Below are positions 1 to 64,000 of a DNA stretch of 64,000 bases, one piece after another (the stretch's first letter is position 1; each line of letters opens with the position of its first letter). A model generated the notes under the pieces. It was not told the DNA's origin, searched no databases, and was given only the letters and a program-made list of their open reading frames with translations. A program made the position numbers and the translations under genes. The DNA is taken from positions 1,036,001 through 1,100,000 of the forward strand of contig NZ_AP027142.1 in assembly GCF_027925385.1 (NCBI RefSeq). The letters run 5' to 3'. The stretch is from Methylocystis iwaonis (GTDB taxonomy: Bacteria; Pseudomonadota; Alphaproteobacteria; Rhizobiales; Beijerinckiaceae).

Positions 1-14
1 GTCTTCGAGAGGAG

Positions 15-1216
15 ATGCGGGCGATGCCTATCAGGGAGCGCGCGGCGGTGGAAGAGCGGATCGCTTTGTTTCGGGATTTCGACACGGGGGTCTTCACCGT
101 GTCGGAGTTGTGCCGGCTTTACGGCGTGAGCCGCGAGACATTCTACGTTTGGAAACGCCGGCGCGAGAGCGGCGAGGCGCGCTGGTTCGAGGAGCGGAGC
201 CGGGCGCCGTTGCGTGCGCCGCAGGCGGCGACGGCCGAGACAATCGCCAGGATCCTGGATCTGCGCCGCCGCTTTCCGCACTTTGGGCCAAAGAAGATCA
301 GGGCGCGCCTCTTGCTCGGCGCCCCCGAAACAGCGTGGCCCGCGGCGTCGACCATCGGCGATATCTTGAAGCGTGAGGGCCTGATCGCAGCAAAGCCGCG
401 GTGTCGCCGCCCGGTCGGCCGAGGCGAGATCATCGCCGGCTCGGATGCGCCCAACGGCGAATGGGCGATGGACTTCAAGGGCTGGTTTCGCACGCGCGAT
501 GGCCGACGCATCGATCCGCTGACGGTTTCCGACACGGCGAGCCGCTACCTCGTCGACGTTCGGATCACGCCGCCGACGCATGATGGGGTCAAGGGCGCGC
601 TATTGCGCATTTTCAGCGACATCGGCCTGCCGGCCGCTCCGACAATGGCGCGCCCTTCGGCGCGACGGGCGCCGGTGGACTTTCGCGGCTTTCGGTCTGG
701 CTTTTGAAGCTCGGCGTGGAGCCGCGTTTCATCCCGCCGGCCGCGCCGCAGCACAACGGCCGGCACGAACGCATGCATCGCACCTTGAAGGATGAAACGG
801 CGAAGTCCCCAGCGAGCGACAGGATGGAGCAGCAGGCGCGTTTCGATGCGTTCCGGCGCAGCTACAACGAGGAGCGTCCGCATGAGGCGCTCGAACAGAC
901 GACGCCGGCAAGTCATTGGTCGCGGCCGGGACGGCTCCTGCCGGAAAGGATCGACGAGCCCTGGTACGACGCGGACCATGAGGTCCGCCGGGTCCGCTCC
1001 GAGGGATCGATCAAATGGCGCGGCGAGACCGTGTTCATCGGCGAGGCTCTGGCCGGAGAGCTGGTCGGCCTCGCGGAGCTGGAAGACGGCGGCCATATCG
1101 TCCGCTTCATCGGCCGCGATCTCGGCGTCATTGATCCTGCGCTGCGTTTCCACCGCTTCGCTCCGCCGCGCGCGCGGCTGCGCTCAGCAGTGGAAACGCA
1201 GCGCAAACCAGAGTAG
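15..1216 (+). pseudogene. IS481-family transposase, frameshifted
   Basis: Two reading frames together encode one DDE transposase. The first (15-707) has an N-terminal helix-turn-helix (about residues 25-60) and the start of the catalytic core with the first Asp (AMDFKG). The second frame carries the second Asp (SDNGAPF, from about 644), the third acid (HNGRHER) and the usual C-terminal tail, ending at 1216. The frames part near 632, where about seven bases seem to be missing between GLPA and SDNG compared with the family pattern, so no intact enzyme can be made. Direct repeats of the presumed right end follow at once. The left end lies at or before the window start. Family assignment is by motif pattern; the exact IS name is not known. 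Confidence 0.85.
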
Positions 1217-1222
1217 CAATTC

Positions 1223-1267
1223 TGTCAGGGATGTTGCCGGTCCAAACTGTCAGGAGAGTTGCCGGTC
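1223..1267. repeat. Presumed right-end repeats of the IS481-type element
   Basis: Two near-identical 20-base direct repeats (TGTCAGGGATGTTGCCGGTC at 1223-1242 and TGTCAGGAGAGTTGCCGGTC at 1248-1267) start 25 bp apart just after the transposase stop. Tandem sites like these at an IS end suit transposase binding. The matching left end would lie outside the window. Confidence 0.6.
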
Positions 1268-1295
1268 GTTCAATTTTGGGCGTGATCCCGGCCGG

Positions 1296-1349
1296 GCCCC
1301 ACCCGACCCCGCTGTCGCGGGGCCACCCTCCCCGTAAAGGGGAGGGATG
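1296..1349. repeat. Repeat family A, partial copy
   Basis: Right half of a roughly 130-bp palindromic intergenic repeat whose full copies lie at 14562-14690, 20914-21040 and 44888-45015. It ends in the shared CCCTCCCCGTAAAGGGGAGG hairpin. It separates the IS remnant from the 3' end of shc and could act as a transcription barrier. Confidence 0.85.
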
Positions 1350-1384
1350 GGGCGCACCGAAATTGTCGATCGGCGGAAAGGCTC

Positions 1385-3349
1385 TTACAGCCCCACCTGC
1401 ACCAGCTTGCTGTTCGTCTGCAGCAGGTTGCGGTAGCGCGCCAGCGCCCAGAGCGGGAAGAATTTCCGATAGCCGTGGTAGCGCAGATAGAAGACGCGCG
1501 GGAAGCCCGTCGCCGTGAAGCGCGGCTCGTTCCAGAGCCCGTCCTGCGCCTGCGTCGCCTGCAGATAGGCGACGCCGCGCGCGACCGCCGGATGGTCGAC
1601 CTCGCCAGCCGCCATCAAGCCGAGCAGCGCCCAGGCGGTTTGCGAAGAGGTCGAGGGCGCGGGCTCGTAGCCCTTGTAGTCGAGCTTGTAGCTCGCGAGA
1701 TCCTCGCCCCAGCCGCCGTCCGCGTTCTGGATCGAGACGAGCCAGTCCACCGCGCGGCGATAGGATTCATGTTCGTGCGGCAGGCCGACGGCGTTGAGCG
1801 CGCAGAGCGCCGACCAGGCGCCGTAGATGTAATTGGCGCCCCAGCGGCCGAACCAGGAACCGTCCTTCTCCTGCTCCCTCAAGAGATAGTCGACGCCGCG
1901 CCGCACGCATTCGCTCGACTCCATGGTGTCGCCGAGCTGCGCCAGCATGGAGATGCAGCGCGCCGAGACGTCGACCGTCGGCGGATCGAGCAGCGCGCCG
2001 TGGTCCGCAAAGGGGATGTGGTTGAGATAATGATAGACATTGTCGGCGTCGAAGGCGCCCCAGCCGCCGTTCTTCGACTGCATGCCGACGACCCATTCCT
2101 TGGCGCGGGCGATGCGCTCGGCATAGGGCTTTTTCTCTTCGGCGCTGGTGAGACGGTCCATGGCGGTCGCGACGACGGCGGTGTCGTCGACATCCGGATA
2201 ATGCGCATTGGCGTATTGGAAGGCCCAGCCGCCGGGCCGCAGATCGGGCCGCTGAACCGCCCAATCGCCCTTCACATCCAGCACCTGCAGGGGCGCGAGC
2301 CAGTCGCAGGCGGCCCGCGCCTTTTCGCGCGCGTCGGCGTCGCCGGTCTCGAGCAGCGCATGCGCTACGAGCGAGGTGTCCCACACCGGCGAGACGCAGG
2401 GCTGGCAATAGGCTTCCGTCTCATTGACGACGAGCAGCCGCTCGATCGACTCGCGCGCATCCTTCACGCGCTGGTCGGTCTCGGGGATGCCGAGCGCGTC
2501 ATACATCAGCAGGCTGTTGACCATCGCCGGGAAGATGGCGCCGAGGCCATCGACGCCGTTGAGGCGCTCGGTCGTCCAGCGTTCGGCGAGCTGAACGGAA
2601 TAGTCGCGCGAGCGCTTCGGCATATGAGGCTCGAGCAGGCGCAGCAGCTTGTCGATCTCGCCGAAAATATGCGCCCAGGGCCAGGTCTGATGCTCGCCCT
2701 TCGGCCAGACTTTCACCTCTTCCGGCGGCGTCGTGAAGAGCTCCTGGATGTGGATGTCCTTCGGGTTCTTGGCGCAGGGCTTATAGGTCATAAGGACAAG
2801 GAGCGGCACGAGAACGGTGCGGCCCCAATAGGAAATCTTGTCAAGATGGAAGGGGAACCAGCTCGGCAGCAACATGATCTCGACCGGCATCACTGGCACG
2901 CCGTGCCACGGGATCTGGCCGTAAAGCGCCAGCAGCGAGCGCGTGAAGACATTGGAGGTCGCCGCGCCGCCATGGGCGAGGATCGCCGCGCGGGCGCGCG
3001 CCATGTGCGGAGCGTCGATGTCGTCGCCGATCATCTTGAGCGCGAAATAGGCCTTCACGCTCGCCGAGATGTTGAAGGCGCCGTCCTGGAATAGCGGCCA
3101 GCCGCCGTGATCGCCCTGCATGCGGCGCAGATAGACCGCGATCTTGCGCTCCAGCTCGGCGTCGACCGGCTCGGCGCGGAAATGGCGCATCAGCACATAT
3201 TCGGCGGGGATGGTGGTGTCGGCCTCGAGCTCGAAGCACCAATGGCCGTCCGCCTTGCCGAGGTCCAGAAGCGCGTGTTTGGCGCTTTGGATGCTCGCTT
3301 CGAGCGCATCTGCGATCGGGGCGTCACTGGCGCGAAGGGCTGCGGTCAT
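1385..3349 (-). CDS. shc: Squalene-hopene cyclase
   Basis: The 654-aa product cyclises squalene to hopene and diplopterol, the committed step to hopanoids; the enzyme is a monotopic membrane protein. The catalytic Asp-rich motif DVDDTAVV lies near residue 385 and several QW-type repeats (QxxxGxW, for example QSKNGGWGAF and QEKDGSWFGRW) occur in both halves. Length matches the family (about 630-680 aa). It lies apart from, and on the opposite strand to, hpnB-hpnE at 14.8-18.9 kb, which make its substrate. The start is the ATG at 3349. Confidence 0.97.
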   Translation of the reverse strand: MTAALRASDAPIADALEASIQSAKHALLDLGKADGHWCFELEADTTIPAEYVLMRHFRAEPVDAELERKIAVYLRRMQGDHGGWPLFQDGAFNISASVKAYFALKMIGDDIDAPHMARARAAILAHGGAATSNVFTRSLLALYGQIPWHGVPVMPVEIMLLPSWFPFHLDKISYWGRTVLVPLLVLMTYKPCAKNPKDIHIQELFTTPPEEVKVWPKGEHQTWPWAHIFGEIDKLLRLLEPHMPKRSRDYSVQLAERWTTERLNGVDGLGAIFPAMVNSLLMYDALGIPETDQRVKDARESIERLLVVNETEAYCQPCVSPVWDTSLVAHALLETGDADAREKARAACDWLAPLQVLDVKGDWAVQRPDLRPGGWAFQYANAHYPDVDDTAVVATAMDRLTSAEEKKPYAERIARAKEWVVGMQSKNGGWGAFDADNVYHYLNHIPFADHGALLDPPTVDVSARCISMLAQLGDTMESSECVRRGVDYLLREQEKDGSWFGRWGANYIYGAWSALCALNAVGLPHEHESYRRAVDWLVSIQNADGGWGEDLASYKLDYKGYEPAPSTSSQTAWALLGLMAAGEVDHPAVARGVAYLQATQAQDGLWNEPRFTATGFPRVFYLRYHGYRKFFPLWALARYRNLLQTNSKLVQVGL

Positions 3350-3379
3350 GGTTTGTCCTTTTTGCTCAATTTCATAGCG

Positions 3380-3673
3380 CTATGCGATGCGAAGCGTGGC
3401 GGTTTCCGCTGCGTCGCCCTCGCCATGCGGCGTGACGACGATCTCGACGTCCTGGCCCAGCGCGACGAGGAAGCGCAGGAGCCGCTCCAGGGAAAACTGC
3501 CGGAAGTCGCCGCGCAGCATTTTGGAGACGTCCGGCTGCCTGACGCCGAAGAGCCGCGCAGCCTCGACCTGTTTGAGACCGCGCGCCTTCAGAAGCGCTT
3601 CGATCTTACGGACCAGCTGCGCCTTGAGGATGTGATCCTCCGCATGTCTCGGCGTCGGCTGGCTTTCACTCAT
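3380..3673 (-). CDS. XRE/HigA-type helix-turn-helix regulator
   Basis: A 97-aa protein with one central XRE helix-turn-helix (LKQVEAARLFGVRQPDVSKM), of the HigA-2-like type that often serves as antitoxin and autorepressor. The start is placed at the internal ATG at 3673; an ATG 18 codons upstream (3727) is also open but adds a low-complexity N-terminus. No HigB-type toxin lies beside it, so it is an orphan. It lies 30 bp upstream of shc on the same strand and may be co-transcribed with it; a role in shc control is only inference. Confidence 0.75.
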   Translation of the reverse strand: MSESQPTPRHAEDHILKAQLVRKIEALLKARGLKQVEAARLFGVRQPDVSKMLRGDFRQFSLERLLRFLVALGQDVEIVVTPHGEGDAAETATLRIA

Positions 3674-3771
3674 CTTATCAAGCCTGTTCAAGCCTGTTCT
3701 TCCGCCCGGCTCGCGAGCGTGGTTCAACTATAGTGATTTAACCATATGGTCAAGGCTGGGGCCACCAGATT

Positions 3772-3826
3772 GGACCGCGCGCCTTCAGGCGCGCCGCCAG
3801 AATGCGCGCCCAAAGGCGCGCGGTCC
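3772..3826. repeat. Repeat family E (CGCGCCTTCAGGCGCG palindrome)
   Basis: GC-rich palindrome bounded by GGACCGCGCG and its complement, with an inner CGCGCCTTCAGGCGCG hairpin. Related copies lie at 22476-22498, 22686-22705 and 54250-54306. Confidence 0.7.
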
Positions 3827-3913
3827 TGAGTGATGGCGCATCGCTTGCTACCCGAATTCGAACCCGCCTCTTTCGACCCGAGGCGCTCGACATTGTTCGA
3901 AAGGGGCAGGCCC

Positions 3914-4285
3914 ATGGACGAGCTTTTTGTGATTTGTCGAACAGTCGAGATCGACGACGCGCAGGCCCACGGCTTCGTGCTGATGAAGGCGGAAGAGAGT
4001 GGCGAAACCTCGCCCTGGCCGATCATCGTCACGCGCAAGGGCAACAACTTCTACGGTTTCGAAAATGTGTGCCCGCATGAGGGTCTCCGGCTCGACGCGC
4101 AGCCGGGCCAGTTCATGGACGAGGAAGGCAATTTCCTCGAATGCGGCCGGCACCATGCACAATTCGACATCGACACGGGCGAATGTTTCATCGGTCCCTG
4201 CCAGGGGCGGCGTCTGACTCCCGTCAAGCTCGTCATCGACGACGGCGACGTCTGCGTGACCGGCGTGATGCTTGCAGACGAATGA
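3914..4285 (+). CDS. Small Rieske [2Fe-2S] protein
   Basis: A 123-aa soluble protein with a single Rieske domain. The cluster ligands are visible as CPH (Cys53, His55) and CGRH (Cys77, His80). It has no membrane anchor and no oxygenase domain, so it looks like a NirD-like or ferredoxin-type electron carrier. The ATG at 3914 is chosen because a GGGG purine stretch precedes it and the family pattern starts there; in-frame ATGs upstream (3830, 3833) would add a poorly conserved tail. It is followed 16 bp later by an unrecognised gene, probably in one operon, so that product may be its partner. Confidence 0.8.
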   Translation: MDELFVICRTVEIDDAQAHGFVLMKAEESGETSPWPIIVTRKGNNFYGFENVCPHEGLRLDAQPGQFMDEEGNFLECGRHHAQFDIDTGECFIGPCQGRRLTPVKLVIDDGDVCVTGVMLADE

Positions 4286-4301
4286 GAAAGGGGACGCTTT
4301 C

Positions 4302-5054
4302 ATGACGGATATGGCCGAGCTGCAAAGGCGCAAGAAGCTCATCAATCTCGCGATCGTCTATGTCGATCCCGACGCTTTCATCGCTAACTATGTCCCCTGG
4401 CTGGAGATCACGACCTTCATCACGGCGCTGCGCGCGGGCGACGTTCAAGCCCCGGCCGATGGCGTGACGCCGACCCTCACGCCGCAGCAGATGAAGGGCG
4501 GCGTCGCGGCCAACTATGGCAACGACGCCGTCTTCGCCTTTTGCATGACCGCCGCGCTGAAAGGCGACAAGGCCGCGGTGGACAAGGTCGAGACCGCGCT
4601 GGCTGAAAGTCTGGGCAAGGATTTTCCGGGTTCGGTGGCGTTTTGGGGCTTCCGCGCCGCGAACGACTCGCCGATGAGCCTCGAAGATCACGTCGGCGCT
4701 GCGGCGTATAAGATGCTCGGCGGCGATATTCCGCCGCCGCCCATGCGCGCGCGGGAGAATTGGAATGCGGGGCTGCGCTTCTTCGAGAAAGCGCGACAAT
4801 CCAATTTCGTGCAGGAGATCATGTATCCGCTTGCCGTTTGGACGCGCACAAAATGGAGCGAGACGCTGGAGAAGGGCGTCTCCTTCCTCGCGCATATCGA
4901 AGACAGCGTTCCGGTGCTGCAGGAAGCGCTCGCCGAATCGCGCAATGATCAGGCTTTCATCGCCAACATGCTGTTGAAAATGGCGCCGGCGATCGAGCAG
5001 GATTTGAGCGACGATATGCAAGGGTTTTTGAGATCGCTGGCGCGTCGCGCGTAG
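4302..5054 (+). CDS. Unrecognised protein, partner of the Rieske protein
   Basis: A 250-aa, probably helical, soluble protein with no signal peptide or membrane segment; I do not recognise the family. It starts at the ATG at 4302, 8 bases after an AAAGGGGA ribosome-binding site; an in-frame ATG at 4272 would overlap the Rieske gene. The tight linkage suggests joint function, perhaps as an acceptor or scaffold for the Rieske electron carrier, but this is inference only. It has few cysteines and no obvious cofactor motif. Confidence 0.7.
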   Translation: MTDMAELQRRKKLINLAIVYVDPDAFIANYVPWLEITTFITALRAGDVQAPADGVTPTLTPQQMKGGVAANYGNDAVFAFCMTAALKGDKAAVDKVETALAESLGKDFPGSVAFWGFRAANDSPMSLEDHVGAAAYKMLGGDIPPPPMRARENWNAGLRFFEKARQSNFVQEIMYPLAVWTRTKWSETLEKGVSFLAHIEDSVPVLQEALAESRNDQAFIANMLLKMAPAIEQDLSDDMQGFLRSLARRA

Positions 5055-5103
5055 CGAGACAACGCTCATACCCTTTCCGTTTGAATGGCTCGCATCGGGA
5101 GAT

Positions 5104-5208
5104 GTCATTCCCGGCGGGCTGAGAGCCCGACCGGGAATCCAGAGCGACAAAAGCGCTGGTTTGGCTCTGGATTCCCGATCGCTCGCTCAAGCGAGCGTCG
5201 GGAATGAC
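5104..5208. repeat. Repeat family B, full copy
   Basis: Palindromic element bounded by GTCATTCCCGG and CGGGAATGAC, with an inner CTGGATTCCCGATCGCTCGC hairpin. Other copies lie at 13651-13713, 23434-23535, 36809-36868, 55001-55102 and 59110-59213. It lies in the gap after the 4302-5054 gene. Confidence 0.9.
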
Positions 5209-5285
5209 ACGGAACCAATCAAGCGGATCCATTATCACTTGGGCTCATCTTTGCAACGCGCGAGGCGCTGCTCCGCGCTCGGATT

Positions 5286-5452
5286 GCTGACAGAGTGGCG
5301 TTGACGCCCCTCGTGCTTCGAGACGCCTGCTGCGCAGGCTCCTCAGCATGAGGGGCTTCTTCATCTGGGCCAAACACTTAGGCCTCATCCTGAGGAGCGA
5401 GCGCAGCTCGCGTCTCGAAGGACGAGGCCGCCTCGGAGGTTTGTTGATAAAC
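5286..5452. repeat. Repeat family D, copy 1
   Basis: Composite of two hairpins (GCCCCTCGTGCTTCGAGACG and CCTCATCCTGAGGAGCGAGC types). It is nearly the exact reverse complement of 22514-22680; a third, shorter relative lies at 12655-12790. Confidence 0.9.
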
Positions 5453-5501
5453 TATGCGCGGCGCCTGGCTCCGCGCTTTTTTGTTTCTATGGGAATTAAA
5501 A

Positions 5502-5855
5502 ATGACGAACGCTTCCTGCCCTTTTTGCGATCGAGCTTCATTATCGATCCTTTGCGAGAATGATCTCGCTTTCGCCATGCACGACAAATATCCAGTCCGC
5601 CCGCTTCACAGTCTGATCCTGCCGAAGCGGCACGCTTTCGATGTTTTCGATACGACGCTGGACGAGCGCGAATGCATGCATCGGCTGGCGGAGGCGCTGC
5701 GTGGCGACATCATGCGCGCCGACCACAGCGTGGGGGGCTTCAATTTCGGCTCGAATATCGGCGCGGCGGCGGGGCAGAAGATTTTTCACGCCCATCTGCA
5801 TCTCATTCCGCGCAGAGCCGGCGATACGCCGCCGCCGCCCGCACGCCAAGGCTGA
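5502..5855 (+). CDS. HIT family protein
   Basis: A 117-aa histidine-triad nucleotide-binding protein, a family of nucleoside-phosphate hydrolases and transferases. The triad is FHAHLHLIPR near residues 90-100, and a CPFC pair lies at the N-terminus. The ATG at 5502 is chosen because it begins the family pattern (MTNASCPFC); the open frame reaches back to 5454 into repeat D. It runs toward the MoaB-fold gene with a gap of about 100 bp. Confidence 0.9.
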   Translation: MTNASCPFCDRASLSILCENDLAFAMHDKYPVRPLHSLILPKRHAFDVFDTTLDERECMHRLAEALRGDIMRADHSVGGFNFGSNIGAAAGQKIFHAHLHLIPRRAGDTPPPPARQG

Positions 5856-5954
5856 GGCGGAAGCGATCGGCGAAGATCACGCCTGCTTCTCTGGCGCCAG
5901 GCTTGGCGTTCCGGACTGTGATCGCCATAATGCCTCCAGGGAGGCCGGCAGAAA

Positions 5955-6704
5955 ATGACAGAAGCCGCAACAGGCGAGGCGCCCGCGACGGCGGCGGTTC
6001 TCATCATTGGCGACGAGATCCTTTCCGGCCGCACGCAGGACGTGAACACGCGCTACATCGCCAATTATCTGGCCCAGATCGGCGTCGATCTGCGTGAAGC
6101 GCGCGTCGTGCCGGACGACGAAGTCGAGATTGTCGCGGCGCTCAACGCCCTGCGCGCGCGTTATAGTTACGTCTTCACCACGGGCGGCATCGGCCCAACC
6201 CACGACGACATCACCGCCGACGCCGTAGGCAAGGCCTTCGGCGTCGAGGTTGTGGAAGACCCGGACGCTATCGCCTTGCTGAGCGAGCGCTTCACCGAGC
6301 AAGAACTCAACCCCGCCCGCCGCCGCATGGCGCGGGTGCCTAAGGGAGCGGCGCTGGTGCGCAACGCCGCCTCCAAGGCGCCGGGCTTCTGGATCGACAA
6401 TGTCATCGTCATGGCCGGCGTGCCGGTTATCATGCAATCGATGATGGATACGGTCGGGCCGCTGCTCAGGTCCGGCCCGCCCATCCAGGTTGAAACCATC
6501 GAAGCGGGCGCGATCCCGGAAGGGACTTACGCATTGAAGCTCGAGGCAATCGCGCTGGCGCATGAGGGGGTGAGCATCGGCTCCTATCCCCGTTTCTCCA
6601 GCGCCGGCATCAGAAACCAGATCGTGCTGCGCAGCCGCGACGCCGCCAGTCTCGACCTTGCCACGCGCGCCGTCCGCGCCATGCTCGTAGAACTCGCGCC
6701 ATGA
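5955..6704 (+). CDS. MoaB/CinA N-terminal-fold protein (molybdopterin-binding-like)
   Basis: A 249-aa protein with one MoCF-biosynthesis (MoaB/MogA-like) domain, as in the N-terminal half of CinA. Visible motifs are [16 protein letters not shown] and [14 protein letters not shown], which form the nucleotide/pterin-binding site. It lacks the C-terminal nicotinamide-nucleotide amidase domain of full CinA, so a pterin or nucleotide role is possible but the substrate is unknown. Its stop overlaps the next start (ATGA), indicating translational coupling with the phosphoribosyltransferase. Confidence 0.88.
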
Positions 6705-7225
6705 GCCCGGAACAGATGATTCAAATGCAGGATGGGCCGGAAAAAATCTTTCCCGTCTCCTGGGACATGTTCCACCGGGACGTCCGGGCGCTCGCCTGGC
6801 GGCTTGCGGCGATCGGCGGTTTCTCGGCGATCGTCGCGGTGACCCGCGGCGGGCTGGTGCCGGCCGGCATCATCGCGCGCGAATTGGGGATTCGCGTCAT
6901 CGAGACGATTTGCGTCGCGAGCTACCACGAGGAGACCGAGCGCGAAGCGCTCGAAGTCTTGAAGCCGCTCACGGAAACCATCCTGTCGCGCCCGAGCGAG
7001 GAGGTGCTGGTCATCGACGACCTCGTCGACACCGGGGCGACCGCCAAGGCCGTGCGCGAAATGCTCCCCAAAGCGCATTTCGCCACCGTCTACGCCAAGC
7101 CGCAGGGCCTGCCGATGGTGGACACTTTCGTCACCGAAGTCTCGCAGGACACCTGGATTTATTTCCCCTGGGACACGGGGCTCTCCTTCCAGGCGCCGAT
7201 CCACAAGCCGGCGCGGGGGCGGTGA
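6701..7225 (+). CDS. gpt: Xanthine phosphoribosyltransferase
   Basis: A 174-aa type I phosphoribosyltransferase for purine salvage (xanthine/guanine + PRPP to nucleotide). The PRPP loop is [14 protein letters not shown] near residues 103-116, and TRGGLVPAG forms the early PRPP-contacting loop. Length and motif spacing fit E. coli Gpt. The start overlaps the previous stop by four bases. It is the last gene before tRNA-Leu. Confidence 0.92.
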
Positions 7226-7288
7226 GACTAAAATGAGGCTTGGCGCCGTCGCCGCAGCCGCCCTATAACGCGCCTGACGTTCCAGATC

Positions 7289-7595
7289 GCGGGCGTGGCG
7301 AAACTGGTAGACGCAACGGACTTGAAGAAATTTGAGTGCTCCACCCGGGAAACCGACGGAGTAGAACCGCTCAAAGTCGGGGAACCCTCGAAAGTGGCGA
7401 TCCCGAGCCAAGCCCGCCCTTTGGGCGGGAAGGTGTAGAGACTAGACGGGCGGCGCCTAAGGCGCGAAACGCGCTACGGCGAAGGGATAGTCCAGACCCC
7501 AAACCCGCGCATGCGGGGCGGCGAAAGCCGTAGCGGGTATGAAAATCCGTAGGGCCGCAAGGCCTGTGCCGGTTCGATTCCGGCCGCCCGCACCA
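7289..7595 (+). tRNA. tRNA-Leu(UAA), split by a group I intron
   Basis: The exons are 7289-7323 and 7542-7595. Joined, they give a class II tRNA: acceptor arms GCGGGCG/CGCCCGC, a D arm with CTGGTAGA, anticodon stem ACGGA/TCCGT, loop CTTAAAA (anticodon TAA), a long variable arm (GGGCCGCAAGGCC), T arm GCCGGTTCGATTCCGGC, and encoded CCA at 7593-7595. The intron falls between U34 and A35, the same place as in cyanobacterial and plastid tRNA-Leu(UAA). Confidence 0.95.
7324..7541 (+). ncRNA. Group I self-splicing intron in tRNA-Leu(UAA)
   Basis: A 218-nt insertion starting right after U34 and ending in the terminal G (omega G) before A35. The 5' exon end ACUU can pair with an internal guide GAGU at 7334-7337, giving the U.G wobble at the splice site. 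Core segments typical of subgroup IC3 tRNA introns are visible: GAGCCAAGCC (about 7405-7414), AAGGTGTAGAGACTAGACGG (7430-7449, R/P7 side) and GATAGTCCA (about 7486-7494, S). It encodes no endonuclease and is close in size to the Azoarcus and Anabaena introns. Confidence 0.93.
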
Positions 7596-7771
7596 CCCTC
7601 CCTTCGTTTGGCGAACATGCGTCTGTCGGCGCCCAAGGAAGCCGGCGCCTTGGCCGAGCGCGGCCCGAGCAATTTCCCGTCGTCTGTCCAATCCAGTTAA
7701 GCCATTGCAAAGGAAAGGGATTTACACAGTCAAGCTAGTCGCTGTGCTTACGCCTATCGGGAGCGGGGGTT

Positions 7772-9022
7772 ATGAATCGCGCGAAACGCTGCATCTCACA
7801 CTTGGCTGGACTCTTCCGGCGCTCACGCTCGGGCTCCGTAGCGATGATCTTCGCGCTCGCGGCCGTGCCGGTCATGGCGTCGATCGGCGCCGCCTTGGAT
7901 CTCGCCTCGGCCTCCATGTTGAAGTCGCGTCTGCAGCACGCGGTCGACGAGGCGGCGCTCGTCGCGGCCAGAAACGCGAGCCTCACCCAGGCGGCGCGCC
8001 AGCAACTGGCTCAGTCGTCCGTCATCACGAATATGGGCTCGGCGGCGAGCGGCTTGAGTTTGACCGTCTCTGAAACAGAGCCGTCCGCCGGCCTCTATCA
8101 GGTGAACGGCGCTCTCGTCGTCCCGACGACCGTCATGAGAATTGTGAATATCAATTCGACCACGGTCAGCGCGAAGGCCGCCGCGAGCCTCGGGACAGCG
8201 GGGGCGGCGAGCTCGAACAGCGTTTGCCTCTTGGCGCTCAGCACGACCGCGAGCCCTGGATTGCTCGCCAATTCCAGTGTCGTCATCGATGCGCCGACCT
8301 GCGAGATCGACGTCGCCTCCAAGGGCTGGCCTGCGGCGACCTTCAACGGCGGCGACAGCTTCTCCGTTTCCAAGCTCTGCGTCGCGGGCACGCAAATCCT
8401 CAACAACGCCGGATCGATCCCGGCGCTCAGCACGGGGTGCCCGGTCGTCTCCGATCCCTTTGCGGGCAAGCTCCCGGCGGTCTCCGTCGGCGCCTGCACC
8501 GTCAGCAATCAGAATTACTCGGGCAATGTGACGCTCAACCCCGGGGTCTATTGCGGCGGATTCAATTTCAACGGCAGCGGGACGGTCACCTTCAATCCAG
8601 GTCTCTATGTGTTCAAGGGCGTCGGCTGGAACATGAACAGCGGCTGGACGATGAACGGCAATGGGGTGACCTTCTATTTTGCCGATTCGTCCTACATGCA
8701 GATCAACAGCGGCGTAACGGCGAATCTGACCGCCCCGACCTCCGGAACCTACGCGAATATCCTGATGTACGAGCCCGTCGGCCTGGCGCAGTCAGGGTTC
8801 ACCATCAACGGACAGGCGGGCCACAGCTTCCAGGGGCTCATTTACCTGCCGAGCCGAAACATCACCTTCAACAGCATGTCCAACGTCACCTCGGACGCCC
8901 TGACGATCGTGGTCAACTCGGTCATTTTGAACACGCTGAATTGGAGCTTCAAGAGCTCCGCCTATTCGATCGCCGGCGCAGGCGGCTCTAGCGGCGGCGC
9001 CGTGCCGCGGCTCGTGAATTGA
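7772..9022 (+). CDS. TadG-like pilus-assembly/secreted protein
   Basis: A 416-aa protein with a short basic N-terminus and one hydrophobic segment (about residues 20-48, SVAMIFALAAVPVMASIGAA), followed by the TadE/TadG-type motif with DLASASMLKSRLQ and AVDEAALVAA. The remaining 270 residues are Gly/Asn/Ser/Thr-rich with repeated strand-like motifs (FNFNGSGTVTFNPGLYVF), which looks like a beta-helix passenger rather than the usual von Willebrand domain. No other tad/flp gene is nearby. A good GGGGG ribosome-binding site precedes the ATG. Its role is probably at the cell surface, details unknown. Confidence 0.82.
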   Translation: MNRAKRCISHLAGLFRRSRSGSVAMIFALAAVPVMASIGAALDLASASMLKSRLQHAVDEAALVAARNASLTQAARQQLAQSSVITNMGSAASGLSLTVSETEPSAGLYQVNGALVVPTTVMRIVNINSTTVSAKAAASLGTAGAASSNSVCLLALSTTASPGLLANSSVVIDAPTCEIDVASKGWPAATFNGGDSFSVSKLCVAGTQILNNAGSIPALSTGCPVVSDPFAGKLPAVSVGACTVSNQNYSGNVTLNPGVYCGGFNFNGSGTVTFNPGLYVFKGVGWNMNSGWTMNGNGVTFYFADSSYMQINSGVTANLTAPTSGTYANILMYEPVGLAQSGFTINGQAGHSFQGLIYLPSRNITFNSMSNVTSDALTIVVNSVILNTLNWSFKSSAYSIAGAGGSSGGAVPRLVN

Positions 9023-9351
9023 CGCCGGTCTGAAGGCCACACAGAGGAAATCACCGCCGTCATTGCGAGGAGGCGGAGCCGACGAAGCAATCCAGGGCCG
9101 CATCGCCGCCCTGGATTGCTTCGCTTCGCCCGCAATGACGGGCATGGGATGACAAGGCCCCAAATGCGCGCTGCTCGAAACGGAAATGGAATGTGGCTTC
9201 GATCGTGACGCCCAAAAATATTTTGCCAAGATAATCGCGCGCGCCATTCAGCTTATATCGCGTAACCTTCTGTTTACGATGCTCGTTTCCATCGCGGTAA
9301 GCTTAACGGCGCACCTTCGCGGGGCCTTTTGGGGAGCCTCGTGTCGGGTCG
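9023..9351. other. Intergenic region with repeat C and an AT-rich stretch
   Basis: The gap holds a family C repeat at 9061-9139 and then a locally AT-rich segment (about 9210-9290) that probably contains the promoter of the downstream MipA-like gene. No convincing gene is seen. Confidence 0.6.
9061..9139. repeat. Repeat family C, copy 1
   Basis: Palindrome bounded by CATTGCGAGG and CGCAATGACGG with the inner pair GCAATCCAGGGC/GCCCTGGATTGC. It is almost identical, flank included, to 13561-13640; further copies lie at 23543-23623 and 44458-44538. Confidence 0.92.
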
Positions 9352-10158
9352 ATGTCGAAATTACTTGGAAAATGCTGTCTGGCCGCCCTTGTTTCCGTGT
9401 CGGCTGCAAAAGCGGAAAGTCTCGCCGATCCCAAGCCGGTCTCCGGATGGATCGTCACCGTGAGCGCGCATGGCGGCTTCTCGCAGACCTGGGAGGGGTC
9501 GAAAAATCTGTCGCCCTTCCTTCTGCCGGGCTTGTCGATGCGGCGCCCTGGCGCTTCGGTCGGCTTCAGCGCGCCGGACGAAGCGCCCGGCTTTGCGCTC
9601 TATGACAACGGCTTTCTGAAAGCGGGCGTTTCCGGCCGGCTGCGCGGCCCGCGCCAACAATCATCATGGGGAGAGCTCCATGGCGTCCATGACATCGATT
9701 GGACGGTCGAAGCGGGCGGATTTGCCGAATTCTGGACCTTCCAGAAGCTGCGCGCGCGGGCCGAGCTACGCCATGGCTTCCTCGGCCATCACGGCATGAT
9801 CGCCGAGATTTATCTCGACTGGGTGGAAAAGCACGGCGCCTGGACCTTTTCCATCGGCCCGCGCCTGACGATCGGCGATCAGGCTTACATGAACAAGCTT
9901 TTCGGCGTCACCTGGAAGGACGCGCTGGGCAATGGCTCCGTTCCACCCTATGTCGCGGCCTGGGGCGTGAAATCCTTCGGCGCCATGGCCGCCGTGAAAT
10001 ACGACTGGTCGCAGGATTGGTCGACGACCGCCTTCCTTCGCTACAACCGCCTCGTCGGCAGCGCGGCGGCCAGCCCATTGGTCACCAATCTCGGCTCGGC
10101 TAATCAATGGATGCTCGGCCTGAGCGTTTCCTACAGCTTCTACGTCGACATGTTTTGA
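9352..10158 (+). CDS. MipA/OmpV family outer-membrane protein
   Basis: A 268-aa protein with a signal peptide (MSKLLGKCCLAALVSVSAAKA) and a barrel-like pattern of alternating strands, ending in an aromatic outer-membrane signature (SVSYSFYVDMF, C-terminal Phe). The family includes MltA-interacting protein, which scaffolds murein hydrolases, and OmpV porin-like proteins. Start at the ATG at 9352. It has no operon partner on either side. Confidence 0.85.
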   Translation: MSKLLGKCCLAALVSVSAAKAESLADPKPVSGWIVTVSAHGGFSQTWEGSKNLSPFLLPGLSMRRPGASVGFSAPDEAPGFALYDNGFLKAGVSGRLRGPRQQSSWGELHGVHDIDWTVEAGGFAEFWTFQKLRARAELRHGFLGHHGMIAEIYLDWVEKHGAWTFSIGPRLTIGDQAYMNKLFGVTWKDALGNGSVPPYVAAWGVKSFGAMAAVKYDWSQDWSTTAFLRYNRLVGSAAASPLVTNLGSANQWMLGLSVSYSFYVDMF

Positions 10159-10238
10159 GGCGCGCCTGCGTCGGCATCCATAGCCTTTGTTAAGCACTCG
10201 CCGCCAAGACTGGCCGGGCGCGCGATGGTCGCGCGGCC

Positions 10239-11822
10239 ATGATTCGACGGGCACTGATGAGCGACGCAGCGAGGCGATTATTGGCGGACCCGGCTTTTGC
10301 GAGCGCCTCCCGCGCCGGCAAAGACGCGCGCGCCGCCAAAAATCCGCGGCTCGATATGATGCTCGTCTCCGGCGGCGACGAGCGGATTTGGCTCGATCCC
10401 GTCACGCGCCGCAACCGCTATGGCGTTCCCGCGGCGCCCGCGCCGGACGAGCTTTGGTTTTCTTCCTCGACGGCGAGCGCCGTGAGCCCGCGCGGCTATG
10501 ACGCCGCCGGCGGCGCCCTCGACGCCCTGTCGCGACCGGGCGCCGATCTTGCGGGCTGGTTCGACGAGATTCGCGCGCGGATCGTTGCGCTCTTCGGCGC
10601 GCCGGGCGTCGAGGTCGTTCTCACCGCCTCGGGCACGGAGGCGGGGCTCGCCGCGCTCGCAGTGGCCAAGGCGCTGCTGCGCCGCCCGATCGCGACGATT
10701 GTCGTCGCGCCGGAAGAAACCGGCAGCGGCGTGCCTTTGGCGGCCACGGGCGCGCATTTTGCCGGGACGGCGGCTTTCGAGCCGAATGTCGAAAAAGGGG
10801 CCCCGCTCGCCGGCTGGGAAAATGACGATGTGGTCATGCGCCGCGTCGCGATCCGCGACCCCTCAGGCTATCCGCGCGCGGCGGCGGAAGTCGACCGCGC
10901 CGCCGGTCTCGCCGTCGCCGAAGCCCTGCGCATGGGCCGCGCCACGCTGCTGCATCTGCTCGATTCCTCGAAGACCGGCCGGGCCGGGCCGCGCCGCGCC
11001 GCCGCGCGCGAAATTCTTGCGAGCGCCAGAGGCCGGGCGCTCGTTCTCGTCGACGCCAGCCAGCTTCGTTGCTCTTTCGACGACATCAAGGCCGATCTCG
11101 CGGCCGGCTTTCTGGTGATGATCACAGGATCGAAATTCGCCGGCGGGCCGCCGTTCTGCGGCGCTTTGCTCATTCCTGCCGACAAGGCCGAAACGCTGCG
11201 CGACATCGCCTTGCCGCCGGGATTCGCCGCCTATGCCGCGCAATCCGACTGGCCGCAATCCTTCGGCCGCGCCTTCGAGGCGGAGAATTTCGCGCCCGCC
11301 AATCTCGGACTAGGGCTGCGCTGGACCGCCGCGCTGGCGGAAATCGAGACTTACGCAAAAATAGAGGCGGGCCTGCGCGACGAGATCAAGATGCGTTTTG
11401 TGGAGGCCGCCCGTCGCGGCGTCGCCAGCAACGCCGAGCTGGACTTTCTCGACGCCGAGAACTGGCGTCTCGGCGGCAAGCCCGCGACGCTCTTTCCGAT
11501 CCTCGCCAATCACGGCGATCCGGCCCAGGCGCGCCTGATCTACGAGGCGCTGCGCGCGACGCGCGGCGCGCTCGTCGGCGACGACTATTCGCGCGCCTGT
11601 CACGTCGGTCAGCCCGTGCTGATCGGCGGCCGGGCGGCGTTGCGCCTGTGTCTCGGCATGCCGCAGGTGAACGCCGTCGCCGAGCGCGTGGGGCAGGGCC
11701 TCGACATCGACGCCGCTTTCCTGCCGCTGCGCCGCGACATGGAATTCTTGTTCCGCAAATGGGGCGCGCTGGCCAGGCATATCGGCGCCACTGGCGGCTT
11801 GACGCTCGCGGCGTCCAACTGA
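10239..11822 (+). CDS. PLP-dependent fold-type I enzyme, substrate unknown
   Basis: A 527-aa protein with the layout of class V-like aminotransferases/desulfurases: cofactor-phosphate region SGTEAGLAAL, an Asp that would pair with the pyridine nitrogen in VLVDASQL, and a candidate Schiff-base lysine in MITGSKFAGGPP (Lys299 counted from 10239). The C-terminal part carries a possible small domain. I cannot name a close characterised homologue. An alternative start is the ATG at 10257. The gene stands alone between mipA-like and pmtA-like genes; a lipid or amino-acid role is open. Confidence 0.72.
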   Translation: MIRRALMSDAARRLLADPAFASASRAGKDARAAKNPRLDMMLVSGGDERIWLDPVTRRNRYGVPAAPAPDELWFSSSTASAVSPRGYDAAGGALDALSRPGADLAGWFDEIRARIVALFGAPGVEVVLTASGTEAGLAALAVAKALLRRPIATIVVAPEETGSGVPLAATGAHFAGTAAFEPNVEKGAPLAGWENDDVVMRRVAIRDPSGYPRAAAEVDRAAGLAVAEALRMGRATLLHLLDSSKTGRAGPRRAAAREILASARGRALVLVDASQLRCSFDDIKADLAAGFLVMITGSKFAGGPPFCGALLIPADKAETLRDIALPPGFAAYAAQSDWPQSFGRAFEAENFAPANLGLGLRWTAALAEIETYAKIEAGLRDEIKMRFVEAARRGVASNAELDFLDAENWRLGGKPATLFPILANHGDPAQARLIYEALRATRGALVGDDYSRACHVGQPVLIGGRAALRLCLGMPQVNAVAERVGQGLDIDAAFLPLRRDMEFLFRKWGALARHIGATGGLTLAASN

Positions 11823-12031
11823 TCGAACCGCGCCATGCGGCCCGGGTCGCATGAAACGCAGGACTGGCTGGGGCTTTCTCGTTTCTGTCTCGCGAACCGG
11901 CGCGAACCCAGCGACCCGTCGCGTTGTCTTTATCCGGGCTCTCTTCTATTCTTACGCCCACGGCCCCCGCAGCGGGGCCGTTTGCGCGCCGCAAAACCAA
12001 AAAATAACAGCCGCATTTGGGGAAACCGCCC

Positions 12032-12646
12032 TTGCAGAACGCCAAAGCCTCGCTCGCCGACAGCGCCCGATTCATCAAGCAATGGATCGAAAATCCGCGG
12101 CTCATCGGCGCCGTCCAGCCCTCGGGGCCCGCGCTCGCCAAAACCATGGCGAGCTTTGTCGATCTTTCCCGCGAAGGTCCGATCGTGGAGCTTGGACCGG
12201 GCACCGGTCCCGTCACCAAGGCGCTGCTCGCGCGCGGCATTCCCGCCGAGCGGCTGGTGCTCGTCGAATATGAGGGGCGCTTCTGCCACATGCTCGCCGA
12301 GCGCTATCCCGGCGTGAAGATCGTGCAGGGCGACGCCTATGGGCTCAAGAAGACGCTCGCAGACAAGATCGACGGGCAGGTGGCGACGGTGGTCTCCAGC
12401 CTGCCGCTTCTCGTGCGCCCGGAACGCGATCGCGTCGAGCTGCTGCATCAGGCCTTCGAGCTGATGGGTGACGACGGTCTGTTCATCCAGTTCACCTATG
12501 GCCTGACCGTCTCGCCCATGCCGATCCATGCCCATGGGCTCAAAGGCTCCTATGTCGGGAAGGGCTCGGCGCCCGTTCTGTTGAACATCCCCCCGGCCCG
12601 CGTCTGGCGCTATCGCAAGGCCGGCCATGGCAGCGCAGTCGGGTGA
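12032..12646 (+). CDS. pmtA: Phospholipid N-methyltransferase (PmtA type)
   Basis: A 204-aa SAM-dependent methyltransferase of the Rhodobacter/Sinorhizobium PmtA group, which converts phosphatidylethanolamine stepwise to phosphatidylcholine at the inner membrane. Motif I is VELGPGTGPVT and the motif II/post-I region includes LVLVEYEGRFC; the N-terminal FIKQWIENPRLIGAVQPSG matches the family. The TTG at 12032 is chosen because GGGGA at 12019-12023 lies a proper distance upstream; a TTG at 12017 lies inside that purine stretch. Related KsgA-type methyltransferases are the main alternative. Confidence 0.85.
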   Translation: MQNAKASLADSARFIKQWIENPRLIGAVQPSGPALAKTMASFVDLSREGPIVELGPGTGPVTKALLARGIPAERLVLVEYEGRFCHMLAERYPGVKIVQGDAYGLKKTLADKIDGQVATVVSSLPLLVRPERDRVELLHQAFELMGDDGLFIQFTYGLTVSPMPIHAHGLKGSYVGKGSAPVLLNIPPARVWRYRKAGHGSAVG

Positions 12647-12654
12647 GGGGTTGT

Positions 12655-12790
12655 TTTCCTCTCCTTCATCCTGAGGAGGCCTCGAAGAGGCCGTCTCGAA
12701 GGACGACGGAGAGGAAAACGCGTCGCGATCGGACGTCCTCGTCCTTTGAGACGCCGCCTTCGGCAGCTCCTCAGGATAAGGACGTCCTCC
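12655..12790. repeat. Repeat family D, diverged copy
   Basis: Two hairpin halves related to 5286-5452 and 22514-22680 (TCCTGAGGAGG...CGTCTCGAAGGACG and the inverted TCCTTTGAGACG...CTCCTCAGGAT). It fills the gap between pmtA and pyrF. Confidence 0.8.
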
Positions 12791-12812
12791 AACTCACGCC
12801 GGAGACTCTTCC

Positions 12813-13505
12813 GTGTCGCAAGAAAGCGCTAGAGACCGCCTGATCGTCGCCCTCGACTTCGAAACGGTCGCGGACGCGCGCGCCTTGATCGCGACGCTCG
12901 GCGAGGCCGTCTCTTTCTACAAGATCGGCATGGAGCTCGCCTATGGCGGCGGGCTGGCGCTGGCGCATGAGCTCAAGGACGCCGGCAAGCGCGTCTTCAT
13001 CGACCTGAAGCTCCATGACATCGGCGCCACCGTCGAGCGCGCGACGCGGCAGATCGCGCGCATGGGCGTGGATTTCCTGACCATCCACGCCTATCCGCAG
13101 ACCATGGCGGCGGCGCGCGCCGGGGCGGGCGAGCTGAAGCTTCTCGCCGTGACGGCGCTGACCTCTTATGACGACGCCGATCTCGAGGAGGCGGGCTACG
13201 CTTATGGCGTCGCCGACCTCGTCGCCCGCCGCGCCGGCCAGGCCAAGGCGGCGGGGATCGACGGGCTGATCCTTTCTCCGCTGGAGCTTGCGACAATCCG
13301 GCCGCTCGTCGGCCCGGACATGCTGCTCGTCACCCCCGGCGTGCGTCCCGCCGGCGCGGACGTCGGCGATCAAAAGCGCATCACAACCCCGGCCCAGGCG
13401 ATCGCCGCAAGCGCCAATCACCTCGTCGTCGGCCGGCCGATCATCCGCGCCGCCGACCCGCGCGCGGCGGCGCAGGCCATCGTGGCGGAGATCGAGGGCG
13501 CCTAA
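12813..13505 (+). CDS. pyrF: Orotidine 5'-phosphate decarboxylase
   Basis: A 230-aa TIM-barrel enzyme that makes UMP from OMP in pyrimidine synthesis. The catalytic Asp-Lys array is in [10 protein letters not shown] and the C-terminal phosphate-binding loop is [21 protein letters not shown] opens the first strand. The start is GTG at 12813, preceded by GGAGA. Length is typical for the bacterial group I enzyme. Confidence 0.97.
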
Positions 13506-13560
13506 ATCGGCGCCATTCCCGACGCTCGCGCAGTTTGGACACACAGGAAACCACCGCCGT

Positions 13561-13640
13561 CATTGCGAGGAGGCGGAGCCGACGAAGCAATCCAGGGCCG
13601 CATCGCTGCCCTGGATTGCTTCGCTTCGCTCGCAATGACG
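13561..13640. repeat. Repeat family C, copy 2
   Basis: Near-identical to 9061-9139, including the preceding ACCGCCGT. It follows pyrF and is joined directly to a family B half element. Confidence 0.92.
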
Positions 13641-13650
13641 GGCTCTCAGT

Positions 13651-13713
13651 AAAAACCAGCGCTTTTGTGGCTCTGGATTCCCCATCGCTTGCTTCGCAAG
13701 CGTCGGGAATGAC
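13651..13713. repeat. Repeat family B, half copy
   Basis: Carries the CTGGATTCC...TCGGGAATGAC half of family B, with the inner hairpin GCTTGCTTCGCAAGC. Confidence 0.85.
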
Positions 13714-13726
13714 AACGAGCCGTCTC

Positions 13727-14218
13727 TCAGGCGAAAAACGCCCAGAGGGCGAGGGCGACCGTCTGATTCACGGCCGCCGCCAAAGCCAGGAATTTCCCGA
13801 GCGTCGCCCGTCGCAGCTTCTGCACCTCGGCGGGCGTAGCCGACCGCGCGGCCATGCGGGCGAGCAGCAGGCGGTCTTCCACGAAATCAGCCGCGCTGAA
13901 GGCGACGGGCGCCACACAAAGAACCCAACGGCCGCCGTCGACGCATTGCAGCGATTCGGCGGCCGCCAGCGATCCCGCCGCGAGCGCCGCGCCGAGACAG
14001 GCGAGCAGCGCCAAATCATAAGGCGCAAGGACGCTTCTATATCCGTCGACGGAGGCGGAGCCGCTGGTCACCCAGCCGATGAATTCCTCGTCGCGATAAA
14101 AAACGGAGGTCTCCCAGCGCCGCGCCAGGACCGTCTCGCCGTGTTTTTGCGCTTCCCGGTTCGCCGCCCAATGCGCGGCGCCGGCGGCAAGAAGAAAGAA
14201 GACAGCAAGATAAAACAA
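13727..14218 (-). CDS. Membrane protein of unknown function
   Basis: A 163-aa product with an N-terminal hydrophobic segment (LAVFFLLAAGAAHWAA), two close hydrophobic stretches in the middle (about residues 66-110) and one at the C-terminus. I do not recognise the family. Read on the opposite strand to its neighbours and coding-like throughout (strong third-position GC). Lone gene with repeats at its 3' side. Confidence 0.6.
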   Translation of the reverse strand: MFYLAVFFLLAAGAAHWAANREAQKHGETVLARRWETSVFYRDEEFIGWVTSGSASVDGYRSVLAPYDLALLACLGAALAAGSLAAAESLQCVDGGRWVLCVAPVAFSAADFVEDRLLLARMAARSATPAEVQKLRRATLGKFLALAAAVNQTVALALWAFFA

Positions 14219-14315
14219 GACGGCCTCTCCTCTGGCGCTGGCGCGCCAAATTCAGCCAGCCCTCTATTTTTAGTTTTGCGTCGCGCGAAAACAAATTCAA
14301 CTGTCGGAGAAAAGC

Positions 14316-14528
14316 TTGCCTTATCGGACGAATGACGACCTGCCCGAAAATCTCCAGCGGCTTCTGCCGCTGCATGCGCAGGATATTTTCCGCGAGGCCT
14401 TCAACCACGCTTTCGCCGATCACCAAGGCGATCCCCGCCAGGAGGAGGCGGCGCATCGGATCGCCTGGGCGGCGGTGAAGCGCAGCTATGTGAAGACGAA
14501 AGAAGGCTGGCGGCGCCGGGAGGATTGA
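14316..14528 (+). CDS. chaB: ChaB family protein
   Basis: A 70-aa protein matching the ChaB family (MPYRTNDDLPENLQRLLP at the start, then A.RIAWAAVKRSY and a basic W-containing tail). ChaB was named as a putative regulator of the Ca2+/H+ antiporter ChaA, but its real role is poorly defined; no chaA is seen here. The start is TTG at 14316 after a GGAGAAAA site. Confidence 0.88.
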   Translation: MPYRTNDDLPENLQRLLPLHAQDIFREAFNHAFADHQGDPRQEEAAHRIAWAAVKRSYVKTKEGWRRRED

Positions 14529-14561
14529 ATACAGGCATCTTTCGTCATTAGCCGCTGAATA

Positions 14562-14690
14562 CCTCCCCTTTACGGGGAGGTCGGCGGCCAAAGGCCGCCG
14601 GGTGGGGTCCAAGCCGCATCGACTCCGTTTGGCCTGACCCCACCCGACCCCGCTTTCGCGGGGTCACCTTCCCCGTAAAGGGGAGGGATT
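14562..14690. repeat. Repeat family A, full copy
   Basis: Outer arms CCTCCCCTTTACGGGGAGG and CCCCGTAAAGGGGAGGG, with inner hairpins GGCGGCCAAAGGCCGCC and ACCCCGCTTTCGCGGGGT. It lies just upstream of hpnB, whose open frame runs back into it. Confidence 0.95.
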
Positions 14691-14778
14691 GGCTCGCTTC
14701 CAGCCTTCGCCGAATTGCCTCGCGATTGAAGCGCCGCTCTGGCCAGCCGGCGCCCGCGATGGTAGAAACCGCCGCGCC

Positions 14779-15936
14779 ATGGTTTTGACCCTCATCGCTC
14801 TCGCCGGGCTCGCCGCCTGGCTCTATCTCCTGATTTTCAATTCGGGTTTCTGGCGGCTCACCGAGCACGACCGAAGATTCGCGCCCGCAGGCGCGGTCGT
14901 TCCGCAGGGCGCCCATGTCGTCGCCATCGTCCCGGCGCGCGATGAGGCGGAGGTGATCGCGACCAGCGTCGCCTCCCTGCTGCAGCAGGAATTTTCCGGC
15001 CGTTTCGAGGTCGTTCTGGTCGACGACGAGAGCACGGACGGCACGGCCGACGTCGCCCGGGCCAAAGCCGCCGAGCTTGGCGCCGCCGAGCGCCTGACCA
15101 TCCTCCAATCCGGCGGCCCCTCGGACGGCTGGACCGGCAAGATCGCCGCCATGCACCGCGGCTTCACTTATATGCGCGGCCTCGAGAAGCAGCCCGACTT
15201 CGTGCTCTTCTGCGACGCCGACATCGCCTTCGCGCCGCCGGTTCTCTCCCGCCTCGTCGCCGGCGCCACGGCGCGCAAGACCGTGCTGTCCTCGCTGATG
15301 GTGAAGCTGCGCTGCGAGAGCGCGGCGGAGAAATGGTTCGTCCCGGCCTTCGTCTTCTTTTTCCAGATGCTCTACCCCTTCCGCGCCGTGAACGACCCCA
15401 AGAGCAAGGTCGCGGGCGCGGCAGGCGGGGTGATGCTGGTCCGTCCCGGGGCTTTGGCCGAGGCAGGCGGCCTGCCGGCGATCCGCGAGGCGCTGATCGA
15501 TGATTGCGCGCTCGGCGCGCTGATGAAGCGCCAGGGGCCGATCTGGCTCGGCCTCACCGACGATGTCCACAGCCTGCGCCCCTATCCGCGTCTTGCGGAC
15601 ATCGAAAAAATGGTGACGCGCTCGGCCTACGCCCAGCTCGATTATTCGCCCGTGAAGCTCGCCGGCGCGTTGCTCGGCATGATCGTCGTCTATCTTGCGC
15701 CGCCATTGCTCGCCATCTTCGGGGCGCCGCCGGCGCGGGAGATCGGGCTCGTCGCCTGGATGATCATGGCGCAGGCCTATATGCCGAGCTTGCGCTTCTA
15801 CGGCCTGTCGCGGGCGCGGGCCTTCGCTTTGCCGTTAATCGCGGCGTGTTATACGTGGTTTACCGTCGTTTCGGCCTCGCGGCACATGCGCGGCCGCGGC
15901 GGCGAGTGGAAAGGTCGTTTCCAGGCGCCCGCCTGA
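14779..15936 (+). CDS. hpnB: Hopene-associated glycosyltransferase HpnB
   Basis: A 385-aa GT2-type membrane glycosyltransferase of the HpnB group found in hopanoid loci. An N-terminal hydrophobic segment (LTLIALAGLAAWLYLLIF) is followed by the GT-A domain with VVLVDDESTDGTAD and the metal-binding FCDADI, and then C-terminal hydrophobic segments near residues 295-360. The ATG at 14779 is chosen; the upstream extension is made of repeat A. It is 12 bp from hpnC and heads the hpnB-C-D-E operon. The exact sugar acceptor of HpnB is not settled. Confidence 0.92.
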   Translation: MVLTLIALAGLAAWLYLLIFNSGFWRLTEHDRRFAPAGAVVPQGAHVVAIVPARDEAEVIATSVASLLQQEFSGRFEVVLVDDESTDGTADVARAKAAELGAAERLTILQSGGPSDGWTGKIAAMHRGFTYMRGLEKQPDFVLFCDADIAFAPPVLSRLVAGATARKTVLSSLMVKLRCESAAEKWFVPAFVFFFQMLYPFRAVNDPKSKVAGAAGGVMLVRPGALAEAGGLPAIREALIDDCALGALMKRQGPIWLGLTDDVHSLRPYPRLADIEKMVTRSAYAQLDYSPVKLAGALLGMIVVYLAPPLLAIFGAPPAREIGLVAWMIMAQAYMPSLRFYGLSRARAFALPLIAACYTWFTVVSASRHMRGRGGEWKGRFQAPA

Positions 15937-15948
15937 GCGAGAGGATTT

Positions 15949-16827
15949 ATGATCGACATTGCCGATACAAGCTCCGGCAAGACGCACCGCGACGAGAATT
16001 TTCCCGTCGCCTCGGTTCTCATCGCGCCGCGCCATCGCGCGCCGATCCTGGCCTTCTATGATTTCGTGCGCGCGGCGGACGACATCTCCGACCATGCCAC
16101 GCTGACGCCCGAGCAGAAGCTCGACCTCCTCGACCGGCTCGACGCCGCCCTGGTCGGCAATGGCCCCGACGAGCCCGTCGCGGCGCGGCTGCGGGAGCAA
16201 TGCCGCGCGCGCCGCCTCGATCCGCAGCACGCGCGCGATCTCATCGTCGCCTTCAAGCGCGACGTCACTTACTTGCGCTATCGCGATTGGGACGACCTCA
16301 TCTACTACTGCCGCTATTCGGCGATGCCGGTCGGCCGTTTCGTCTGCGATGTGCACGGCGAAGACCCGGCGCGCGTCTGGGCCGCCAATGACGCGCTTTG
16401 CGCCGCCTTGCAGGTGATCAACCATTTGCAGGATTGCGCGAAGGACTATCGCAATCTGAACCGCGTCTACATCACCGCCGAGGCGCTTTCCGCCCATGGC
16501 GGGGCGGTCGAGATGCTGAACGCGGCGCGCGCGCCGGCGCCGCTTCTGGCCGCTATCCGCGACCTCAACGAGAAAACCGCCGCGCTGCTCGACGAGTCGC
16601 GCATTTTCGCCGATCTGATCGACGATACGCGGCTGGCGATGGAAGTCGGCGCGATTCAAACGCTCGCCGAGCGGCTCGTCTTGCGGTTGCGGATCGCCGA
16701 TCCGCTGTGCGAGAAGGTGCATGAAGGCAAGCTCGGCTTTGCGCTCGCGGGCGCGATGGGCGCAGCCGGCGCCTTGATCCGGCGCATCTCCCGCCCGCGC
16801 CGCAAAACGGCGGATGTTCCCCAATGA
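15949..16827 (+). CDS. hpnC: Hydroxysqualene synthase HpnC
   Basis: A 292-aa member of the trans-isoprenyl diphosphate synthase (squalene/phytoene synthase) family. The first Asp-rich motif is FVRAADDISDH near residues 38-48, and the second region is INHLQDCAKDY. HpnC turns presqualene diphosphate into hydroxysqualene, acting after HpnD. A purine-rich GAGAGGAT precedes the ATG. Its stop overlaps the hpnD start (ATGA). Confidence 0.95.
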   Translation: MIDIADTSSGKTHRDENFPVASVLIAPRHRAPILAFYDFVRAADDISDHATLTPEQKLDLLDRLDAALVGNGPDEPVAARLREQCRARRLDPQHARDLIVAFKRDVTYLRYRDWDDLIYYCRYSAMPVGRFVCDVHGEDPARVWAANDALCAALQVINHLQDCAKDYRNLNRVYITAEALSAHGGAVEMLNAARAPAPLLAAIRDLNEKTAALLDESRIFADLIDDTRLAMEVGAIQTLAERLVLRLRIADPLCEKVHEGKLGFALAGAMGAAGALIRRISRPRRKTADVPQ

Positions 16828-17690
16828 CCATCGAAAGCTTCAACGACATCGCGCCTTTGAACACGCAGCCCATCGCGGTCAAAAGCTCCTTTTATCTCGC
16901 CATGCGCATTCTGGAGCCGGCGCGGCGCGACGCCATGTTCGCCATCTACGCCTTCTGCCGCGCGGTGGACGACATCGCCGACGACGAAGGCGATCGCGAG
17001 GCGCGCCGCGAGGCGCTCGATCACTGGCGCTACGATCTCGATGAACTCTACGCCGGCCGCATCCGCCCGCGCAGCGCCTTCCTCGCCGATCCTGTCCGCC
17101 GTTACCGGCTCGACCGCGCCGATTTCGAGGCGATCATCGACGGCATGGCGATGGATGTCGAAGAAGACATTTGCGCGCCCGATTGGGAAACGCTCGAGCT
17201 TTATTGCGACCGCGTCGCCAGCGCCGTGGGGCGTCTGTCGGTGCGCGCTTTCGGCCTTGTCGAAGAAGACGAAGCCCAATTGCCCACCGGCCCCAAGCTC
17301 CTCGCCTATCATCTCGGCCGCGCCCTGCAGCTCACCAATATCCTGCGCGACCTCGACGAAGACGCCGCCCGCGGACGGCTCTATCTGCCGCGCGAGGCGT
17401 TGGATGAGGCCGGCGTCACGACGCAGGCGCCGCACGCCGCCCTTGCGAGCCCGGCGCTCGATCAGGTCTGCGCGCCGGTGATGCAGCGGGCGCGCGAGCA
17501 TTTCGAGCAGGCGGACCTCGTGATGGCGGGCCTGCCGAAGGCGGCGGTGAAGGCGCCTTATCTGATGGCCGCCGGCTACCGCTCCATCCTCGACGGCCTC
17601 ACCACGCGCGGCTTCGCGCCGCCGCGCGCGCCCGTTCGGGTGTCCAAGCTGAAGCTCGTCGGCGCTCTGGTTCGGCACGCCTTCCTGTGA
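16824..17690 (+). CDS. hpnD: Presqualene diphosphate synthase HpnD
   Basis: A 288-aa squalene/phytoene synthase homologue that joins two farnesyl diphosphates into presqualene diphosphate. Motifs: SSFYLAMRILEP, the first Asp-rich motif CRAVDDIADDEGD, and the second QLTNILRDLDEDAARGRLYL. It overlaps both neighbours by four bases, so the three genes are translationally coupled. Its FPP would come from the prenyl synthase at 57.5-58.4 kb. Confidence 0.96.
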   Translation: MTIESFNDIAPLNTQPIAVKSSFYLAMRILEPARRDAMFAIYAFCRAVDDIADDEGDREARREALDHWRYDLDELYAGRIRPRSAFLADPVRRYRLDRADFEAIIDGMAMDVEEDICAPDWETLELYCDRVASAVGRLSVRAFGLVEEDEAQLPTGPKLLAYHLGRALQLTNILRDLDEDAARGRLYLPREALDEAGVTTQAPHAALASPALDQVCAPVMQRAREHFEQADLVMAGLPKAAVKAPYLMAAGYRSILDGLTTRGFAPPRAPVRVSKLKLVGALVRHAFL

Positions 17691-18928
17691 GCGAAACGAT
17701 CCACATCATTGGCGCGGGGCTCGCCGGCCTCTCCTGCGCCGTGCGCCTCGCGGACGAAGGCAAGAGGGTCAGGCTGTATGAAGCCGCGCGCATGGCGGGC
17801 GGGCGCTGCCGCTCCTATGTCGACGCGACGCTCGGCCTGACGATCGACAATGGCAACCATCTGCTGCTCTCGGGCAACACGGCCGCGCGCGATTACGGCG
17901 CGCGCATCGGCGCGAGCGACGCGCTCGTGGGCCCGGAACAGTGCGAATTCGACTTCCTCGATTTCGAGACGGGCCGGCGCTGGAAGCTGCGTCCCAACGA
18001 TTCGAAGCTCCCCTGGTGGGTTTTCTTCGCCGACCGACGCGTGCCGGGCACGGGACCGCTCGATTATCTCGACGCCGGCAGGCTCCTTTTCGCCAAGCAG
18101 GGCGCGACCATCGGCGCGACCATGCGTTGCGAGGGCCTGCTCTGGGAGAAGCTTTGGCGTCCGGTGATGCTCTCGGCGCTCAATATCGAGCCCAGCGAAG
18201 CCGCCGCCACGCTCGCCGGCGCCGTGCTGCGCGAGACGCTTGCGGCAGGCGGCGCGGCCTGTCGGCCGCTCGTCGCCAAGGGCGGGCTGGGCCACGCCTT
18301 CATCGAGCCGGCGCTGCGCAAGCTGCAGGCGCAGGGCGTTGAGCCGCGCTTTGGGGCGCGGCTGCGCGAGATCGTTTTCGACGGCGAGGGCGCCCGCGCG
18401 CTGCGCTTCGCCGACGAGGAGATTGCGCTTGGCGATCAGGATCGCGTCGTGCTGGCGGTTCCGGCCTGGATTGCTGAGGAGCTGATCCCGGGGCTCGTCA
18501 CGCCGGACGATCACCGCGCGATTCTCAACGTGCATTTCAAGATCGCGCCGCCGCCTGGCCAGCCCTTGCTGCTCGGCATGGTGGGCTCGCTCTCCGAATG
18601 GCTCTTCGCCTTCGACGACCGGCTCTCGGTCACGATCAGCGGCGCCGACCGGCTGATGGACGCGCCGCGCGAGGCTTTGGCCGAGAAAATCTGGGCCGAG
18701 GTCGCGACCGCATCCGGACTGCCGCGCGAACTGCCGCCCTGGCAGATCGTGAAGGAAAAGCGCGCGACCTTCGCCGCGACGCCCGCGCAGGAGGCGCGCC
18801 GTCCGGGAGCGCAGACGCAATGGCGCAATCTGTTCCTCGCGGGCGATTGGACCGCGACGGGGCTGCCGGCGACCATCGAGGGCACGATAAGGTCGGGGTA
18901 TAAGGCTGCGGCGCTCGCTGGGGCGTGA
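17687..18928 (+). CDS. hpnE: Hydroxysqualene dehydroxylase HpnE
   Basis: A 413-aa FAD-dependent amine-oxidase-fold protein that reduces hydroxysqualene to squalene. The N-terminal dinucleotide motif is IHIIGAGLAGLSCAVRLADE followed by GGRCRSY; the C-terminal FAD motif is NLFLAGDWTATGLPATIEG. The start is GTG at 17687 overlapping the hpnD stop. It ends the operon; hpnA, G and H are not seen here. Confidence 0.95.
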   Translation: MSETIHIIGAGLAGLSCAVRLADEGKRVRLYEAARMAGGRCRSYVDATLGLTIDNGNHLLLSGNTAARDYGARIGASDALVGPEQCEFDFLDFETGRRWKLRPNDSKLPWWVFFADRRVPGTGPLDYLDAGRLLFAKQGATIGATMRCEGLLWEKLWRPVMLSALNIEPSEAAATLAGAVLRETLAAGGAACRPLVAKGGLGHAFIEPALRKLQAQGVEPRFGARLREIVFDGEGARALRFADEEIALGDQDRVVLAVPAWIAEELIPGLVTPDDHRAILNVHFKIAPPPGQPLLLGMVGSLSEWLFAFDDRLSVTISGADRLMDAPREALAEKIWAEVATASGLPRELPPWQIVKEKRATFAATPAQEARRPGAQTQWRNLFLAGDWTATGLPATIEGTIRSGYKAAALAGA

Positions 18929-19265
18929 GCCTATCCCTCCCTCTTGCGGGCCACACATGCACACATCTTCCTAGTCGCTTCCCACGTCATGGCCGGGCTT
19001 GTCCCGGCCATCCACGCCGCGCAGCCGCAGCGAATGCTGGGAATAGGACTCAAGAGCCTCCAAAGCCCGGCAAGAACTTTACCCATAGTGACAACGCGTC
19101 TTGTTCGGCTGTGCCCCTGGGCGTGGGTGGCCGGGACAAGCCCGGCCATGACGGCCCCCGAGATTGTGTGACTCCTTTGGCTTCCCACGCCGTCCTTGCT
19201 TTGCGCGGCCAAATCACTACCTTGTCGATAACCATCGACCCCCGAAAACACGAAAACGAGCGCGT
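18929..19265. other. Intergenic region with repeat family F
   Basis: The gap is dominated by an inverted pair at 18981-19154. After it, roughly 110 bases upstream of map probably hold the map promoter; no other gene is seen. Confidence 0.6.
18981..19154. repeat. Repeat family F, large inverted repeat
   Basis: Outer arms read GTCATGGCCGGGCTTGTCCC and the complement GGGACAAGCCCGGCCATGAC, each itself a hairpin around GGCCGGG. This style of paired element is common in alphaproteobacterial gaps. No second copy is seen in this window. Confidence 0.8.
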
Positions 19266-20105
19266 ATGACCTTCATCGAGTCCCATCTCGCCCCCGCCGG
19301 CCGCAAGAGCGGTCAGATCAAGCTGCATGGGCCGGAAGATTTCGAGGGCATGCGCAAGGCCGGTCGGCTGACCGCCGAGGGCCTCGATATGCTCGTTCCT
19401 TACGTGAAGCCGGGCGTCACGACCCAGTATCTCGACGACCTCGTCTTCGATTTCGCCGTCGCCAACGGCGCCTATCCCGCGCCGCTCGACTATCGCGGCT
19501 ATCGCAAGTCGATCTGCACCTCGATCAACCATGTCGTCTGCCACGGCGTGCCGGACACTAAGCCGCTGCGCGAGGGCGACATCGTCAATATCGACCTGAC
19601 CTTCATCGTCGACGGCTGGCATGGCGACGCGAGCCGCATGTTCGCCGTGGGGGAGATCCCCCGCAAGGCGCAGCGGCTGATCGACGTCACTTATGAGTCG
19701 CTGTTGCGCGGTATCGCGGTGGTGAAGCCCGGGGCCACGACCGGCGATATCGGCGCGGCCATCCAGAAATATGCCGAAAGCGAGCGCTGCTCCGTCGTGC
19801 GCGACTTCTGCGGCCATGGGCTCGGCCGCGTCTTCCACGACGAGCCCAATATTCTGCATTACGGCGAGCCGGGGCAGGGGGTGGAGCTGCGTCCGGGCAT
19901 GTTCTTCACCATCGAGCCGATGATCAATCTCGGCCGCCCGCAGGTGAAAATTCTTTCAGACGGCTGGACGGCGGTGACGCGCGACCGCTCGCTCTCGGCG
20001 CAATTTGAACATTCGATTGGCGTCACCGAAACGGGAGCGGAAATTTTCACGCTCTCCCCCAAAGGTCTCGACAATCCCTCGGCCGCGCCTCGCGCGGCCT
20101 CATGA
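19266..20105 (+). CDS. map: Methionine aminopeptidase, type I
   Basis: A 279-aa enzyme that removes the initiator Met from new proteins. The pita-bread metal ligands are visible: Asp in [18 protein letters not shown] (two Asp), His in CGHGLGR, Glu in FTIEPMI, and the last Glu in [12 protein letters not shown]. The ATG at 19266 gives the normal length; the open frame extends back to 19164 without family similarity. The stop overlaps radC by four bases. Confidence 0.96.
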
Positions 20106-20833
20106 AGCAGCCGAAGGGCAAGCCGGCAAAGAACGCGACGGCAGGCCTGGAGGAGGCGCAAGCCCCCCATTTCCACGGCCATCGCCAACGCTTACGCGAT
20201 CGCTTCATGGAGGGCGGCGACACCGCCCTCGCAGATTACGAGCTGATGGAGCTGCTGCTCTTTCGCGCCATTCCGCGACGCGACGTGAAGCCGCTCGCCA
20301 AGGCGATCATCGAGCGCTTCGGCTCCTTCGCCGAGGCGGTCGCGGCGCGACCCGAGCGTCTGCGCGAGATCGACGGCCTCTCCGAGGGCGCGATTGCCGA
20401 ATTGAAGATCACTGAAGCCGCGGCGCGGCGCCTCGCGCGCGGCGCGCTGGAGAAGCGCACCGTGCTCTCCTCCTTCTCCGCCGTGACCGATTACTGCCGC
20501 ACCGCCATGGCCTATGCCGAGCGCGAGGAGTTTCGCATCCTCTTCCTCGACAAGCGCAACGCGCTCATCGCCGATGAAGTGCAGGGCGTCGGCACGGTGG
20601 ATCACACGCCCGTCTATCCGCGCGAAGTGGTGCGCCGCGCGCTGGAGCTTGGCGCAAGCGCTCTGATCCTCGCGCACAACCACCCCTCCGGCGATCCTAC
20701 GCCCTCGACGGCGGATATTCGCATGACCAAGGACATCGTGACCATCGCACAGCCGTTCGGCATCGCGGTGCATGATCATTTGATCGTCGGGCGTAATGGG
20801 CAGACCAGCTTCAGGGGGCTGAAGCTGATTTGA
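20102..20833 (+). CDS. radC: RadC family JAB/MPN protein
   Basis: A 243-aa protein with an N-terminal helix-hairpin-helix-like UPF0758 region and a C-terminal JAB domain. The metal site is visible as [14 protein letters not shown]. Although named for DNA repair, the function of RadC is not established. It is translationally coupled to map, an arrangement seen in many alphaproteobacteria. Confidence 0.93.
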
Positions 20834-20913
20834 CAATTCCCGGCCCTACCTCCAAAGCGCGGGAAAGGCAGGCGCTCGGTTGAGCGGCAGTCTGGCATGG
20901 TTGGCGCCTGATA

Positions 20914-21040
20914 CCTCCCCTTTACGGGGAGGTCGGTGGCCGAAGGCCACCGGGTGGGGTTCGCGCCGCGATGACGTCGTTGTGGCGTGCCCCACCCGAC
21001 CCCGCTTTCGCGGGGCCACCCTCCCCGTAAAGGGGAGGGA
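20914..21040. repeat. Repeat family A, full copy
   Basis: Same structure as 14562-14690, with the inner hairpin GGTGGCCGAAGGCCACC. It lies between radC and the MFS gene, and the MFS reading frame stays open through it. Confidence 0.95.
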
Positions 21041-21089
21041 GGAGCTCACGCCCCAGAATTCGTGTTTCCCTCGCCGGAATAGGAAAGAT

Positions 21090-22484
21090 TTGCCCGCCTT
21101 CGTCATCACCCCGCTCATCATCGCCACTGCGCTCTTCATGGAGCAACTCGACGGCACGGTGCTCGCCACCGCTTTGCCGGCGATGGCGGCGGATTTGCAC
21201 GAAGACCCGGTGGCGCTGAAACTCGCGCTCACCGCCTATCTCCTGTCGCTTGCCGTCTTCATCCCGCTGTCCGGCTGGGCGGCGGATAAATTCGGCGCAC
21301 GGCGCGTGTTTCGCGCGGCGATCGGCGTGTTCACGCTTGGCTCCATCCTCTGTGGCTTCTCTGATTCACTCGCGGCGATCGTCGCGGCGCGCGTGGTGCA
21401 GGGGCTGGGCGGCGCCATGATGGTGCCGGTGGGGCGGCTCGTCTTGCTGCGCACGGCGCCGCGTCAAGAGATCGTGCGCGCCATGGCCTATCTGACCATT
21501 CCGGCCCTTGTCGGCCCGCTGATCGGCCCGCCGCTCGGCGGCTTTCTCTCCACCTATTTTCACTGGCGCTACATCTTCTGGATCAATGTGCCGATCGGCC
21601 TTATCGGCGCCGCGCTGACGACGCGCTTCATTCCCGATCTCTACGAAGAGAATGTCCGGCCGCTCGATGTGACGGGCGCCGCGCTATCTGGCGTGGGGCT
21701 TTCCTTCATCGTCTTCGGCTTTACGATTCTCGGGCGTGGTTTCGCGCCGCCGGTCGTGGTTGCGGCGATTGTCGCCGTCGGCGCCGCGGCGCTCTACGCC
21801 TATTTCATTCACGCACAGCGCACGGAACATCCGATCATCGACCTTGCGCTGCTGCGCATCCCGACCTTTCGAGCGGCGATCTATGGTGGATTTCTGTTTC
21901 GCGTTGGGCTCGGCGCGGTTCCCTTTCTGCTGCCGCTGCTGCTGCAGGTCGGCTTCGAACTCAGCGCCTATGAATCGGGCCTGCTGACCTTCGTCGCCGC
22001 CGCCGGCGCCATGGTCATGAAGACGACGGCGCAGCCGATCTTGAAGCGCTTCGGCTTCCGCCGCGTGCTGATCGTGAATGCGCTGATCTGCACGGGATTC
22101 CTCGCCGCCAACGGCTCTTTCACGCAGGCGACGCCGCATTGGCTGATCATGACCATGCTGCTTGTCGGCGGCTTCTTCCGCTCGCTGGAATTCACGGCGC
22201 TGAACGCGATTTGCTACGCCGACATTCCGCCCGAATCGATGAGCAATGCGACGAGCTTTGCGGCGGTCGGGCAGCAATTGTCGCTCTCGACCGGCGTCGC
22301 GATCGGCGCTGCGGCGCTGGAGACGGCGCGGGCGCTGCACGGCGGCGGGACGTTGATGGCGCTGGATTTCCCGCCGGCGTTTTTTGTGGTGGCGTCGATA
22401 TCGGCAGTGTCGATCGTGAATTTTGTGCGGCTTGCGCCGAATGCGGGCGACGAGCTGACGGGGCGGAAGGCTTTGCGCGCCTGA
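21090..22484 (+). CDS. MFS drug-efflux transporter (DHA2/EmrB-like)
   Basis: A 464-aa protein with about 14 hydrophobic segments, of the DHA2 proton-drug antiporter type. Signature regions are DGTVLATALPAMAADL in the first helix, the A-loop GWAADKFGARRVF, and VVQGLGGAMMVPV with GPLIGPPLGG (motif C-like). The TTG at 21090 is chosen because AGGA lies 5 bases upstream and the first helix begins there; upstream codons lie in repeat A. No membrane-fusion partner is adjacent. The substrate is unknown. Confidence 0.87.
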   Translation: MPAFVITPLIIATALFMEQLDGTVLATALPAMAADLHEDPVALKLALTAYLLSLAVFIPLSGWAADKFGARRVFRAAIGVFTLGSILCGFSDSLAAIVAARVVQGLGGAMMVPVGRLVLLRTAPRQEIVRAMAYLTIPALVGPLIGPPLGGFLSTYFHWRYIFWINVPIGLIGAALTTRFIPDLYEENVRPLDVTGAALSGVGLSFIVFGFTILGRGFAPPVVVAAIVAVGAAALYAYFIHAQRTEHPIIDLALLRIPTFRAAIYGGFLFRVGLGAVPFLLPLLLQVGFELSAYESGLLTFVAAAGAMVMKTTAQPILKRFGFRRVLIVNALICTGFLAANGSFTQATPHWLIMTMLLVGGFFRSLEFTALNAICYADIPPESMSNATSFAAVGQQLSLSTGVAIGAAALETARALHGGGTLMALDFPPAFFVVASISAVSIVNFVRLAPNAGDELTGRKALRA

Positions 22485-22498
22485 AGGCGCGCGGTCCA
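22476..22498. repeat. Repeat family E, short copy
   Basis: CGCGCCTGAAGGCGCG palindrome followed by GCGGTCC, overlapping the end of the MFS gene. With 22686-22705 it brackets the family D copy. Confidence 0.65.
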
Positions 22499-22513
22499 AA
22501 GCGGTGCGCTCAG

Positions 22514-22680
22514 TTTGTTGACAAACCTCCGAGGCGGCCTCGTCCTTCGAGACGCGAGCTTCGCTCGCTCCTCAGGATGAGGCCTAAGTGTTTGACCAAG
22601 ATGCAGAAGCCCCTCATGCTGAGGAGCCTGCGCAGCAGGCGTCTCGAAGCACGAGGGGCGTCACCGCCACTTTGTCAGCA
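22514..22680. repeat. Repeat family D, copy 2 (inverted)
   Basis: Nearly the reverse complement of 5286-5452 over about 167 bp. It lies between the convergent MFS and rlmE genes and could act as a two-way terminator. Confidence 0.9.
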
Positions 22681-22685
22681 GTCTG

Positions 22686-22705
22686 CGCGCGCCTTCAGGC
22701 GCGCA
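22686..22705. repeat. Repeat family E, short copy
   Basis: GCGCGCCTTCAGGCGCGC palindrome overlapping the 3' end of rlmE, opposite to the copy at 22476-22498. Confidence 0.6.
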
Positions 22706-23423
22706 TGTCTTCCGGTTCCGCGCGCTTGCCCCGGAACCCCGTGGCCAGCACGTAAAGCTCCGCTGAATCCGCCCGGCTCGCGGCGGGCTTCACATGGCGC
22801 ACGGCGGCAAAATCGCGCTTCAGGCGCGTGAGCAATTGCCCCTCCGTGCCGCCCTGCAGCACTTTGGCGACAAAGAATCCGCCGGGCGCCAGCACGTCCA
22901 TCGCGAAATCGGCGGCAAGCTCGGCCAGCGCGACAATGCGCAGATGGTCCGTCTGCTTATGCCCCGTGGCGTTGGCCGCCATATCGGACATCACGCCGTC
23001 GGCCTCGCCGCCGAGCATTTCCTTGATGAAATCCGGCGCGTCTTCGTCGTTGAAGTCCTTGACGGCGAATTGCACGCCGGGGATCGGCTCCATGTCGAGG
23101 AGATCGACGCCGACGACTTTGCCTCTGCCGTCCTTGACCTTTACGCGGTCGGCGGCGATCTGCGACCAGCCGCCCGGCGCGGCGCCGAGATCGACGATGC
23201 GGGCGCCCGGTTTGAGGAGATGGTAGCGGTCGTCCATCTCGATGAGCTTATAGGCGGCGCGGGAGCGATAGCCCTCGCGCTTGGCGCGCGCCACATAGGG
23301 GTCGTTGAGCTGGCGCTCCAGCCAGAGGGTGGAGGAGAGCGAACGCTTGCGCGCGGTCTTCACCCGCGTCTTCAGCGAGCGTCCGCCCTCGCGCCCCGAT
23401 CCCTTGCCTTCGGCCATGTCCAT
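22695..23423 (-). CDS. rlmE: 23S rRNA 2'-O-ribose methyltransferase RlmE
   Basis: A 242-aa FtsJ/RrmJ-type enzyme that methylates U2552 of 23S rRNA late in 50S assembly. SAM motif I is [13 protein letters not shown]; the K-D-K-E catalytic set can be placed as Lys in RAAYKLIE, Asp in VMSDMAAN, Lys in FFVAKVLQG and Glu near [10 protein letters not shown]. An Arg/Lys-rich N-terminal tail of about 30 residues is typical of alphaproteobacteria. The start may be the ATG at 23423 or the one at 23417. Confidence 0.95.
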
Positions 23424-23433
23424 TCGCTCCGCA

Positions 23434-23535
23434 TGTCATTCCCGGCGCGCGAAGCGCGACCGGGAACCCAGAGGCAAGTAGCACAGTCTTGCGGGTTTTG
23501 CGCTGGATTCCAGATCAGACCTTCAGCCTGTGGGG
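23434..23535. repeat. Repeat family B, diverged copy
   Basis: Starts with GTCATTCCCGGCGCGCGAAG and ends with GGGGAATGTCG; the inner part is less conserved than in other copies. It is joined to a family C copy. Confidence 0.7.
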
Positions 23536-23542
23536 AATGTCG

Positions 23543-23623
23543 TCATTGCGAGCGAAGCGAAGCAATCCAGGGCCGCTATAGCTGCTCTGGATTGCTTCGT
23601 CGCTACGCTCCTCGCAATGACGG
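23543..23623. repeat. Repeat family C, copy 3
   Basis: GTCATTGCGAGCGAAGCGAA to CTCGCAATGACGG with the inner GCAATCCAGGGC pair. It lies between the ABC exporter 3' end and the 5' end of rlmE. Confidence 0.9.
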
Positions 23624-23646
23624 CGGGCCGGTCGCCGTCTGGCCTG

Positions 23647-25740
23647 TTACGCCAGCACTTTGTCGCGTGGCGCGAAGAGGCCGTCGGCGCCGGCTTCCAT
23701 CTCGATCTGCCGGTCGTGGTAATCGAGCAGCGTCGAGCGGTGGCCGATCGAGACGATCGTCGTCTGCGGCAGGCGCTCGCGCAGCATGCGATAGATCTCG
23801 CCCTCCAGCTTCTCGTCGAGCGCCGAGGTCGCCTCGTCGAGGAACAGCCAATCGGGCTTGGCGAGAAGCGCGCGGGCGATGGCGACGCGCTGCTGCTCGC
23901 CGCCGGAAAGGCGCTGGCCCCAATTATTGCTTTCGTCCAGCCGCTCGACGAAGGGCGCCAGCCGCGCGGCGCGGAGCGCCTCTTCGATGTCGGCGCGCGC
24001 ATAATCCTCGAGGTCCGCCGGGTAGACGACCGCCTGGGCCAGCGTGCCCATCGGGATATAGGGGCGCTGCGGCGCGAGCATCACGCGGGCGCCCTGCGGC
24101 ACGACGACCGAGCCCGCGGCATGCGGCCAGATGCCGGCGATGGCGCGGAACAGCGTCGATTTGCCCGAGCCTGACGGACCGGTGAGCAGCGCCGCCTGAC
24201 GCGGCTCGAAGACGAGCGCGTCGATATGGACGATGCGGCGACCATCCGGCAGCGACAAAGTGAGGTCGTCGAGCGCCAGCCGATCGGAGGGCGCGCGGGA
24301 AACGACATGGGCGCGGTTGGTCTCGGCGGAATCGATCGCGGCGTCGAAAGAGGCGAGACGATCCAGCACGGATTTGTACTGCGCGAGCGAGGTGTAATAA
24401 GTGATGAAGAAGGTCAGCGCGCCTTCCACCCGCCCGAAGGCGCTGGCCGTTTGCGTCATTACGCCGAGCTGGATCTTCCCCGCGAAATAGAAGGGCGCGG
24501 TGATCACATAGGGAATGATCGGCGAGAGCTGGCCATAGGAAGCGGTGAAGCTCACCAGTTGCTTGCGCTTGCGCACGATCCCCAGATAGTTGAACACGAT
24601 TCCGCGGAAACGCTGCACCAGCGAGCCCTGCTCCGCGTGCTCGCCCGAGAGAAGCGCGACCTGCTCGCTATATTCGCGCAGGCGCGCGAGCGAGAAGCGG
24701 AAGTCGGCCTCGCGCCGTTGCTGCTCGAAGAAGAGCCCCGTCAGCGACCGGCCGATGAGATGCGTCACCAACGTGCCGAGAGAGGCGTAGGCGAGCGCAA
24801 CCCAGAACAAGAAGCCGGGAATGTGAATATCCGTGCCGGGCAGCGGATAGGCGCCCGAAAGCCCCCATAGGACGAAGGCGAAGGAGACGAGCGAACTCAT
24901 CGTCGAGATGAGCAGGATCGAATAGGAATAGATGCCGTAGCCTTCCTCGCCGCCGTCGATGAAGCGGTTCACGTCCTCGGCGATGCGCTGATCCGGGTTG
25001 TCGGCGTCGCCGCCCGCCAGCGCCATGCCGTAATGCGTATGCGAGCTGAGCCAGCGTTGAATATAATGCTCGGTGAGCCAGCGGCGCCAGCGAATGACCA
25101 GCATGGACTTCAGCACATATTCGATCACGGCGATGGCGACGTAAAAGAACGCCCATGGCGTGAAGACGAAGAGAAGCTGGCGCCAGAACTCCGCCGAGTT
25201 CTTCTCCTGGATGGCGTTGAACCAGTCGCGGTTGAAGAAGGAGAGGCGCACGGAAATGCCGACCTGCCCCTGATTGATCAGCACGAGAACGACGATCATC
25301 GCCGTTGCGATCGCCGCCTCTCCGGCCGTAAAGCGCGGGAAGGGCCAGACGCGGGCTTCTCCGCGATCGGGCGCGTCGAAATAAAGATCCGCGATGCGCG
25401 TCATCTCCTGGACGACAGCGATGCGGGAGACGGCGTAGACGAGGATCGAGAATACCGCGACGGTGACCGCCATGCTCTCGGGCGGCGCGAAATCCGCGAG
25501 CGCCTGAGGCCACAGCTCCTCTGACTGGAGAAGCTTCGTGAGGCCGAAGACGATTGTTTCGGTCGAGAAGATCGCGGCGAAAATCTTCATGAAGGTCGAC
25601 ATCTCGGCCCCGCGCCAGGTAGTGACGGCGCAGAGTCCGGCGGCGACGGCGAGGATGAAGAGATCGGCGTCCGCCCTATGCGCGCCGACCAGCGCGGCAA
25701 GAACGGCGAAGGCGGCGACGGCCGCGCTCAGTTTTCGCAT
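23647..25740 (-). CDS. ABC transporter, fused membrane and ATPase domains (SbmA/YddA-like)
   Basis: A 697-aa half-transporter with an N-terminal membrane region (about residues 1-420; strong hydrophobic segments near 5-50, 60-110, 155-240 and 285-330) of the ABC_membrane_2 type, followed by an ATPase domain. Walker A is TGPSGSGKSTLF, the signature is LSGGEQQRVAIARALL and Walker B is WLFLDEATSALDE, with the switch His in SIGHRSTL. It resembles YddA/ABCD-type exporters. The substrate is unknown. It is expected to work as a homodimer. Confidence 0.9.
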   Translation of the reverse strand: MRKLSAAVAAFAVLAALVGAHRADADLFILAVAAGLCAVTTWRGAEMSTFMKIFAAIFSTETIVFGLTKLLQSEELWPQALADFAPPESMAVTVAVFSILVYAVSRIAVVQEMTRIADLYFDAPDRGEARVWPFPRFTAGEAAIATAMIVVLVLINQGQVGISVRLSFFNRDWFNAIQEKNSAEFWRQLLFVFTPWAFFYVAIAVIEYVLKSMLVIRWRRWLTEHYIQRWLSSHTHYGMALAGGDADNPDQRIAEDVNRFIDGGEEGYGIYSYSILLISTMSSLVSFAFVLWGLSGAYPLPGTDIHIPGFLFWVALAYASLGTLVTHLIGRSLTGLFFEQQRREADFRFSLARLREYSEQVALLSGEHAEQGSLVQRFRGIVFNYLGIVRKRKQLVSFTASYGQLSPIIPYVITAPFYFAGKIQLGVMTQTASAFGRVEGALTFFITYYTSLAQYKSVLDRLASFDAAIDSAETNRAHVVSRAPSDRLALDDLTLSLPDGRRIVHIDALVFEPRQAALLTGPSGSGKSTLFRAIAGIWPHAAGSVVVPQGARVMLAPQRPYIPMGTLAQAVVYPADLEDYARADIEEALRAARLAPFVERLDESNNWGQRLSGGEQQRVAIARALLAKPDWLFLDEATSALDEKLEGEIYRMLRERLPQTTIVSIGHRSTLLDYHDRQIEMEAGADGLFAPRDKVLA

Positions 25741-25830
25741 CTTTGGCCCTTTGAAGGAATGGCGGCGTCAGCGCGCGCAGGCGCGGACGCAATAACGCTC
25801 CCCTCACCTATGCACGGCCGGCGCGACTTC

Positions 25831-26166
25831 TCAATCTTCCTCTATGGGAATGATGGCGTCGCCGTTCACATGCGCGACAAGCACGGGAGACGCTTTGAAA
25901 GTGAGCACGCGGCGCGGCGTAATTGTGGCCTCGACGCCGGTTTTTGGATTACGGCCCACCCGCTCCCGCTTGGAGCGCACGTTGAAGGTGCCGAATGAAC
26001 GCAGTTTGACTGGCTCGCCGCGCAGCAAAGCCTCGCCGATCTCCTCGAATGTGGCGTCGAGAATCTTGCGCGCTTCCGCACGGGATAGTGTGGGGCAGCA
26101 GCTATAGACGGCCTCTCGCAAAGAGGCGCGCGTCAACGTGTTGCCTGGGTCGATTTTTCTTACCAT
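25831..26166 (-). CDS. IHF/HU-like DNA-bending protein, divergent
   Basis: A 111-aa protein of the IHF/HU fold. The DNA-minor-groove arm region VGRNPKTGVEATITPRRVLTFKAS is well kept, including the intercalating Pro in RNPKTG, and the body has VKLRSFGTFNVRSK. It differs from canonical IhfA in its N-terminus (NTLTRASLREAVYSCCPTLS) and C-terminus (PVLVAHVNG instead of a basic end). It may be a second IHF-alpha-type paralogue. Stands alone. Confidence 0.88.
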   Translation of the reverse strand: MVRKIDPGNTLTRASLREAVYSCCPTLSRAEARKILDATFEEIGEALLRGEPVKLRSFGTFNVRSKRERVGRNPKTGVEATITPRRVLTFKASPVLVAHVNGDAIIPIEED

Positions 26167-26385
26167 GCGGGACGAACACGAAAGCGAGCGTCGGTCACAT
26201 CATTTCGGATCGGCGTAGACACGCTATTCCTCTAATTTCAGGCCAACGCGACGAAACTGATTATTTTCGCAAGCAGAACAGCTTACGAGGCCATATAGTA
26301 ATCAAAAATCAGAGGGATGCAAGGCCGTGGCGCCGCTTCGCCACATTTATGGGGCCACGGCGCCGCACAACCTCATCCGATTCGG

Positions 26386-27210
26386 CTAAACCGCCAGCTT
26401 CACCCTATGCTGCGCGACGGGAATCATCGCCCGGACCTTGCGGATGCGATCCACGTCGACGTGAGTGGAGACGAGGCCCGGACCGTCCGACGCCTTGGCC
26501 ACGACATGGCCCCAGGGGTCGGCGATCAGCGAATTGCCATAGGTGAAGCGCGTTTCATGGCCGGCCTTATGGGCGCCGGTCTGCCCCGGCGCGCAGAAAT
26601 AGGTCTGCGTTTCGATGGCGCGGGCGCGGCAGAGCACTTCCCAATGGTCCTTGCCGGTGACGAGGGTGAAAGCCGACGGCAGCGCGATGAGATCGGCGCC
26701 CTTTTCGGCGAGCGCCTGGAACAGATAGGGGAAGCGCAGATCGTAGCAGATCGCGCAGCCGACCGTGACGCCTTCGCAGTCATAGGTCACGACCTCGTCG
26801 CCGGGCTTGAAGGCGGCGCTCTCGTGATATTTCGCGCCGTCCGGCGCGGTGATGTCGAACATATGGATTTTGCGGTAACGCGCGACTTCCTTGCCGTCGC
26901 GATCGAAGGCGACGCTGGTGTTGTGGAGCCGCTCTTCGCCCGCAATCCGCTCGAGGATCGAGCCAGCGTGGATGAAAACCTTATGCTCGCGCGCCAGAGC
27001 GCGGCACATCTCATAGGCGGGGCCGCCGGGCAACTCTTCGGCCGCCGCCATTTTCTCGGCGCGCGAGCCGCCGATGAAGTCGAAAACCTCGGGCAGGCAA
27101 ATCCAATCCGGCTTTTCCTGGGAGACGGCCCGCTCGATGAGGGCGCGGGCGGCGGCGAGATTGGCTGCCTTGTCGCCAATCGAATTCATCTGAACCAGTG
27201 TGACTTTCAT
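26386..27210 (-). CDS. Nitrilase-superfamily amidohydrolase (Nit1/Nit2-like)
   Basis: A 274-aa carbon-nitrogen hydrolase. The Glu-Lys-Cys triad can be seen: Glu in the region near CLPEVFDF, Lys in YRKIHMFDI and Cys in GCAICYDLRFP. The context and the KIHMFDI and ICYDLRFP motifs fit the branch that holds deaminated-glutathione amidase (NitA/Nit1) and omega-amidase (Nit2), i.e. metabolite repair. The start is ATG at 27210. Divergence within this family makes the substrate uncertain. Confidence 0.88.
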   Translation of the reverse strand: MKVTLVQMNSIGDKAANLAAARALIERAVSQEKPDWICLPEVFDFIGGSRAEKMAAAEELPGGPAYEMCRALAREHKVFIHAGSILERIAGEERLHNTSVAFDRDGKEVARYRKIHMFDITAPDGAKYHESAAFKPGDEVVTYDCEGVTVGCAICYDLRFPYLFQALAEKGADLIALPSAFTLVTGKDHWEVLCRARAIETQTYFCAPGQTGAHKAGHETRFTYGNSLIADPWGHVVAKASDGPGLVSTHVDVDRIRKVRAMIPVAQHRVKLAV

Positions 27211-27313
27211 TACCGCTCTGCTGTTTTCCTGAAGCCGCGCGGCGGCGCGTCTCTACCCGAATAAGACATTCTATACAGGCGCCGCGGGCGGCGTATAGGC
27301 TAAATCCTCGCGG

Positions 27314-27928
27314 TCAGGAGCCCACGCCCGCGCGTAAGGCCGTGAGGCAGAAATCGACCATTTCCGCGCTCGTTGGATGCGGGCGGTGTGCGAATTCGAC
27401 CATCAGGTGGGGATGGCAAAAACGCACGCAGGCGGTGCGAACGAGCTTGCTGGCGAGCTTGGCGTCGCCCTTGGCGAATTCGCCACTTTCCATGCCCGAG
27501 GCGATGATCCGCTCATAGATCGCGTCCAGCCGGTCGATATGGTCGTCGATCAAAGGCCAATGTTCGTTCAGCGCCGCCTCGACCATCTCGTGCAGCTTGC
27601 GATCGGCCAAATAGCGTTCGGCGTTCATAGCTTCGCTCGCCAGCACCAGCGTCCGCAGCCGCTCGGCGGCGGGGCCCGGCCCAGAGGCGAGGCGCTCGGC
27701 GGCCGCCTCCACTTCCCCCATCAACTGGCGGGCGACGGCCATATGGATCTCCGACTTGGAGCCGAAGAAGCGATAGACATTCGCCGGCGACATGCGCAGC
27801 TCGCGCGCAATATCGGCCACGGTCGTCTTCTGAAAGCCGATCTCGCGAAAGAGACGCTCGGCTGTCGCGACGATCCGCGCGCGCTGCTCGTTCTCACGTG
27901 CGTTGGGGGCGTCTTCGACTGCGCTCAT
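27314..27928 (-). CDS. TetR/AcrR family regulator
   Basis: A 204-aa repressor-type protein with an N-terminal TetR helix-turn-helix (FQKTTVADIARELRMSPANVYRFFGSKSE, about residues 32-60, cited in part) and a variable ligand domain. Its start overlaps the RND gene stop by four bases, so it is the last gene of the efflux operon and should control it by feedback. A candidate operator lies at 32195-32216. Confidence 0.92.
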   Translation of the reverse strand: MSAVEDAPNARENEQRARIVATAERLFREIGFQKTTVADIARELRMSPANVYRFFGSKSEIHMAVARQLMGEVEAAAERLASGPGPAAERLRTLVLASEAMNAERYLADRKLHEMVEAALNEHWPLIDDHIDRLDAIYERIIASGMESGEFAKGDAKLASKLVRTACVRFCHPHLMVEFAHRPHPTSAEMVDFCLTALRAGVGS

Positions 27929-30900
27929 TCCGCCGCCTCGCCGATGAATCCGGCGGGGAGGCCCGCTTCATCCGGCGCCGCGAGCTTGGCGCCCTCGTCG
28001 AGATGCTTGCGGAACCAGATCGCATAGAGCGCCGGCAGGAACAGCACGGTGAGGAAGGTCGCGACGAACAGGCCGCCCATGATGGTCAGCGCCATCGGCC
28101 CCCAAAAGGCCGAATGCGACAGCGGGATCATGGCGAGAATAGCGGCAAGCGCGGTCAGCGCCACCGGACGCACGCGACGCACCGTCGCGCCGATGATCGC
28201 CTCGCGATAATTGGCGCCGCCTTCGAGGTCCTGCCGCACCTGATCGACGAGGATGATCGAATTGCGCATGTCCATCCCTGAAAGCGCGATAAGGCCGAGA
28301 AGCGCCACAAAGCCGAAGGGCGCATGCGCCAGATTCAACGCGAGCGAGGCGCCGATAAGGCCGAGCGGCGCGCTCATCATGACGAGCGCGACGCGCGTGA
28401 AGTCCTGGAGCTGGAACATCACGATGGTCAGCATGGCGAGGCCGACGATGGGGAAGACCGCGAAGATCGAGGTGTTGCCTTTGGCCGACTCCTCGATGGC
28501 CCCGCCCATCTCCATCCGATAGCCTTGCGGCAACTGCTCGCGGATTTCGGCGAGCTTCGGCCAAAGGCGCGTCGAGACGTCGGGCGCCTGCACGCCGTCC
28601 TTGACGCCCGAGCGGACCGTGATGTTCATGTTGCGATTGCGCCGCCAGAAGATCGGCTCCTCGTGCTCATAGACGATCTTGGCGACCTGCGAGACCGTCA
28701 CCGGCTTGCCGTCGCGCGAATAGACGACCATGTCGCCGAGCCGCGCAAGGTCGCCGCGCTCGCCGGGCTCGGCGCGCGCCACGACGTCGATCTGGTCGAT
28801 GCCGTCGCGCAGCGTCGTGACGGTGACGCCCGAGATCACCATGCGCAGGCGATTGGAGACGTCCTGCGGCGTCACGCCGAGAAGACGGGCGCGATCCTGA
28901 TCGATGACGAGCCGCACGCTTGGCGTCTGCTCGTTCCACGAGAGATGCGGATCGTCGACGCCCTCGTCCGTCGCCATCACGTCGCGCACCTGATAGGCGA
29001 TGGCGCGCACCTTTTCGGGATCGTCGCCAATGATGCGGAACTGCACGGGGAAGCCTGTCGGCGGGCCGTAACTGAAGCGTTCGACGCGAGCGCGCGCTTG
29101 CGGCACGGCGCCATGGGCGATCGCCGCCTCGATCTTTTTCTTCAACCGTTCGCGCGCCGCAATGTCTTTCGCGACGATGACAATCTCGGAATAGGCTTCG
29201 TTCGGCAGTTGCGGATTGAGGCCGAGCCAGAAGCGCGGCGGTCCCTGACCGATATAGCTCGTGTAGAACGCCGCGTCGGGATCGTCCTTGATGAGCGCCT
29301 CGGCCTGCCGCGCCGCCTCCGAAGAGGCGCTGATCGAGGAACCCTCCGGCAGCCGCAGTTGAAAGAAGAGCTCCAGCCGCTCGGCATAGGGAAAGAACTG
29401 CTTCTGCACGACGATCATGCCTAAAATCGCCAGAGCGAAGACGCCCGCCGTCGAGGCGATCACGAGAAGCCGGTGGTCCACCGCCCAAGTGACGAGCGCC
29501 CGCAGACGCTTGTAGAACGGCGTGCGATAGATCTCGTCCGGATCATGCGCGGCATGCCCCTTGCCGAAATCGGGCAGGAGCTTCACGCCGAGAAAGGGCG
29601 TGAACATGACCGCGACGACCCAGGATGCGAGAAGGGCGATGAGCAGCACCCAGAACATGGAGCCCGTATATTCGCCGACCGCGGAATTGGCGAAGCCTAC
29701 AGGCAGAAATCCCGCTGCGGTGATGAGCGTGCCGCTCAGCATGGGAAAGGCGGTCGACTCCCAGGCAAAGGTCGCGGCCTTGATGCGGCTGTAGCCTTGC
29801 TCCATTTTCACCATCATCATCTCGACCGCGATGATGGCGTCGTCGACGAGAAGGCCGAGCGCGATGATGAGCGCGCCGAGAGAGATGCGCTGAAGATCGA
29901 CGCCGATCAGATTCATGAAGATGAACACGAAGGCGAGCACCAGCGGCACCGAGAGCGCGACAACGATGCCCGTGCGAAAGCCCAGCGAAACGAAGCTGAC
30001 GCCAAGAACAATGACGAGCGCTTCGAGGAAGGATCGGGTGAATTCGCCAACCGCGTCCTCGACGACCTTCGGCTGATCCGCGATCTGGTCGATGTCGATC
30101 CCGATCGGAAGCTTCGCGCGGATCTCGTCGACGGCGGCCGTCACAGCCTTGCCGAATTTGAAGACATTGCCGCCCTTCGCCATGACGGCGCCGACGACGA
30201 GCGCGGGCTGGCCCTTGTAGCGCGCAAGAAATGACGGCGGGTCCTCGAAGCCGGCATAGACATTGGCGATGTCGCCCAGCCGGATCACTTTGCCATTCGC
30301 CGGAACGGGAATGGCGGCGATCGCGTCGGAGCCTTTCAACTCTTCCGTAACCTGGATGCGGACACGATTGGAGGAGGTCTCGAAGACGCCGGCGTCATTG
30401 ACGGCGTTCTGCTTGGCGAGCGAGTCGAAAATGGCCTGCGGCTCGACGCCGAGATTGGCGATTTTGGCTTCGTTGAACTCAACGAAAATGCGCCGTAGCT
30501 GCTCGCCATAGACATCGACCTTCACGACGTCCGGCGTCTCGATGAGCCGCTGGCGCAGCGCTTCGACGACCTTGTCCAGCATGTTGTAATCGGCGCCGTC
30601 GCCGGTGACGGCGTAGAGCACGGCGTCGACGTCGCCATATTCGTCGTTGACCAGCGGCCCTTGCACCCCTGCCGGCAGATCGCCCTTGATGTCGTTGAGC
30701 TTCTTGCGGAGCTGATAGAAGAGCTGGGGAATCTCCTTCGGCGGCGTATTATCCTTGAAGGTCACCTGCATCGCCAGGAAGCCCGGCTTCGTGTAGGTGT
30801 CGATCTTCTCGAGATAGGGCAGCGTCTGAAGCTTCTTTTCGTAGAGATCCGCAACCTGGTCGCGCATCTCGCTCGCCGTCGCTCCCGGCCACAGCGCAGT

Positions 30901-31047
30901 GACATTCGCCACCTTGATCGTGAAGGACGGATCCTCCGCGCGACCGAGACGCAAATAGGAGTAGCCGCCTGCGACGGCGATCGCCAGCATCAGGAAGAGC
31001 ATGAGGGCCGGCCGCGAGACCGCCCATTTCGACAGGTTGAAGCCCAT
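27925..31047 (-). CDS. RND efflux pump inner-membrane subunit
   Basis: A 1040-aa proton-driven permease of the AcrB-like (HAE1) kind. The ends of the family pattern are seen: an N-terminal helix (ALMLFLMLAIAVAGGYSYL), two porter halves and two helix clusters. The central helix carries DDAIIAVEMMM; these acidic residues fit the proton relay. It lies 12 bp after the adaptor gene and overlaps the TetR gene. No outer-membrane factor is adjacent. The substrate class (drug, solvent or lipid) is not readable. Confidence 0.95.
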   Translation of the reverse strand: MGFNLSKWAVSRPALMLFLMLAIAVAGGYSYLRLGRAEDPSFTIKVANVTALWPGATASEMRDQVADLYEKKLQTLPYLEKIDTYTKPGFLAMQVTFKDNTPPKEIPQLFYQLRKKLNDIKGDLPAGVQGPLVNDEYGDVDAVLYAVTGDGADYNMLDKVVEALRQRLIETPDVVKVDVYGEQLRRIFVEFNEAKIANLGVEPQAIFDSLAKQNAVNDAGVFETSSNRVRIQVTEELKGSDAIAAIPVPANGKVIRLGDIANVYAGFEDPPSFLARYKGQPALVVGAVMAKGGNVFKFGKAVTAAVDEIRAKLPIGIDIDQIADQPKVVEDAVGEFTRSFLEALVIVLGVSFVSLGFRTGIVVALSVPLVLAFVFIFMNLIGVDLQRISLGALIIALGLLVDDAIIAVEMMMVKMEQGYSRIKAATFAWESTAFPMLSGTLITAAGFLPVGFANSAVGEYTGSMFWVLLIALLASWVVAVMFTPFLGVKLLPDFGKGHAAHDPDEIYRTPFYKRLRALVTWAVDHRLLVIASTAGVFALAILGMIVVQKQFFPYAERLELFFQLRLPEGSSISASSEAARQAEALIKDDPDAAFYTSYIGQGPPRFWLGLNPQLPNEAYSEIVIVAKDIAARERLKKKIEAAIAHGAVPQARARVERFSYGPPTGFPVQFRIIGDDPEKVRAIAYQVRDVMATDEGVDDPHLSWNEQTPSVRLVIDQDRARLLGVTPQDVSNRLRMVISGVTVTTLRDGIDQIDVVARAEPGERGDLARLGDMVVYSRDGKPVTVSQVAKIVYEHEEPIFWRRNRNMNITVRSGVKDGVQAPDVSTRLWPKLAEIREQLPQGYRMEMGGAIEESAKGNTSIFAVFPIVGLAMLTIVMFQLQDFTRVALVMMSAPLGLIGASLALNLAHAPFGFVALLGLIALSGMDMRNSIILVDQVRQDLEGGANYREAIIGATVRRVRPVALTALAAILAMIPLSHSAFWGPMALTIMGGLFVATFLTVLFLPALYAIWFRKHLDEGAKLAAPDEAGLPAGFIGEAAE

Positions 31048-31059
31048 GGCGCCGGTCTC

Positions 31060-32154
31060 CTAAAGCGACTGGCGCGTCATGACGCGCACTTTCCGGCCGG
31101 CTTCCAGCTTGTGGACGCCGAGCATGACGATCTGGTCTTTTTCGGAGATTTCCCCCGCGACCAACGCCGCATCCGAGGCGTAGCGGATGAGCTTGACCGG
31201 GGCGAGCTTCAGGCGGCCGTCGGCCTCGACCTTCCAAACCGAGGGGCCGTCGCCCTGATTATAGAGGGCCGAGAGCGGCACGCTCATAACGGTCTGGGAG
31301 CCAGGGGCCGCGATGGCGAGCGTCGCGCTCATGCCGAGCTGCACCGCCTGGTCGGGGTCGAGGATCGAATAGCGCGCGGCGAAAGTGCGCGTCGCGGCGT
31401 CGGCGGCGGGGCTCAGCTCGCGAAGCTTCGCCTGATAGGTCTTCCCCTTGTTGGACCATAGCGTCAGCGTCGCGGTCCCTTTGTCGGCCAGGGGAACGAA
31501 ATCCTCCGGCAGCGCGACCGCCGCCTCGAGCTCTCCGGAATGAGCGAGCTTGATCGCCGTCTGCCCGGCAATCATGACCTGACCCGGCTCGACCAGTGTT
31601 TGAGTCACCACGCCGTCGCCGTCGGCGCGAAGGGTGGCGTATTCGAGCGAGTTGCGCGCCAGCTCCAGCGCGCGTTCGGCCCGTTGCTGGCGCCCGCGCG
31701 CCTCCTGCGCGGCGGCGCGAATGCGATCGAGCGCCGCGTCGGTCGTCCAGCCGTTCTTGCGCAAGGCAAGCGCGCGCTTCTCGTCGCCTTGCGCCTGCGC
31801 CAGGACCATTTTCGCGGCGGCAAATTCGGCTTCGGCCTGCTCCGCCTGGAGCTTGAGGTCGTTTTCGTCCAGCGCCGCCAGGGGGGCGCCGGCCTTCACC
31901 TTTTGGCCGGCCTGAACGAAACGCTTCACAACCTTGCCGGTGACGCGGAAACCGAGGTCCGATTCGACGCGCGGGCGGATGGTCGCGACAAAATCCCGCG
32001 GCTGCGACTGCGCCGCGAGCCGCGGCTGAGCGACAAGCACAGGCCGATCATTGGACGCGTCGCCCGCCTGGTCGTGACGCTCGCAGGCCGCGAGCCCGAG
32101 CGCGACGATAAGTCCAGCAACCGCCGAAGGAATTGATGAATGAAGCTTGGCCAT
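31060..32154 (-). CDS. RND periplasmic adaptor (membrane-fusion protein), lipoprotein
   Basis: A 364-aa HlyD/AcrA-type adaptor. A signal peptide with lipobox LGLAAC lies near residues 19-24, followed by the lipoyl and beta-barrel segments (GFRVTGKVVKRFVQAGQKV, LVEPGQVMIAG) and a coiled-coil hairpin around residues 90-165. The ATG at 32154 is chosen; an open GTG at 32217 and an ATG at 32214 lie inside the candidate operator palindrome, which makes them unlikely starts. It heads the operon adaptor-RND-TetR. Confidence 0.92.
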   Translation of the reverse strand: MAKLHSSIPSAVAGLIVALGLAACERHDQAGDASNDRPVLVAQPRLAAQSQPRDFVATIRPRVESDLGFRVTGKVVKRFVQAGQKVKAGAPLAALDENDLKLQAEQAEAEFAAAKMVLAQAQGDEKRALALRKNGWTTDAALDRIRAAAQEARGRQQRAERALELARNSLEYATLRADGDGVVTQTLVEPGQVMIAGQTAIKLAHSGELEAAVALPEDFVPLADKGTATLTLWSNKGKTYQAKLRELSPAADAATRTFAARYSILDPDQAVQLGMSATLAIAAPGSQTVMSVPLSALYNQGDGPSVWKVEADGRLKLAPVKLIRYASDAALVAGEISEKDQIVMLGVHKLEAGRKVRVMTRQSL

Positions 32155-32474
32155 TGTATGAAGGGAGCCTCCGCTCGCCTGGACGAGTAACGTCTGATGA
32201 ATTTCAATATTCATCACTCGTCACGCGCGGTCAAGCCCTGACGGGCGGCGAACGGTCAGAATCTTGCTAGCGCCCTGAGCGCCGGCTCCATGCCGCTTGT
32301 CGAGGAGGATTCCTTCTTCTATATGCGGCCAACCCTTGCGGCAGGCTCGGGCGAACACAATCTTGGGGAACGATAGCGCTTCTGGATCGCGCGGCGGGCT
32401 CATGGCGAGCCGCTGTCCAGCAGCGTCGAAGGGACCGCTTCGGGGTCCAAATTCGAAAGCGAAAGGAACGACAT
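32155..32474. other. Divergent control region between the efflux operon and dnaK
   Basis: It holds the candidate TetR operator (32195-32216) and about 250 bases ahead of dnaK, including the dnaK ribosome-binding site AAAGGAA (about 32460-32466). No clear heat-shock operator or small gene was identified. Confidence 0.55.
32195..32216. promoter_or_regulatory. Candidate operator for the TetR-type regulator
   Basis: A perfect inverted repeat, TGATGAAT-6 bp-ATTCATCA, lies 40 bp upstream of the adaptor start. Size and symmetry fit a TetR-dimer site. Binding is inferred from position only. Confidence 0.5.
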
Positions 32475-34373
<1,899 letters not shown>

Positions 34374-34414
34374 GCGCGCTCTGGCCTCGAGCGGCCGAAT
34401 GCGCTAGCCAACGG

Positions 34415-34440
34415 AAGCCCGGCGTGAAAGCGCCGGGTTT
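34415..34440 (+). terminator. Rho-independent terminator of dnaK
   Basis: Stem AAGCCCGGCG / CGCCGGGTTT with a TGAAAG loop, followed by CGTT. It would separate dnaK from the mntA-hepT-dnaJ genes. Confidence 0.7.
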
Positions 34441-34474
34441 CGTTGCATCCAAGTGAGGCCAGGGAAGGCCCCAA

Positions 34475-34765
34475 ATGAGACCCTCCGCGGCGCTTGAATT
34501 ACATCGCAAAGCTGTCCGGGCGGCGGTGACTCGCTACCGCACGGCCAATCCGCGCGTGTTCGGCTCCGTTCTGTATGGGGAGGATCACGAGGGCAGCGAC
34601 ATCGACATTCTGGTCGATGCGCTCCCGGGAGCGACCCTGTTCGATCTTGGCGGCCTGCAAATGGACCTGCAGGGTATTCTGGGCGTGCGAGTTGATCTGC
34701 TGACGCCGCAGGAACTGCCTAAGCGCATTCGCGCCCAGGTGATTTCCGAGGCGGAGCCGATATGA
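34475..34765 (+). CDS. mntA: MntA-like nucleotidyltransferase antitoxin
   Basis: A 96-aa minimal nucleotidyltransferase. The catalytic motif GS-x10-DxD is complete (FGSVLYGEDHEGSDIDI). In characterised MntA-HepT systems this enzyme adds AMP to a Tyr of the HEPN toxin and so silences it. It overlaps hepT by four bases (ATGA), with AGGGAAGG before its start. Placed between dnaK and dnaJ. GC is a little lower than in its neighbours. Confidence 0.9.
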   Translation: MRPSAALELHRKAVRAAVTRYRTANPRVFGSVLYGEDHEGSDIDILVDALPGATLFDLGGLQMDLQGILGVRVDLLTPQELPKRIRAQVISEAEPI

Positions 34766-35154
34766 GGGACCGGAACGTCTTCCTCGTCCTCGACCAAATG
34801 TTGGAGGCGAGTCGCCGAGCCACGTCTTTTATAGAGGGAATGCAGGAACAGGATTTTCTCGCCGATGTCCGAACGCAGCAGGCGGTCGCCATGAGCCTTC
34901 TCATTATTGGCGAGGCGGCGACGCGGCTCGGACGAGATCACCGGGAGTTTATCGCGGCGCATCCTAACCTGCCGTTGCAACACATGGTTGGATTGCGCAA
35001 TCGGATCGCCCACGGCTATACCGAGCTGAACTTTCGCGTCATTTGGCAAACAGTGCTGTCAGACGTGCCGGAATTGCTTTGTCGCCTCGATACGATTTAT
35101 GAGGCTGCTGGAGAGCAATTAGGCGGCGCGCCGAACGGACCAACCGAAGACTAA
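34762..35154 (+). CDS. hepT: HepT-like HEPN ribonuclease toxin
   Basis: A 130-aa helical HEPN-domain protein (DUF86 type). The RX4HXY motif is intact (RNRIAHGY, around residues 77-84): Arg and His are the RNase residues and Tyr is the target of AMP transfer by the partner. The gene ends one base before the dnaJ ATG, so dnaJ may be translated from the same transcript. Confidence 0.9.
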
Positions 35155-35155
35155 A

Positions 35156-36274
35156 ATGTCCAAACGCGATTATTACGAAGTCCTCGGCATCTCGAAGACC
35201 GCGACGGAAGTCGAGATGAAGATCGCCTTTCGCAAGATGGCGATGCAATGCCATCCCGACCGCCATCCCGGCGATGCGGAGGCGGAGGCGCGCTTCAAGG
35301 AGCTGAACGAGGCCTATCAGACCCTCACCGATCCGCAGAAGCGCTCGGCCTATGACCGTTTCGGCCACGCCGCCTTCGAGCAAGGCGGCATGGGGGGCTT
35401 CGGCGCGTCGGAAGGCTTCGGCGCCTCCATGGCCGATATTTTCGAGGATCTCTTCGGCGACGTCATGGGGCGGCGCGGCCGCTCTGGCGGGCGCGAGCGC
35501 GGCTCAGACCTGCGCTACAATATGGAGATCACGCTCGAGGAGGCCTATCACGGCAAGACCGCCTCGCTCCAGATTCCGACCTCGGCGACCTGCGAGGCCT
35601 GCGCCGGCACGGGCGCCAAGAAGGGCTCCAAGCCCAAGACCTGCACCACCTGCGCCGGCCATGGCCGCGTGCGCGCGCAGCAGGGCTTCTTCGCCATCGA
35701 ACGCACCTGCCCGACCTGTCAGGGGCGCGGCGAGATCATCGAGAATCCCTGCCCCTCCTGCTCGGGCTCGGGCCGCAAGACTGTGGAGCGCTCGCTCTCC
35801 GTCAATGTGCCGCCGGGCGTCGAGGACGGGACCCGCATTCGCCTTGCGGGCGAGGGCGAGGCCGGCATGCGCGGCGGGCCGCCCGGCGACCTCTACATTT
35901 TCCTGTCCGTGAAGCCGCACCCCTTCTTCCAGCGCGACGGCGCCGACCTTTATTGCCGTGTGCCGATCTCGATGGTCCGCGCCGCGCTGGGCGGTGAGAT
36001 CAAGGTCCATGCGCTCGACGGCTCGGAGGTCAAGATCAAGGTGCCGGAGGGCGCCCAGTCCGGCCGGCAGATCAAGGCCAAGAGCAAGGGCATGCCGGTC
36101 CTGCGCGGGCGCGACCACGGCGATTTGCATGTGCAGCTCAGCGTCGAGACCCCGCAGAAGCTCACAAAGCGGCAGAAAGAGCTCTTGGCGGAGTTCGAGA
36201 AGGAATCATCGCACGAGACGCATCCCGAGGAGCATGGTTTCTTCGCGCGGATGAAGGATTTGTTCGGGGGATAG
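35156..36274 (+). CDS. dnaJ: Chaperone DnaJ (Hsp40)
   Basis: A 372-aa co-chaperone. The J domain carries the HPD triad in [11 protein letters not shown] (about residue 33), a Gly/Phe-rich linker follows, and four CxxCxGxG-type repeats ([40 protein letters not shown]) bind two zinc ions. Translation starts 1 bp after the hepT stop, with no clear ribosome site of its own, so it probably depends on re-initiation or on upstream reading. Confidence 0.98.
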
Positions 36275-36527
36275 CAGGGCGAGACTCGCCATATCTGGCT
36301 GCCCGTTGTGCGCGCGACTTTGGCGCGCTTGCGCGTCCGCTTCTTCGGCAGAAATGACAGTTGATCATAGCTGCACTGGGAAGCACGCGACCGCTCCAGT
36401 CCTTGCCAGTAGCTTAGCCGTTTGTTATAGGCTTTCCAGTTCTCAAGCGCGCCAGAATATCTAAGCAGACAAGCGGCCACCAGTCTGCGAGCGACTTATT
36501 TGTGTCGGTATTTCAAGGACTAAGAAA

Positions 36528-36794
36528 ATGAAAAATGCGGCGTTAAAGTTCTCTCGGGTGATTGTTGCTTTATTTGTCGGCGGATGTGCAACGTCGGGAA
36601 ATCCAACTGTCAAGTTCAGCCAGGATGTTTTGAAAAATCCTAACACTGGGCAAGTTGTTGTGTGTGGAGGGCGTATTAACGCTTCAGCACCCGCGATTTC
36701 CAGAAGGGCTTTCGAAGCCACCCATCAAGCGTGCGTCCGCAATGCAAAGGCGGTGGGCTATACGCACGAGTTGCAGGTGACCAGGTGGCCGTGA
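36528..36794 (+). CDS. Small putative lipoprotein
   Basis: An 88-aa product with a basic start, a hydrophobic core and a lipobox-like VGGC (Cys23), then a short soluble domain with two more Cys. An AAGGA site lies 8 bases before the ATG. Base composition is lower in GC than the surroundings, suggesting acquisition. The family is not recognised. Confidence 0.6.
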   Translation: MKNAALKFSRVIVALFVGGCATSGNPTVKFSQDVLKNPNTGQVVVCGGRINASAPAISRRAFEATHQACVRNAKAVGYTHELQVTRWP

Positions 36795-36808
36795 GCTGCC
36801 GCTAACAA

Positions 36809-36868
36809 GAACGCTGGTTTTGCTCTGGATTTCCCGATCGCTCGCTTTGCGAGCGTCGGGAATGACAC
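36809..36868. repeat. Repeat family B, half copy
   Basis: GCTCTGGATTTCCCGATCGC through GAGCGTCGGGAATGAC, with the same flanking CGGAACCAA seen at 5208. It lies between the lipoprotein gene and the 3' end of the permease. Confidence 0.85.
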
Positions 36869-36892
36869 GGAACCAACCAAGTGGATTACCTA

Positions 36893-38311
36893 TCAACGCA
36901 GCCCGCGCGCCAGCCGGCTATGGCGTCGGCTGTAGAGGAAATAAATTGCCAGCCCGATCGCCATCCAAATAAGAAAGCGCTCCCAGGCGATGGCTGGGAG
37001 CCTGGATAAAAGCCACAGCGAGAAGCCGACGCCGGCGAGCGGCGTGAAGGGCACGAAAGGCGTGCGGAAGCTTCTCGGCGCATCGGGCCGGGTTTTGCGC
37101 AGCACGATGACGGCGACGCAAATGACCACGAAGGCGGAAAGCGTGCCGATATTCACGAGTTCGGCCACTTCCTTGATCGGATAAAGCGCGGCGACGATCG
37201 CCGTCAGCGCGCCGGCGATGAGCGTCGGCCGATAGGGCGTGCGAAAGCGCGGATGCACCACGGCGAACCACTGCGGCAGCAGGCCGTCGCGGCTCATCGC
37301 GAACCAGATGCGCGCGCAGCCCAACAGAAACGCCAGCATCACGCTGGTGATGCCGGCGACGGCGGCGATCGACACGATGAAGGCCACCCAGGGCAGGCCG
37401 ATCGAGGCGAAAGCGGCGACGACGGGCGCCGGCGTGTCCAGCGTGTCGAAGCGCGCAATGCCTGTCAGCACCAGCGACATGGCGACATAGAGCGTGAGCG
37501 ATATGGCGAGCGACAGCAGCACGGCGCGGGGCAGGTCACGTTGCGGATGACGCGCTTCTTCCGCCGCCGTCGTCAGCGTGTCGTAGCCAAAGACTGCGAA
37601 GAACACGACCGCCGCGCCCTCGGCGACACCCGAGAAGCCGAAGGGCATGAAAGGCCGCCAGTTCTCTAGGCGCACATAGGGCAGGCCGGCGGCGATGACG
37701 AAGAGCACGGCCGCGACCTTAACAACCACCATCGCCGTGTTGAAACGCGCGCCCCATTCGATGCGCAGCGTCAGCAGCCCTGCGACGCCCAAGGCGCCGA
37801 GCGCCGCGAGAAGATCGACGACATGACCGGGGCCGGTCCCCGCCGCGCCGGCCGCCCAATCGGGAAGGGGAATGCCGAGCTGGGCGAGCAGCGCCTGCAA
37901 ATAGCCGGACCAGCCGATGGAGACGACGGCGACCACCAGCGCATATTCGAGCAGCAGGTCCCAGCCGATGATCCAGGCGACCAGCTCGCCGAGCACCGCA
38001 TAAGAATAAGTGTAGGCGCTGCCCGCGACCGGAATCAGCCCGGCGAATTCCGCATAGGACAGCGCGGCGGCGGCGCTGGCGACGCCGGCGATCAAAAAGG
38101 ACAAGGCGACGGCCGGGCCGGCCTGCGTCGCGGCGACGACGCCGGTCAGCACGAAAATGCCGACGCCAATCAATCCGCCGAGCCCGATGCTGGTGAGCTG
38201 CCACACGCCCAACACGCGGGGGAAGCCGCCTGCGCCGTCGGCTTCCGATCGAAGACGCTCGATGGATTTGGCGCGCGCCAGTTCGCGCAGGCTCATGCTC
38301 GCCCCCTTCAT
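36893..38311 (-). CDS. APC-family amino acid permease
   Basis: A 472-aa inner-membrane transporter with 12-14 hydrophobic segments. The first unwound helix motif GLGGLIGVGIFVLTGVVAA and the following glycine-rich pattern are typical of APC cationic amino-acid/YfnA-like permeases. Substrate probably an amino acid; exact one not readable. A basic N-terminus with RAKSIERLRSEA precedes the first helix. Start at the ATG at 38311; an upstream neighbour on the same strand is absent. Confidence 0.88.
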   Translation of the reverse strand: MKGASMSLRELARAKSIERLRSEADGAGGFPRVLGVWQLTSIGLGGLIGVGIFVLTGVVAATQAGPAVALSFLIAGVASAAAALSYAEFAGLIPVAGSAYTYSYAVLGELVAWIIGWDLLLEYALVVAVVSIGWSGYLQALLAQLGIPLPDWAAGAAGTGPGHVVDLLAALGALGVAGLLTLRIEWGARFNTAMVVVKVAAVLFVIAAGLPYVRLENWRPFMPFGFSGVAEGAAVVFFAVFGYDTLTTAAEEARHPQRDLPRAVLLSLAISLTLYVAMSLVLTGIARFDTLDTPAPVVAAFASIGLPWVAFIVSIAAVAGITSVMLAFLLGCARIWFAMSRDGLLPQWFAVVHPRFRTPYRPTLIAGALTAIVAALYPIKEVAELVNIGTLSAFVVICVAVIVLRKTRPDAPRSFRTPFVPFTPLAGVGFSLWLLSRLPAIAWERFLIWMAIGLAIYFLYSRRHSRLARGLR

Positions 38312-38391
38312 ACCCGAGGCTTCACATAAGCGATCGCGCCAGCGCTGTCATGTTTGACAAAAGAGCGGGCAAAGCCGCCCTTTTGCGCGGC

Positions 38392-38727
38392 TTATTTTGC
38401 TTGCTCGAGATGCATCAGCGCTTCTTCCGCGTGTTTGGTCGCGGCTTCAGCTTTTTTCTCCTTGCCCGTTTCGATGGCCTTTTCGAGATGGGTGATGCCC
38501 TGCTTGATATGCGGGTTCGCCTTTTCCTTCTCGGCCGCTTCGGCGTGTTTCAGCGCTTGTTCGGCGTGGGTGGCGAGCACGTCGCCATGACCCTGCTTGC
38601 CGTGATCGATCGCCTGCTTGGTATGCGCGATCGCTTCGGAAAGATGGTTTTCCGCAAAGGCCAGTCGTGGCGCGAAGGCCAGTCCGAGCGAAAGGGAAAG
38701 CGCAAGAGCGAAAACTCTGCGGTTCAT
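38392..38727 (-). CDS. SmbP-like small metal-binding periplasmic protein
   Basis: A 111-aa product with a signal peptide (about residues 1-25, ending AFA) and a helical, His- and Lys-rich mature part in which short His-containing heptad-like segments recur (HTKQAIDHGKQGH, ATHAEQALKHAEAAEK, ATKHAEEALMHLEQ). This pattern matches SmbP of Nitrosomonas, a copper/nickel-binding protein. Metal binding here is inference from that pattern. Stands alone. Confidence 0.78.
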   Translation of the reverse strand: MNRRVFALALSLSLGLAFAPRLAFAENHLSEAIAHTKQAIDHGKQGHGDVLATHAEQALKHAEAAEKEKANPHIKQGITHLEKAIETGKEKKAEAATKHAEEALMHLEQAK

Positions 38728-38813
38728 TTGACCGACTCCTCAAATACGTGCCGCAGAAGCGATATGGCGCGCTCGCGTCATCCTTCCAGCGTCGCCCTTG
38801 GCGCCCGCGCGCT

Positions 38814-39215
38814 CTATTGTCTGTCGGCCGCGTAGAGCGCGCAGCTTTCGCCGAATTCGCCGAGGCCATTTTCGAGCAGAGAGGAAAGAAGGGGGATGCC
38901 GATGAGATAGGCCGAGGTCGAGCCCTGACGCCGGGCGCGCGCCTCACGCACCGCCTCGTTCCAATCCGCCCCTGCATAATCGCCGCGTCCGATCCAGGTG
39001 AGGGCCACGAGCTCAGCCTGCTCGTCTTCGTCCATGGCGTCGATGAAGGAAGCAATTTCGTCACGCACCGTAGCAAAGGCCTCTTCGGTCATGACGCTCA
39101 CGAAATTGTCGTCGGTGGCGTTGGAGGCGTCGGCGTCCATGCCTTCGTCCTCGCTTTCGAGTTCGCGCGCTTTGACGACGATGAAGCAAACCTTGTCGGT
39201 ATTGATTGTGGGCAT
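38814..39215 (-). CDS. DUF3775 family protein
   Basis: A 133-aa acidic soluble protein. The central FIDAMDEDEQAELVALTWIG pattern matches DUF3775; no function is known. The ATG at 39215 starts MPTINTDKVCFIVVKARE, with a purine-rich GAGAGGAAC upstream. A possible sigma-54-like site on this strand lies about 340 bp upstream (see findings). Confidence 0.82.
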   Translation of the reverse strand: MPTINTDKVCFIVVKARELESEDEGMDADASNATDDNFVSVMTEEAFATVRDEIASFIDAMDEDEQAELVALTWIGRGDYAGADWNEAVREARARRQGSTSAYLIGIPLLSSLLENGLGEFGESCALYAADRQ

Positions 39216-39616
39216 GGCCGTTCCTCTCCGTTTCGATGCGAGCCGGCGGCTTTACCGTGGCCGCTCTCGCGAGCGGCGCCCTTTGCATATATTCATCCTG
39301 CCCAATTTAGACCGGTCTCGAGGCAACAATTTTGCGAGGCGCTCGAGCGCCCTGCGCCTGGGAGAGGCCGCGGGCGGCCTCTGCCGAGCTTATTGCACGG
39401 CATGGCTGTCTAGAAATCAAGTCATATCCATTCAATCACTTATTGCTGAAGTATATAGTCAAGCTGTTACAGTATATATTTATGAGAAAGAAGTTTGATT
39501 CTTGCACTATGTATTAACTCTATAATAAACTCGCAAAATAGTCAACTTTTTGCCAACATTGTGCCATGAGATCAATGTAATACTTAATTGTTGTAATTAT
39601 TAGGAGTAAAAATGAC
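39216..39616. other. AT-rich control region upstream of the acyltransferase/oxidase pair
   Basis: From about 39410 to 39610 the base composition drops far below the surroundings. It holds a perfect -10 box (TATAAT, 39521-39526), the octamer AGTATATA repeated directly 21 bp apart (39450 and 39471), and a sigma-54-like site on the minus strand (39551-39566). No convincing gene is seen, so it is read as a regulated promoter region, possibly foreign DNA. Confidence 0.65.
39521..39526 (+). promoter_or_regulatory. Candidate -10 box for the acyltransferase/oxidase operon
   Basis: TATAAT, with no good -35 at 17 bp; the upstream octamer repeats suggest an activator could help. It would give a leader of about 85-90 bases. 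Confidence 0.4.
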
Positions 39617-40309
39617 ATGATAGCCAGCGACATTCTACCAACATTACGCGTTGTTTCGCTTCCCGGCGCCAACCCGTCGTCTGCTCAATTGAGCGACTAC
39701 AAAAGCGCTTACGCCATGTGGAAGATGGTCTGGTCGGAGACATTCAGGGAGCTGGATGGGCTCGACAAAATGTTCTCGGACGATTTCGCCCGGCAAGACG
39801 AAATCCTCTGCGTCTTTCGCGGCCCCGTATGTTTGGCGCTGGGCCTGATGCGCTGGCGGGATATCGAGCTCCCGAGCGTGCGCGAGGATTCCTATTTTCA
39901 GATGTGGCCCGCGGAATCCATCGATGGGCTGCGCGCCAATGGCAAAGACATCATCATCTGCTGCAATTTGACAATCCATCCGATGGCGCGGAGCAACGCC
40001 CTCGGGCTGCCGATGAAAGACGTCATGATGGGCCTTCTCATCCAGCGCTTTTTGGAGTCGGGCGCCGACGCCATGACGGGCGCCATGCGCGCTGATCGCG
40101 GCATGCACAAGACGACCTATCGACTCGGCGCGACGCCTCTGGCGACCGGTCTGGTCCACCACAATTCGCCGGTCGATCTCGTCGCCTTCTTTCCGCAAAA
40201 CATGACCGGCGGGGAAGCGGAGGTTGCCCGCGCAGTACGGTACCTCTGGGGCGTCAAGCGGCAACATCCCATCCAAAGGGCTCGATACAAGGGGGCGAAA
40301 AATGCGTGA
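39617..40309 (+). CDS. GNAT-like N-acyltransferase of unknown specificity
   Basis: A 230-aa protein with the outline of a GNAT acyltransferase: a strand ending in IICCNLTIHP (112-122), then ARSNALGLPMKDVMMGLLI (124-142), where the acyl-CoA/ACP-phosphate loop and following helix would be, and GADAMTGAMRADRGMHK (149-165). I would place it near the acyl-ACP-using FeeM/autoinducer-synthase-like group by general form, but no named homologue is claimed. An SD (TAGGAG) lies 10 bases before the ATG. Its 3' end overlaps the di-iron oxidase gene by 8 bp. Confidence 0.7.
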   Translation: MIASDILPTLRVVSLPGANPSSAQLSDYKSAYAMWKMVWSETFRELDGLDKMFSDDFARQDEILCVFRGPVCLALGLMRWRDIELPSVREDSYFQMWPAESIDGLRANGKDIIICCNLTIHPMARSNALGLPMKDVMMGLLIQRFLESGADAMTGAMRADRGMHKTTYRLGATPLATGLVHHNSPVDLVAFFPQNMTGGEAEVARAVRYLWGVKRQHPIQRARYKGAKNA

Positions 40310-40931
40310 AGCGCTCGATGTTCTTCTCAACAACGTGAAAAAAGAAATGTCGGCGTGCCCTTGGGAAAATCCCTACGCCTACGCCGATTTTCTCGCGCAG
40401 ACCTATTACTACGTCTGCCACTCGACGCGGCTTTTGGGTCTTGCGGCGGGCCTTTGCCGGGTCGACAGAGACCTGCTTCACCGCCGCTTCGTTCAGCATA
40501 TCGGCGAGGAAAAACTGCATGAGCGCCTGGCGTTGAACGATCTGCGCGGCCTGGGGTCGAAGCTCGAGGATTTTCCCGAACATTCCATAACAAAGGCGTT
40601 TTACGAGTCGCAATACTACAAGATCGAGCGCCTCGATCCGACCGCGCTCTTTGGTTACATCCTTCTCCTGGAAGGAGTCGCGGTATCCGTTTGCCCTGAC
40701 ATCTATCAGCGCGTCGAGCGCGCGCACGGCAAGCGCTGCGCCAACTTCTTGAGGGTTCATGTCGAGGAGGACGTCGATCATCTGCCGAAAGCTTTTGCCC
40801 AGATCGAAAGCCTGTCGGCGGGCCAGAAGAGCGACATTCTGGTAAACATGGCCCAGACCGCCGATCTTTACTGCCAGATCATCTCGCAGGCGGCTCGAGG
40901 CCGGAGCGTCGAGCGCGCGAGGGCGGCTTAG
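40302..40931 (+). CDS. Haem-oxygenase-like di-iron oxidase (iron-containing redox enzyme family)
   Basis: A 209-aa helical protein with the metal ligands of haem-oxygenase-like di-iron oxidases (HDOs): HIGEEKLHE supplies Glu70 and His73 (His66 is nearby), Glu124 lies in ILLLEG, and HVEEDVDH gives His153, Asp157 and His160. Such enzymes activate oxygen for unusual N- or C-oxidations in small-molecule synthesis. The ATG at 40302 has AGGGGG upstream; the open frame from 40224 lies within the preceding gene. The 8-bp overlap shows tight coupling with the acyltransferase, whose product is the likely substrate (inference). Confidence 0.82.
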   Translation: MREALDVLLNNVKKEMSACPWENPYAYADFLAQTYYYVCHSTRLLGLAAGLCRVDRDLLHRRFVQHIGEEKLHERLALNDLRGLGSKLEDFPEHSITKAFYESQYYKIERLDPTALFGYILLLEGVAVSVCPDIYQRVERAHGKRCANFLRVHVEEDVDHLPKAFAQIESLSAGQKSDILVNMAQTADLYCQIISQAARGRSVERARAA

Positions 40932-41053
40932 CAATATCGACAAATGCGACGCGCGCGCCCGACGTGCGCGTCGTGAACGCGGCTTCACCGGAGCCCTTGT
41001 CCCCGACCGGCGCGCTTCGCATATAGTGATGGAGAAATTTTGCGGAGCGGCGG

Positions 41054-42169
41054 ATGCGTGTCGGCGCGCCCAGGGAAATCAAGGACAATGAATATCGCGT
41101 CGGCCTGACGCCGTCGTCCGTCGCGGAGCTGGTTCATTCCGGCCACGACGTGCTGATCGAGAAAGGCGCAGGGGCGGGCGCTGGCCTGACGGATGACGAT
41201 TATGCGCTGGCCGGCGCCCGACTCGTCGAAGGCCCAGCGGAGATATTTGCGAGCGCCGAATTGATCGTGAAGGTCAAGGAGCCGCAGCCGAGCGAAATCG
41301 CGCTGCTGCGGCCGGGGATGGTCCTTTTCACCTATCTGCATCTTGCCGCCGACGCCGCGCTCACGCGGGGCTTGATGCAGAGCGGCGCCAATTGCATCGC
41401 CTATGAAACGGTGACGTCCGCCGGCGGTGGTCTGCCGCTGCTGGCGCCGATGTCGGAAATCGCCGGCCGTCTTGCGCCGCAGGTGGGCGCGCGCTTTCTC
41501 GAAAAAGGCGAGGGCGGGAGAGGCGTGCTGCTCGCCGGCGCGCCGGGCGTTCCATCGGCGGAGGTTCTCATTCTCGGCGCCGGCAATGTCGGCTTGCAGG
41601 CGGCGGCGATAGCGCTGGGCATGGGCGCGAGCGTGCTTGTCGCCGATCGCAACGTCGAGGCCCTGCGCCGTCTCGAAGCGAGATTCGGGTCGATTGTACG
41701 GAGCATCTATTCCACCCGCACATCCGTCGCCGAAACCATCAGGCGCGCCGATCTCGTCATCTGCGCCGCGCTGACGCCGGGCGCCCGCGCGCCCATTCTC
41801 GTCACGCGCGACATGTTGCACACGATGAAGCGCGGCGCCGTCATCGTCGACGTCGCCATCGACCAGGGCGGCTGCTGCGAGACCTCGCGCCCGACGAGCC
41901 ATTCCGACCCGGTCTATGTCGTCGACGGCGTGGTGCATTACTGCGTGACCAATATGCCGGGCGTCGTGCCGCGCACCTCGACCTTCGCGCTCAACAACGC
42001 CACTTTGCCTTTCGTCCTCGCGATCGCGAACAAGGGCTGGCGGGCGGCGCTCGCCGACGATCCACATTTGCGCGCGGGGCTCGACATCTTCGACGGGCGC
42101 GTCGTCTCGGCCCCTGTCGCGGCGGCGCATGAGCTGCCGCTCACGCCATTGCCCGGTGTTTTCTATTGA
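41054..42169 (+). CDS. ald: Alanine dehydrogenase
   Basis: A 371-aa NAD-dependent enzyme interconverting L-alanine and pyruvate plus ammonia. The substrate domain opens with [20 protein letters not shown]; the Rossmann motif is [12 protein letters not shown] near residue 175. Catalytic Lys in VKVKEP and His in YLHLAAD can be placed. Length is as expected. It could assimilate ammonia, and lies just before phaC with a 230-bp gap. Confidence 0.97.
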
Positions 42170-42400
42170 GCGATAGGCCCGATCCCGCGACATCATGGCG
42201 GAGTGGCGGCGTCCGGAGTTCTATGTGATTGTAAGAAATAGACGATACCTTCCTTCGGCTCGCGCGGAGGCGCGGCGCGGCCGGCCAGCCGCTTTCTTGG
42301 CCGCCAAAACGCCGATAGACCGAGGCGCGCCGGGTCGTTATGGGCATAGCGCCCAGGCCGCCAAAAGCCGCCGCCCGCGGGAAAATTTCGAGGAGAAAGC

Positions 42401-44431
42401 ATGACGGTCACGCGCGACGAAGAGCCTGCGGTCGAGGGGCGGAAGGCCCCGCCAGGGATCGAGGCGGCGTCGGAGGCGACGGGGCGCAAGAAGAAATCCA
42501 AGAAGAAGGGCGAGAAGAAAGCCAAGGCGGCGGCCGCCAAGACGCGGGAGACGGCGGCGGAGCCTGCCGCCAGCGCGCCGCGCAAGGAACGGAAGGCCGA
42601 GTCGCGTGCCGCGGAGGCGGGCGCGCAATCGATGCTGATGCCGCCGATTCCATCGCCGCTGACGAGCGCCGAGCTCGAACTCATGGCCGAGAATATGGCC
42701 AAGCTCGTCGACCAGGGCCGCAAGGCAATCGCCGCGGCAATCGGCAATGTCGACGCGGGCGGGCCGCGCAGCGAGCTTGCGGCGAGCGTCGCCGACGCCA
42801 CCAAGACGCTGGGCGTCGTCGCGGAATATTGGCTGGCGAAACCCGACCGCGCCGCCGTGGCGCAGGCCGAGCTTTACGGCGGCTTGAGCGAAATCTGGCG
42901 CCAGACCATGCGCCGCTATACGGGCGAGAATGTTCCGCCGATCGTGCCGCCCGATCCCGCCGACAAGCGCTTCGCCTCGCCCGAATGGGAGCAGAATCCC
43001 TTCTTCGATTGGCTGCGCCAGTCCTATCTCTATACGTCCCGCTGGGCCGGCGAGATGGTCGACAAGGCGGAGGGGCTCGATCCGCAAACGCGCGCCAAGG
43101 CGGCCTTCTACACGCGGCTGCTGGCGAGCGCGGTGTCGCCGTCGAATTTCGTCGCGACCAATCCCGAGCTGCTGCGCGCAACGATCGAGAACAAGGGCGA
43201 GAACCTGATCCGCGGTTTGAAGATGTTCGCCGAGGACATCAACGCCGGCGGCGGCGTGCTGAAGATTCGCCAGAGCGACGACAGCAAGTTCCGTCTTGGG
43301 ATCGATCTCGCCAACACGCCCGGCAAGGTCATCTGGCGCAACGACGTGATGGAGCTCATCCAATATTCGCCGACGACCGAGGAGGTCTATGCGCGTCCGC
43401 TGCTCCTCATGCCGCCCTGGATCAATAAGTTCTACGTGCTCGATCTCAACAAGGACAAGAGCTTCGTGCGCTGGGCGGTCGAGCAGGGCTTTACCGTCTT
43501 CATCATCTCCTGGGTCAATCCCGACGAGAGCAAGGCCGAGAAGGGTTTCGAGGCCTATATGCACGAGGGGATTCTCACGGCGCTCGACGTCATCGAGAAG
43601 GCGACCGGCGAGCGCAAGGTGACGGCGGCGGGCTATTGCGTCGGCGGCACGCTGCTGGCGCTGACGCTCGCCTATATGGCGGCGACGGGCGACGACCGCA
43701 TCGAGAGCGTCACCTTCTTTGCGACGCAGGTGGATTTCAGCGAGGCGGGCGATCTTCAGATCCTCATCGACGAGGCGCGCATGGCGGCGCTCGACGAGGC
43801 CATGGCGAAGACCGGCTATCTCGAAGGCGTGAAGATGGCCAACGCCTTCAACATGCTGCGACCGAACGAGCTGATCTGGACCTATGTGGTCAATAATTAC
43901 ATGAAGGGCGTCGAGCCCGTGGCCTTCGATCTGCTCTACTGGAACTCTGATTCAACGCGCATCCCGCGCGCCAATCACTCCTTCTATATGCGGAGCTGCT
44001 ATCTCGAAAACCGCATCACGCGCGGCGAGATGGTGATGAGCGGCGTGCCGATCAATCTGCGCCTCGTGAAGATTCCCGTCTATTCCGTCGCGACGAAGGA
44101 AGACCACATCGCGCCGGCGCGCTCGGTTTTCCGCGGCGACAAATTCTTCGGCGGCGAGGTCACCTATGTGCTCGGGGGCTCGGGCCATATCGCCGGCATC
44201 ATCAATCCGCCGGCGAAGGGCAAATATGGCTATATGACCGGCGGGCCGGTGAAGGGCGGATTCGACGAGTGGGTCGCGGCGGCCGAGGAGCATCCCGGCT
44301 CCTGGTGGCCGCATTGGCTGGAGTGGATCACCGCCCAGGCGCCGCGCAAGGTTCCCGCGCGCGAGCCCGGCGGCGGCAAGTTAGAGGTTCTTTGCGACGC
44401 GCCGGGCGACTATGTGCGCGTGAAGGCGTAA
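42401..44431 (+). CDS. phaC: Class I PHA synthase with a Lys/Ala-rich N-terminal extension
   Basis: A 676-aa poly(3-hydroxyalkanoate) synthase that polymerises hydroxyacyl-CoA on granule surfaces. The lipase-like box is GYCVGG, giving the nucleophile Cys413; Asp568 (EDHIAP) and His596 (GSGHIAG) complete the triad. Class I enzymes are about 560-610 aa; the extra length is an N-terminal stretch (residues 20-80) rich in Lys, Ala and Glu (RKKKSKKKGEKKAKAAAAK). The start is well supported by GAGGAGAAAGC before the ATG. No phaA, phaB or phasin is in view. Confidence 0.95.
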   Translation: MTVTRDEEPAVEGRKAPPGIEAASEATGRKKKSKKKGEKKAKAAAAKTRETAAEPAASAPRKERKAESRAAEAGAQSMLMPPIPSPLTSAELELMAENMAKLVDQGRKAIAAAIGNVDAGGPRSELAASVADATKTLGVVAEYWLAKPDRAAVAQAELYGGLSEIWRQTMRRYTGENVPPIVPPDPADKRFASPEWEQNPFFDWLRQSYLYTSRWAGEMVDKAEGLDPQTRAKAAFYTRLLASAVSPSNFVATNPELLRATIENKGENLIRGLKMFAEDINAGGGVLKIRQSDDSKFRLGIDLANTPGKVIWRNDVMELIQYSPTTEEVYARPLLLMPPWINKFYVLDLNKDKSFVRWAVEQGFTVFIISWVNPDESKAEKGFEAYMHEGILTALDVIEKATGERKVTAAGYCVGGTLLALTLAYMAATGDDRIESVTFFATQVDFSEAGDLQILIDEARMAALDEAMAKTGYLEGVKMANAFNMLRPNELIWTYVVNNYMKGVEPVAFDLLYWNSDSTRIPRANHSFYMRSCYLENRITRGEMVMSGVPINLRLVKIPVYSVATKEDHIAPARSVFRGDKFFGGEVTYVLGGSGHIAGIINPPAKGKYGYMTGGPVKGGFDEWVAAAEEHPGSWWPHWLEWITAQAPRKVPAREPGGGKLEVLCDAPGDYVRVKA

Positions 44432-44457
44432 TACTGCGAGCGCCGGGGAACCCCGCC

Positions 44458-44538
44458 GTCATTGCGAGCGAAGCGAAGCAGTCCAGAGCCGTGATGTGGC
44501 TCTGGATTGCTTCGTCGCTTCGCTCCTCGCAATGACGG
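44458..44538. repeat. Repeat family C, copy 4
   Basis: GTCATTGCGAGCGAAGCGAA to CTCGCAATGACGG, between phaC and the small minus-strand gene that ends at 44571. Confidence 0.9.
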
Positions 44539-44570
44539 CGGTGGTCGCCATGTCGGCGTCGCTGTCCAAT

Positions 44571-44798
44571 TCAAATCGCGTGACCTCGGGCGAGATAGGC
44601 CAGCCGCGCAGCCATGCGTTCGATCTCCAGCGGATCATAGTCGGTCGGTAAATCTTCGGGCGGCACGTCGGATTCGCTTGTGCGCGTCTCCATGCCGTCG
44701 TCGCCGAAGAAGAAACGGGCGCCGGTGGGGGTGAAGGTCACGACCCATTCGGCGTTTTGTTTTTCGACACGGAAGTCGTCGGTTTTCAGCGCGTTCAT
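44571..44798 (-). CDS. Small conserved-looking protein of unknown function
   Basis: A 75-aa soluble acidic protein (MNALKTDDFRVEKQNAEWVV at the start), with an even strand/turn pattern and no motif I know. The ATG at 44798 has GGAGCGG upstream. A longer reading to 45311 would run through repeat A and into the hupE region, and is not accepted. Confidence 0.55.
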   Translation of the reverse strand: MNALKTDDFRVEKQNAEWVVTFTPTGARFFFGDDGMETRTSESDVPPEDLPTDYDPLEIERMAARLAYLARGHAI

Positions 44799-44887
44799 TG
44801 CAGCCGCTCCGGTTGGCGGCGGCAGATAGGGCAGGGGGAGCGGCGGGCAAGCTATCCGAATAGCGATCTGGCGTGATCGGCCCCATA

Positions 44888-45015
44888 CCTCCCCTTTACG
44901 GGGAGGTCGGCGGCCGAAGGCCGCCGGGTGGGGTTCAAGCCGCAACGACTCTGGTGGGGCTTTACCCCACCCGTCGCAGCTTCGCTGCGCCACCCTCCCC
45001 GTAAAGGGGAGGGAT
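44888..45015. repeat. Repeat family A, full copy
   Basis: CCTCCCCTTTACGGGGAGG to CCCCGTAAAGGGGAGGG with the inner GGCGGCCGAAGGCCGCC hairpin. It lies just past the 3' end of hupE. Confidence 0.95.
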
Positions 45016-45019
45016 TGGC

Positions 45020-46120
45020 TCACGCCCCCGGAATGACCCCGATGCGCTGCAGGAACCAGAAGGCGCCGGCGAGCGCGATCAGCCCGGAGAGGGCGTAGAC
45101 GAGCTTGTCGTGGCGTTTTCCGTCGGTGTGGCGGTCGATGTAGAACAGGATCGGCAGCACCGCCATGACGATGGCGATCTGGCCGGCTTCGACGCCGATG
45201 TTGAAGGCCGCCAGCGCCGGCACGACCGCGCCCTGCGGAACGCCCATCTCGGTCAGCGCCGAGGCGAAGCCGAAGCCGTGGATGAAGCCGAAGAGAAAGG
45301 TGTTGCGCCAACGCTGGTCAATTTTGCGCGACCAGAAATTCTCCGCCGCGACGAAGATGATCGAGGCGGCGATCAGCGCTTCGGTCAGCGACGAGGGCAG
45401 GGTGAAGATATTGAGCGCCGCGAGCGATAGCGTGATCGAGTGCGAGATGGTGAAGGCCGTGACGATCTTCACCACGGGCATGACGCTATGCGCCCAGAGG
45501 ATCAGCGCGAAGAGGAAGCAGAGGTGGTCGTAGCCCGTGACGATATGCTCGACGCCCGCCTCGAAGAATTTCACCATGAGCTGGCCGGTCGTCTCCATGG
45601 GCTGCGAGAGGTCGAGCGGCGGGTTTTGCGGATAGAGCATGGTCTCGCCGGCGTTCTCGCCGTTGAGCGTGACGAGATGCTTGCCCTTGGAGCCCTGGGC
45701 GGCGAGAAGCTTGGTCGCGTCGTAGAAGGCCTTGCCGGTCGTCCCCGAGCAGTCGAAGCGCATCACGATCAGGGCGCTGTCCTGGTTCGTCGGGTCTTCG
45801 CCGGCCTTCTCGACCTTGGCGAGGCAGGCGCGGCCGGCCTCGTCGCGCATGGCGACGCGCTTGGCGACGAATTTGCCGATCTCCTCCTCCAGCACGCCGG
45901 GCGGCGAGAGATCGACGCCGGCGCGCTCGTCCATCGTGTCCTGGAACATGCGCTCGAGGTCGGTCGCGAGGAAGCCGACGTCCACCACATAGACGCGGTT
46001 TGGCTGCGGCGTGATTTTGGCGGTGGAAATGTCCGGCGTATGCGCCAGCGCCGGCGCGGCAAGCCCGATCCCCATGCAGAAGAGTAGAAGGGCGGCCAGT
46101 CTCCTCCCGAACCCGGTCAT
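45020..46120 (-). CDS. hupE: HupE/UreJ-type membrane protein (putative nickel transporter)
   Basis: A 366-aa protein with a signal peptide (MTGFGRRLAALLLFCMGIGL, cleavage near APALAH), a periplasmic domain of about 160 residues, and a C-terminal membrane part with six or so helices. The HupE/UreJ signature is seen in HIVTGYDHLCFLFALIL and FGFIHGFGFASAL, where His and Asp residues would meet nickel. The ATG at 46120 has AAGGAAC before it; the longer frame to 46789 is antisense to nikR. Divergent from nikR, so a nickel role is likely. Confidence 0.85.
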   Translation of the reverse strand: MTGFGRRLAALLLFCMGIGLAAPALAHTPDISTAKITPQPNRVYVVDVGFLATDLERMFQDTMDERAGVDLSPPGVLEEEIGKFVAKRVAMRDEAGRACLAKVEKAGEDPTNQDSALIVMRFDCSGTTGKAFYDATKLLAAQGSKGKHLVTLNGENAGETMLYPQNPPLDLSQPMETTGQLMVKFFEAGVEHIVTGYDHLCFLFALILWAHSVMPVVKIVTAFTISHSITLSLAALNIFTLPSSLTEALIAASIIFVAAENFWSRKIDQRWRNTFLFGFIHGFGFASALTEMGVPQGAVVPALAAFNIGVEAGQIAIVMAVLPILFYIDRHTDGKRHDKLVYALSGLIALAGAFWFLQRIGVIPGA

Positions 46121-46285
46121 CTCGACGTTCCTTTTTGTTATGGTTGGCGCGCACCATGCCAAAGGCGCTTCGCCCCGACAAGGCCAAGTGATAAGGGCGG
46201 AGCGAATCGCCCGAGCGTTGCGGCGCAGGGAAGGCGAAGCTAGAAGGCTCGTCGGATGCGGGCGGCGGCCATTGCGGGAAAGACG

Positions 46286-46741
46286 ATGCAGCGCGTGACG
46301 GTGACGATCGACGACGAGCTGATGAGCGCGCTCGATCTCTACATGGAGGCCGGCGGCCATCGGAACCGCTCGGAAGCCGTGCGCGACCTCGTGCGGGCGG
46401 GGTTGCTCAAAGAGCCCAAGGTTGACGACGAGGCGCGCAATTGCGTGGCCGCGCTCGTCTATGTCTATGACCACGAGACCCGGCAGCTCTCCAAAAAGCT
46501 CGTTCACGACCATCACAGCCACGCCGATATGTCCATCGCGACGCTGCATGTGCATCTCGATGAAGCCAGTTGTCTCGAAGTCTCGCTGCTCAAGGGGCGG
46601 AAATCCGAGGTCGAGCATTTCGCGAGCCATCTCATCGGCGAGCGCGGCGTGCGTTATGGACAGCTTGTCGTGGTTCCCGCGCAGCCCGAGGATGAGAAGC
46701 CGTCTTTGGGGCCCGCCAGCGCGGGTCATGCGCATCGTTGA
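46286..46741 (+). CDS. nikR: Nickel-responsive regulator NikR
   Basis: A 151-aa ribbon-helix-helix repressor: the N-terminal DNA-binding part is MQRVTVTIDDELMSALD, followed by an ACT-like nickel domain. The high-affinity site matches E. coli spacing: His77, His88, His90 and Cys96. The ATG at 46286 is chosen from the family N-terminus and GGGAAAG before it. It lies between hupE and the His-rich TonB receptor, its likely targets. The C-terminal tail is longer than usual (ends GHAHR). Confidence 0.94.
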   Translation: MQRVTVTIDDELMSALDLYMEAGGHRNRSEAVRDLVRAGLLKEPKVDDEARNCVAALVYVYDHETRQLSKKLVHDHHSHADMSIATLHVHLDEASCLEVSLLKGRKSEVEHFASHLIGERGVRYGQLVVVPAQPEDEKPSLGPASAGHAHR

Positions 46742-46773
46742 TTTTTGCAACGCTGTATTTCTGTTGCAAAAAT
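46741..46773. promoter_or_regulatory. Large inverted repeat upstream of the TonB receptor; candidate NikR site
   Basis: ATTTTTGCAAC and GTTGCAAAAAT form perfect 11-bp arms around 11 bases, starting at the nikR stop and ending 105 bp before the receptor gene. The even symmetry and AT-rich ends suit an operator; a terminator for nikR is the other reading. Confidence 0.5.
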
Positions 46774-46878
46774 GTGACGTGATCCTCAATTTGGTTGCGG
46801 CGTCATTGACAGCCTGAACTTGGCGTAAGAAACTTTTAAAAAAAGATCACACGCATAAAGTTTGACTGGGGGAGGCTA

Positions 46879-49308
46879 ATGAAGCACCGTCTCACGTCCG
46901 TCTCTGTCTTCGCTATAGGGGCGGCTCTCGGCGTTTCCCCGGCTTTTGCGCAACAGGCGTTGCCGACGATCACCATCGGCCATACGCATGCCGTTTCCCA
47001 TACGCATGGCGGCAAGACGCACACCCACGAGGTTTACCACACCCATGTCGTGCCGGCGCCGCGTTTGACCGTCGCTCAGCCGGCGCCCGCCGCGCCGGCC
47101 GGCCCCACGCCGCCGCCGATCACCTCCTCGAGCGAGAAATTCTTCACCGGCAAGGAAGTCAATTCCATCCCCTTCGCGCGTCCGGGCGAGGCTCTGGAGA
47201 TCGTGCCCGGGCTTGCCGTCACCCAGCACTCGGGCGAGGGCAAGGCGAATCAGTATTATCTACGCGGCTTCAACCTCGACCACGGCAGCGACCTCGCGCT
47301 CTATCTCGATGGCATGCCGCTCAACATGCGCACGCATGGCCACGGGCAGGGCTATGCGGACGCCAATTTCATGATCCCAGAGCTGCTCGGCTATGTGCTC
47401 GCCCGCAAGGGGCCCTATGACGCGCAGGACGGCGATTTCTCCTCGGCCGGCTCGATCTATCTCCAATACAAAGACAAGATCGACAAGGGCTTCTATCAGT
47501 TCACCGGCGGCAGCTTCGGCTATGGCCGCGCGCTCGCCATCGCCCCCTATAAGGATTTTGCCGGCGGCTCGGCCTATGGCGCCGTCGAGTCGCAATATTA
47601 CAACGGGCCCTGGGAGCGCGGCGACAATCTGCGCCGCATCAACAGCGTGTTTCGCTGGCAGCGCGGCACGCAGGAAGACGGCGCGGCGGTCACCTTCATG
47701 GGCTACGCCAACCGCTGGTATTCGACGGATCAAATCCCCGAGCGGGCGGTCAATAGCGGGCTTCTCTCGCTCTGGGGCACGTTGAACCCGACGGACGGCG
47801 GCGACACCACCCGCTTCTCACTCTCGGGCCGATGGAGTCAGACTGAGGGCAATCATTCGAGCCGCGTCGAAGCCTATGTCGTGCGCTCCACGCTCGATCT
47901 CTACAACGACTTCACTTATTTCCTGTCGAACCAGAATCTCGGCGACCAGTTCAGCCAGTTCGACCGGCGCTGGATGGCGGGCGTCAATGCGCAGCACAAT
48001 ATCAAATGGGACAGTTTCGGCCTGCCGGTCGAGACGCGCATCGGCGCCCAGGGCCGCTATGACGATATTCGCCTCGGCTTGCAGAACGCGTTCCGCCGCA
48101 CGCCCTTCGAGACGGTCCGCAACGACGGCGTGGGCGAGGGCAGCATCAGCTTCTGGACCGATACGACCGTGCGTTGGACGCCCTGGCTGAAAACGGTCAC
48201 GGGCGGGCGCTTCGATTATTTCAACGCCAACGTCAATTCATTGCAGTCGCTTTGGGGTTCTCCTGTCGTTGCGACGAGCGCGGGCCTGCCCGCCTTTCTC
48301 TGGACCGGGCCCTTCAACAGCGGCTCGAAAGACTCGGCCCTCTTCAGCCCCAAAGCCTCGATCATCCTCGGGCCCTGGGCGAAGACGGAGCTCTTCGCCA
48401 ACTACGGCGAAGGCTTCCATTCGACCGACGCGCGCGGGACGGTGCAGCGTTTCTCGACCTCGGAGCTTTCCGACCAGGATAGTTTCTCGGTTGTCGCGCC
48501 CATTCCGCTGCTGGTGAAGTCGCGGGGCGCCGAGATCGGCGCGCGCACCAAATTCATCGAGGGTCTCGATTCGAGCGTCAGCTTCTTCTGGCTCAATCTC
48601 GACTCCGAGAACCAATTCGAAGGCGACAGCGGCACGACGACATACGGCCGTCCGAGCCGCCGCTACGGCGTCGAAATCGCCAACCATTACCGTCCCGTGT
48701 CCTGGATCAATTTCGACGGCGACGTCGCGCTGGTGCATGCGCGCTATCGCGGCTTCGACACAGGCCAGGCGCTCGCCTACGCCGATCTGCTGACGCCGGA
48801 GGCTCTCCCTTACGGAACCTTCCTCGGCAATGCGCCGGGCAATTTCCTTCAAAATTCCGTCGCCATAACGGCCATGGGCGGGCTGGAGATCGGCGAGGCG
48901 ACGGGCTGGTTCGGGGCGATCAAATATCGCTACATCGGCCCCCGCCCGCTGACCGAGGACGGCTATCTGAAGTCGCCGGCGACGGGCACGGTCAACGCCA
49001 GGCTCGGCTATCGCTGGGCGGACGGCTGGCGCCTGCAGCTCGACGCCTTCAACATCTTCAATTCGCGCTCCGACCAGATCACCTATGGCTATGGCTCGCT
49101 GCTGCCGAGCGATCCGCTCTACGGCCAATGCCGCGCGGGCGTCGCGCCGAGCGCGGTCTGCGGCGTCGGCGTGATGGACCGCCACTTCAAGCCCGTGGAG
49201 CCGCCAGCGGTGCGTGTGACCTTCTCGGGGCCGCTGAATTTCGACGGCGGGCCGGTGACGACCCTGCCGAATTTCGCCGAGCCGTTTGGGGCGCTTGCGA
49301 AAAACTGA
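46879..49308 (+). CDS. TonB-dependent outer-membrane receptor, His-rich N-terminus (putative nickel receptor)
   Basis: An 809-aa receptor with a signal peptide (ending AFAQQ, about residue 24), a plug domain (from about 95; PGLAVTQHSGEGKANQYYLR and LDGMPLNMRTHGHGQGYAD) and a large beta-barrel ending in LNFDGGPVT and LPNFAEPFGALAKN. The segment just after the signal peptide contains four HTH pairs (His35/37, 41/43, 48/50, 54/56) spaced 6-7 residues apart, which is unusual and suggests metal capture in the periplasm. GGGGGAGG precedes the ATG. Position after nikR implies nickel; other metals remain possible. Confidence 0.9.
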   Translation: MKHRLTSVSVFAIGAALGVSPAFAQQALPTITIGHTHAVSHTHGGKTHTHEVYHTHVVPAPRLTVAQPAPAAPAGPTPPPITSSSEKFFTGKEVNSIPFARPGEALEIVPGLAVTQHSGEGKANQYYLRGFNLDHGSDLALYLDGMPLNMRTHGHGQGYADANFMIPELLGYVLARKGPYDAQDGDFSSAGSIYLQYKDKIDKGFYQFTGGSFGYGRALAIAPYKDFAGGSAYGAVESQYYNGPWERGDNLRRINSVFRWQRGTQEDGAAVTFMGYANRWYSTDQIPERAVNSGLLSLWGTLNPTDGGDTTRFSLSGRWSQTEGNHSSRVEAYVVRSTLDLYNDFTYFLSNQNLGDQFSQFDRRWMAGVNAQHNIKWDSFGLPVETRIGAQGRYDDIRLGLQNAFRRTPFETVRNDGVGEGSISFWTDTTVRWTPWLKTVTGGRFDYFNANVNSLQSLWGSPVVATSAGLPAFLWTGPFNSGSKDSALFSPKASIILGPWAKTELFANYGEGFHSTDARGTVQRFSTSELSDQDSFSVVAPIPLLVKSRGAEIGARTKFIEGLDSSVSFFWLNLDSENQFEGDSGTTTYGRPSRRYGVEIANHYRPVSWINFDGDVALVHARYRGFDTGQALAYADLLTPEALPYGTFLGNAPGNFLQNSVAITAMGGLEIGEATGWFGAIKYRYIGPRPLTEDGYLKSPATGTVNARLGYRWADGWRLQLDAFNIFNSRSDQITYGYGSLLPSDPLYGQCRAGVAPSAVCGVGVMDRHFKPVEPPAVRVTFSGPLNFDGGPVTTLPNFAEPFGALAKN

Positions 49309-49369
49309 GGGTTGCGATCGCGGTCGCGGCTATTTGGGGAAGCGAGTCGCAAATAAGCCGCCGCCGCAT

Positions 49370-49669
49370 CTAGGCGCGTTTGCGCTCCTGCATGTAACTG
49401 CGCAAGACGGCGTTGATGCGCCGTTGATAGCCAGGCCCTTCCGACTTGAAAAAGTCGATCAGGTCCTGGTCCAGGCGGATCGAGATGGCCTGCTTCTTCG
49501 GCGGAACGACGAGTTCCGCCTTGCTCCAGTCGATCGGTTCATATTCCGCCCAATCGGGATCGCTCGCGATCGCGGCGTCCTTTTCCGCGTCGCCCATATC
49601 CCGGATGGGTCTTTTTTTTCGAGCGCCGTCTTCAAGAGGCGTCGCTGCAAAGCTTGTTGTAGGTTTCAC
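49370..49669 (-). CDS. brnA: BrnA antitoxin
   Basis: A 99-aa protein whose C-terminal part is a ribbon-helix-helix of the BrnA type (ISIRLDQDLIDFFKSEGPGY, then QRRINAVLRSYM). The N-terminal region would wrap the BrnT toxin. Its 5' end overlaps the brnT remnant by 38 bp, as in the usual brnT-brnA order. The toxin here is broken. Confidence 0.9.
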   Translation of the reverse strand: MKPTTSFAATPLEDGARKKRPIRDMGDAEKDAAIASDPDWAEYEPIDWSKAELVVPPKKQAISIRLDQDLIDFFKSEGPGYQRRINAVLRSYMQERKRA

Positions 49670-49923
49670 GTTCCTTGGTCCTCGCCACTCGGGTCGAGAT
49701 GATGCGCGTCCGTTCGTTCCGTTCGGTGCAGACTACCGCGACCACCCGACCCGCCGCGGAGCCGACTGCGATCCAGCGAACTTCACCGTTTCGTTCACGG
49801 GATCCGCAGATAGGGCCCCTCGAACACTTCAATCGCCGTTTCGAAGTCGATGCCGTGTTTCTCCCAGTTCGCCTCATTCTTTGCCGGGTCCCATTCGAAG
49901 GCCCCAAAATGGACGCCTGCCAT
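49632..49923 (-). pseudogene. brnT: brnT toxin, frameshifted
   Basis: The ATG at 49923 opens a good BrnT N-terminus (FEWDPAKNEANWEKHGIDFE, then TAIEVFEGP) that hits a stop at 49795-49797. The rest of the toxin (RERNGEVRWIAVG, then VVCTERNERTRIISTRVA) continues in another frame to 49632. A frame change near 49800 explains this. The active His/Arg side of the RNase is therefore lost or cannot be made as a single protein. Confidence 0.82.
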
Positions 49924-50094
49924 AGATTTCACCTATGATTTTTGCACCGGAGATGCGGCGCATATCAGTGATTTTTTTGAAAATTATCGCTTCGGAGAAG
50001 TGGCGTGGCGCAAAATCGCATATATAATCGTATATACGCCCTGCCTGGAGTCAAGTCCATTTGCCTCGACCGTTTGGGCCTGTAGAAGACAGCT

Positions 50095-52002
50095 ATGCGC
50101 TTCTCCCCCTCCTTCCTCGACGAAATCCGGGCGCGCGTGCCCGTCTCCGAGGTGGTGCGCCATAAGGTGAAGCTCAAGAAGCAGGGGCGCGAGTGGCGCG
50201 GGCTCTCGCCCTTCAACGCCGAGAAGACGCCTTCCTTTTACGTCAACGACCAGAAGATGCGCTGGTTCGATTTCTCGGCCGGCAAGAGTGGCGACATCTT
50301 CGATTTTCTCACGGAATCCGAAGGGGCCTCTTTCCCCGAGGCTGTCGAGCGGTTGGCGGCCATGGCGGGCCTGCCTATGCCTCTCGAAACGAACGAGCAG
50401 CGGGTCGAGGAGCAAAAGCGCGCGACGCTGCAAGAGGTTTCGGAATGGGCGGCCGAATTCTTCCAAAAACAGCTCGCGGCCCCCGCCGGGCGCGAGGCGC
50501 GCGCCTATCTCGATCGCCGGCAGGTCTCCGCCGCCTCGCGCGAAAAATTCCGCCTCGGCTTCGCGCCGGCCGAACGCCATGCGCTGCGCGACTATCTCGC
50601 GGGCAAGGGGGCGACGGTCGAGACCATGATCGAGGCCGGGCTCCTTATCCATGGCGACGACATCCCGGTTCCCTACGACCGTTTTCGTAATCGCGTGATG
50701 TTCCCGATCTGCGACCGGGGCGGGCGGGTCATCGCTTTCGGCGGGCGCGCCATGGAAGCGGACGCACAGGCGAAATATCTGAACTCCCCCGAGACGCCGC
50801 TTTTCCATAAAGGCGCCACGCTCTACAATCTCCACAACGCCCGCAAAGCCGCCCATGACGCGGGGACGGTCATCGCCGTCGAGGGCTATATGGACGTCAT
50901 CGCCCTCACGGCGGCCGGGTTCGCGCATGCCGTCGCGCCGCTCGGCACCGCGCTGACGCCCGAACAATGCAATCTCCTGTGGCGCATGGCCGAGGAGCCC
51001 ATCCTCTGTTTCGACGGCGACAAGGCGGGGCTCAAGGCGGCCTTCCGCGCGGTCGATACGGCGCTGCCGCTCATTGGTCCCGGCAAGACGCTGCGCTTCG
51101 TGCTGCTGCCGGATGGGCAGGACCCGGACGAATTATTGCGCGCCGGCGGCCCGGGCGCCGTGCAGCAGGCGGTGAGCCAGACCTTGCCGCTCGTCGATCT
51201 GCTCTGGATGCGCGAGACCGAGGGCGTCGCCCTCGATACGCCCGAGCGTCGGGCCGGGCTCGAACGGCGCTTGCGCGAGATCGCCGGCCAGATCGGCGAC
51301 GAAACTTTGCGCCGCTACTATGGCGAGGAATTGCGCGACCGCCTCGGCCGCCTTTTCGGCCGCGCGCCGGCGGCGCCGGCCAGGGGGCGCGATTTTACCC
51401 CACGGCGCAGCGGGGCCTACCGTCCCGGCGCAACGGAGGCGGGGCCAGTCCGGATCAGCCAATCGCTCGCCAATTCCCCGCTCTTTCGCGGCGTCAAGCC
51501 GCCGATCGCGCCGCGCGACGCCCTGATTCTGCTCATTTTGATGAATCACCCGGACGTGCTCGCCGCCCAAGTCGAAGAAGTGGCGGGGCTGGAGTTTGCC
51601 TCGAACGAGGCCGCCGCCCTGCGCGACGCCTTCGTGCGCTGGACCGAAACCGGCGGCGGCGAACGCGCCGATCTAATGCAACACCTTGAAGAGTCGGGTC
51701 TTGGCGGCGTCGCGTCGCGGCTCGAGGGCATGGTTGCGCATGCCGCGCTCTGGAGCGTGCGGCCGGAGGCGTCGCCTGCCGACGCCGCGGAGAGCCTGCG
51801 TCAGGCTTTGGTCTTGCATCGCCGTTTCTGGGCGCTAAATAAGGAGCTTCGCGCGGTGGAAGCCCGACTGGCGGCGAACTCCAGCGAGCAAGATTTAGCG
51901 CGCCTGAGGGATATTCAAACGCAACTCTCCGCGCTAGATGGCGCGGAAGCGGCTCTGGAGGGGTTCGGCGCCTCTTCGGGCCGTTCGACGCGCTCGCTTT
52001 GA
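50095..52002 (+). CDS. dnaG: DNA primase
   Basis: A 635-aa replicative primase with the usual order: an N-terminal region, an RNA-polymerase core with TOPRIM (VIAVEGYMDVIAL, then FDGDKAGLKAA) and a C-terminal helicase-binding part. The N-terminus keeps the general frame of the zinc domain (GREWRGLSPFNAEKTPSFYV), but the four usual zinc ligands are missing: the Cys before PF is Ser, the His after is Asn, and the CFGC segment reads DFSAGKSGD. Upstream of rpoD, as in many bacteria. Confidence 0.96.
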   Translation: MRFSPSFLDEIRARVPVSEVVRHKVKLKKQGREWRGLSPFNAEKTPSFYVNDQKMRWFDFSAGKSGDIFDFLTESEGASFPEAVERLAAMAGLPMPLETNEQRVEEQKRATLQEVSEWAAEFFQKQLAAPAGREARAYLDRRQVSAASREKFRLGFAPAERHALRDYLAGKGATVETMIEAGLLIHGDDIPVPYDRFRNRVMFPICDRGGRVIAFGGRAMEADAQAKYLNSPETPLFHKGATLYNLHNARKAAHDAGTVIAVEGYMDVIALTAAGFAHAVAPLGTALTPEQCNLLWRMAEEPILCFDGDKAGLKAAFRAVDTALPLIGPGKTLRFVLLPDGQDPDELLRAGGPGAVQQAVSQTLPLVDLLWMRETEGVALDTPERRAGLERRLREIAGQIGDETLRRYYGEELRDRLGRLFGRAPAAPARGRDFTPRRSGAYRPGATEAGPVRISQSLANSPLFRGVKPPIAPRDALILLILMNHPDVLAAQVEEVAGLEFASNEAAALRDAFVRWTETGGGERADLMQHLEESGLGGVASRLEGMVAHAALWSVRPEASPADAAESLRQALVLHRRFWALNKELRAVEARLAANSSEQDLARLRDIQTQLSALDGAEAALEGFGASSGRSTRSL

Positions 52003-52209
52003 CTTTCTGGACCCAGCGCGCAATTTGAGTGTGGTTAGCGGGACTTTAAGACCCCGCGCGGAATGTGGAATACGAGCCGGCGCCTGGGCTTTTGGCCCGC
52101 GCCCGGGCAGGGGAAAGCCGGAGTTCGCGACCTCCGGCTCGATCGACAGATACGAGGCCTGGCCAGCAGCCCCATGAGGCGCTGCGGTCGGGAGCGTGTG
52201 GAGCTGTGT

Positions 52210-54228
<2,019 letters not shown>

Positions 54229-54249
54229 GTCCCAGTTAGGGAAGATAAT

Positions 54250-54306
54250 GCGAGCCTGAAGGCTCGCGGTCCAGAGGCGCCCAGGACCGCGAGCCTTCAG
54301 GCTCGC
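54250..54306. repeat. Perfect 23-bp inverted repeat after rpoD (repeat family E)
   Basis: Arms at 54250-54272 and 54284-54306 are perfect complements around 11 bases; each arm carries the GCCTGAAGGC-type palindrome also found at 3772-3826 and 22476-22498. A strong hairpin here could end rpoD transcription, though there is no T run. Confidence 0.85.
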
Positions 54307-54362
54307 TGCATCTCGCGAAAAACAACGCCGCCCTGGCGCGCGGCGTGTTATCATCCTGCGCC

Positions 54363-54974
54363 ATGAACCCGCATCTGCGACCAGACGCTTTGCCTCTCGT
54401 TACCCAGGCCGCCGACGGCATGCTCCGGCGGCGCTTCAGCGTGGGTGAGATCGAGGAGATGGTCCGCGTCGGCATTATCGACGCGGACGAGCGGTTTGAG
54501 CTGATCGGCGGGGAGGTCGTGCCCATGTCGCCAAAAGGCGCCCGGCATGAGTGGATCAAGGGCGAACTGAACCGGTTTTTCCAGCGCGCCGCGCCCGACC
54601 ATCTCGCGATCATCCCCGAGACAACGCTACGTCTCGACGCCTCCACCTTTATCGAGCCGGATTTCTGCGTCTTTCGGCGCGACTTGGATTTAACCGCGCT
54701 CGACGGCCCTGCCGTTTTGCTCGCAGTCGAGGTCGCGGATTCGAGCCTGAATTACGACAAGGGCCGCAAGATCGGCATTTACGCCGCCTATGGCGTTCGA
54801 GAAGTCTGGGTTGTCGACGCCCTACGAGCGACGATCTGGGCTCACCGCCATTTGGGGGCGGCAGGCTATGCGGAAATTATAGAGGCGCCGGCGAGCGCGG
54901 TGGTAACGCCGATGCTTGCGCCCGAGCTTGCTGTCCGCTTGGCGGATTTGGGCGTCGGCCCGGTTTCGGTTTGA
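54363..54974 (+). CDS. Uma2 family (DUF820) putative endonuclease
   Basis: A 203-aa protein of the PD-(D/E)XK fold: EPDFCVF, then LLAVEVADSSLNYD and GRKIGIYAAYGVREVWVVD match the Uma2 core. These proteins occur in many copies in cyanobacteria and other groups; their biological role is not known. The ATG at 54363 is chosen since the family starts near there; an in-frame ATG lies at 54345. Confidence 0.88.
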   Translation: MNPHLRPDALPLVTQAADGMLRRRFSVGEIEEMVRVGIIDADERFELIGGEVVPMSPKGARHEWIKGELNRFFQRAAPDHLAIIPETTLRLDASTFIEPDFCVFRRDLDLTALDGPAVLLAVEVADSSLNYDKGRKIGIYAAYGVREVWVVDALRATIWAHRHLGAAGYAEIIEAPASAVVTPMLAPELAVRLADLGVGPVSV

Positions 54975-55000
54975 TACGAGATCCGCTTGATCGGTTCGGT

Positions 55001-55102
55001 GTCATTCCCGACGCTCGCGAAGCGAGCGATCGGAAATTCAGAACCAAACCAGCGCTTTTGTGGCTCTGGATTCCCGATCGCGCTGCGCGCGTCGGGAATG
55101 AC
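55001..55102. repeat. Repeat family B, full copy
   Basis: GTCATTCCCGACGCTCGCGA to CGTCGGGAATGAC, with the inner CTCTGGATTCCCGATCGCGC hairpin; between the Uma2 gene and hicB. Confidence 0.9.
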
Positions 55103-55184
55103 AAGGCCGAATGCGAGCTGTTCAAACGGTAACGGTGTGAACGCCCGTCCGACCGTCGAGCCGTGAACAAGGCGCGATTTCGAT

Positions 55185-55394
55185 TCAGGCGTCGATATAC
55201 TCGGCGACTGCGACTGGCGCCGGAACCGGAAGCCCGTCCGCTTCGAGCCCCTCGATGTGGAAACGAATGGCGTCGCGGATCTCTTGCTTAATCTCTTCCA
55301 GCGTGGCGCCCGTGGCGATGCAACCGGGCAAATCTGGGACGTAGGCGGAGAAATTACCGGCTGCTTTTTCAATGACGATAGCGTAGCGCATCAT
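55185..55394 (-). CDS. hicB: HicB-like antitoxin, orphan
   Basis: A 69-aa protein with the HicB partial RNase-H-like fold (YAIVIEKAAGNFSAYVPDLP, then GCIATGATLEEIKQEIRDAI). No HicA double-stranded-RNA-binding-type toxin is present on either side, and it has no C-terminal helix-turn-helix, so it stands alone. Confidence 0.85.
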   Translation of the reverse strand: MMRYAIVIEKAAGNFSAYVPDLPGCIATGATLEEIKQEIRDAIRFHIEGLEADGLPVPAPVAVAEYIDA

Positions 55395-55426
55395 TTTTTC
55401 CTTTATGCCGGGCTATCAGCTTCCAG

Positions 55427-56698
55427 CTAGCTCCGCATCTTCTCCCTCGTCTCCGGCATCGTCGCATAAACAACCAGCGACACGAAAATCGCCGCGCTCG
55501 CATACCAATAGAACCAGCTTTCATGGCCCTGCGTCTTGAACCACAGCGCCACATATTCCGCCGAGCCGCCGAAGACCGAGACGGTCGCCGCATAGGGCAG
55601 GGCGACCCCTGTCACGCGGATCGCAGCCGGGAAAAGTTCGGCCTTCACCACCGCATTGATCGACGTGTAGAGCCCGACGATCAGCCAAGCCACGCAGATG
55701 AGGCCGAAGGCTGTCCAGGCGTTGCGCGCCTCTTGGATGGCGGTCAGCAGCGGCGCGGTGCAGAGCGTTCCGAGCAGGCCGAAGGCGATGAGCATGGGGC
55801 GGCGTCCGATCAGGTCGGAGAGCGCCCCATAGATGGGTTGCAGCATAAGCGCGAAAAGCAGAGAGCCCGCCGAAATCCATGTGGTCTCCGCGGCGCTCAG
55901 CCCCGCCGAGAGCTTGAGGAATTTCTGCATATAGGTCGTGTACACGTAGAAAGCGATCGTGCCGCCGAGCGTCAGCCCCACGACCGTCGCCGTCTCGCGT
56001 TTATGCGAGAGCAGCGCGTGTAGCGAGCCGCGCGTCTCCTCCGCGCGCGCCGCTTCGAAAGCGGCGGTTTCGACAAGATCGCGGCGCATCAGCAGAGCGA
56101 CGATGGCGAGAAGCGCGCCGATGGCGAAAGGAATGCGCCAGCCCCAAGCGCGCAGCGCATGATCGTCGAGCAAGACATTTTGCAGAACCAGCAGCACGAC
56201 AAGGGCGAGGAGCTGCCCCGCAATCATCGTGACATATTGGAAGCTCGCGTAGAAACCACGCTTCTCCGGCGTCGCCGTCTCGGCGAGATAGGTTGCGCTC
56301 GATCCATATTCGCCGCCCAGACTCGCGCCCTGCAGCAGCCGCGCGAACAGCAGCAGCGCCGGCGCCGCCGCGCCGATCGTGGCGTAGGTCGGCGCAAAGG
56401 CGATGATGAGCGAGCCTGCGCACATCAGAAGCACGGAGAGCATCAAGGCCGCGCGTCTCCCGCGCCCGTCGCCGATGCGTCCGAAAATATAGGCCCCGAT
56501 GGGGCGCATGAAAAAGCCGAGCGCGAAGACGCCCGAAGCTGAAAGCATCTGCGCCACGGGATCGTCGCCGGGAAAGAAAGCGTCGGCGAAATAGAGGGAG
56601 AACGCCGAATAAACGTAGAAGTCGAACCACTCCACCAGATTGCCGATCGAGCCAACGAGAATGGCGCGGATGCGCGCTTTGTCGTCGGCGCAAAGCAT
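55427..56698 (-). CDS. MFS metabolite:H+ symporter (MHS-like)
   Basis: A 423-aa transporter with 12 hydrophobic segments. The N-terminal pattern GSIGNLVEWFDFYVYSAFSL and the loop GRIGDGRGRRAALMLS are typical of the MHS group (ProP, KgtP, ShiA). The substrate is probably an organic acid or compatible solute, not readable here. Its start overlaps the stop of the DUF1345 gene by one base, so the two are coupled. Confidence 0.88.
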   Translation of the reverse strand: MLCADDKARIRAILVGSIGNLVEWFDFYVYSAFSLYFADAFFPGDDPVAQMLSASGVFALGFFMRPIGAYIFGRIGDGRGRRAALMLSVLLMCAGSLIIAFAPTYATIGAAAPALLLFARLLQGASLGGEYGSSATYLAETATPEKRGFYASFQYVTMIAGQLLALVVLLVLQNVLLDDHALRAWGWRIPFAIGALLAIVALLMRRDLVETAAFEAARAEETRGSLHALLSHKRETATVVGLTLGGTIAFYVYTTYMQKFLKLSAGLSAAETTWISAGSLLFALMLQPIYGALSDLIGRRPMLIAFGLLGTLCTAPLLTAIQEARNAWTAFGLICVAWLIVGLYTSINAVVKAELFPAAIRVTGVALPYAATVSVFGGSAEYVALWFKTQGHESWFYWYASAAIFVSLVVYATMPETREKMRS

Positions 56699-57447
56699 CA
56701 GACGAATTGGCTCGCAATATTCACCATCAAAGCGAGGATGGTGGTGTTGAAGAAAAACGAGACGACGCCATGCACGAGCGCCACGGCCCGCATCGGCCGC
56801 GAGCAGATGTTGACGTCGGCGGTCTGGCAGGCGACGCCGATGACGTAAGAGAAATAGAGGAAGTCGATATAGTGCGGCGCGGGCGTGTTCGGGAAATTCA
56901 GGCCGCCGCGCGACGGCGAGGCGCTATCCGACGCATGGGCTTCTTCACTGTAATATTCGTGGGCGTAATGGAATGCGAAAATCAGATGCATGAAGGTCCA
57001 TGAGGCGACGACGGTTGTCACCGCCAACGCAATATGCGCGCCTTTTTCGTCGGCGAAGAGCATCTTCGACTGCCCAAGCTCTGCGATGATGGCGCCGATC
57101 GCCACGAAAGTTGTCGTGGCGGTGAGGAAAAGCACGGCGCTGCGGCCTTCGTCGGAAAGCTGGGCGCGGCGGCGGATCGACTCATGCGTCGCGCGTAGAA
57201 TGATCCGCGCCGCGGTGAGGAGATAGAGCAGCACGGCGATATCCCAGCCGATCAGCGCGCGCGTCACGAGCGCAAATTCGGTTGGAAGCCAGTCGATGGC
57301 GACCTCGGCTCGATCGATCGCTTGCGGGATGGCAAGCCCGGCGGCGGCGCCGATCGCGCCGCAGACGGCAAGCCTGTCGTGCGCGCGCAGCACTCGCCAC
57401 GGCGCGAGAAATGGCGACCGGCGCGGCTTCGTTTCGCGCGCGGGCAT
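56698..57447 (-). CDS. DUF1345 membrane protein
   Basis: A 249-aa inner-membrane protein with about five hydrophobic segments and the family's HYAHEYYSE and DFLYFSYVIGVACQTADV motifs. The function is unknown. Transcribed ahead of the MHS transporter and directly after the prenyl synthase (6 bp), probably as one operon. Confidence 0.86.
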   Translation of the reverse strand: MPARETKPRRSPFLAPWRVLRAHDRLAVCGAIGAAAGLAIPQAIDRAEVAIDWLPTEFALVTRALIGWDIAVLLYLLTAARIILRATHESIRRRAQLSDEGRSAVLFLTATTTFVAIGAIIAELGQSKMLFADEKGAHIALAVTTVVASWTFMHLIFAFHYAHEYYSEEAHASDSASPSRGGLNFPNTPAPHYIDFLYFSYVIGVACQTADVNICSRPMRAVALVHGVVSFFFNTTILALMVNIASQFV

Positions 57448-57453
57448 GTCGTT

Positions 57454-58386
57454 TCAGTTGCGCCGTGCGGCGACGAAGCGAGCGGCTTCGGCGAGGATTT
57501 CGGTTTTTTCCGCTAGCCCGGTGTCGGCGAGCGCGGTTGTCGCTTCTTTCACGAGCGTATCGCAGCGCGCCTTTGCGCCGTCCAATCCCAGAAGTCCGAC
57601 CAGCGTCGCCTTGCCGCGTTCGGCGTCCTTGCCGGCGCGCTTGCCGAGCGCGGCGCTGTCGCCTTCGGCGTCGAGAATGTCGTCGGCGACCTGGAAGGCC
57701 GCGCCGAGCGCTTTGCCGTAACGGGTGAGCGCCGCCGCCTGCGCGGTTGTCGCCCCGCCGAGAATGGCGCCGGCGTCGACGGCGAAGCGCAGCAGCGCGC
57801 CCGTCTTCATGGCCTGCATCTGCAGCGTCTCTTCGATGGTCAGAGGCACGGCCGCCGTCTCGGCCGCGAGGTCCAGCGCCTGGCCGCCGACCATGCCGCC
57901 GAGCCCCGCGGCGCGGGCGAGCGCCAGCACCAAAGCGGCGCGCAGAGCAGCGTCGGCGTGAGTCGCGGGATCGGCCACGACGTCGAAGGCGTAGGTCAGC
58001 AAGCCGTCGCCGGCGAGAATGGCGGTCGCCTCATCGAAGGCCTTATGCGCCGTCGGGCGACCGCGGCGCAGATCGTCGTCGTCCATCGCCGGGAGGTCGT
58101 CATGGACCAGCGAATAGCAATGGATCATCTCCAGCGCGCAGGCCGTGCGCAGCGCGCTCGCGCCTTCGACGCCAAAGAGGCGCGCGCTCTCGATGACGAG
58201 AAACGGCCGCAGCCGCTTGCCGCCGCCCAGCGTCGAATAGCGCATCGCCTCCAGCAGGCGCGCAGGGCGCGTGATTTCGTCGGGCAGCGTCGCCGGGCCG
58301 AGCAAGGCGTCGAGCGCGGCTTCCGTCGCCTCGGCGGCGGAATCCAGGCGGCGGCGAAACTCTTCGGCGCGGTGGGCGGCGTCCAT
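57454..58386 (-). CDS. ispA: Polyprenyl (farnesyl) diphosphate synthase
   Basis: A 310-aa trans-prenyltransferase with both Asp-rich motifs: DDLPAMDDDDLRRGRP (first, about residue 96) and FQVADDILDAEGD (second). The presence of two residues between the first Asps (DDxxxxD) is the FPP/GGPP-synthase type of bacteria; FPP synthase is the likeliest call, GGPP synthase (CrtE) the alternative. It would provide the substrate for HpnD. It heads the ispA-DUF1345-MFS operon. Confidence 0.9.
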   Translation of the reverse strand: MDAAHRAEEFRRRLDSAAEATEAALDALLGPATLPDEITRPARLLEAMRYSTLGGGKRLRPFLVIESARLFGVEGASALRTACALEMIHCYSLVHDDLPAMDDDDLRRGRPTAHKAFDEATAILAGDGLLTYAFDVVADPATHADAALRAALVLALARAAGLGGMVGGQALDLAAETAAVPLTIEETLQMQAMKTGALLRFAVDAGAILGGATTAQAAALTRYGKALGAAFQVADDILDAEGDSAALGKRAGKDAERGKATLVGLLGLDGAKARCDTLVKEATTALADTGLAEKTEILAEAARFVAARRN

Positions 58387-58786
58387 TGGCTATCCTTTGC
58401 AACTTAAGGGGTGCGCCCCTGCTACCAAATTTGGCTGGCGAGCCCAAGCCCTCCGCCCAAGCCCTCCGCCCAAGCCGACCGAGGCGGTCGCCGCCGCAAA
58501 GGCGCCCGAAAGGCCAAGTTAGAATGGCCCCCGGCGGAAACAAACGGCCTGTTGTATTTTCGCGACAGCGACGCGCGGAGCTTTTCTTTAGTCTCCCGTC
58601 GCGCCAGAGGCATCGCTGGCGCGTCACCCGCGCGGCGGGTCGATCGAATGTCGCCAAGCTGCGCGGCGGGTTCCTGGGCGTTTGCGTCGAAGACTCGGTT
58701 TCGCCGAAGAGTTCAAAACTTGGTTTTGGCGACGACTTGCGGCCGCCGCGCGAGGCGCGCGCGGTCATTCCCGAAAGGAGACGGAT
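58387..58786. other. Intergenic region with 13-bp tandem repeats
   Basis: It holds three imperfect 13-bp units (CCCAAGCCCTCCG at 58443, 58456 and 58469) about 60 bp upstream of ispA, and the promoter region of the downstream glycine-zipper lipoprotein. No gene is seen. Confidence 0.5.
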
Positions 58787-59074
58787 ATGAAAAAGATTCT
58801 GCTGCTGACGGCGGCGATCGTTGCGGCGCCGCTCGCCGGCTGCAACTCGCCCACCGACCGCGCGCTTGGCGGCGCGGCGATCGGCGGCCTGGGCGGCGCC
58901 GGCATCGGCGCGCTGGCCTCGGGCGGAAGCGCCACCGGCACGCTGGCGGGCGCGGCGATCGGCGCCGGAACGGGCGCGCTTGTCGGCGCCGCGACGGCTC
59001 CGGCGCCGCGCTGCGCCAAATGGGGCTATGATTATTACGGTCAGCGCGTCTGCGTCGCCTATTATAACCAATAA
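58787..59074 (+). CDS. Glycine-zipper lipoprotein
   Basis: A 95-aa protein: signal peptide with lipobox PLAGC (Cys20), then Gly/Ala-rich glycine-zipper segments (GGAAIGGLGGAGIGALASGG and GAAIGAGTGALVGA) and a short Cys/Tyr-rich tail (CAKWGYDYYGQRVCVAYYNQ). An AAAGGAG site precedes the ATG. Probably an outer-membrane lipoprotein; the exact role is not known. Confidence 0.82.
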   Translation: MKKILLLTAAIVAAPLAGCNSPTDRALGGAAIGGLGGAGIGALASGGSATGTLAGAAIGAGTGALVGAATAPAPRCAKWGYDYYGQRVCVAYYNQ

Positions 59075-59109
59075 TACCATTTCCGTTTGAACAGCTCGCA
59101 TTGGGGCTT

Positions 59110-59213
59110 GTCATTCCCGGCGGGCTGAAAGCCCGACCGGGAATCTAGAGCCACCAAAGCGCTGGCTTTGCTCTGGATTCCCGATTGCTCGCTTTGCGAG
59201 CCTCGGGAACGAC
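59110..59213. repeat. Repeat family B, full copy
   Basis: GTCATTCCCGGCGGGCTGAA to CTCGGGAACGAC, with the inner CTCTGGATTCCCGATTGCTC hairpin; flanks match 5104-5208 (CGAACCAATCAAGCGGATC). Confidence 0.9.
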
Positions 59214-59251
59214 AGCGAACCAATCAAGCGGATCTCGTAATAAGTTACGAA

Positions 59252-59278
59252 GGCCGCGCGGCGTTTGCCCGCGCGGCC
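59252..59278. terminator. Hairpin between convergent genes, probable terminator
   Basis: GGCCGCGCGG / CCGCGCGGCC with a CGTTTGC loop, followed on the plus strand by ATCTTT. It lies between the glycine-zipper gene and the gene ending at 59283. Confidence 0.55.
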
Positions 59279-59282
59279 ATCT

Positions 59283-59702
59283 TTATCCGTTTGGCCAGAG
59301 GAATTGCGAAAGGCCCGGAATAGGGTCGGTCATCACGCGCAGCTTCTCCTTGCCGATGACGAGCTCCGCGCCGCCGAAAATCTCATGGGCGAGGCGCTTG
59401 AGTTGATCCGTCGAGAGGCCGAGGGCCGAAAGCTCGGAGGTCAGCGCAAGCATATCGCCCTTGGCGCCGCCCATCAGCCCGCCCATCCCGCCGAGCACGC
59501 CGCTCAACAGGCTCTTCTTGCGCGGCGCCGCCTCGGCCTCGGCGATGGCCGCCCGGGAGCCCGGAACGCCGTCGATCAATTCGTCGGCGGGGCCGTTGGG
59601 ATAGCGCTTGAGGAGGAAGCCGAAGACGTGGCCGACCGCAAGACGCGCAATGGCGGGGTCGGTCCCGACGGAATGGGCGATATGGGCAATCCACTGGTCC
59701 AT
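59283..59702 (-). CDS. Unrecognised conserved-looking protein
   Basis: A 139-aa protein with a helical N-terminal part (ARLAVGHVFGFLLKRYPNG), a Gly/Met-rich linker (GVLGGMGGLMGGAKGD) and a helical end. The layout resembles small DUF2267/DUF2780-like proteins, but I cannot name it with confidence. Last in the minus-strand run before the peptidase, which lies 72 bp upstream. Confidence 0.6.
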   Translation of the reverse strand: MDQWIAHIAHSVGTDPAIARLAVGHVFGFLLKRYPNGPADELIDGVPGSRAAIAEAEAAPRKKSLLSGVLGGMGGLMGGAKGDMLALTSELSALGLSTDQLKRLAHEIFGGAELVIGKEKLRVMTDPIPGLSQFLWPNG

Positions 59703-59774
59703 AAATTCTCCAAGATCGACAGTCTGGGAGCCTTCTCGCGCGCCGAGGCACGAGGCGCAACCATTGGGCTGGGA

Positions 59775-60674
59775 TCAGCCTGCGGCGACGGAGATTTTGC
59801 CGTTCTCGAAAGAAGCCCTGAGCATCCCCGGGGTCGAATAGGCGGCGCCGCATCCGCCGTTGCGATCAACGATGATCAGGCCGCCCGAGCCCTTCACTTT
59901 TCTCACGAGATAGGCAATCGCGGCCGTTGCTGCGTCCGTCGCGGCCATGCCTTGCGTCTCCACGAAGACGGAGGCGATGCGCGCCAGCGTGGTGCGCATG
60001 AATTGCTCCCCGATCCCCGTGCAAGAAATCGCGCAGGAGTCGTTATCGGCGAAGACGCCCGCGCCGATCACCGGCGAATCGCCAATCCGGCCGAACATTT
60101 GATTGACGAGGCCGCCCGTCGAGGTCGCCGCCGCGAGATTGCCGGCGCTGTCGCGCGCCACAGCGCCGACGGTCCCAAGCTTGCCGTCCTCTGTTGCACC
60201 GTGATCGAGCGTCGTTGCGCTGCGCGCCTTTGCGCGGGCGAGCTGCGCTTGCCTCTCGGGCGTGAGAAAATAGGCGTCTTCTTCGATGACGACGCCTTGC
60301 GCGCGGCCGAAGCGCTCCGCGCCTTCGCCGATGAGGAAGACGTGCGGCGTCCGTTCCATCACGAGCCGGGCGAGCAGGACCGGATTGCGTACGCGTCTGA
60401 CGCCCGCAACGGCGCCGGCCGACAGGCCGCGTCCATCCATGACCGATGCGTCGCAATAGACCGCGCCATCCGCGTTGAGCACAGAGCCACGGCCAGCGTT
60501 GAAGAGCGGATCGTCTTCGAGCAGGCGCACACACTCTGTCACAGCGTCGAGCGCGGAAGCGCCTTTTGTCAGCATGTCGGCGCCGGTTTCGATAATCGCG
60601 CGCAGGGAGGGAGCGAAGCGCTCGGGCGCGCCTATGGCGCCGGCGCCGCCATGGATCATCAGTGAGTAGCCCAT
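59775..60674 (-). CDS. Isoaspartyl peptidase / type III L-asparaginase
   Basis: A 299-aa Ntn hydrolase precursor. The autocleavage site is KLGTVGAVARD, where Thr becomes the new N-terminal nucleophile; the alpha-part has HGGAGAI and FNAGRGSVLN. It cleaves isoAsp dipeptides and asparagine. The ATG at 60674 (MGYSLMIHGGAG) is chosen; 19 more codons to 60731 are open but Arg-rich and unlike the family. Confidence 0.93.
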   Translation of the reverse strand: MGYSLMIHGGAGAIGAPERFAPSLRAIIETGADMLTKGASALDAVTECVRLLEDDPLFNAGRGSVLNADGAVYCDASVMDGRGLSAGAVAGVRRVRNPVLLARLVMERTPHVFLIGEGAERFGRAQGVVIEEDAYFLTPERQAQLARAKARSATTLDHGATEDGKLGTVGAVARDSAGNLAAATSTGGLVNQMFGRIGDSPVIGAGVFADNDSCAISCTGIGEQFMRTTLARIASVFVETQGMAATDAATAAIAYLVRKVKGSGGLIIVDRNGGCGAAYSTPGMLRASFENGKISVAAG

Positions 60675-60788
60675 GTCGTAAGAATGGCGTCTCCTGCGCC
60701 GCCCGGCAACGCCGGATACTCGCGTTCGCAAGTTTTACGACATGGCGCTAGCGAGGACGGGCGCTAGCGAGGATGGGCGCTCGAGCGT

Positions 60789-61685
60789 TCAGTCGCTGGG
60801 ATAGTCTTCGGGCTCCACCACCGCGCCATGCGGAGCGAGGGGCGTATATCGACCATGCTTGGCGCGGCCCTGCCTCCTTATCTCGCGCGGCGATGCGCCG
60901 AAGCGTTTCTTGAAGCAGCGATTGAAATGCGACTGGTCCGAGAAACCGACCTGATAGGCGATGTCGCCGATGCGGCTCGTGTCGAAGCAGGAAGAATTCA
61001 GCATGCGGAGGGCGGCGGTCAGACGAAGCTCCTGCAAGCGTTCCGAAAATGATTTTCCACTTTGCTTGAGCAGCGCATGCACATATCGAACGGTGATCGA
61101 CAGGTTCCGCGCCACCCTCCTCGGTGAGAGCTGCGGGTCTGTGTAGTTCCTCTGAATTTCCCTTAAAATGTTGCTCATATGCTTCGCGGGCAAGCCCGTC
61201 AGTCCGGGTGGCGCCGTCCGATCCTCGCAGGCGTTCAGCAGGTAGGAAACGCTGTCGATCACAAATAACTTCAGCGTCGAATCGATCAAACGGCTGGTTT
61301 TTTCGTCGATTTCCTCGTTCTTGACGCATGTATCCAAAATGCCGTCGGTGACGCTGTCGAGCAGTCTCAACAGGCAGGCGATTTCATTGTCGGACGCGGC
61401 AGGGTCGTATTTCTTGTGGTAGGCATGCTGTCTGGATTTGTTTTTGTCCTCGACGCCGATCACCCGATACAGACAGGAGGTCCGCGTCCCCGCCAGGCGG
61501 CTTCTCTCCGCGCTCACGATGCGGCTCAGATCAGTTGAGAGATGCACGAGCTTAGCTTCTGGATGTAAGGCGGAAACGTACCAGATGCGGTTCTTTGCGG
61601 ATGACGGAGGCAAGCTGTCGCACAGCTCCGCTTCTCCTCGCGCAATGAAGAAATCCCCATTGGTGGCTTTGCTGAAATAATTCAT
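60789..61685 (-). CDS. AraC family regulator
   Basis: A 298-aa protein with a C-terminal AraC DNA-binding domain (residues 185-280; RRVARNLSITVRYVHALLKQ for the first helix-turn-helix and IGDIAYQVGFSDQSHFNRCF for the second) and an N-terminal ligand/oligomer domain of AraC_binding_2 type. Target unknown. Lower GC than neighbours, with an AT-rich gap in front. Confidence 0.9.
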   Translation of the reverse strand: MNYFSKATNGDFFIARGEAELCDSLPPSSAKNRIWYVSALHPEAKLVHLSTDLSRIVSAERSRLAGTRTSCLYRVIGVEDKNKSRQHAYHKKYDPAASDNEIACLLRLLDSVTDGILDTCVKNEEIDEKTSRLIDSTLKLFVIDSVSYLLNACEDRTAPPGLTGLPAKHMSNILREIQRNYTDPQLSPRRVARNLSITVRYVHALLKQSGKSFSERLQELRLTAALRMLNSSCFDTSRIGDIAYQVGFSDQSHFNRCFKKRFGASPREIRRQGRAKHGRYTPLAPHGAVVEPEDYPSD

Positions 61686-62075
61686 CGTTATGTCCGCCGT
61701 CTATTGCCGCGCTCCGCGGTAAAATGTCGACGCGCCACGCCCCGCCAGGGCGGGGTCGGAAAAATCCGGGCGACGTCCTTCTCCATAGGAGAACGAGATG
61801 TCGGAGCGGCATTGACCTGTCTCAAGATTAAATGTGTAGATAAGGCTCAGGTCAAGAGAATTATAATAGTAAACAGCATGTATGCGTCCTTTATTTGTTT
61901 GTCTGACGTATACATTGATTGTGAACGCGGCGATTAATATTTTGTTTTGGCATGCGAATGCGTCTGTATCTGAGTTTTCCTCGGGACAGGGCGTGCTTGT
62001 GCTGTCGCCGGCTCTCTTTGACGCGCGCGAGGCTACAAGTAGTGGCGCAGGGCCGATCGGGCTTCCACGCTCATC
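61686..62075. other. AT-rich gap between two AraC genes
   Basis: It holds an 8-bp perfect inverted repeat TTGACCTG / CAGGTCAA at 61812-61819 and 61848-61855, and a TATAAT at 61862. It may be a control region for one of the flanking AraC genes; no credible gene is found. Confidence 0.5.
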
Positions 62076-62894
62076 TCATCTGGGACCGTCGGCCGATTGC
62101 GTGGTTCGTGCGATTCGTCGACCATCGGAAGCCGCTTTGCCAAAGGTCCTCCGATACGCGTGAGCAAAGTGGGCCGAGTCGAAAAAGCCCGATGCGTGTG
62201 CGGCCTCGGTGAGAGAGGCCCCCTCGGCGACTTGACGCCAGACGCCGCGCAGCCTGCTCCAGGCGCGATACCGACGAAACGGAACTCCGATCTGTCGCGT
62301 AAACAGGTGCTGAAAGCGAGAAGCGGATAATCCAACCCTCCGCGCAAGATCGTCCACCGGCGTCAGGTCGGCGTAATGCGCGTGGAGCAAATCGACTGCA
62401 GCGGAAAGACGGGGGTCGATGAGCTCTGCATTCGATGTTTCCCTGGCAAACATCGTTACGTCTGACAGCGCATCTTCAAGCCATTGCACGCTCGATGAGT
62501 CTTCATAAAACGAGCGGAACAGCGGGATTTCGGCCGAGTCGCCGATCAGCGCGCGGTTGGTCTCCGAAAAATTTCGAAGAAGCGGAGACAGAACCCCCGA
62601 CGCGCCCAAATTCGGCTCCAAATAGAGAGCGGCGAAAGGCTCTCCGGCAAAATCCAATTCATGGGAGACGCCGGGGGGGATGATTGCGGCGCGGCATGTA
62701 AGCCAAGGGCCGCCTTGCAAGCGCAAACGAAACTTCCCGTAGAGGCCCACCAAGAGAACCGGCGCGCCGCCCTGGTGATCGCCGAGATAGGCTGTGGCCC
62801 CGGCCCAGAAGGCGCAGCCCCTCCCGACGTGCAGAACTGGCGCTGGCTGCTCCACTCCCGCAGCACGTTTATACAAGCGCGTCGCATCCGCCAT
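62076..62894 (-). CDS. AraC family regulator
   Basis: A 272-aa protein: an N-terminal cupin-like part (residues 15-100; LVGLYGKFRLRLQ, PPGVSHELDFAG) and a C-terminal AraC domain (VDDLARRVGLSASRFQHLFT, then ASLTEAAHASGFFDSAHFAH). It lies divergent to the membrane protein at 62957 with a 62-bp shared gap, so that gene is the likely target. Confidence 0.9.
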   Translation of the reverse strand: MADATRLYKRAAGVEQPAPVLHVGRGCAFWAGATAYLGDHQGGAPVLLVGLYGKFRLRLQGGPWLTCRAAIIPPGVSHELDFAGEPFAALYLEPNLGASGVLSPLLRNFSETNRALIGDSAEIPLFRSFYEDSSSVQWLEDALSDVTMFARETSNAELIDPRLSAAVDLLHAHYADLTPVDDLARRVGLSASRFQHLFTRQIGVPFRRYRAWSRLRGVWRQVAEGASLTEAAHASGFFDSAHFAHAYRRTFGKAASDGRRIARTTQSADGPR

Positions 62895-62956
62895 CGATAA
62901 TCTCCTCAGATCGCAATTCGACGCTGAAACGCGTCGTCATTTAAAGAAGGCCAAAA

Positions 62957-63439
62957 ATGCGGATTACTTTTCTTTTAGCGTTTGCCGGCCTGTTGCTGGC
63001 AATCGCCCTTACGATCGCCTGGGTTTTGGCGGAAACGCTGTTCTTCCCGCACGGGCAACTCGCAGGGCTCATTGTCGATCGCAACAGTCTCATCAGATCG
63101 CATATAGACTACCTGATGATGGCCCAATTCATATTTCTCTTTGCGCTGCTTTTCCGGCAGTATTCGATCATTCCGCCGTGGTGGGTGATGGGCGCTAGCT
63201 GTTATGGAGCTTTCTTCAATCCCCTGGGATTTCTGAAGTGGGCGCTAATTGCGAAGCCCCCTGCAGACGCGCCGCCGATCGAGCCTCATTTCTCGCTTCA
63301 GGGAGCGGCGACTTTCACCTGCACGACGGTCGGATTTCTCGCAGCCGTCGTGCTCATAATCGGAGCTGCATGGCGATCATCCAAGGCTAGGAGCGAGGCT
63401 TTCGCATCGCAAGCCCGCGCGGACGCCAGCGCTATTTAA
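62957..63439 (+). CDS. Four-helix membrane protein, unknown function
   Basis: A 160-aa protein with four hydrophobic segments (near 5-27, 50-70, 74-95, 112-137) and the motif RSHIDYLMMAQF. I do not recognise the family with certainty; small enzymes of membrane-bound mutase type have a similar outline. Start at the ATG at 62957. Divergent to the AraC gene, which probably controls it. Confidence 0.65.
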   Translation: MRITFLLAFAGLLLAIALTIAWVLAETLFFPHGQLAGLIVDRNSLIRSHIDYLMMAQFIFLFALLFRQYSIIPPWWVMGASCYGAFFNPLGFLKWALIAKPPADAPPIEPHFSLQGAATFTCTTVGFLAAVVLIIGAAWRSSKARSEAFASQARADASAI

Positions 63440-63469
63440 ACCCGTCCGCCGCCGGCCAAAGGACCCGCT

Positions 63470-64000
63470 CTAATTCGCGGGTCTGCCCGGCGGCATGGGC
63501 GCCGCTTCGTAATCGGGCGGCAGCAGAAGCGGCGTTTGCCCGGCCGGCGTGGGCAGCGTCAGTTGATCGGCCGGCGGCGGGGTTTCGGCGGGCAGAAGAT
63601 TGCCCCAATCGGTGCGGTTCATCATGCCTGCCTGCATGATCTCCGGCACGATCGGCTTGCCATTGCGAATTTCCCAACCGCCGCCGAGCGCCTTGTAAAG
63701 GGCGACAAGATTGGTGGCGATGTTCGAGCGCGTGTCAGCGAGCCTGTTACGCTCCTCCAGCAATCGCGTCTGCGCGTCGAGCACGCGCTGAAAATTTTCG
63801 GCGCCTTCGCGATATTGGATGAAGGAAAGCTCGACGGCGCGCTCGGCTGCTTTCACGGAATTTTGCAGACTGGCGGCGCGTTGCTGCGCCTTCAGGAAGC
63901 CGACAAGCGCATCCTCGACCTCGCGGGCGGCTTTGAGCACCGTATCTTCGTAAATGACCAGCGCCTGCTGGAAGCGCGCGTCCTGCGCCCGGATGTTGTT
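63470..64000 (-). CDS. Outer-membrane efflux factor (TolC/NodT type), 3' part
   Basis: The frame stays open to the window edge, so only the C-terminal 176 residues are seen. They hold the second TolC-type helical repeat (FIQYREGAENFQRVLDAQTR, LLEERNRLADTRSNIATNLVALYKALGGGW) and a Pro-rich tail. NodT-type lipoproteins have this ending. It may serve an RND pump; the one at 27.9-32.2 kb lacks an outer-membrane partner, but the two are far apart. Confidence 0.85.
   Translation of the reverse strand, partial: NNIRAQDARFQQALVIYEDTVLKAAREVEDALVGFLKAQQRAASLQNSVKAAERAVELSFIQYREGAENFQRVLDAQTRLLEERNRLADTRSNIATNLVALYKALGGGWEIRNGKPIVPEIMQAGMMNRTDWGNLLPAETPPPADQLTLPTPAGQTPLLLPPDYEAAPMPPGRPAN

Follow-up and report, generated by a model that had tools for sequence, protein, structure and literature searches.

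Two overlapping genes of Methylocystis iwaonis, coding for a GNAT-like acyltransferase and a haem-oxygenase-like di-iron oxidase (HDO), may form a two-gene metabolite cassette in which an N-acyl amino-acid-like product would be made and then oxidised by short-lived enzymes. We consider this reading evenly poised between being right and being wrong. The genes are located in a 64-kb stretch of DNA (G000:C1:1036001-1100000), which was analysed as a whole and is referred to as the window. The parts of the reading that can be taken directly from the sequence are the pairing of the genes, their 8-bp coupling, an intact set of metal ligands in the oxidase, a GNAT-like model of the acyltransferase, and the occurrence of the unit at two genomic sites.

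The acyltransferase gene (39617..40309, + strand) specifies a protein of 230 aa with the tail ...GAKNA, and the HDO gene (40302..40931, + strand) one of 209 aa, counted from its ATG, with the tail ...RARAA. As the original prediction had stated, the two open reading frames overlap by 8 bp (ATGCGTGA; 40302..40309, + strand). The same overlap fits all five carrier genomes, with the HDO start in G011, where an earlier in-frame ATG is also present, having been chosen by similarity. This arrangement is likely to couple the translation of the acyltransferase and the HDO. Both are real genes under purifying selection, with pairwise dN/dS values of 0.12–0.32 for the acyltransferase and 0.13–0.31 for the HDO (four comparisons each); dS approaches 1 in the most divergent comparison. 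The GC3 of the pair is lower than that of most, though not all, neighbouring genes.

Carriers of the acyltransferase are rare. They amount to 3 of 61 genomes of relatives, 5 of 397 genomes of the family, and a single genome, the window's own, in a phylum sample of 398; a locus in Methylocystis sp. Sn-Cys (L002) encodes a 99% identical protein. In each of the five carriers of the family search, the HDO gene is found directly behind the acyltransferase gene. Four of these loci are in Methylocystis, with the pair inserted between a gene for a DUF3775 protein and alaDH, the gene for alanine dehydrogenase. In a survey that took in 30 of 35 places with DUF3775, 4 loci contained the pair, 24 had the flanking genes directly adjacent to each other, and 2 had no alanine dehydrogenase nearby. 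A gene for a small metal-binding protein (SMBP; PF16785, 6.9e-28) is present close by, at 38392-38727 of the window, and occurs together with DUF3775 in 28 of the 30 loci.

The fifth carrier belongs to another genus, and there the pair follows lpxB (PF02684, 2.7e-83). When 10 window genes were queried at this second site, the acyltransferase and the HDO were the sole matches; since no third gene is common to both sites, the pair is not accompanied by a receptor, an exporter or a regulator. The pair would either move as a two-gene unit or have been inherited and then lost many times, and the second site in another genus favours movement. The transfer that had originally been proposed thus gained support from the empty sites together with this second site.

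A remote version of the pair occurs on the Bdellovibrio plasmid pBdHM1, on which a remote acyltransferase, scoring 24.9 bits against the family profile, is followed after 9 bp by an HDO with 34% identity. In the 100 of 161 kb that were viewed, the annotation of the plasmid (L171 48557-49726) also lists a ClpX, a RecA, a ribonucleotide reductase and a dUTPase of its own, similar to a phage-plasmid. Six further acyltransferase–HDO pairs were inferred from an identical length of the longest source sequence. For this purpose, 103 acyltransferases were compared with the 120 HDOs listed out of 406, giving 9 coincidences against 0.7 expected (maximum 3); one of the nine is G011, and two were dropped because their sources differ (P0173/P0047 and P0191/P0074). 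Gene order in Bdellovibrionota hence rests on one plasmid and on equal source-sequence lengths. Plasmids queried with another relative of the acyltransferase (P0018) yielded no match; with the HDO as query, 8 plasmid records matched, one of them from Bdellovibrio, and phages and viral contigs gave no match. The anticipated co-occurrence of the two genes is therefore borne out by all five carriers and by the remote Bdellovibrio version.

The product of 40302-40931 matches the HDO-family profile PF14518 (7.1e-12) with 45.9 bits against a curated cut-off of 28.9, which confirms its predicted family. The metal ligands proposed for it, Glu70, His73, Glu124, His153, Asp157 and His160, proved right and complete; they are invariant in all 29 aligned relatives and constitute the 3H/3C set, i.e., the three histidine and three carboxylate ligands on core helices by which HDOs are defined in a section of PMC13108848. 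The AlphaFold model is all-helical (pLDDT 93.6, pTM 0.89). In ligand set, all-helical model and PF14518 match, the protein resembles UndA, AetD, HrmI, PolF and MboA, but it is without close sequence kin among solved structures, the best hit of a profile search being 3dde (E=7e-11), titled as a domain of unknown function. According to passages of PMC13108848, the HDO class is large, with only about a dozen validated members, and five 3H/3C HDOs have been solved with substrate, in which Fe1 ligands come from the substrate itself. The same passages describe HrmI and CADD as reacting with O2 without need for substrate, so that this trait is not universal among 3H/3C HDOs.

The acyltransferase is less readily placed. 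Searches of the window protein against Pfam and NCBIfam models gave no match, and when Pfam was run against 98 family members, 15 families appeared, each in 1 or 2 members, with a best E value of 0.0076; the GNAT Pfam model was touched by one of the 98, weakly (E=0.037). A sequence search of solved structures returned non-significant matches only (E 0.83 and 2). Relatives numbered 18 in a first search and 103 in a profile search in which the best 8000 candidates were scored. Organism names are attached to nine of the 103, comprising six Bdellovibrionota, two Methylosinus and one “Proteobacteria bacterium”; the known range of the family thus covers Bdellovibrionota (predators), methanotrophs and many metagenome contigs. 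The GNAT features attributed to the protein met with no contrary result, and in the AlphaFold model computed with 98 sequences (pLDDT 91.8, pTM 0.89; residues 226-230 below 50) the order of strands and helices can be read as a GNAT-like topology.

More remote kinship was approached by profile–profile alignment with hhalign. The acyltransferase profile aligned with a FeeM-like set of 10 proteins over 156 columns (E=1.4e-5, probability 80%), with a LuxI set of 10 proteins over 163 columns (E=5.3e-4, probability 31%), with a PF13444 set of 12 proteins over 59 columns (E=0.005, probability 7%) and, as a control, with the HDO over 1 column (E=0.66, probability 0.1%). Given these probabilities and the fact that the E values are single-pair values, kinship with FeeM and, more weakly, with LuxI is likely but remote. 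The comparison with these families that had originally been suggested thus bore out a remote profile kinship but gave no direct matches: the FeeM model PF21926 found neither the window protein nor, with E values as high as 0.1, a single one of 98 relatives, and the LuxI model PF00765 neither the window protein nor its relatives.

Compared with the FeeM/NasY N-acyl amino acid synthases (PF21926), the family shares a colinear profile alignment over the said 156 columns, but it has invariant residues of its own (W35, W39, D91, W97, G109, R125, R158 and G171) in addition to its failure on the FeeM model. With the LuxI acyl-homoserine-lactone synthases, the profile alignment is long but weaker, and the invariant Glu and Arg of the LuxI set A6 (E101 and R104, numbered on its first row; 10 sequences) align with Ile and Asn; the position corresponding to the LuxI Arg is Asn in the window protein and Gln in the family consensus. 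A further difference from LuxI is that no LuxR is common to both sites of the pair. The host genome additionally contains a separate, ordinary LuxI synthase (G000:C1:1824242-1824733; PF00765, 2.7e-35).

HDOs of this group also occur beside other partners. In G127, a close HDO (3.3e-72) directly follows a true FeeM (PF21926, 1.3e-29), i.e., FeeM takes the place of the acyltransferase. Among 25 FeeM loci viewed with about 1.5 kb of flank each, a close HDO was found at one, L098, which is G127 again, and searches around G127 recovered close HDOs in G127 itself only (1 of 74 and 1 of 78 genomes). The FeeM of G432 (2.4e-9) has a more distant HDO as its neighbour only in convergent orientation, which is a weak indication of pairing. 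Among the matches listed, more distant HDOs at L024 and at several of L026-L050 show the order AMP-ligase, HDO, short-chain dehydrogenase, with the neighbours at L024 confirmed by Pfam.

Both protein families are rich in alanine at the C-terminus. Among the 103 relatives of the acyltransferase, the last residue is A in 87 and the last two are AA or VA in 71, as compared with 52 and 13, respectively, of 292 open reading frames of the window's genome; this background is crude, consisting of the longest, uncurated reading frames from 20 stretches, and most relatives come from other lineages. In 100 kb of pBdHM1, 15 of 95 open reading frames end in A and 8 in AA or VA. The tails persist at under 50% identity (AA/VA in 16 of 27, A in 22 of 27) and upon removal of proteins under 210 aa (AA/VA in 68 of 98, A in 84 of 98). 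The acyltransferases of the window and of its four sister carriers all end in NA or HA, that of the window in KNA. Of 12 paired HDOs, 11 end in AA, the exception being G489 with PA, and the window HDO ends in RAA. Six of the 12 are paired by DNA (G000, G588, G002, G011, G489 and HM001) and six by equal source length (P0022, P0029, P0032, P0035, P0123 and P0108); G588 is almost a copy of G000, so that these two do not count as independent. The HDOs of the two dropped pairs lack an AA end, the FeeM-paired HDO of G127 ends in AI, and AA ends are seen in 44 of the 120 HDOs listed (of 406). They are also seen in 3 of 11 LuxI-like and 6 of 16 PF13444 proteins (L118-L149), several of which are close orthologues.

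Val-Ala is a known variant of the ssrA-type ending. From their sequences, the alanine tails would be built-in C-degrons of the ClpXP type, an interpretation that, in the window, appears clear in the case of the HDO (RAA) but less so in that of the acyltransferase (KNA). In the ssrA degron, the terminal Ala-Ala is described in part of PMC7652416 as the most important element for ClpXP. Two differences from ssrA-type degrons are evident, namely that the tails of the window family are gene-encoded, whereas the ssrA tail is added by tmRNA, and that a basic residue occupies position -4 in 68 of the 103 acyltransferase relatives. Such encoded alanine ends may extend beyond the acyltransferase family itself and be widespread in acyl-transferring GNATs.

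The pair is preceded by an AT-rich leader with the presumed promoter region (39410..39616, + strand; 29% GC), which contains the GC minimum of the window. The sharp departure from genome composition that had been noted earlier is real: across the 64 kb, 200-bp windows reach their minimum of 28% GC at 39414, against a mean of 64%. Over the 200 bp immediately upstream of the start, GC amounts to 29, 29, 36.5 and 38% in the four carriers from Methylocystis and to 52.5% in the fifth. The octamers claimed to be repeated in this region were not upheld. Two repeated 8-mers (AGTATATA and ATAGTCAA) compare with 0.85 expected from dinucleotide shuffles (P=0.23), and they were rejected as regulatory sites because their number is at chance level. 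No conserved promoter motif was seen in an alignment of the five upstream regions, the leader can be aligned base by base with the nearest strain only, and a scan of 39200-41100 turned up a single promoter-like match, on the opposite strand and at chance level (1.1 expected). The stretch may have a foreign origin, or it may be a regulatory leader whose base composition is what has been preserved. At 39602-39620, an AGGAG box is followed by a two-codon frame of the form NTG-xxx-TGA that overlaps the acyltransferase start in the window (ATG ACA TGA), G002 and G011; this frame is possibly a start-stop reinitiation element, or else due to chance. Just after the HDO, a strong hairpin with a 12-pair stem (40946..40974, + strand) possibly ends the transcription unit, and stems of 12 and 10 pairs, made of different bases, stand behind the HDO in G002 and G011; a search for a T-run terminator after the oxidase found none.

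In the proposed pathway, the acyltransferase would transfer a fatty acyl chain to the amino group of an amino acid or a similar small molecule, leaving the carboxylate free. The acylated product would then bind at the Fe1 site of the HDO and be oxidised by desaturation, hydroxylation or oxidative decarboxylation. A product of this kind, an N-acyl amino acid that keeps its carboxylate, would suit an HDO whose substrate supplies Fe1 ligands; an acylated substrate is suggested mainly because the HDO group adjoins two kinds of acyl-transferring GNAT, with one case on the FeeM side. The putative C-terminal degrons would make both enzymes short-lived, so that product would appear only in bursts. A comparable logic is found in the N-acyl amino acid synthases of the stieleriacine type, which in the relevant part of PMC12479983 are clustered with a nitroreductase as the proposed product desaturase; here, the oxidising partner is an HDO instead. 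Several findings speak against the cassette: the acyltransferase does not score with either the FeeM or the LuxI model and does not keep the LuxI Glu and Arg, FeeM–HDO pairing amounts to one clear case, and among the carriers every acyltransferase has NA or HA at its end and one HDO has PA. No biochemical study of any member of the pair family was found, and the open literature searched yielded none joining heme-oxygenase-like with N-acyl amino acid synthase, nor with LuxI and biosynthetic gene cluster. The suggestion of a metallophore-like product receives no support here.

Among the alternatives, we judge it very improbable that the GNAT came to stand beside an unrelated oxidase by chance, or that the pair is a fragment of foreign DNA in decay. 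The patchy presence, the low-GC leader and the GC3 below that of most neighbours would suit such an origin; however, the same order and 8-bp overlap at two sites in two genera, the remote pair in Bdellovibrio and dN/dS values well below 1 do not, and the repeated pairing in particular argues strongly against a chance meeting. A role in protection against oxidative or drying stress rather than in signalling, as proposed for DtpC of Acinetobacter, is unlikely in our estimation. Burst-type expression would fit it, and parts of PMC13232832 report an operon of dtpC with katE and a disruption of protection when residues of the HDO domain predicted in DtpC are substituted. The unit studied here, however, has no third gene at either site, and the main text of PMC13232832 contains neither “acyltransferase” nor “GNAT”.

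The alanine tails admit yet another explanation, in which the acyltransferase would act by acylation or acetylation on a protein or peptide, perhaps on its partner, the HDO would modify that peptide, and the tails would be substrates or docking motifs rather than degrons. Their presence in both families, conserved against a variable background, is in keeping with it, as is the occurrence of HDOs with roles in ribosomal peptide modification, covered in a portion of PMC13108848. We nonetheless regard this as quite unlikely, considering that the tails resemble ssrA-type ends, in which ClpXP depends chiefly on the terminal Ala-Ala (PMC7652416, in part), and that no peptide gene was seen between the overlapping acyltransferase and HDO genes. 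The patchy HDO tail fits a regulatory add-on, without proving one.

A bolder form of the cassette reading would have the acyltransferases be a previously unnamed, signal-synthase-like family whose N-acyl compound the HDO oxidises to an unknown lipid class, with ssrA-like tails gating the pathway by proteolysis; this form we hold to be doubtful. The pair gives the HDO class a system of minimal size, two genes, in which the partner is defined and the list of candidate substrates is short, and its alanine tails suggest that direct proteolytic control of a small-molecule pathway may occur.
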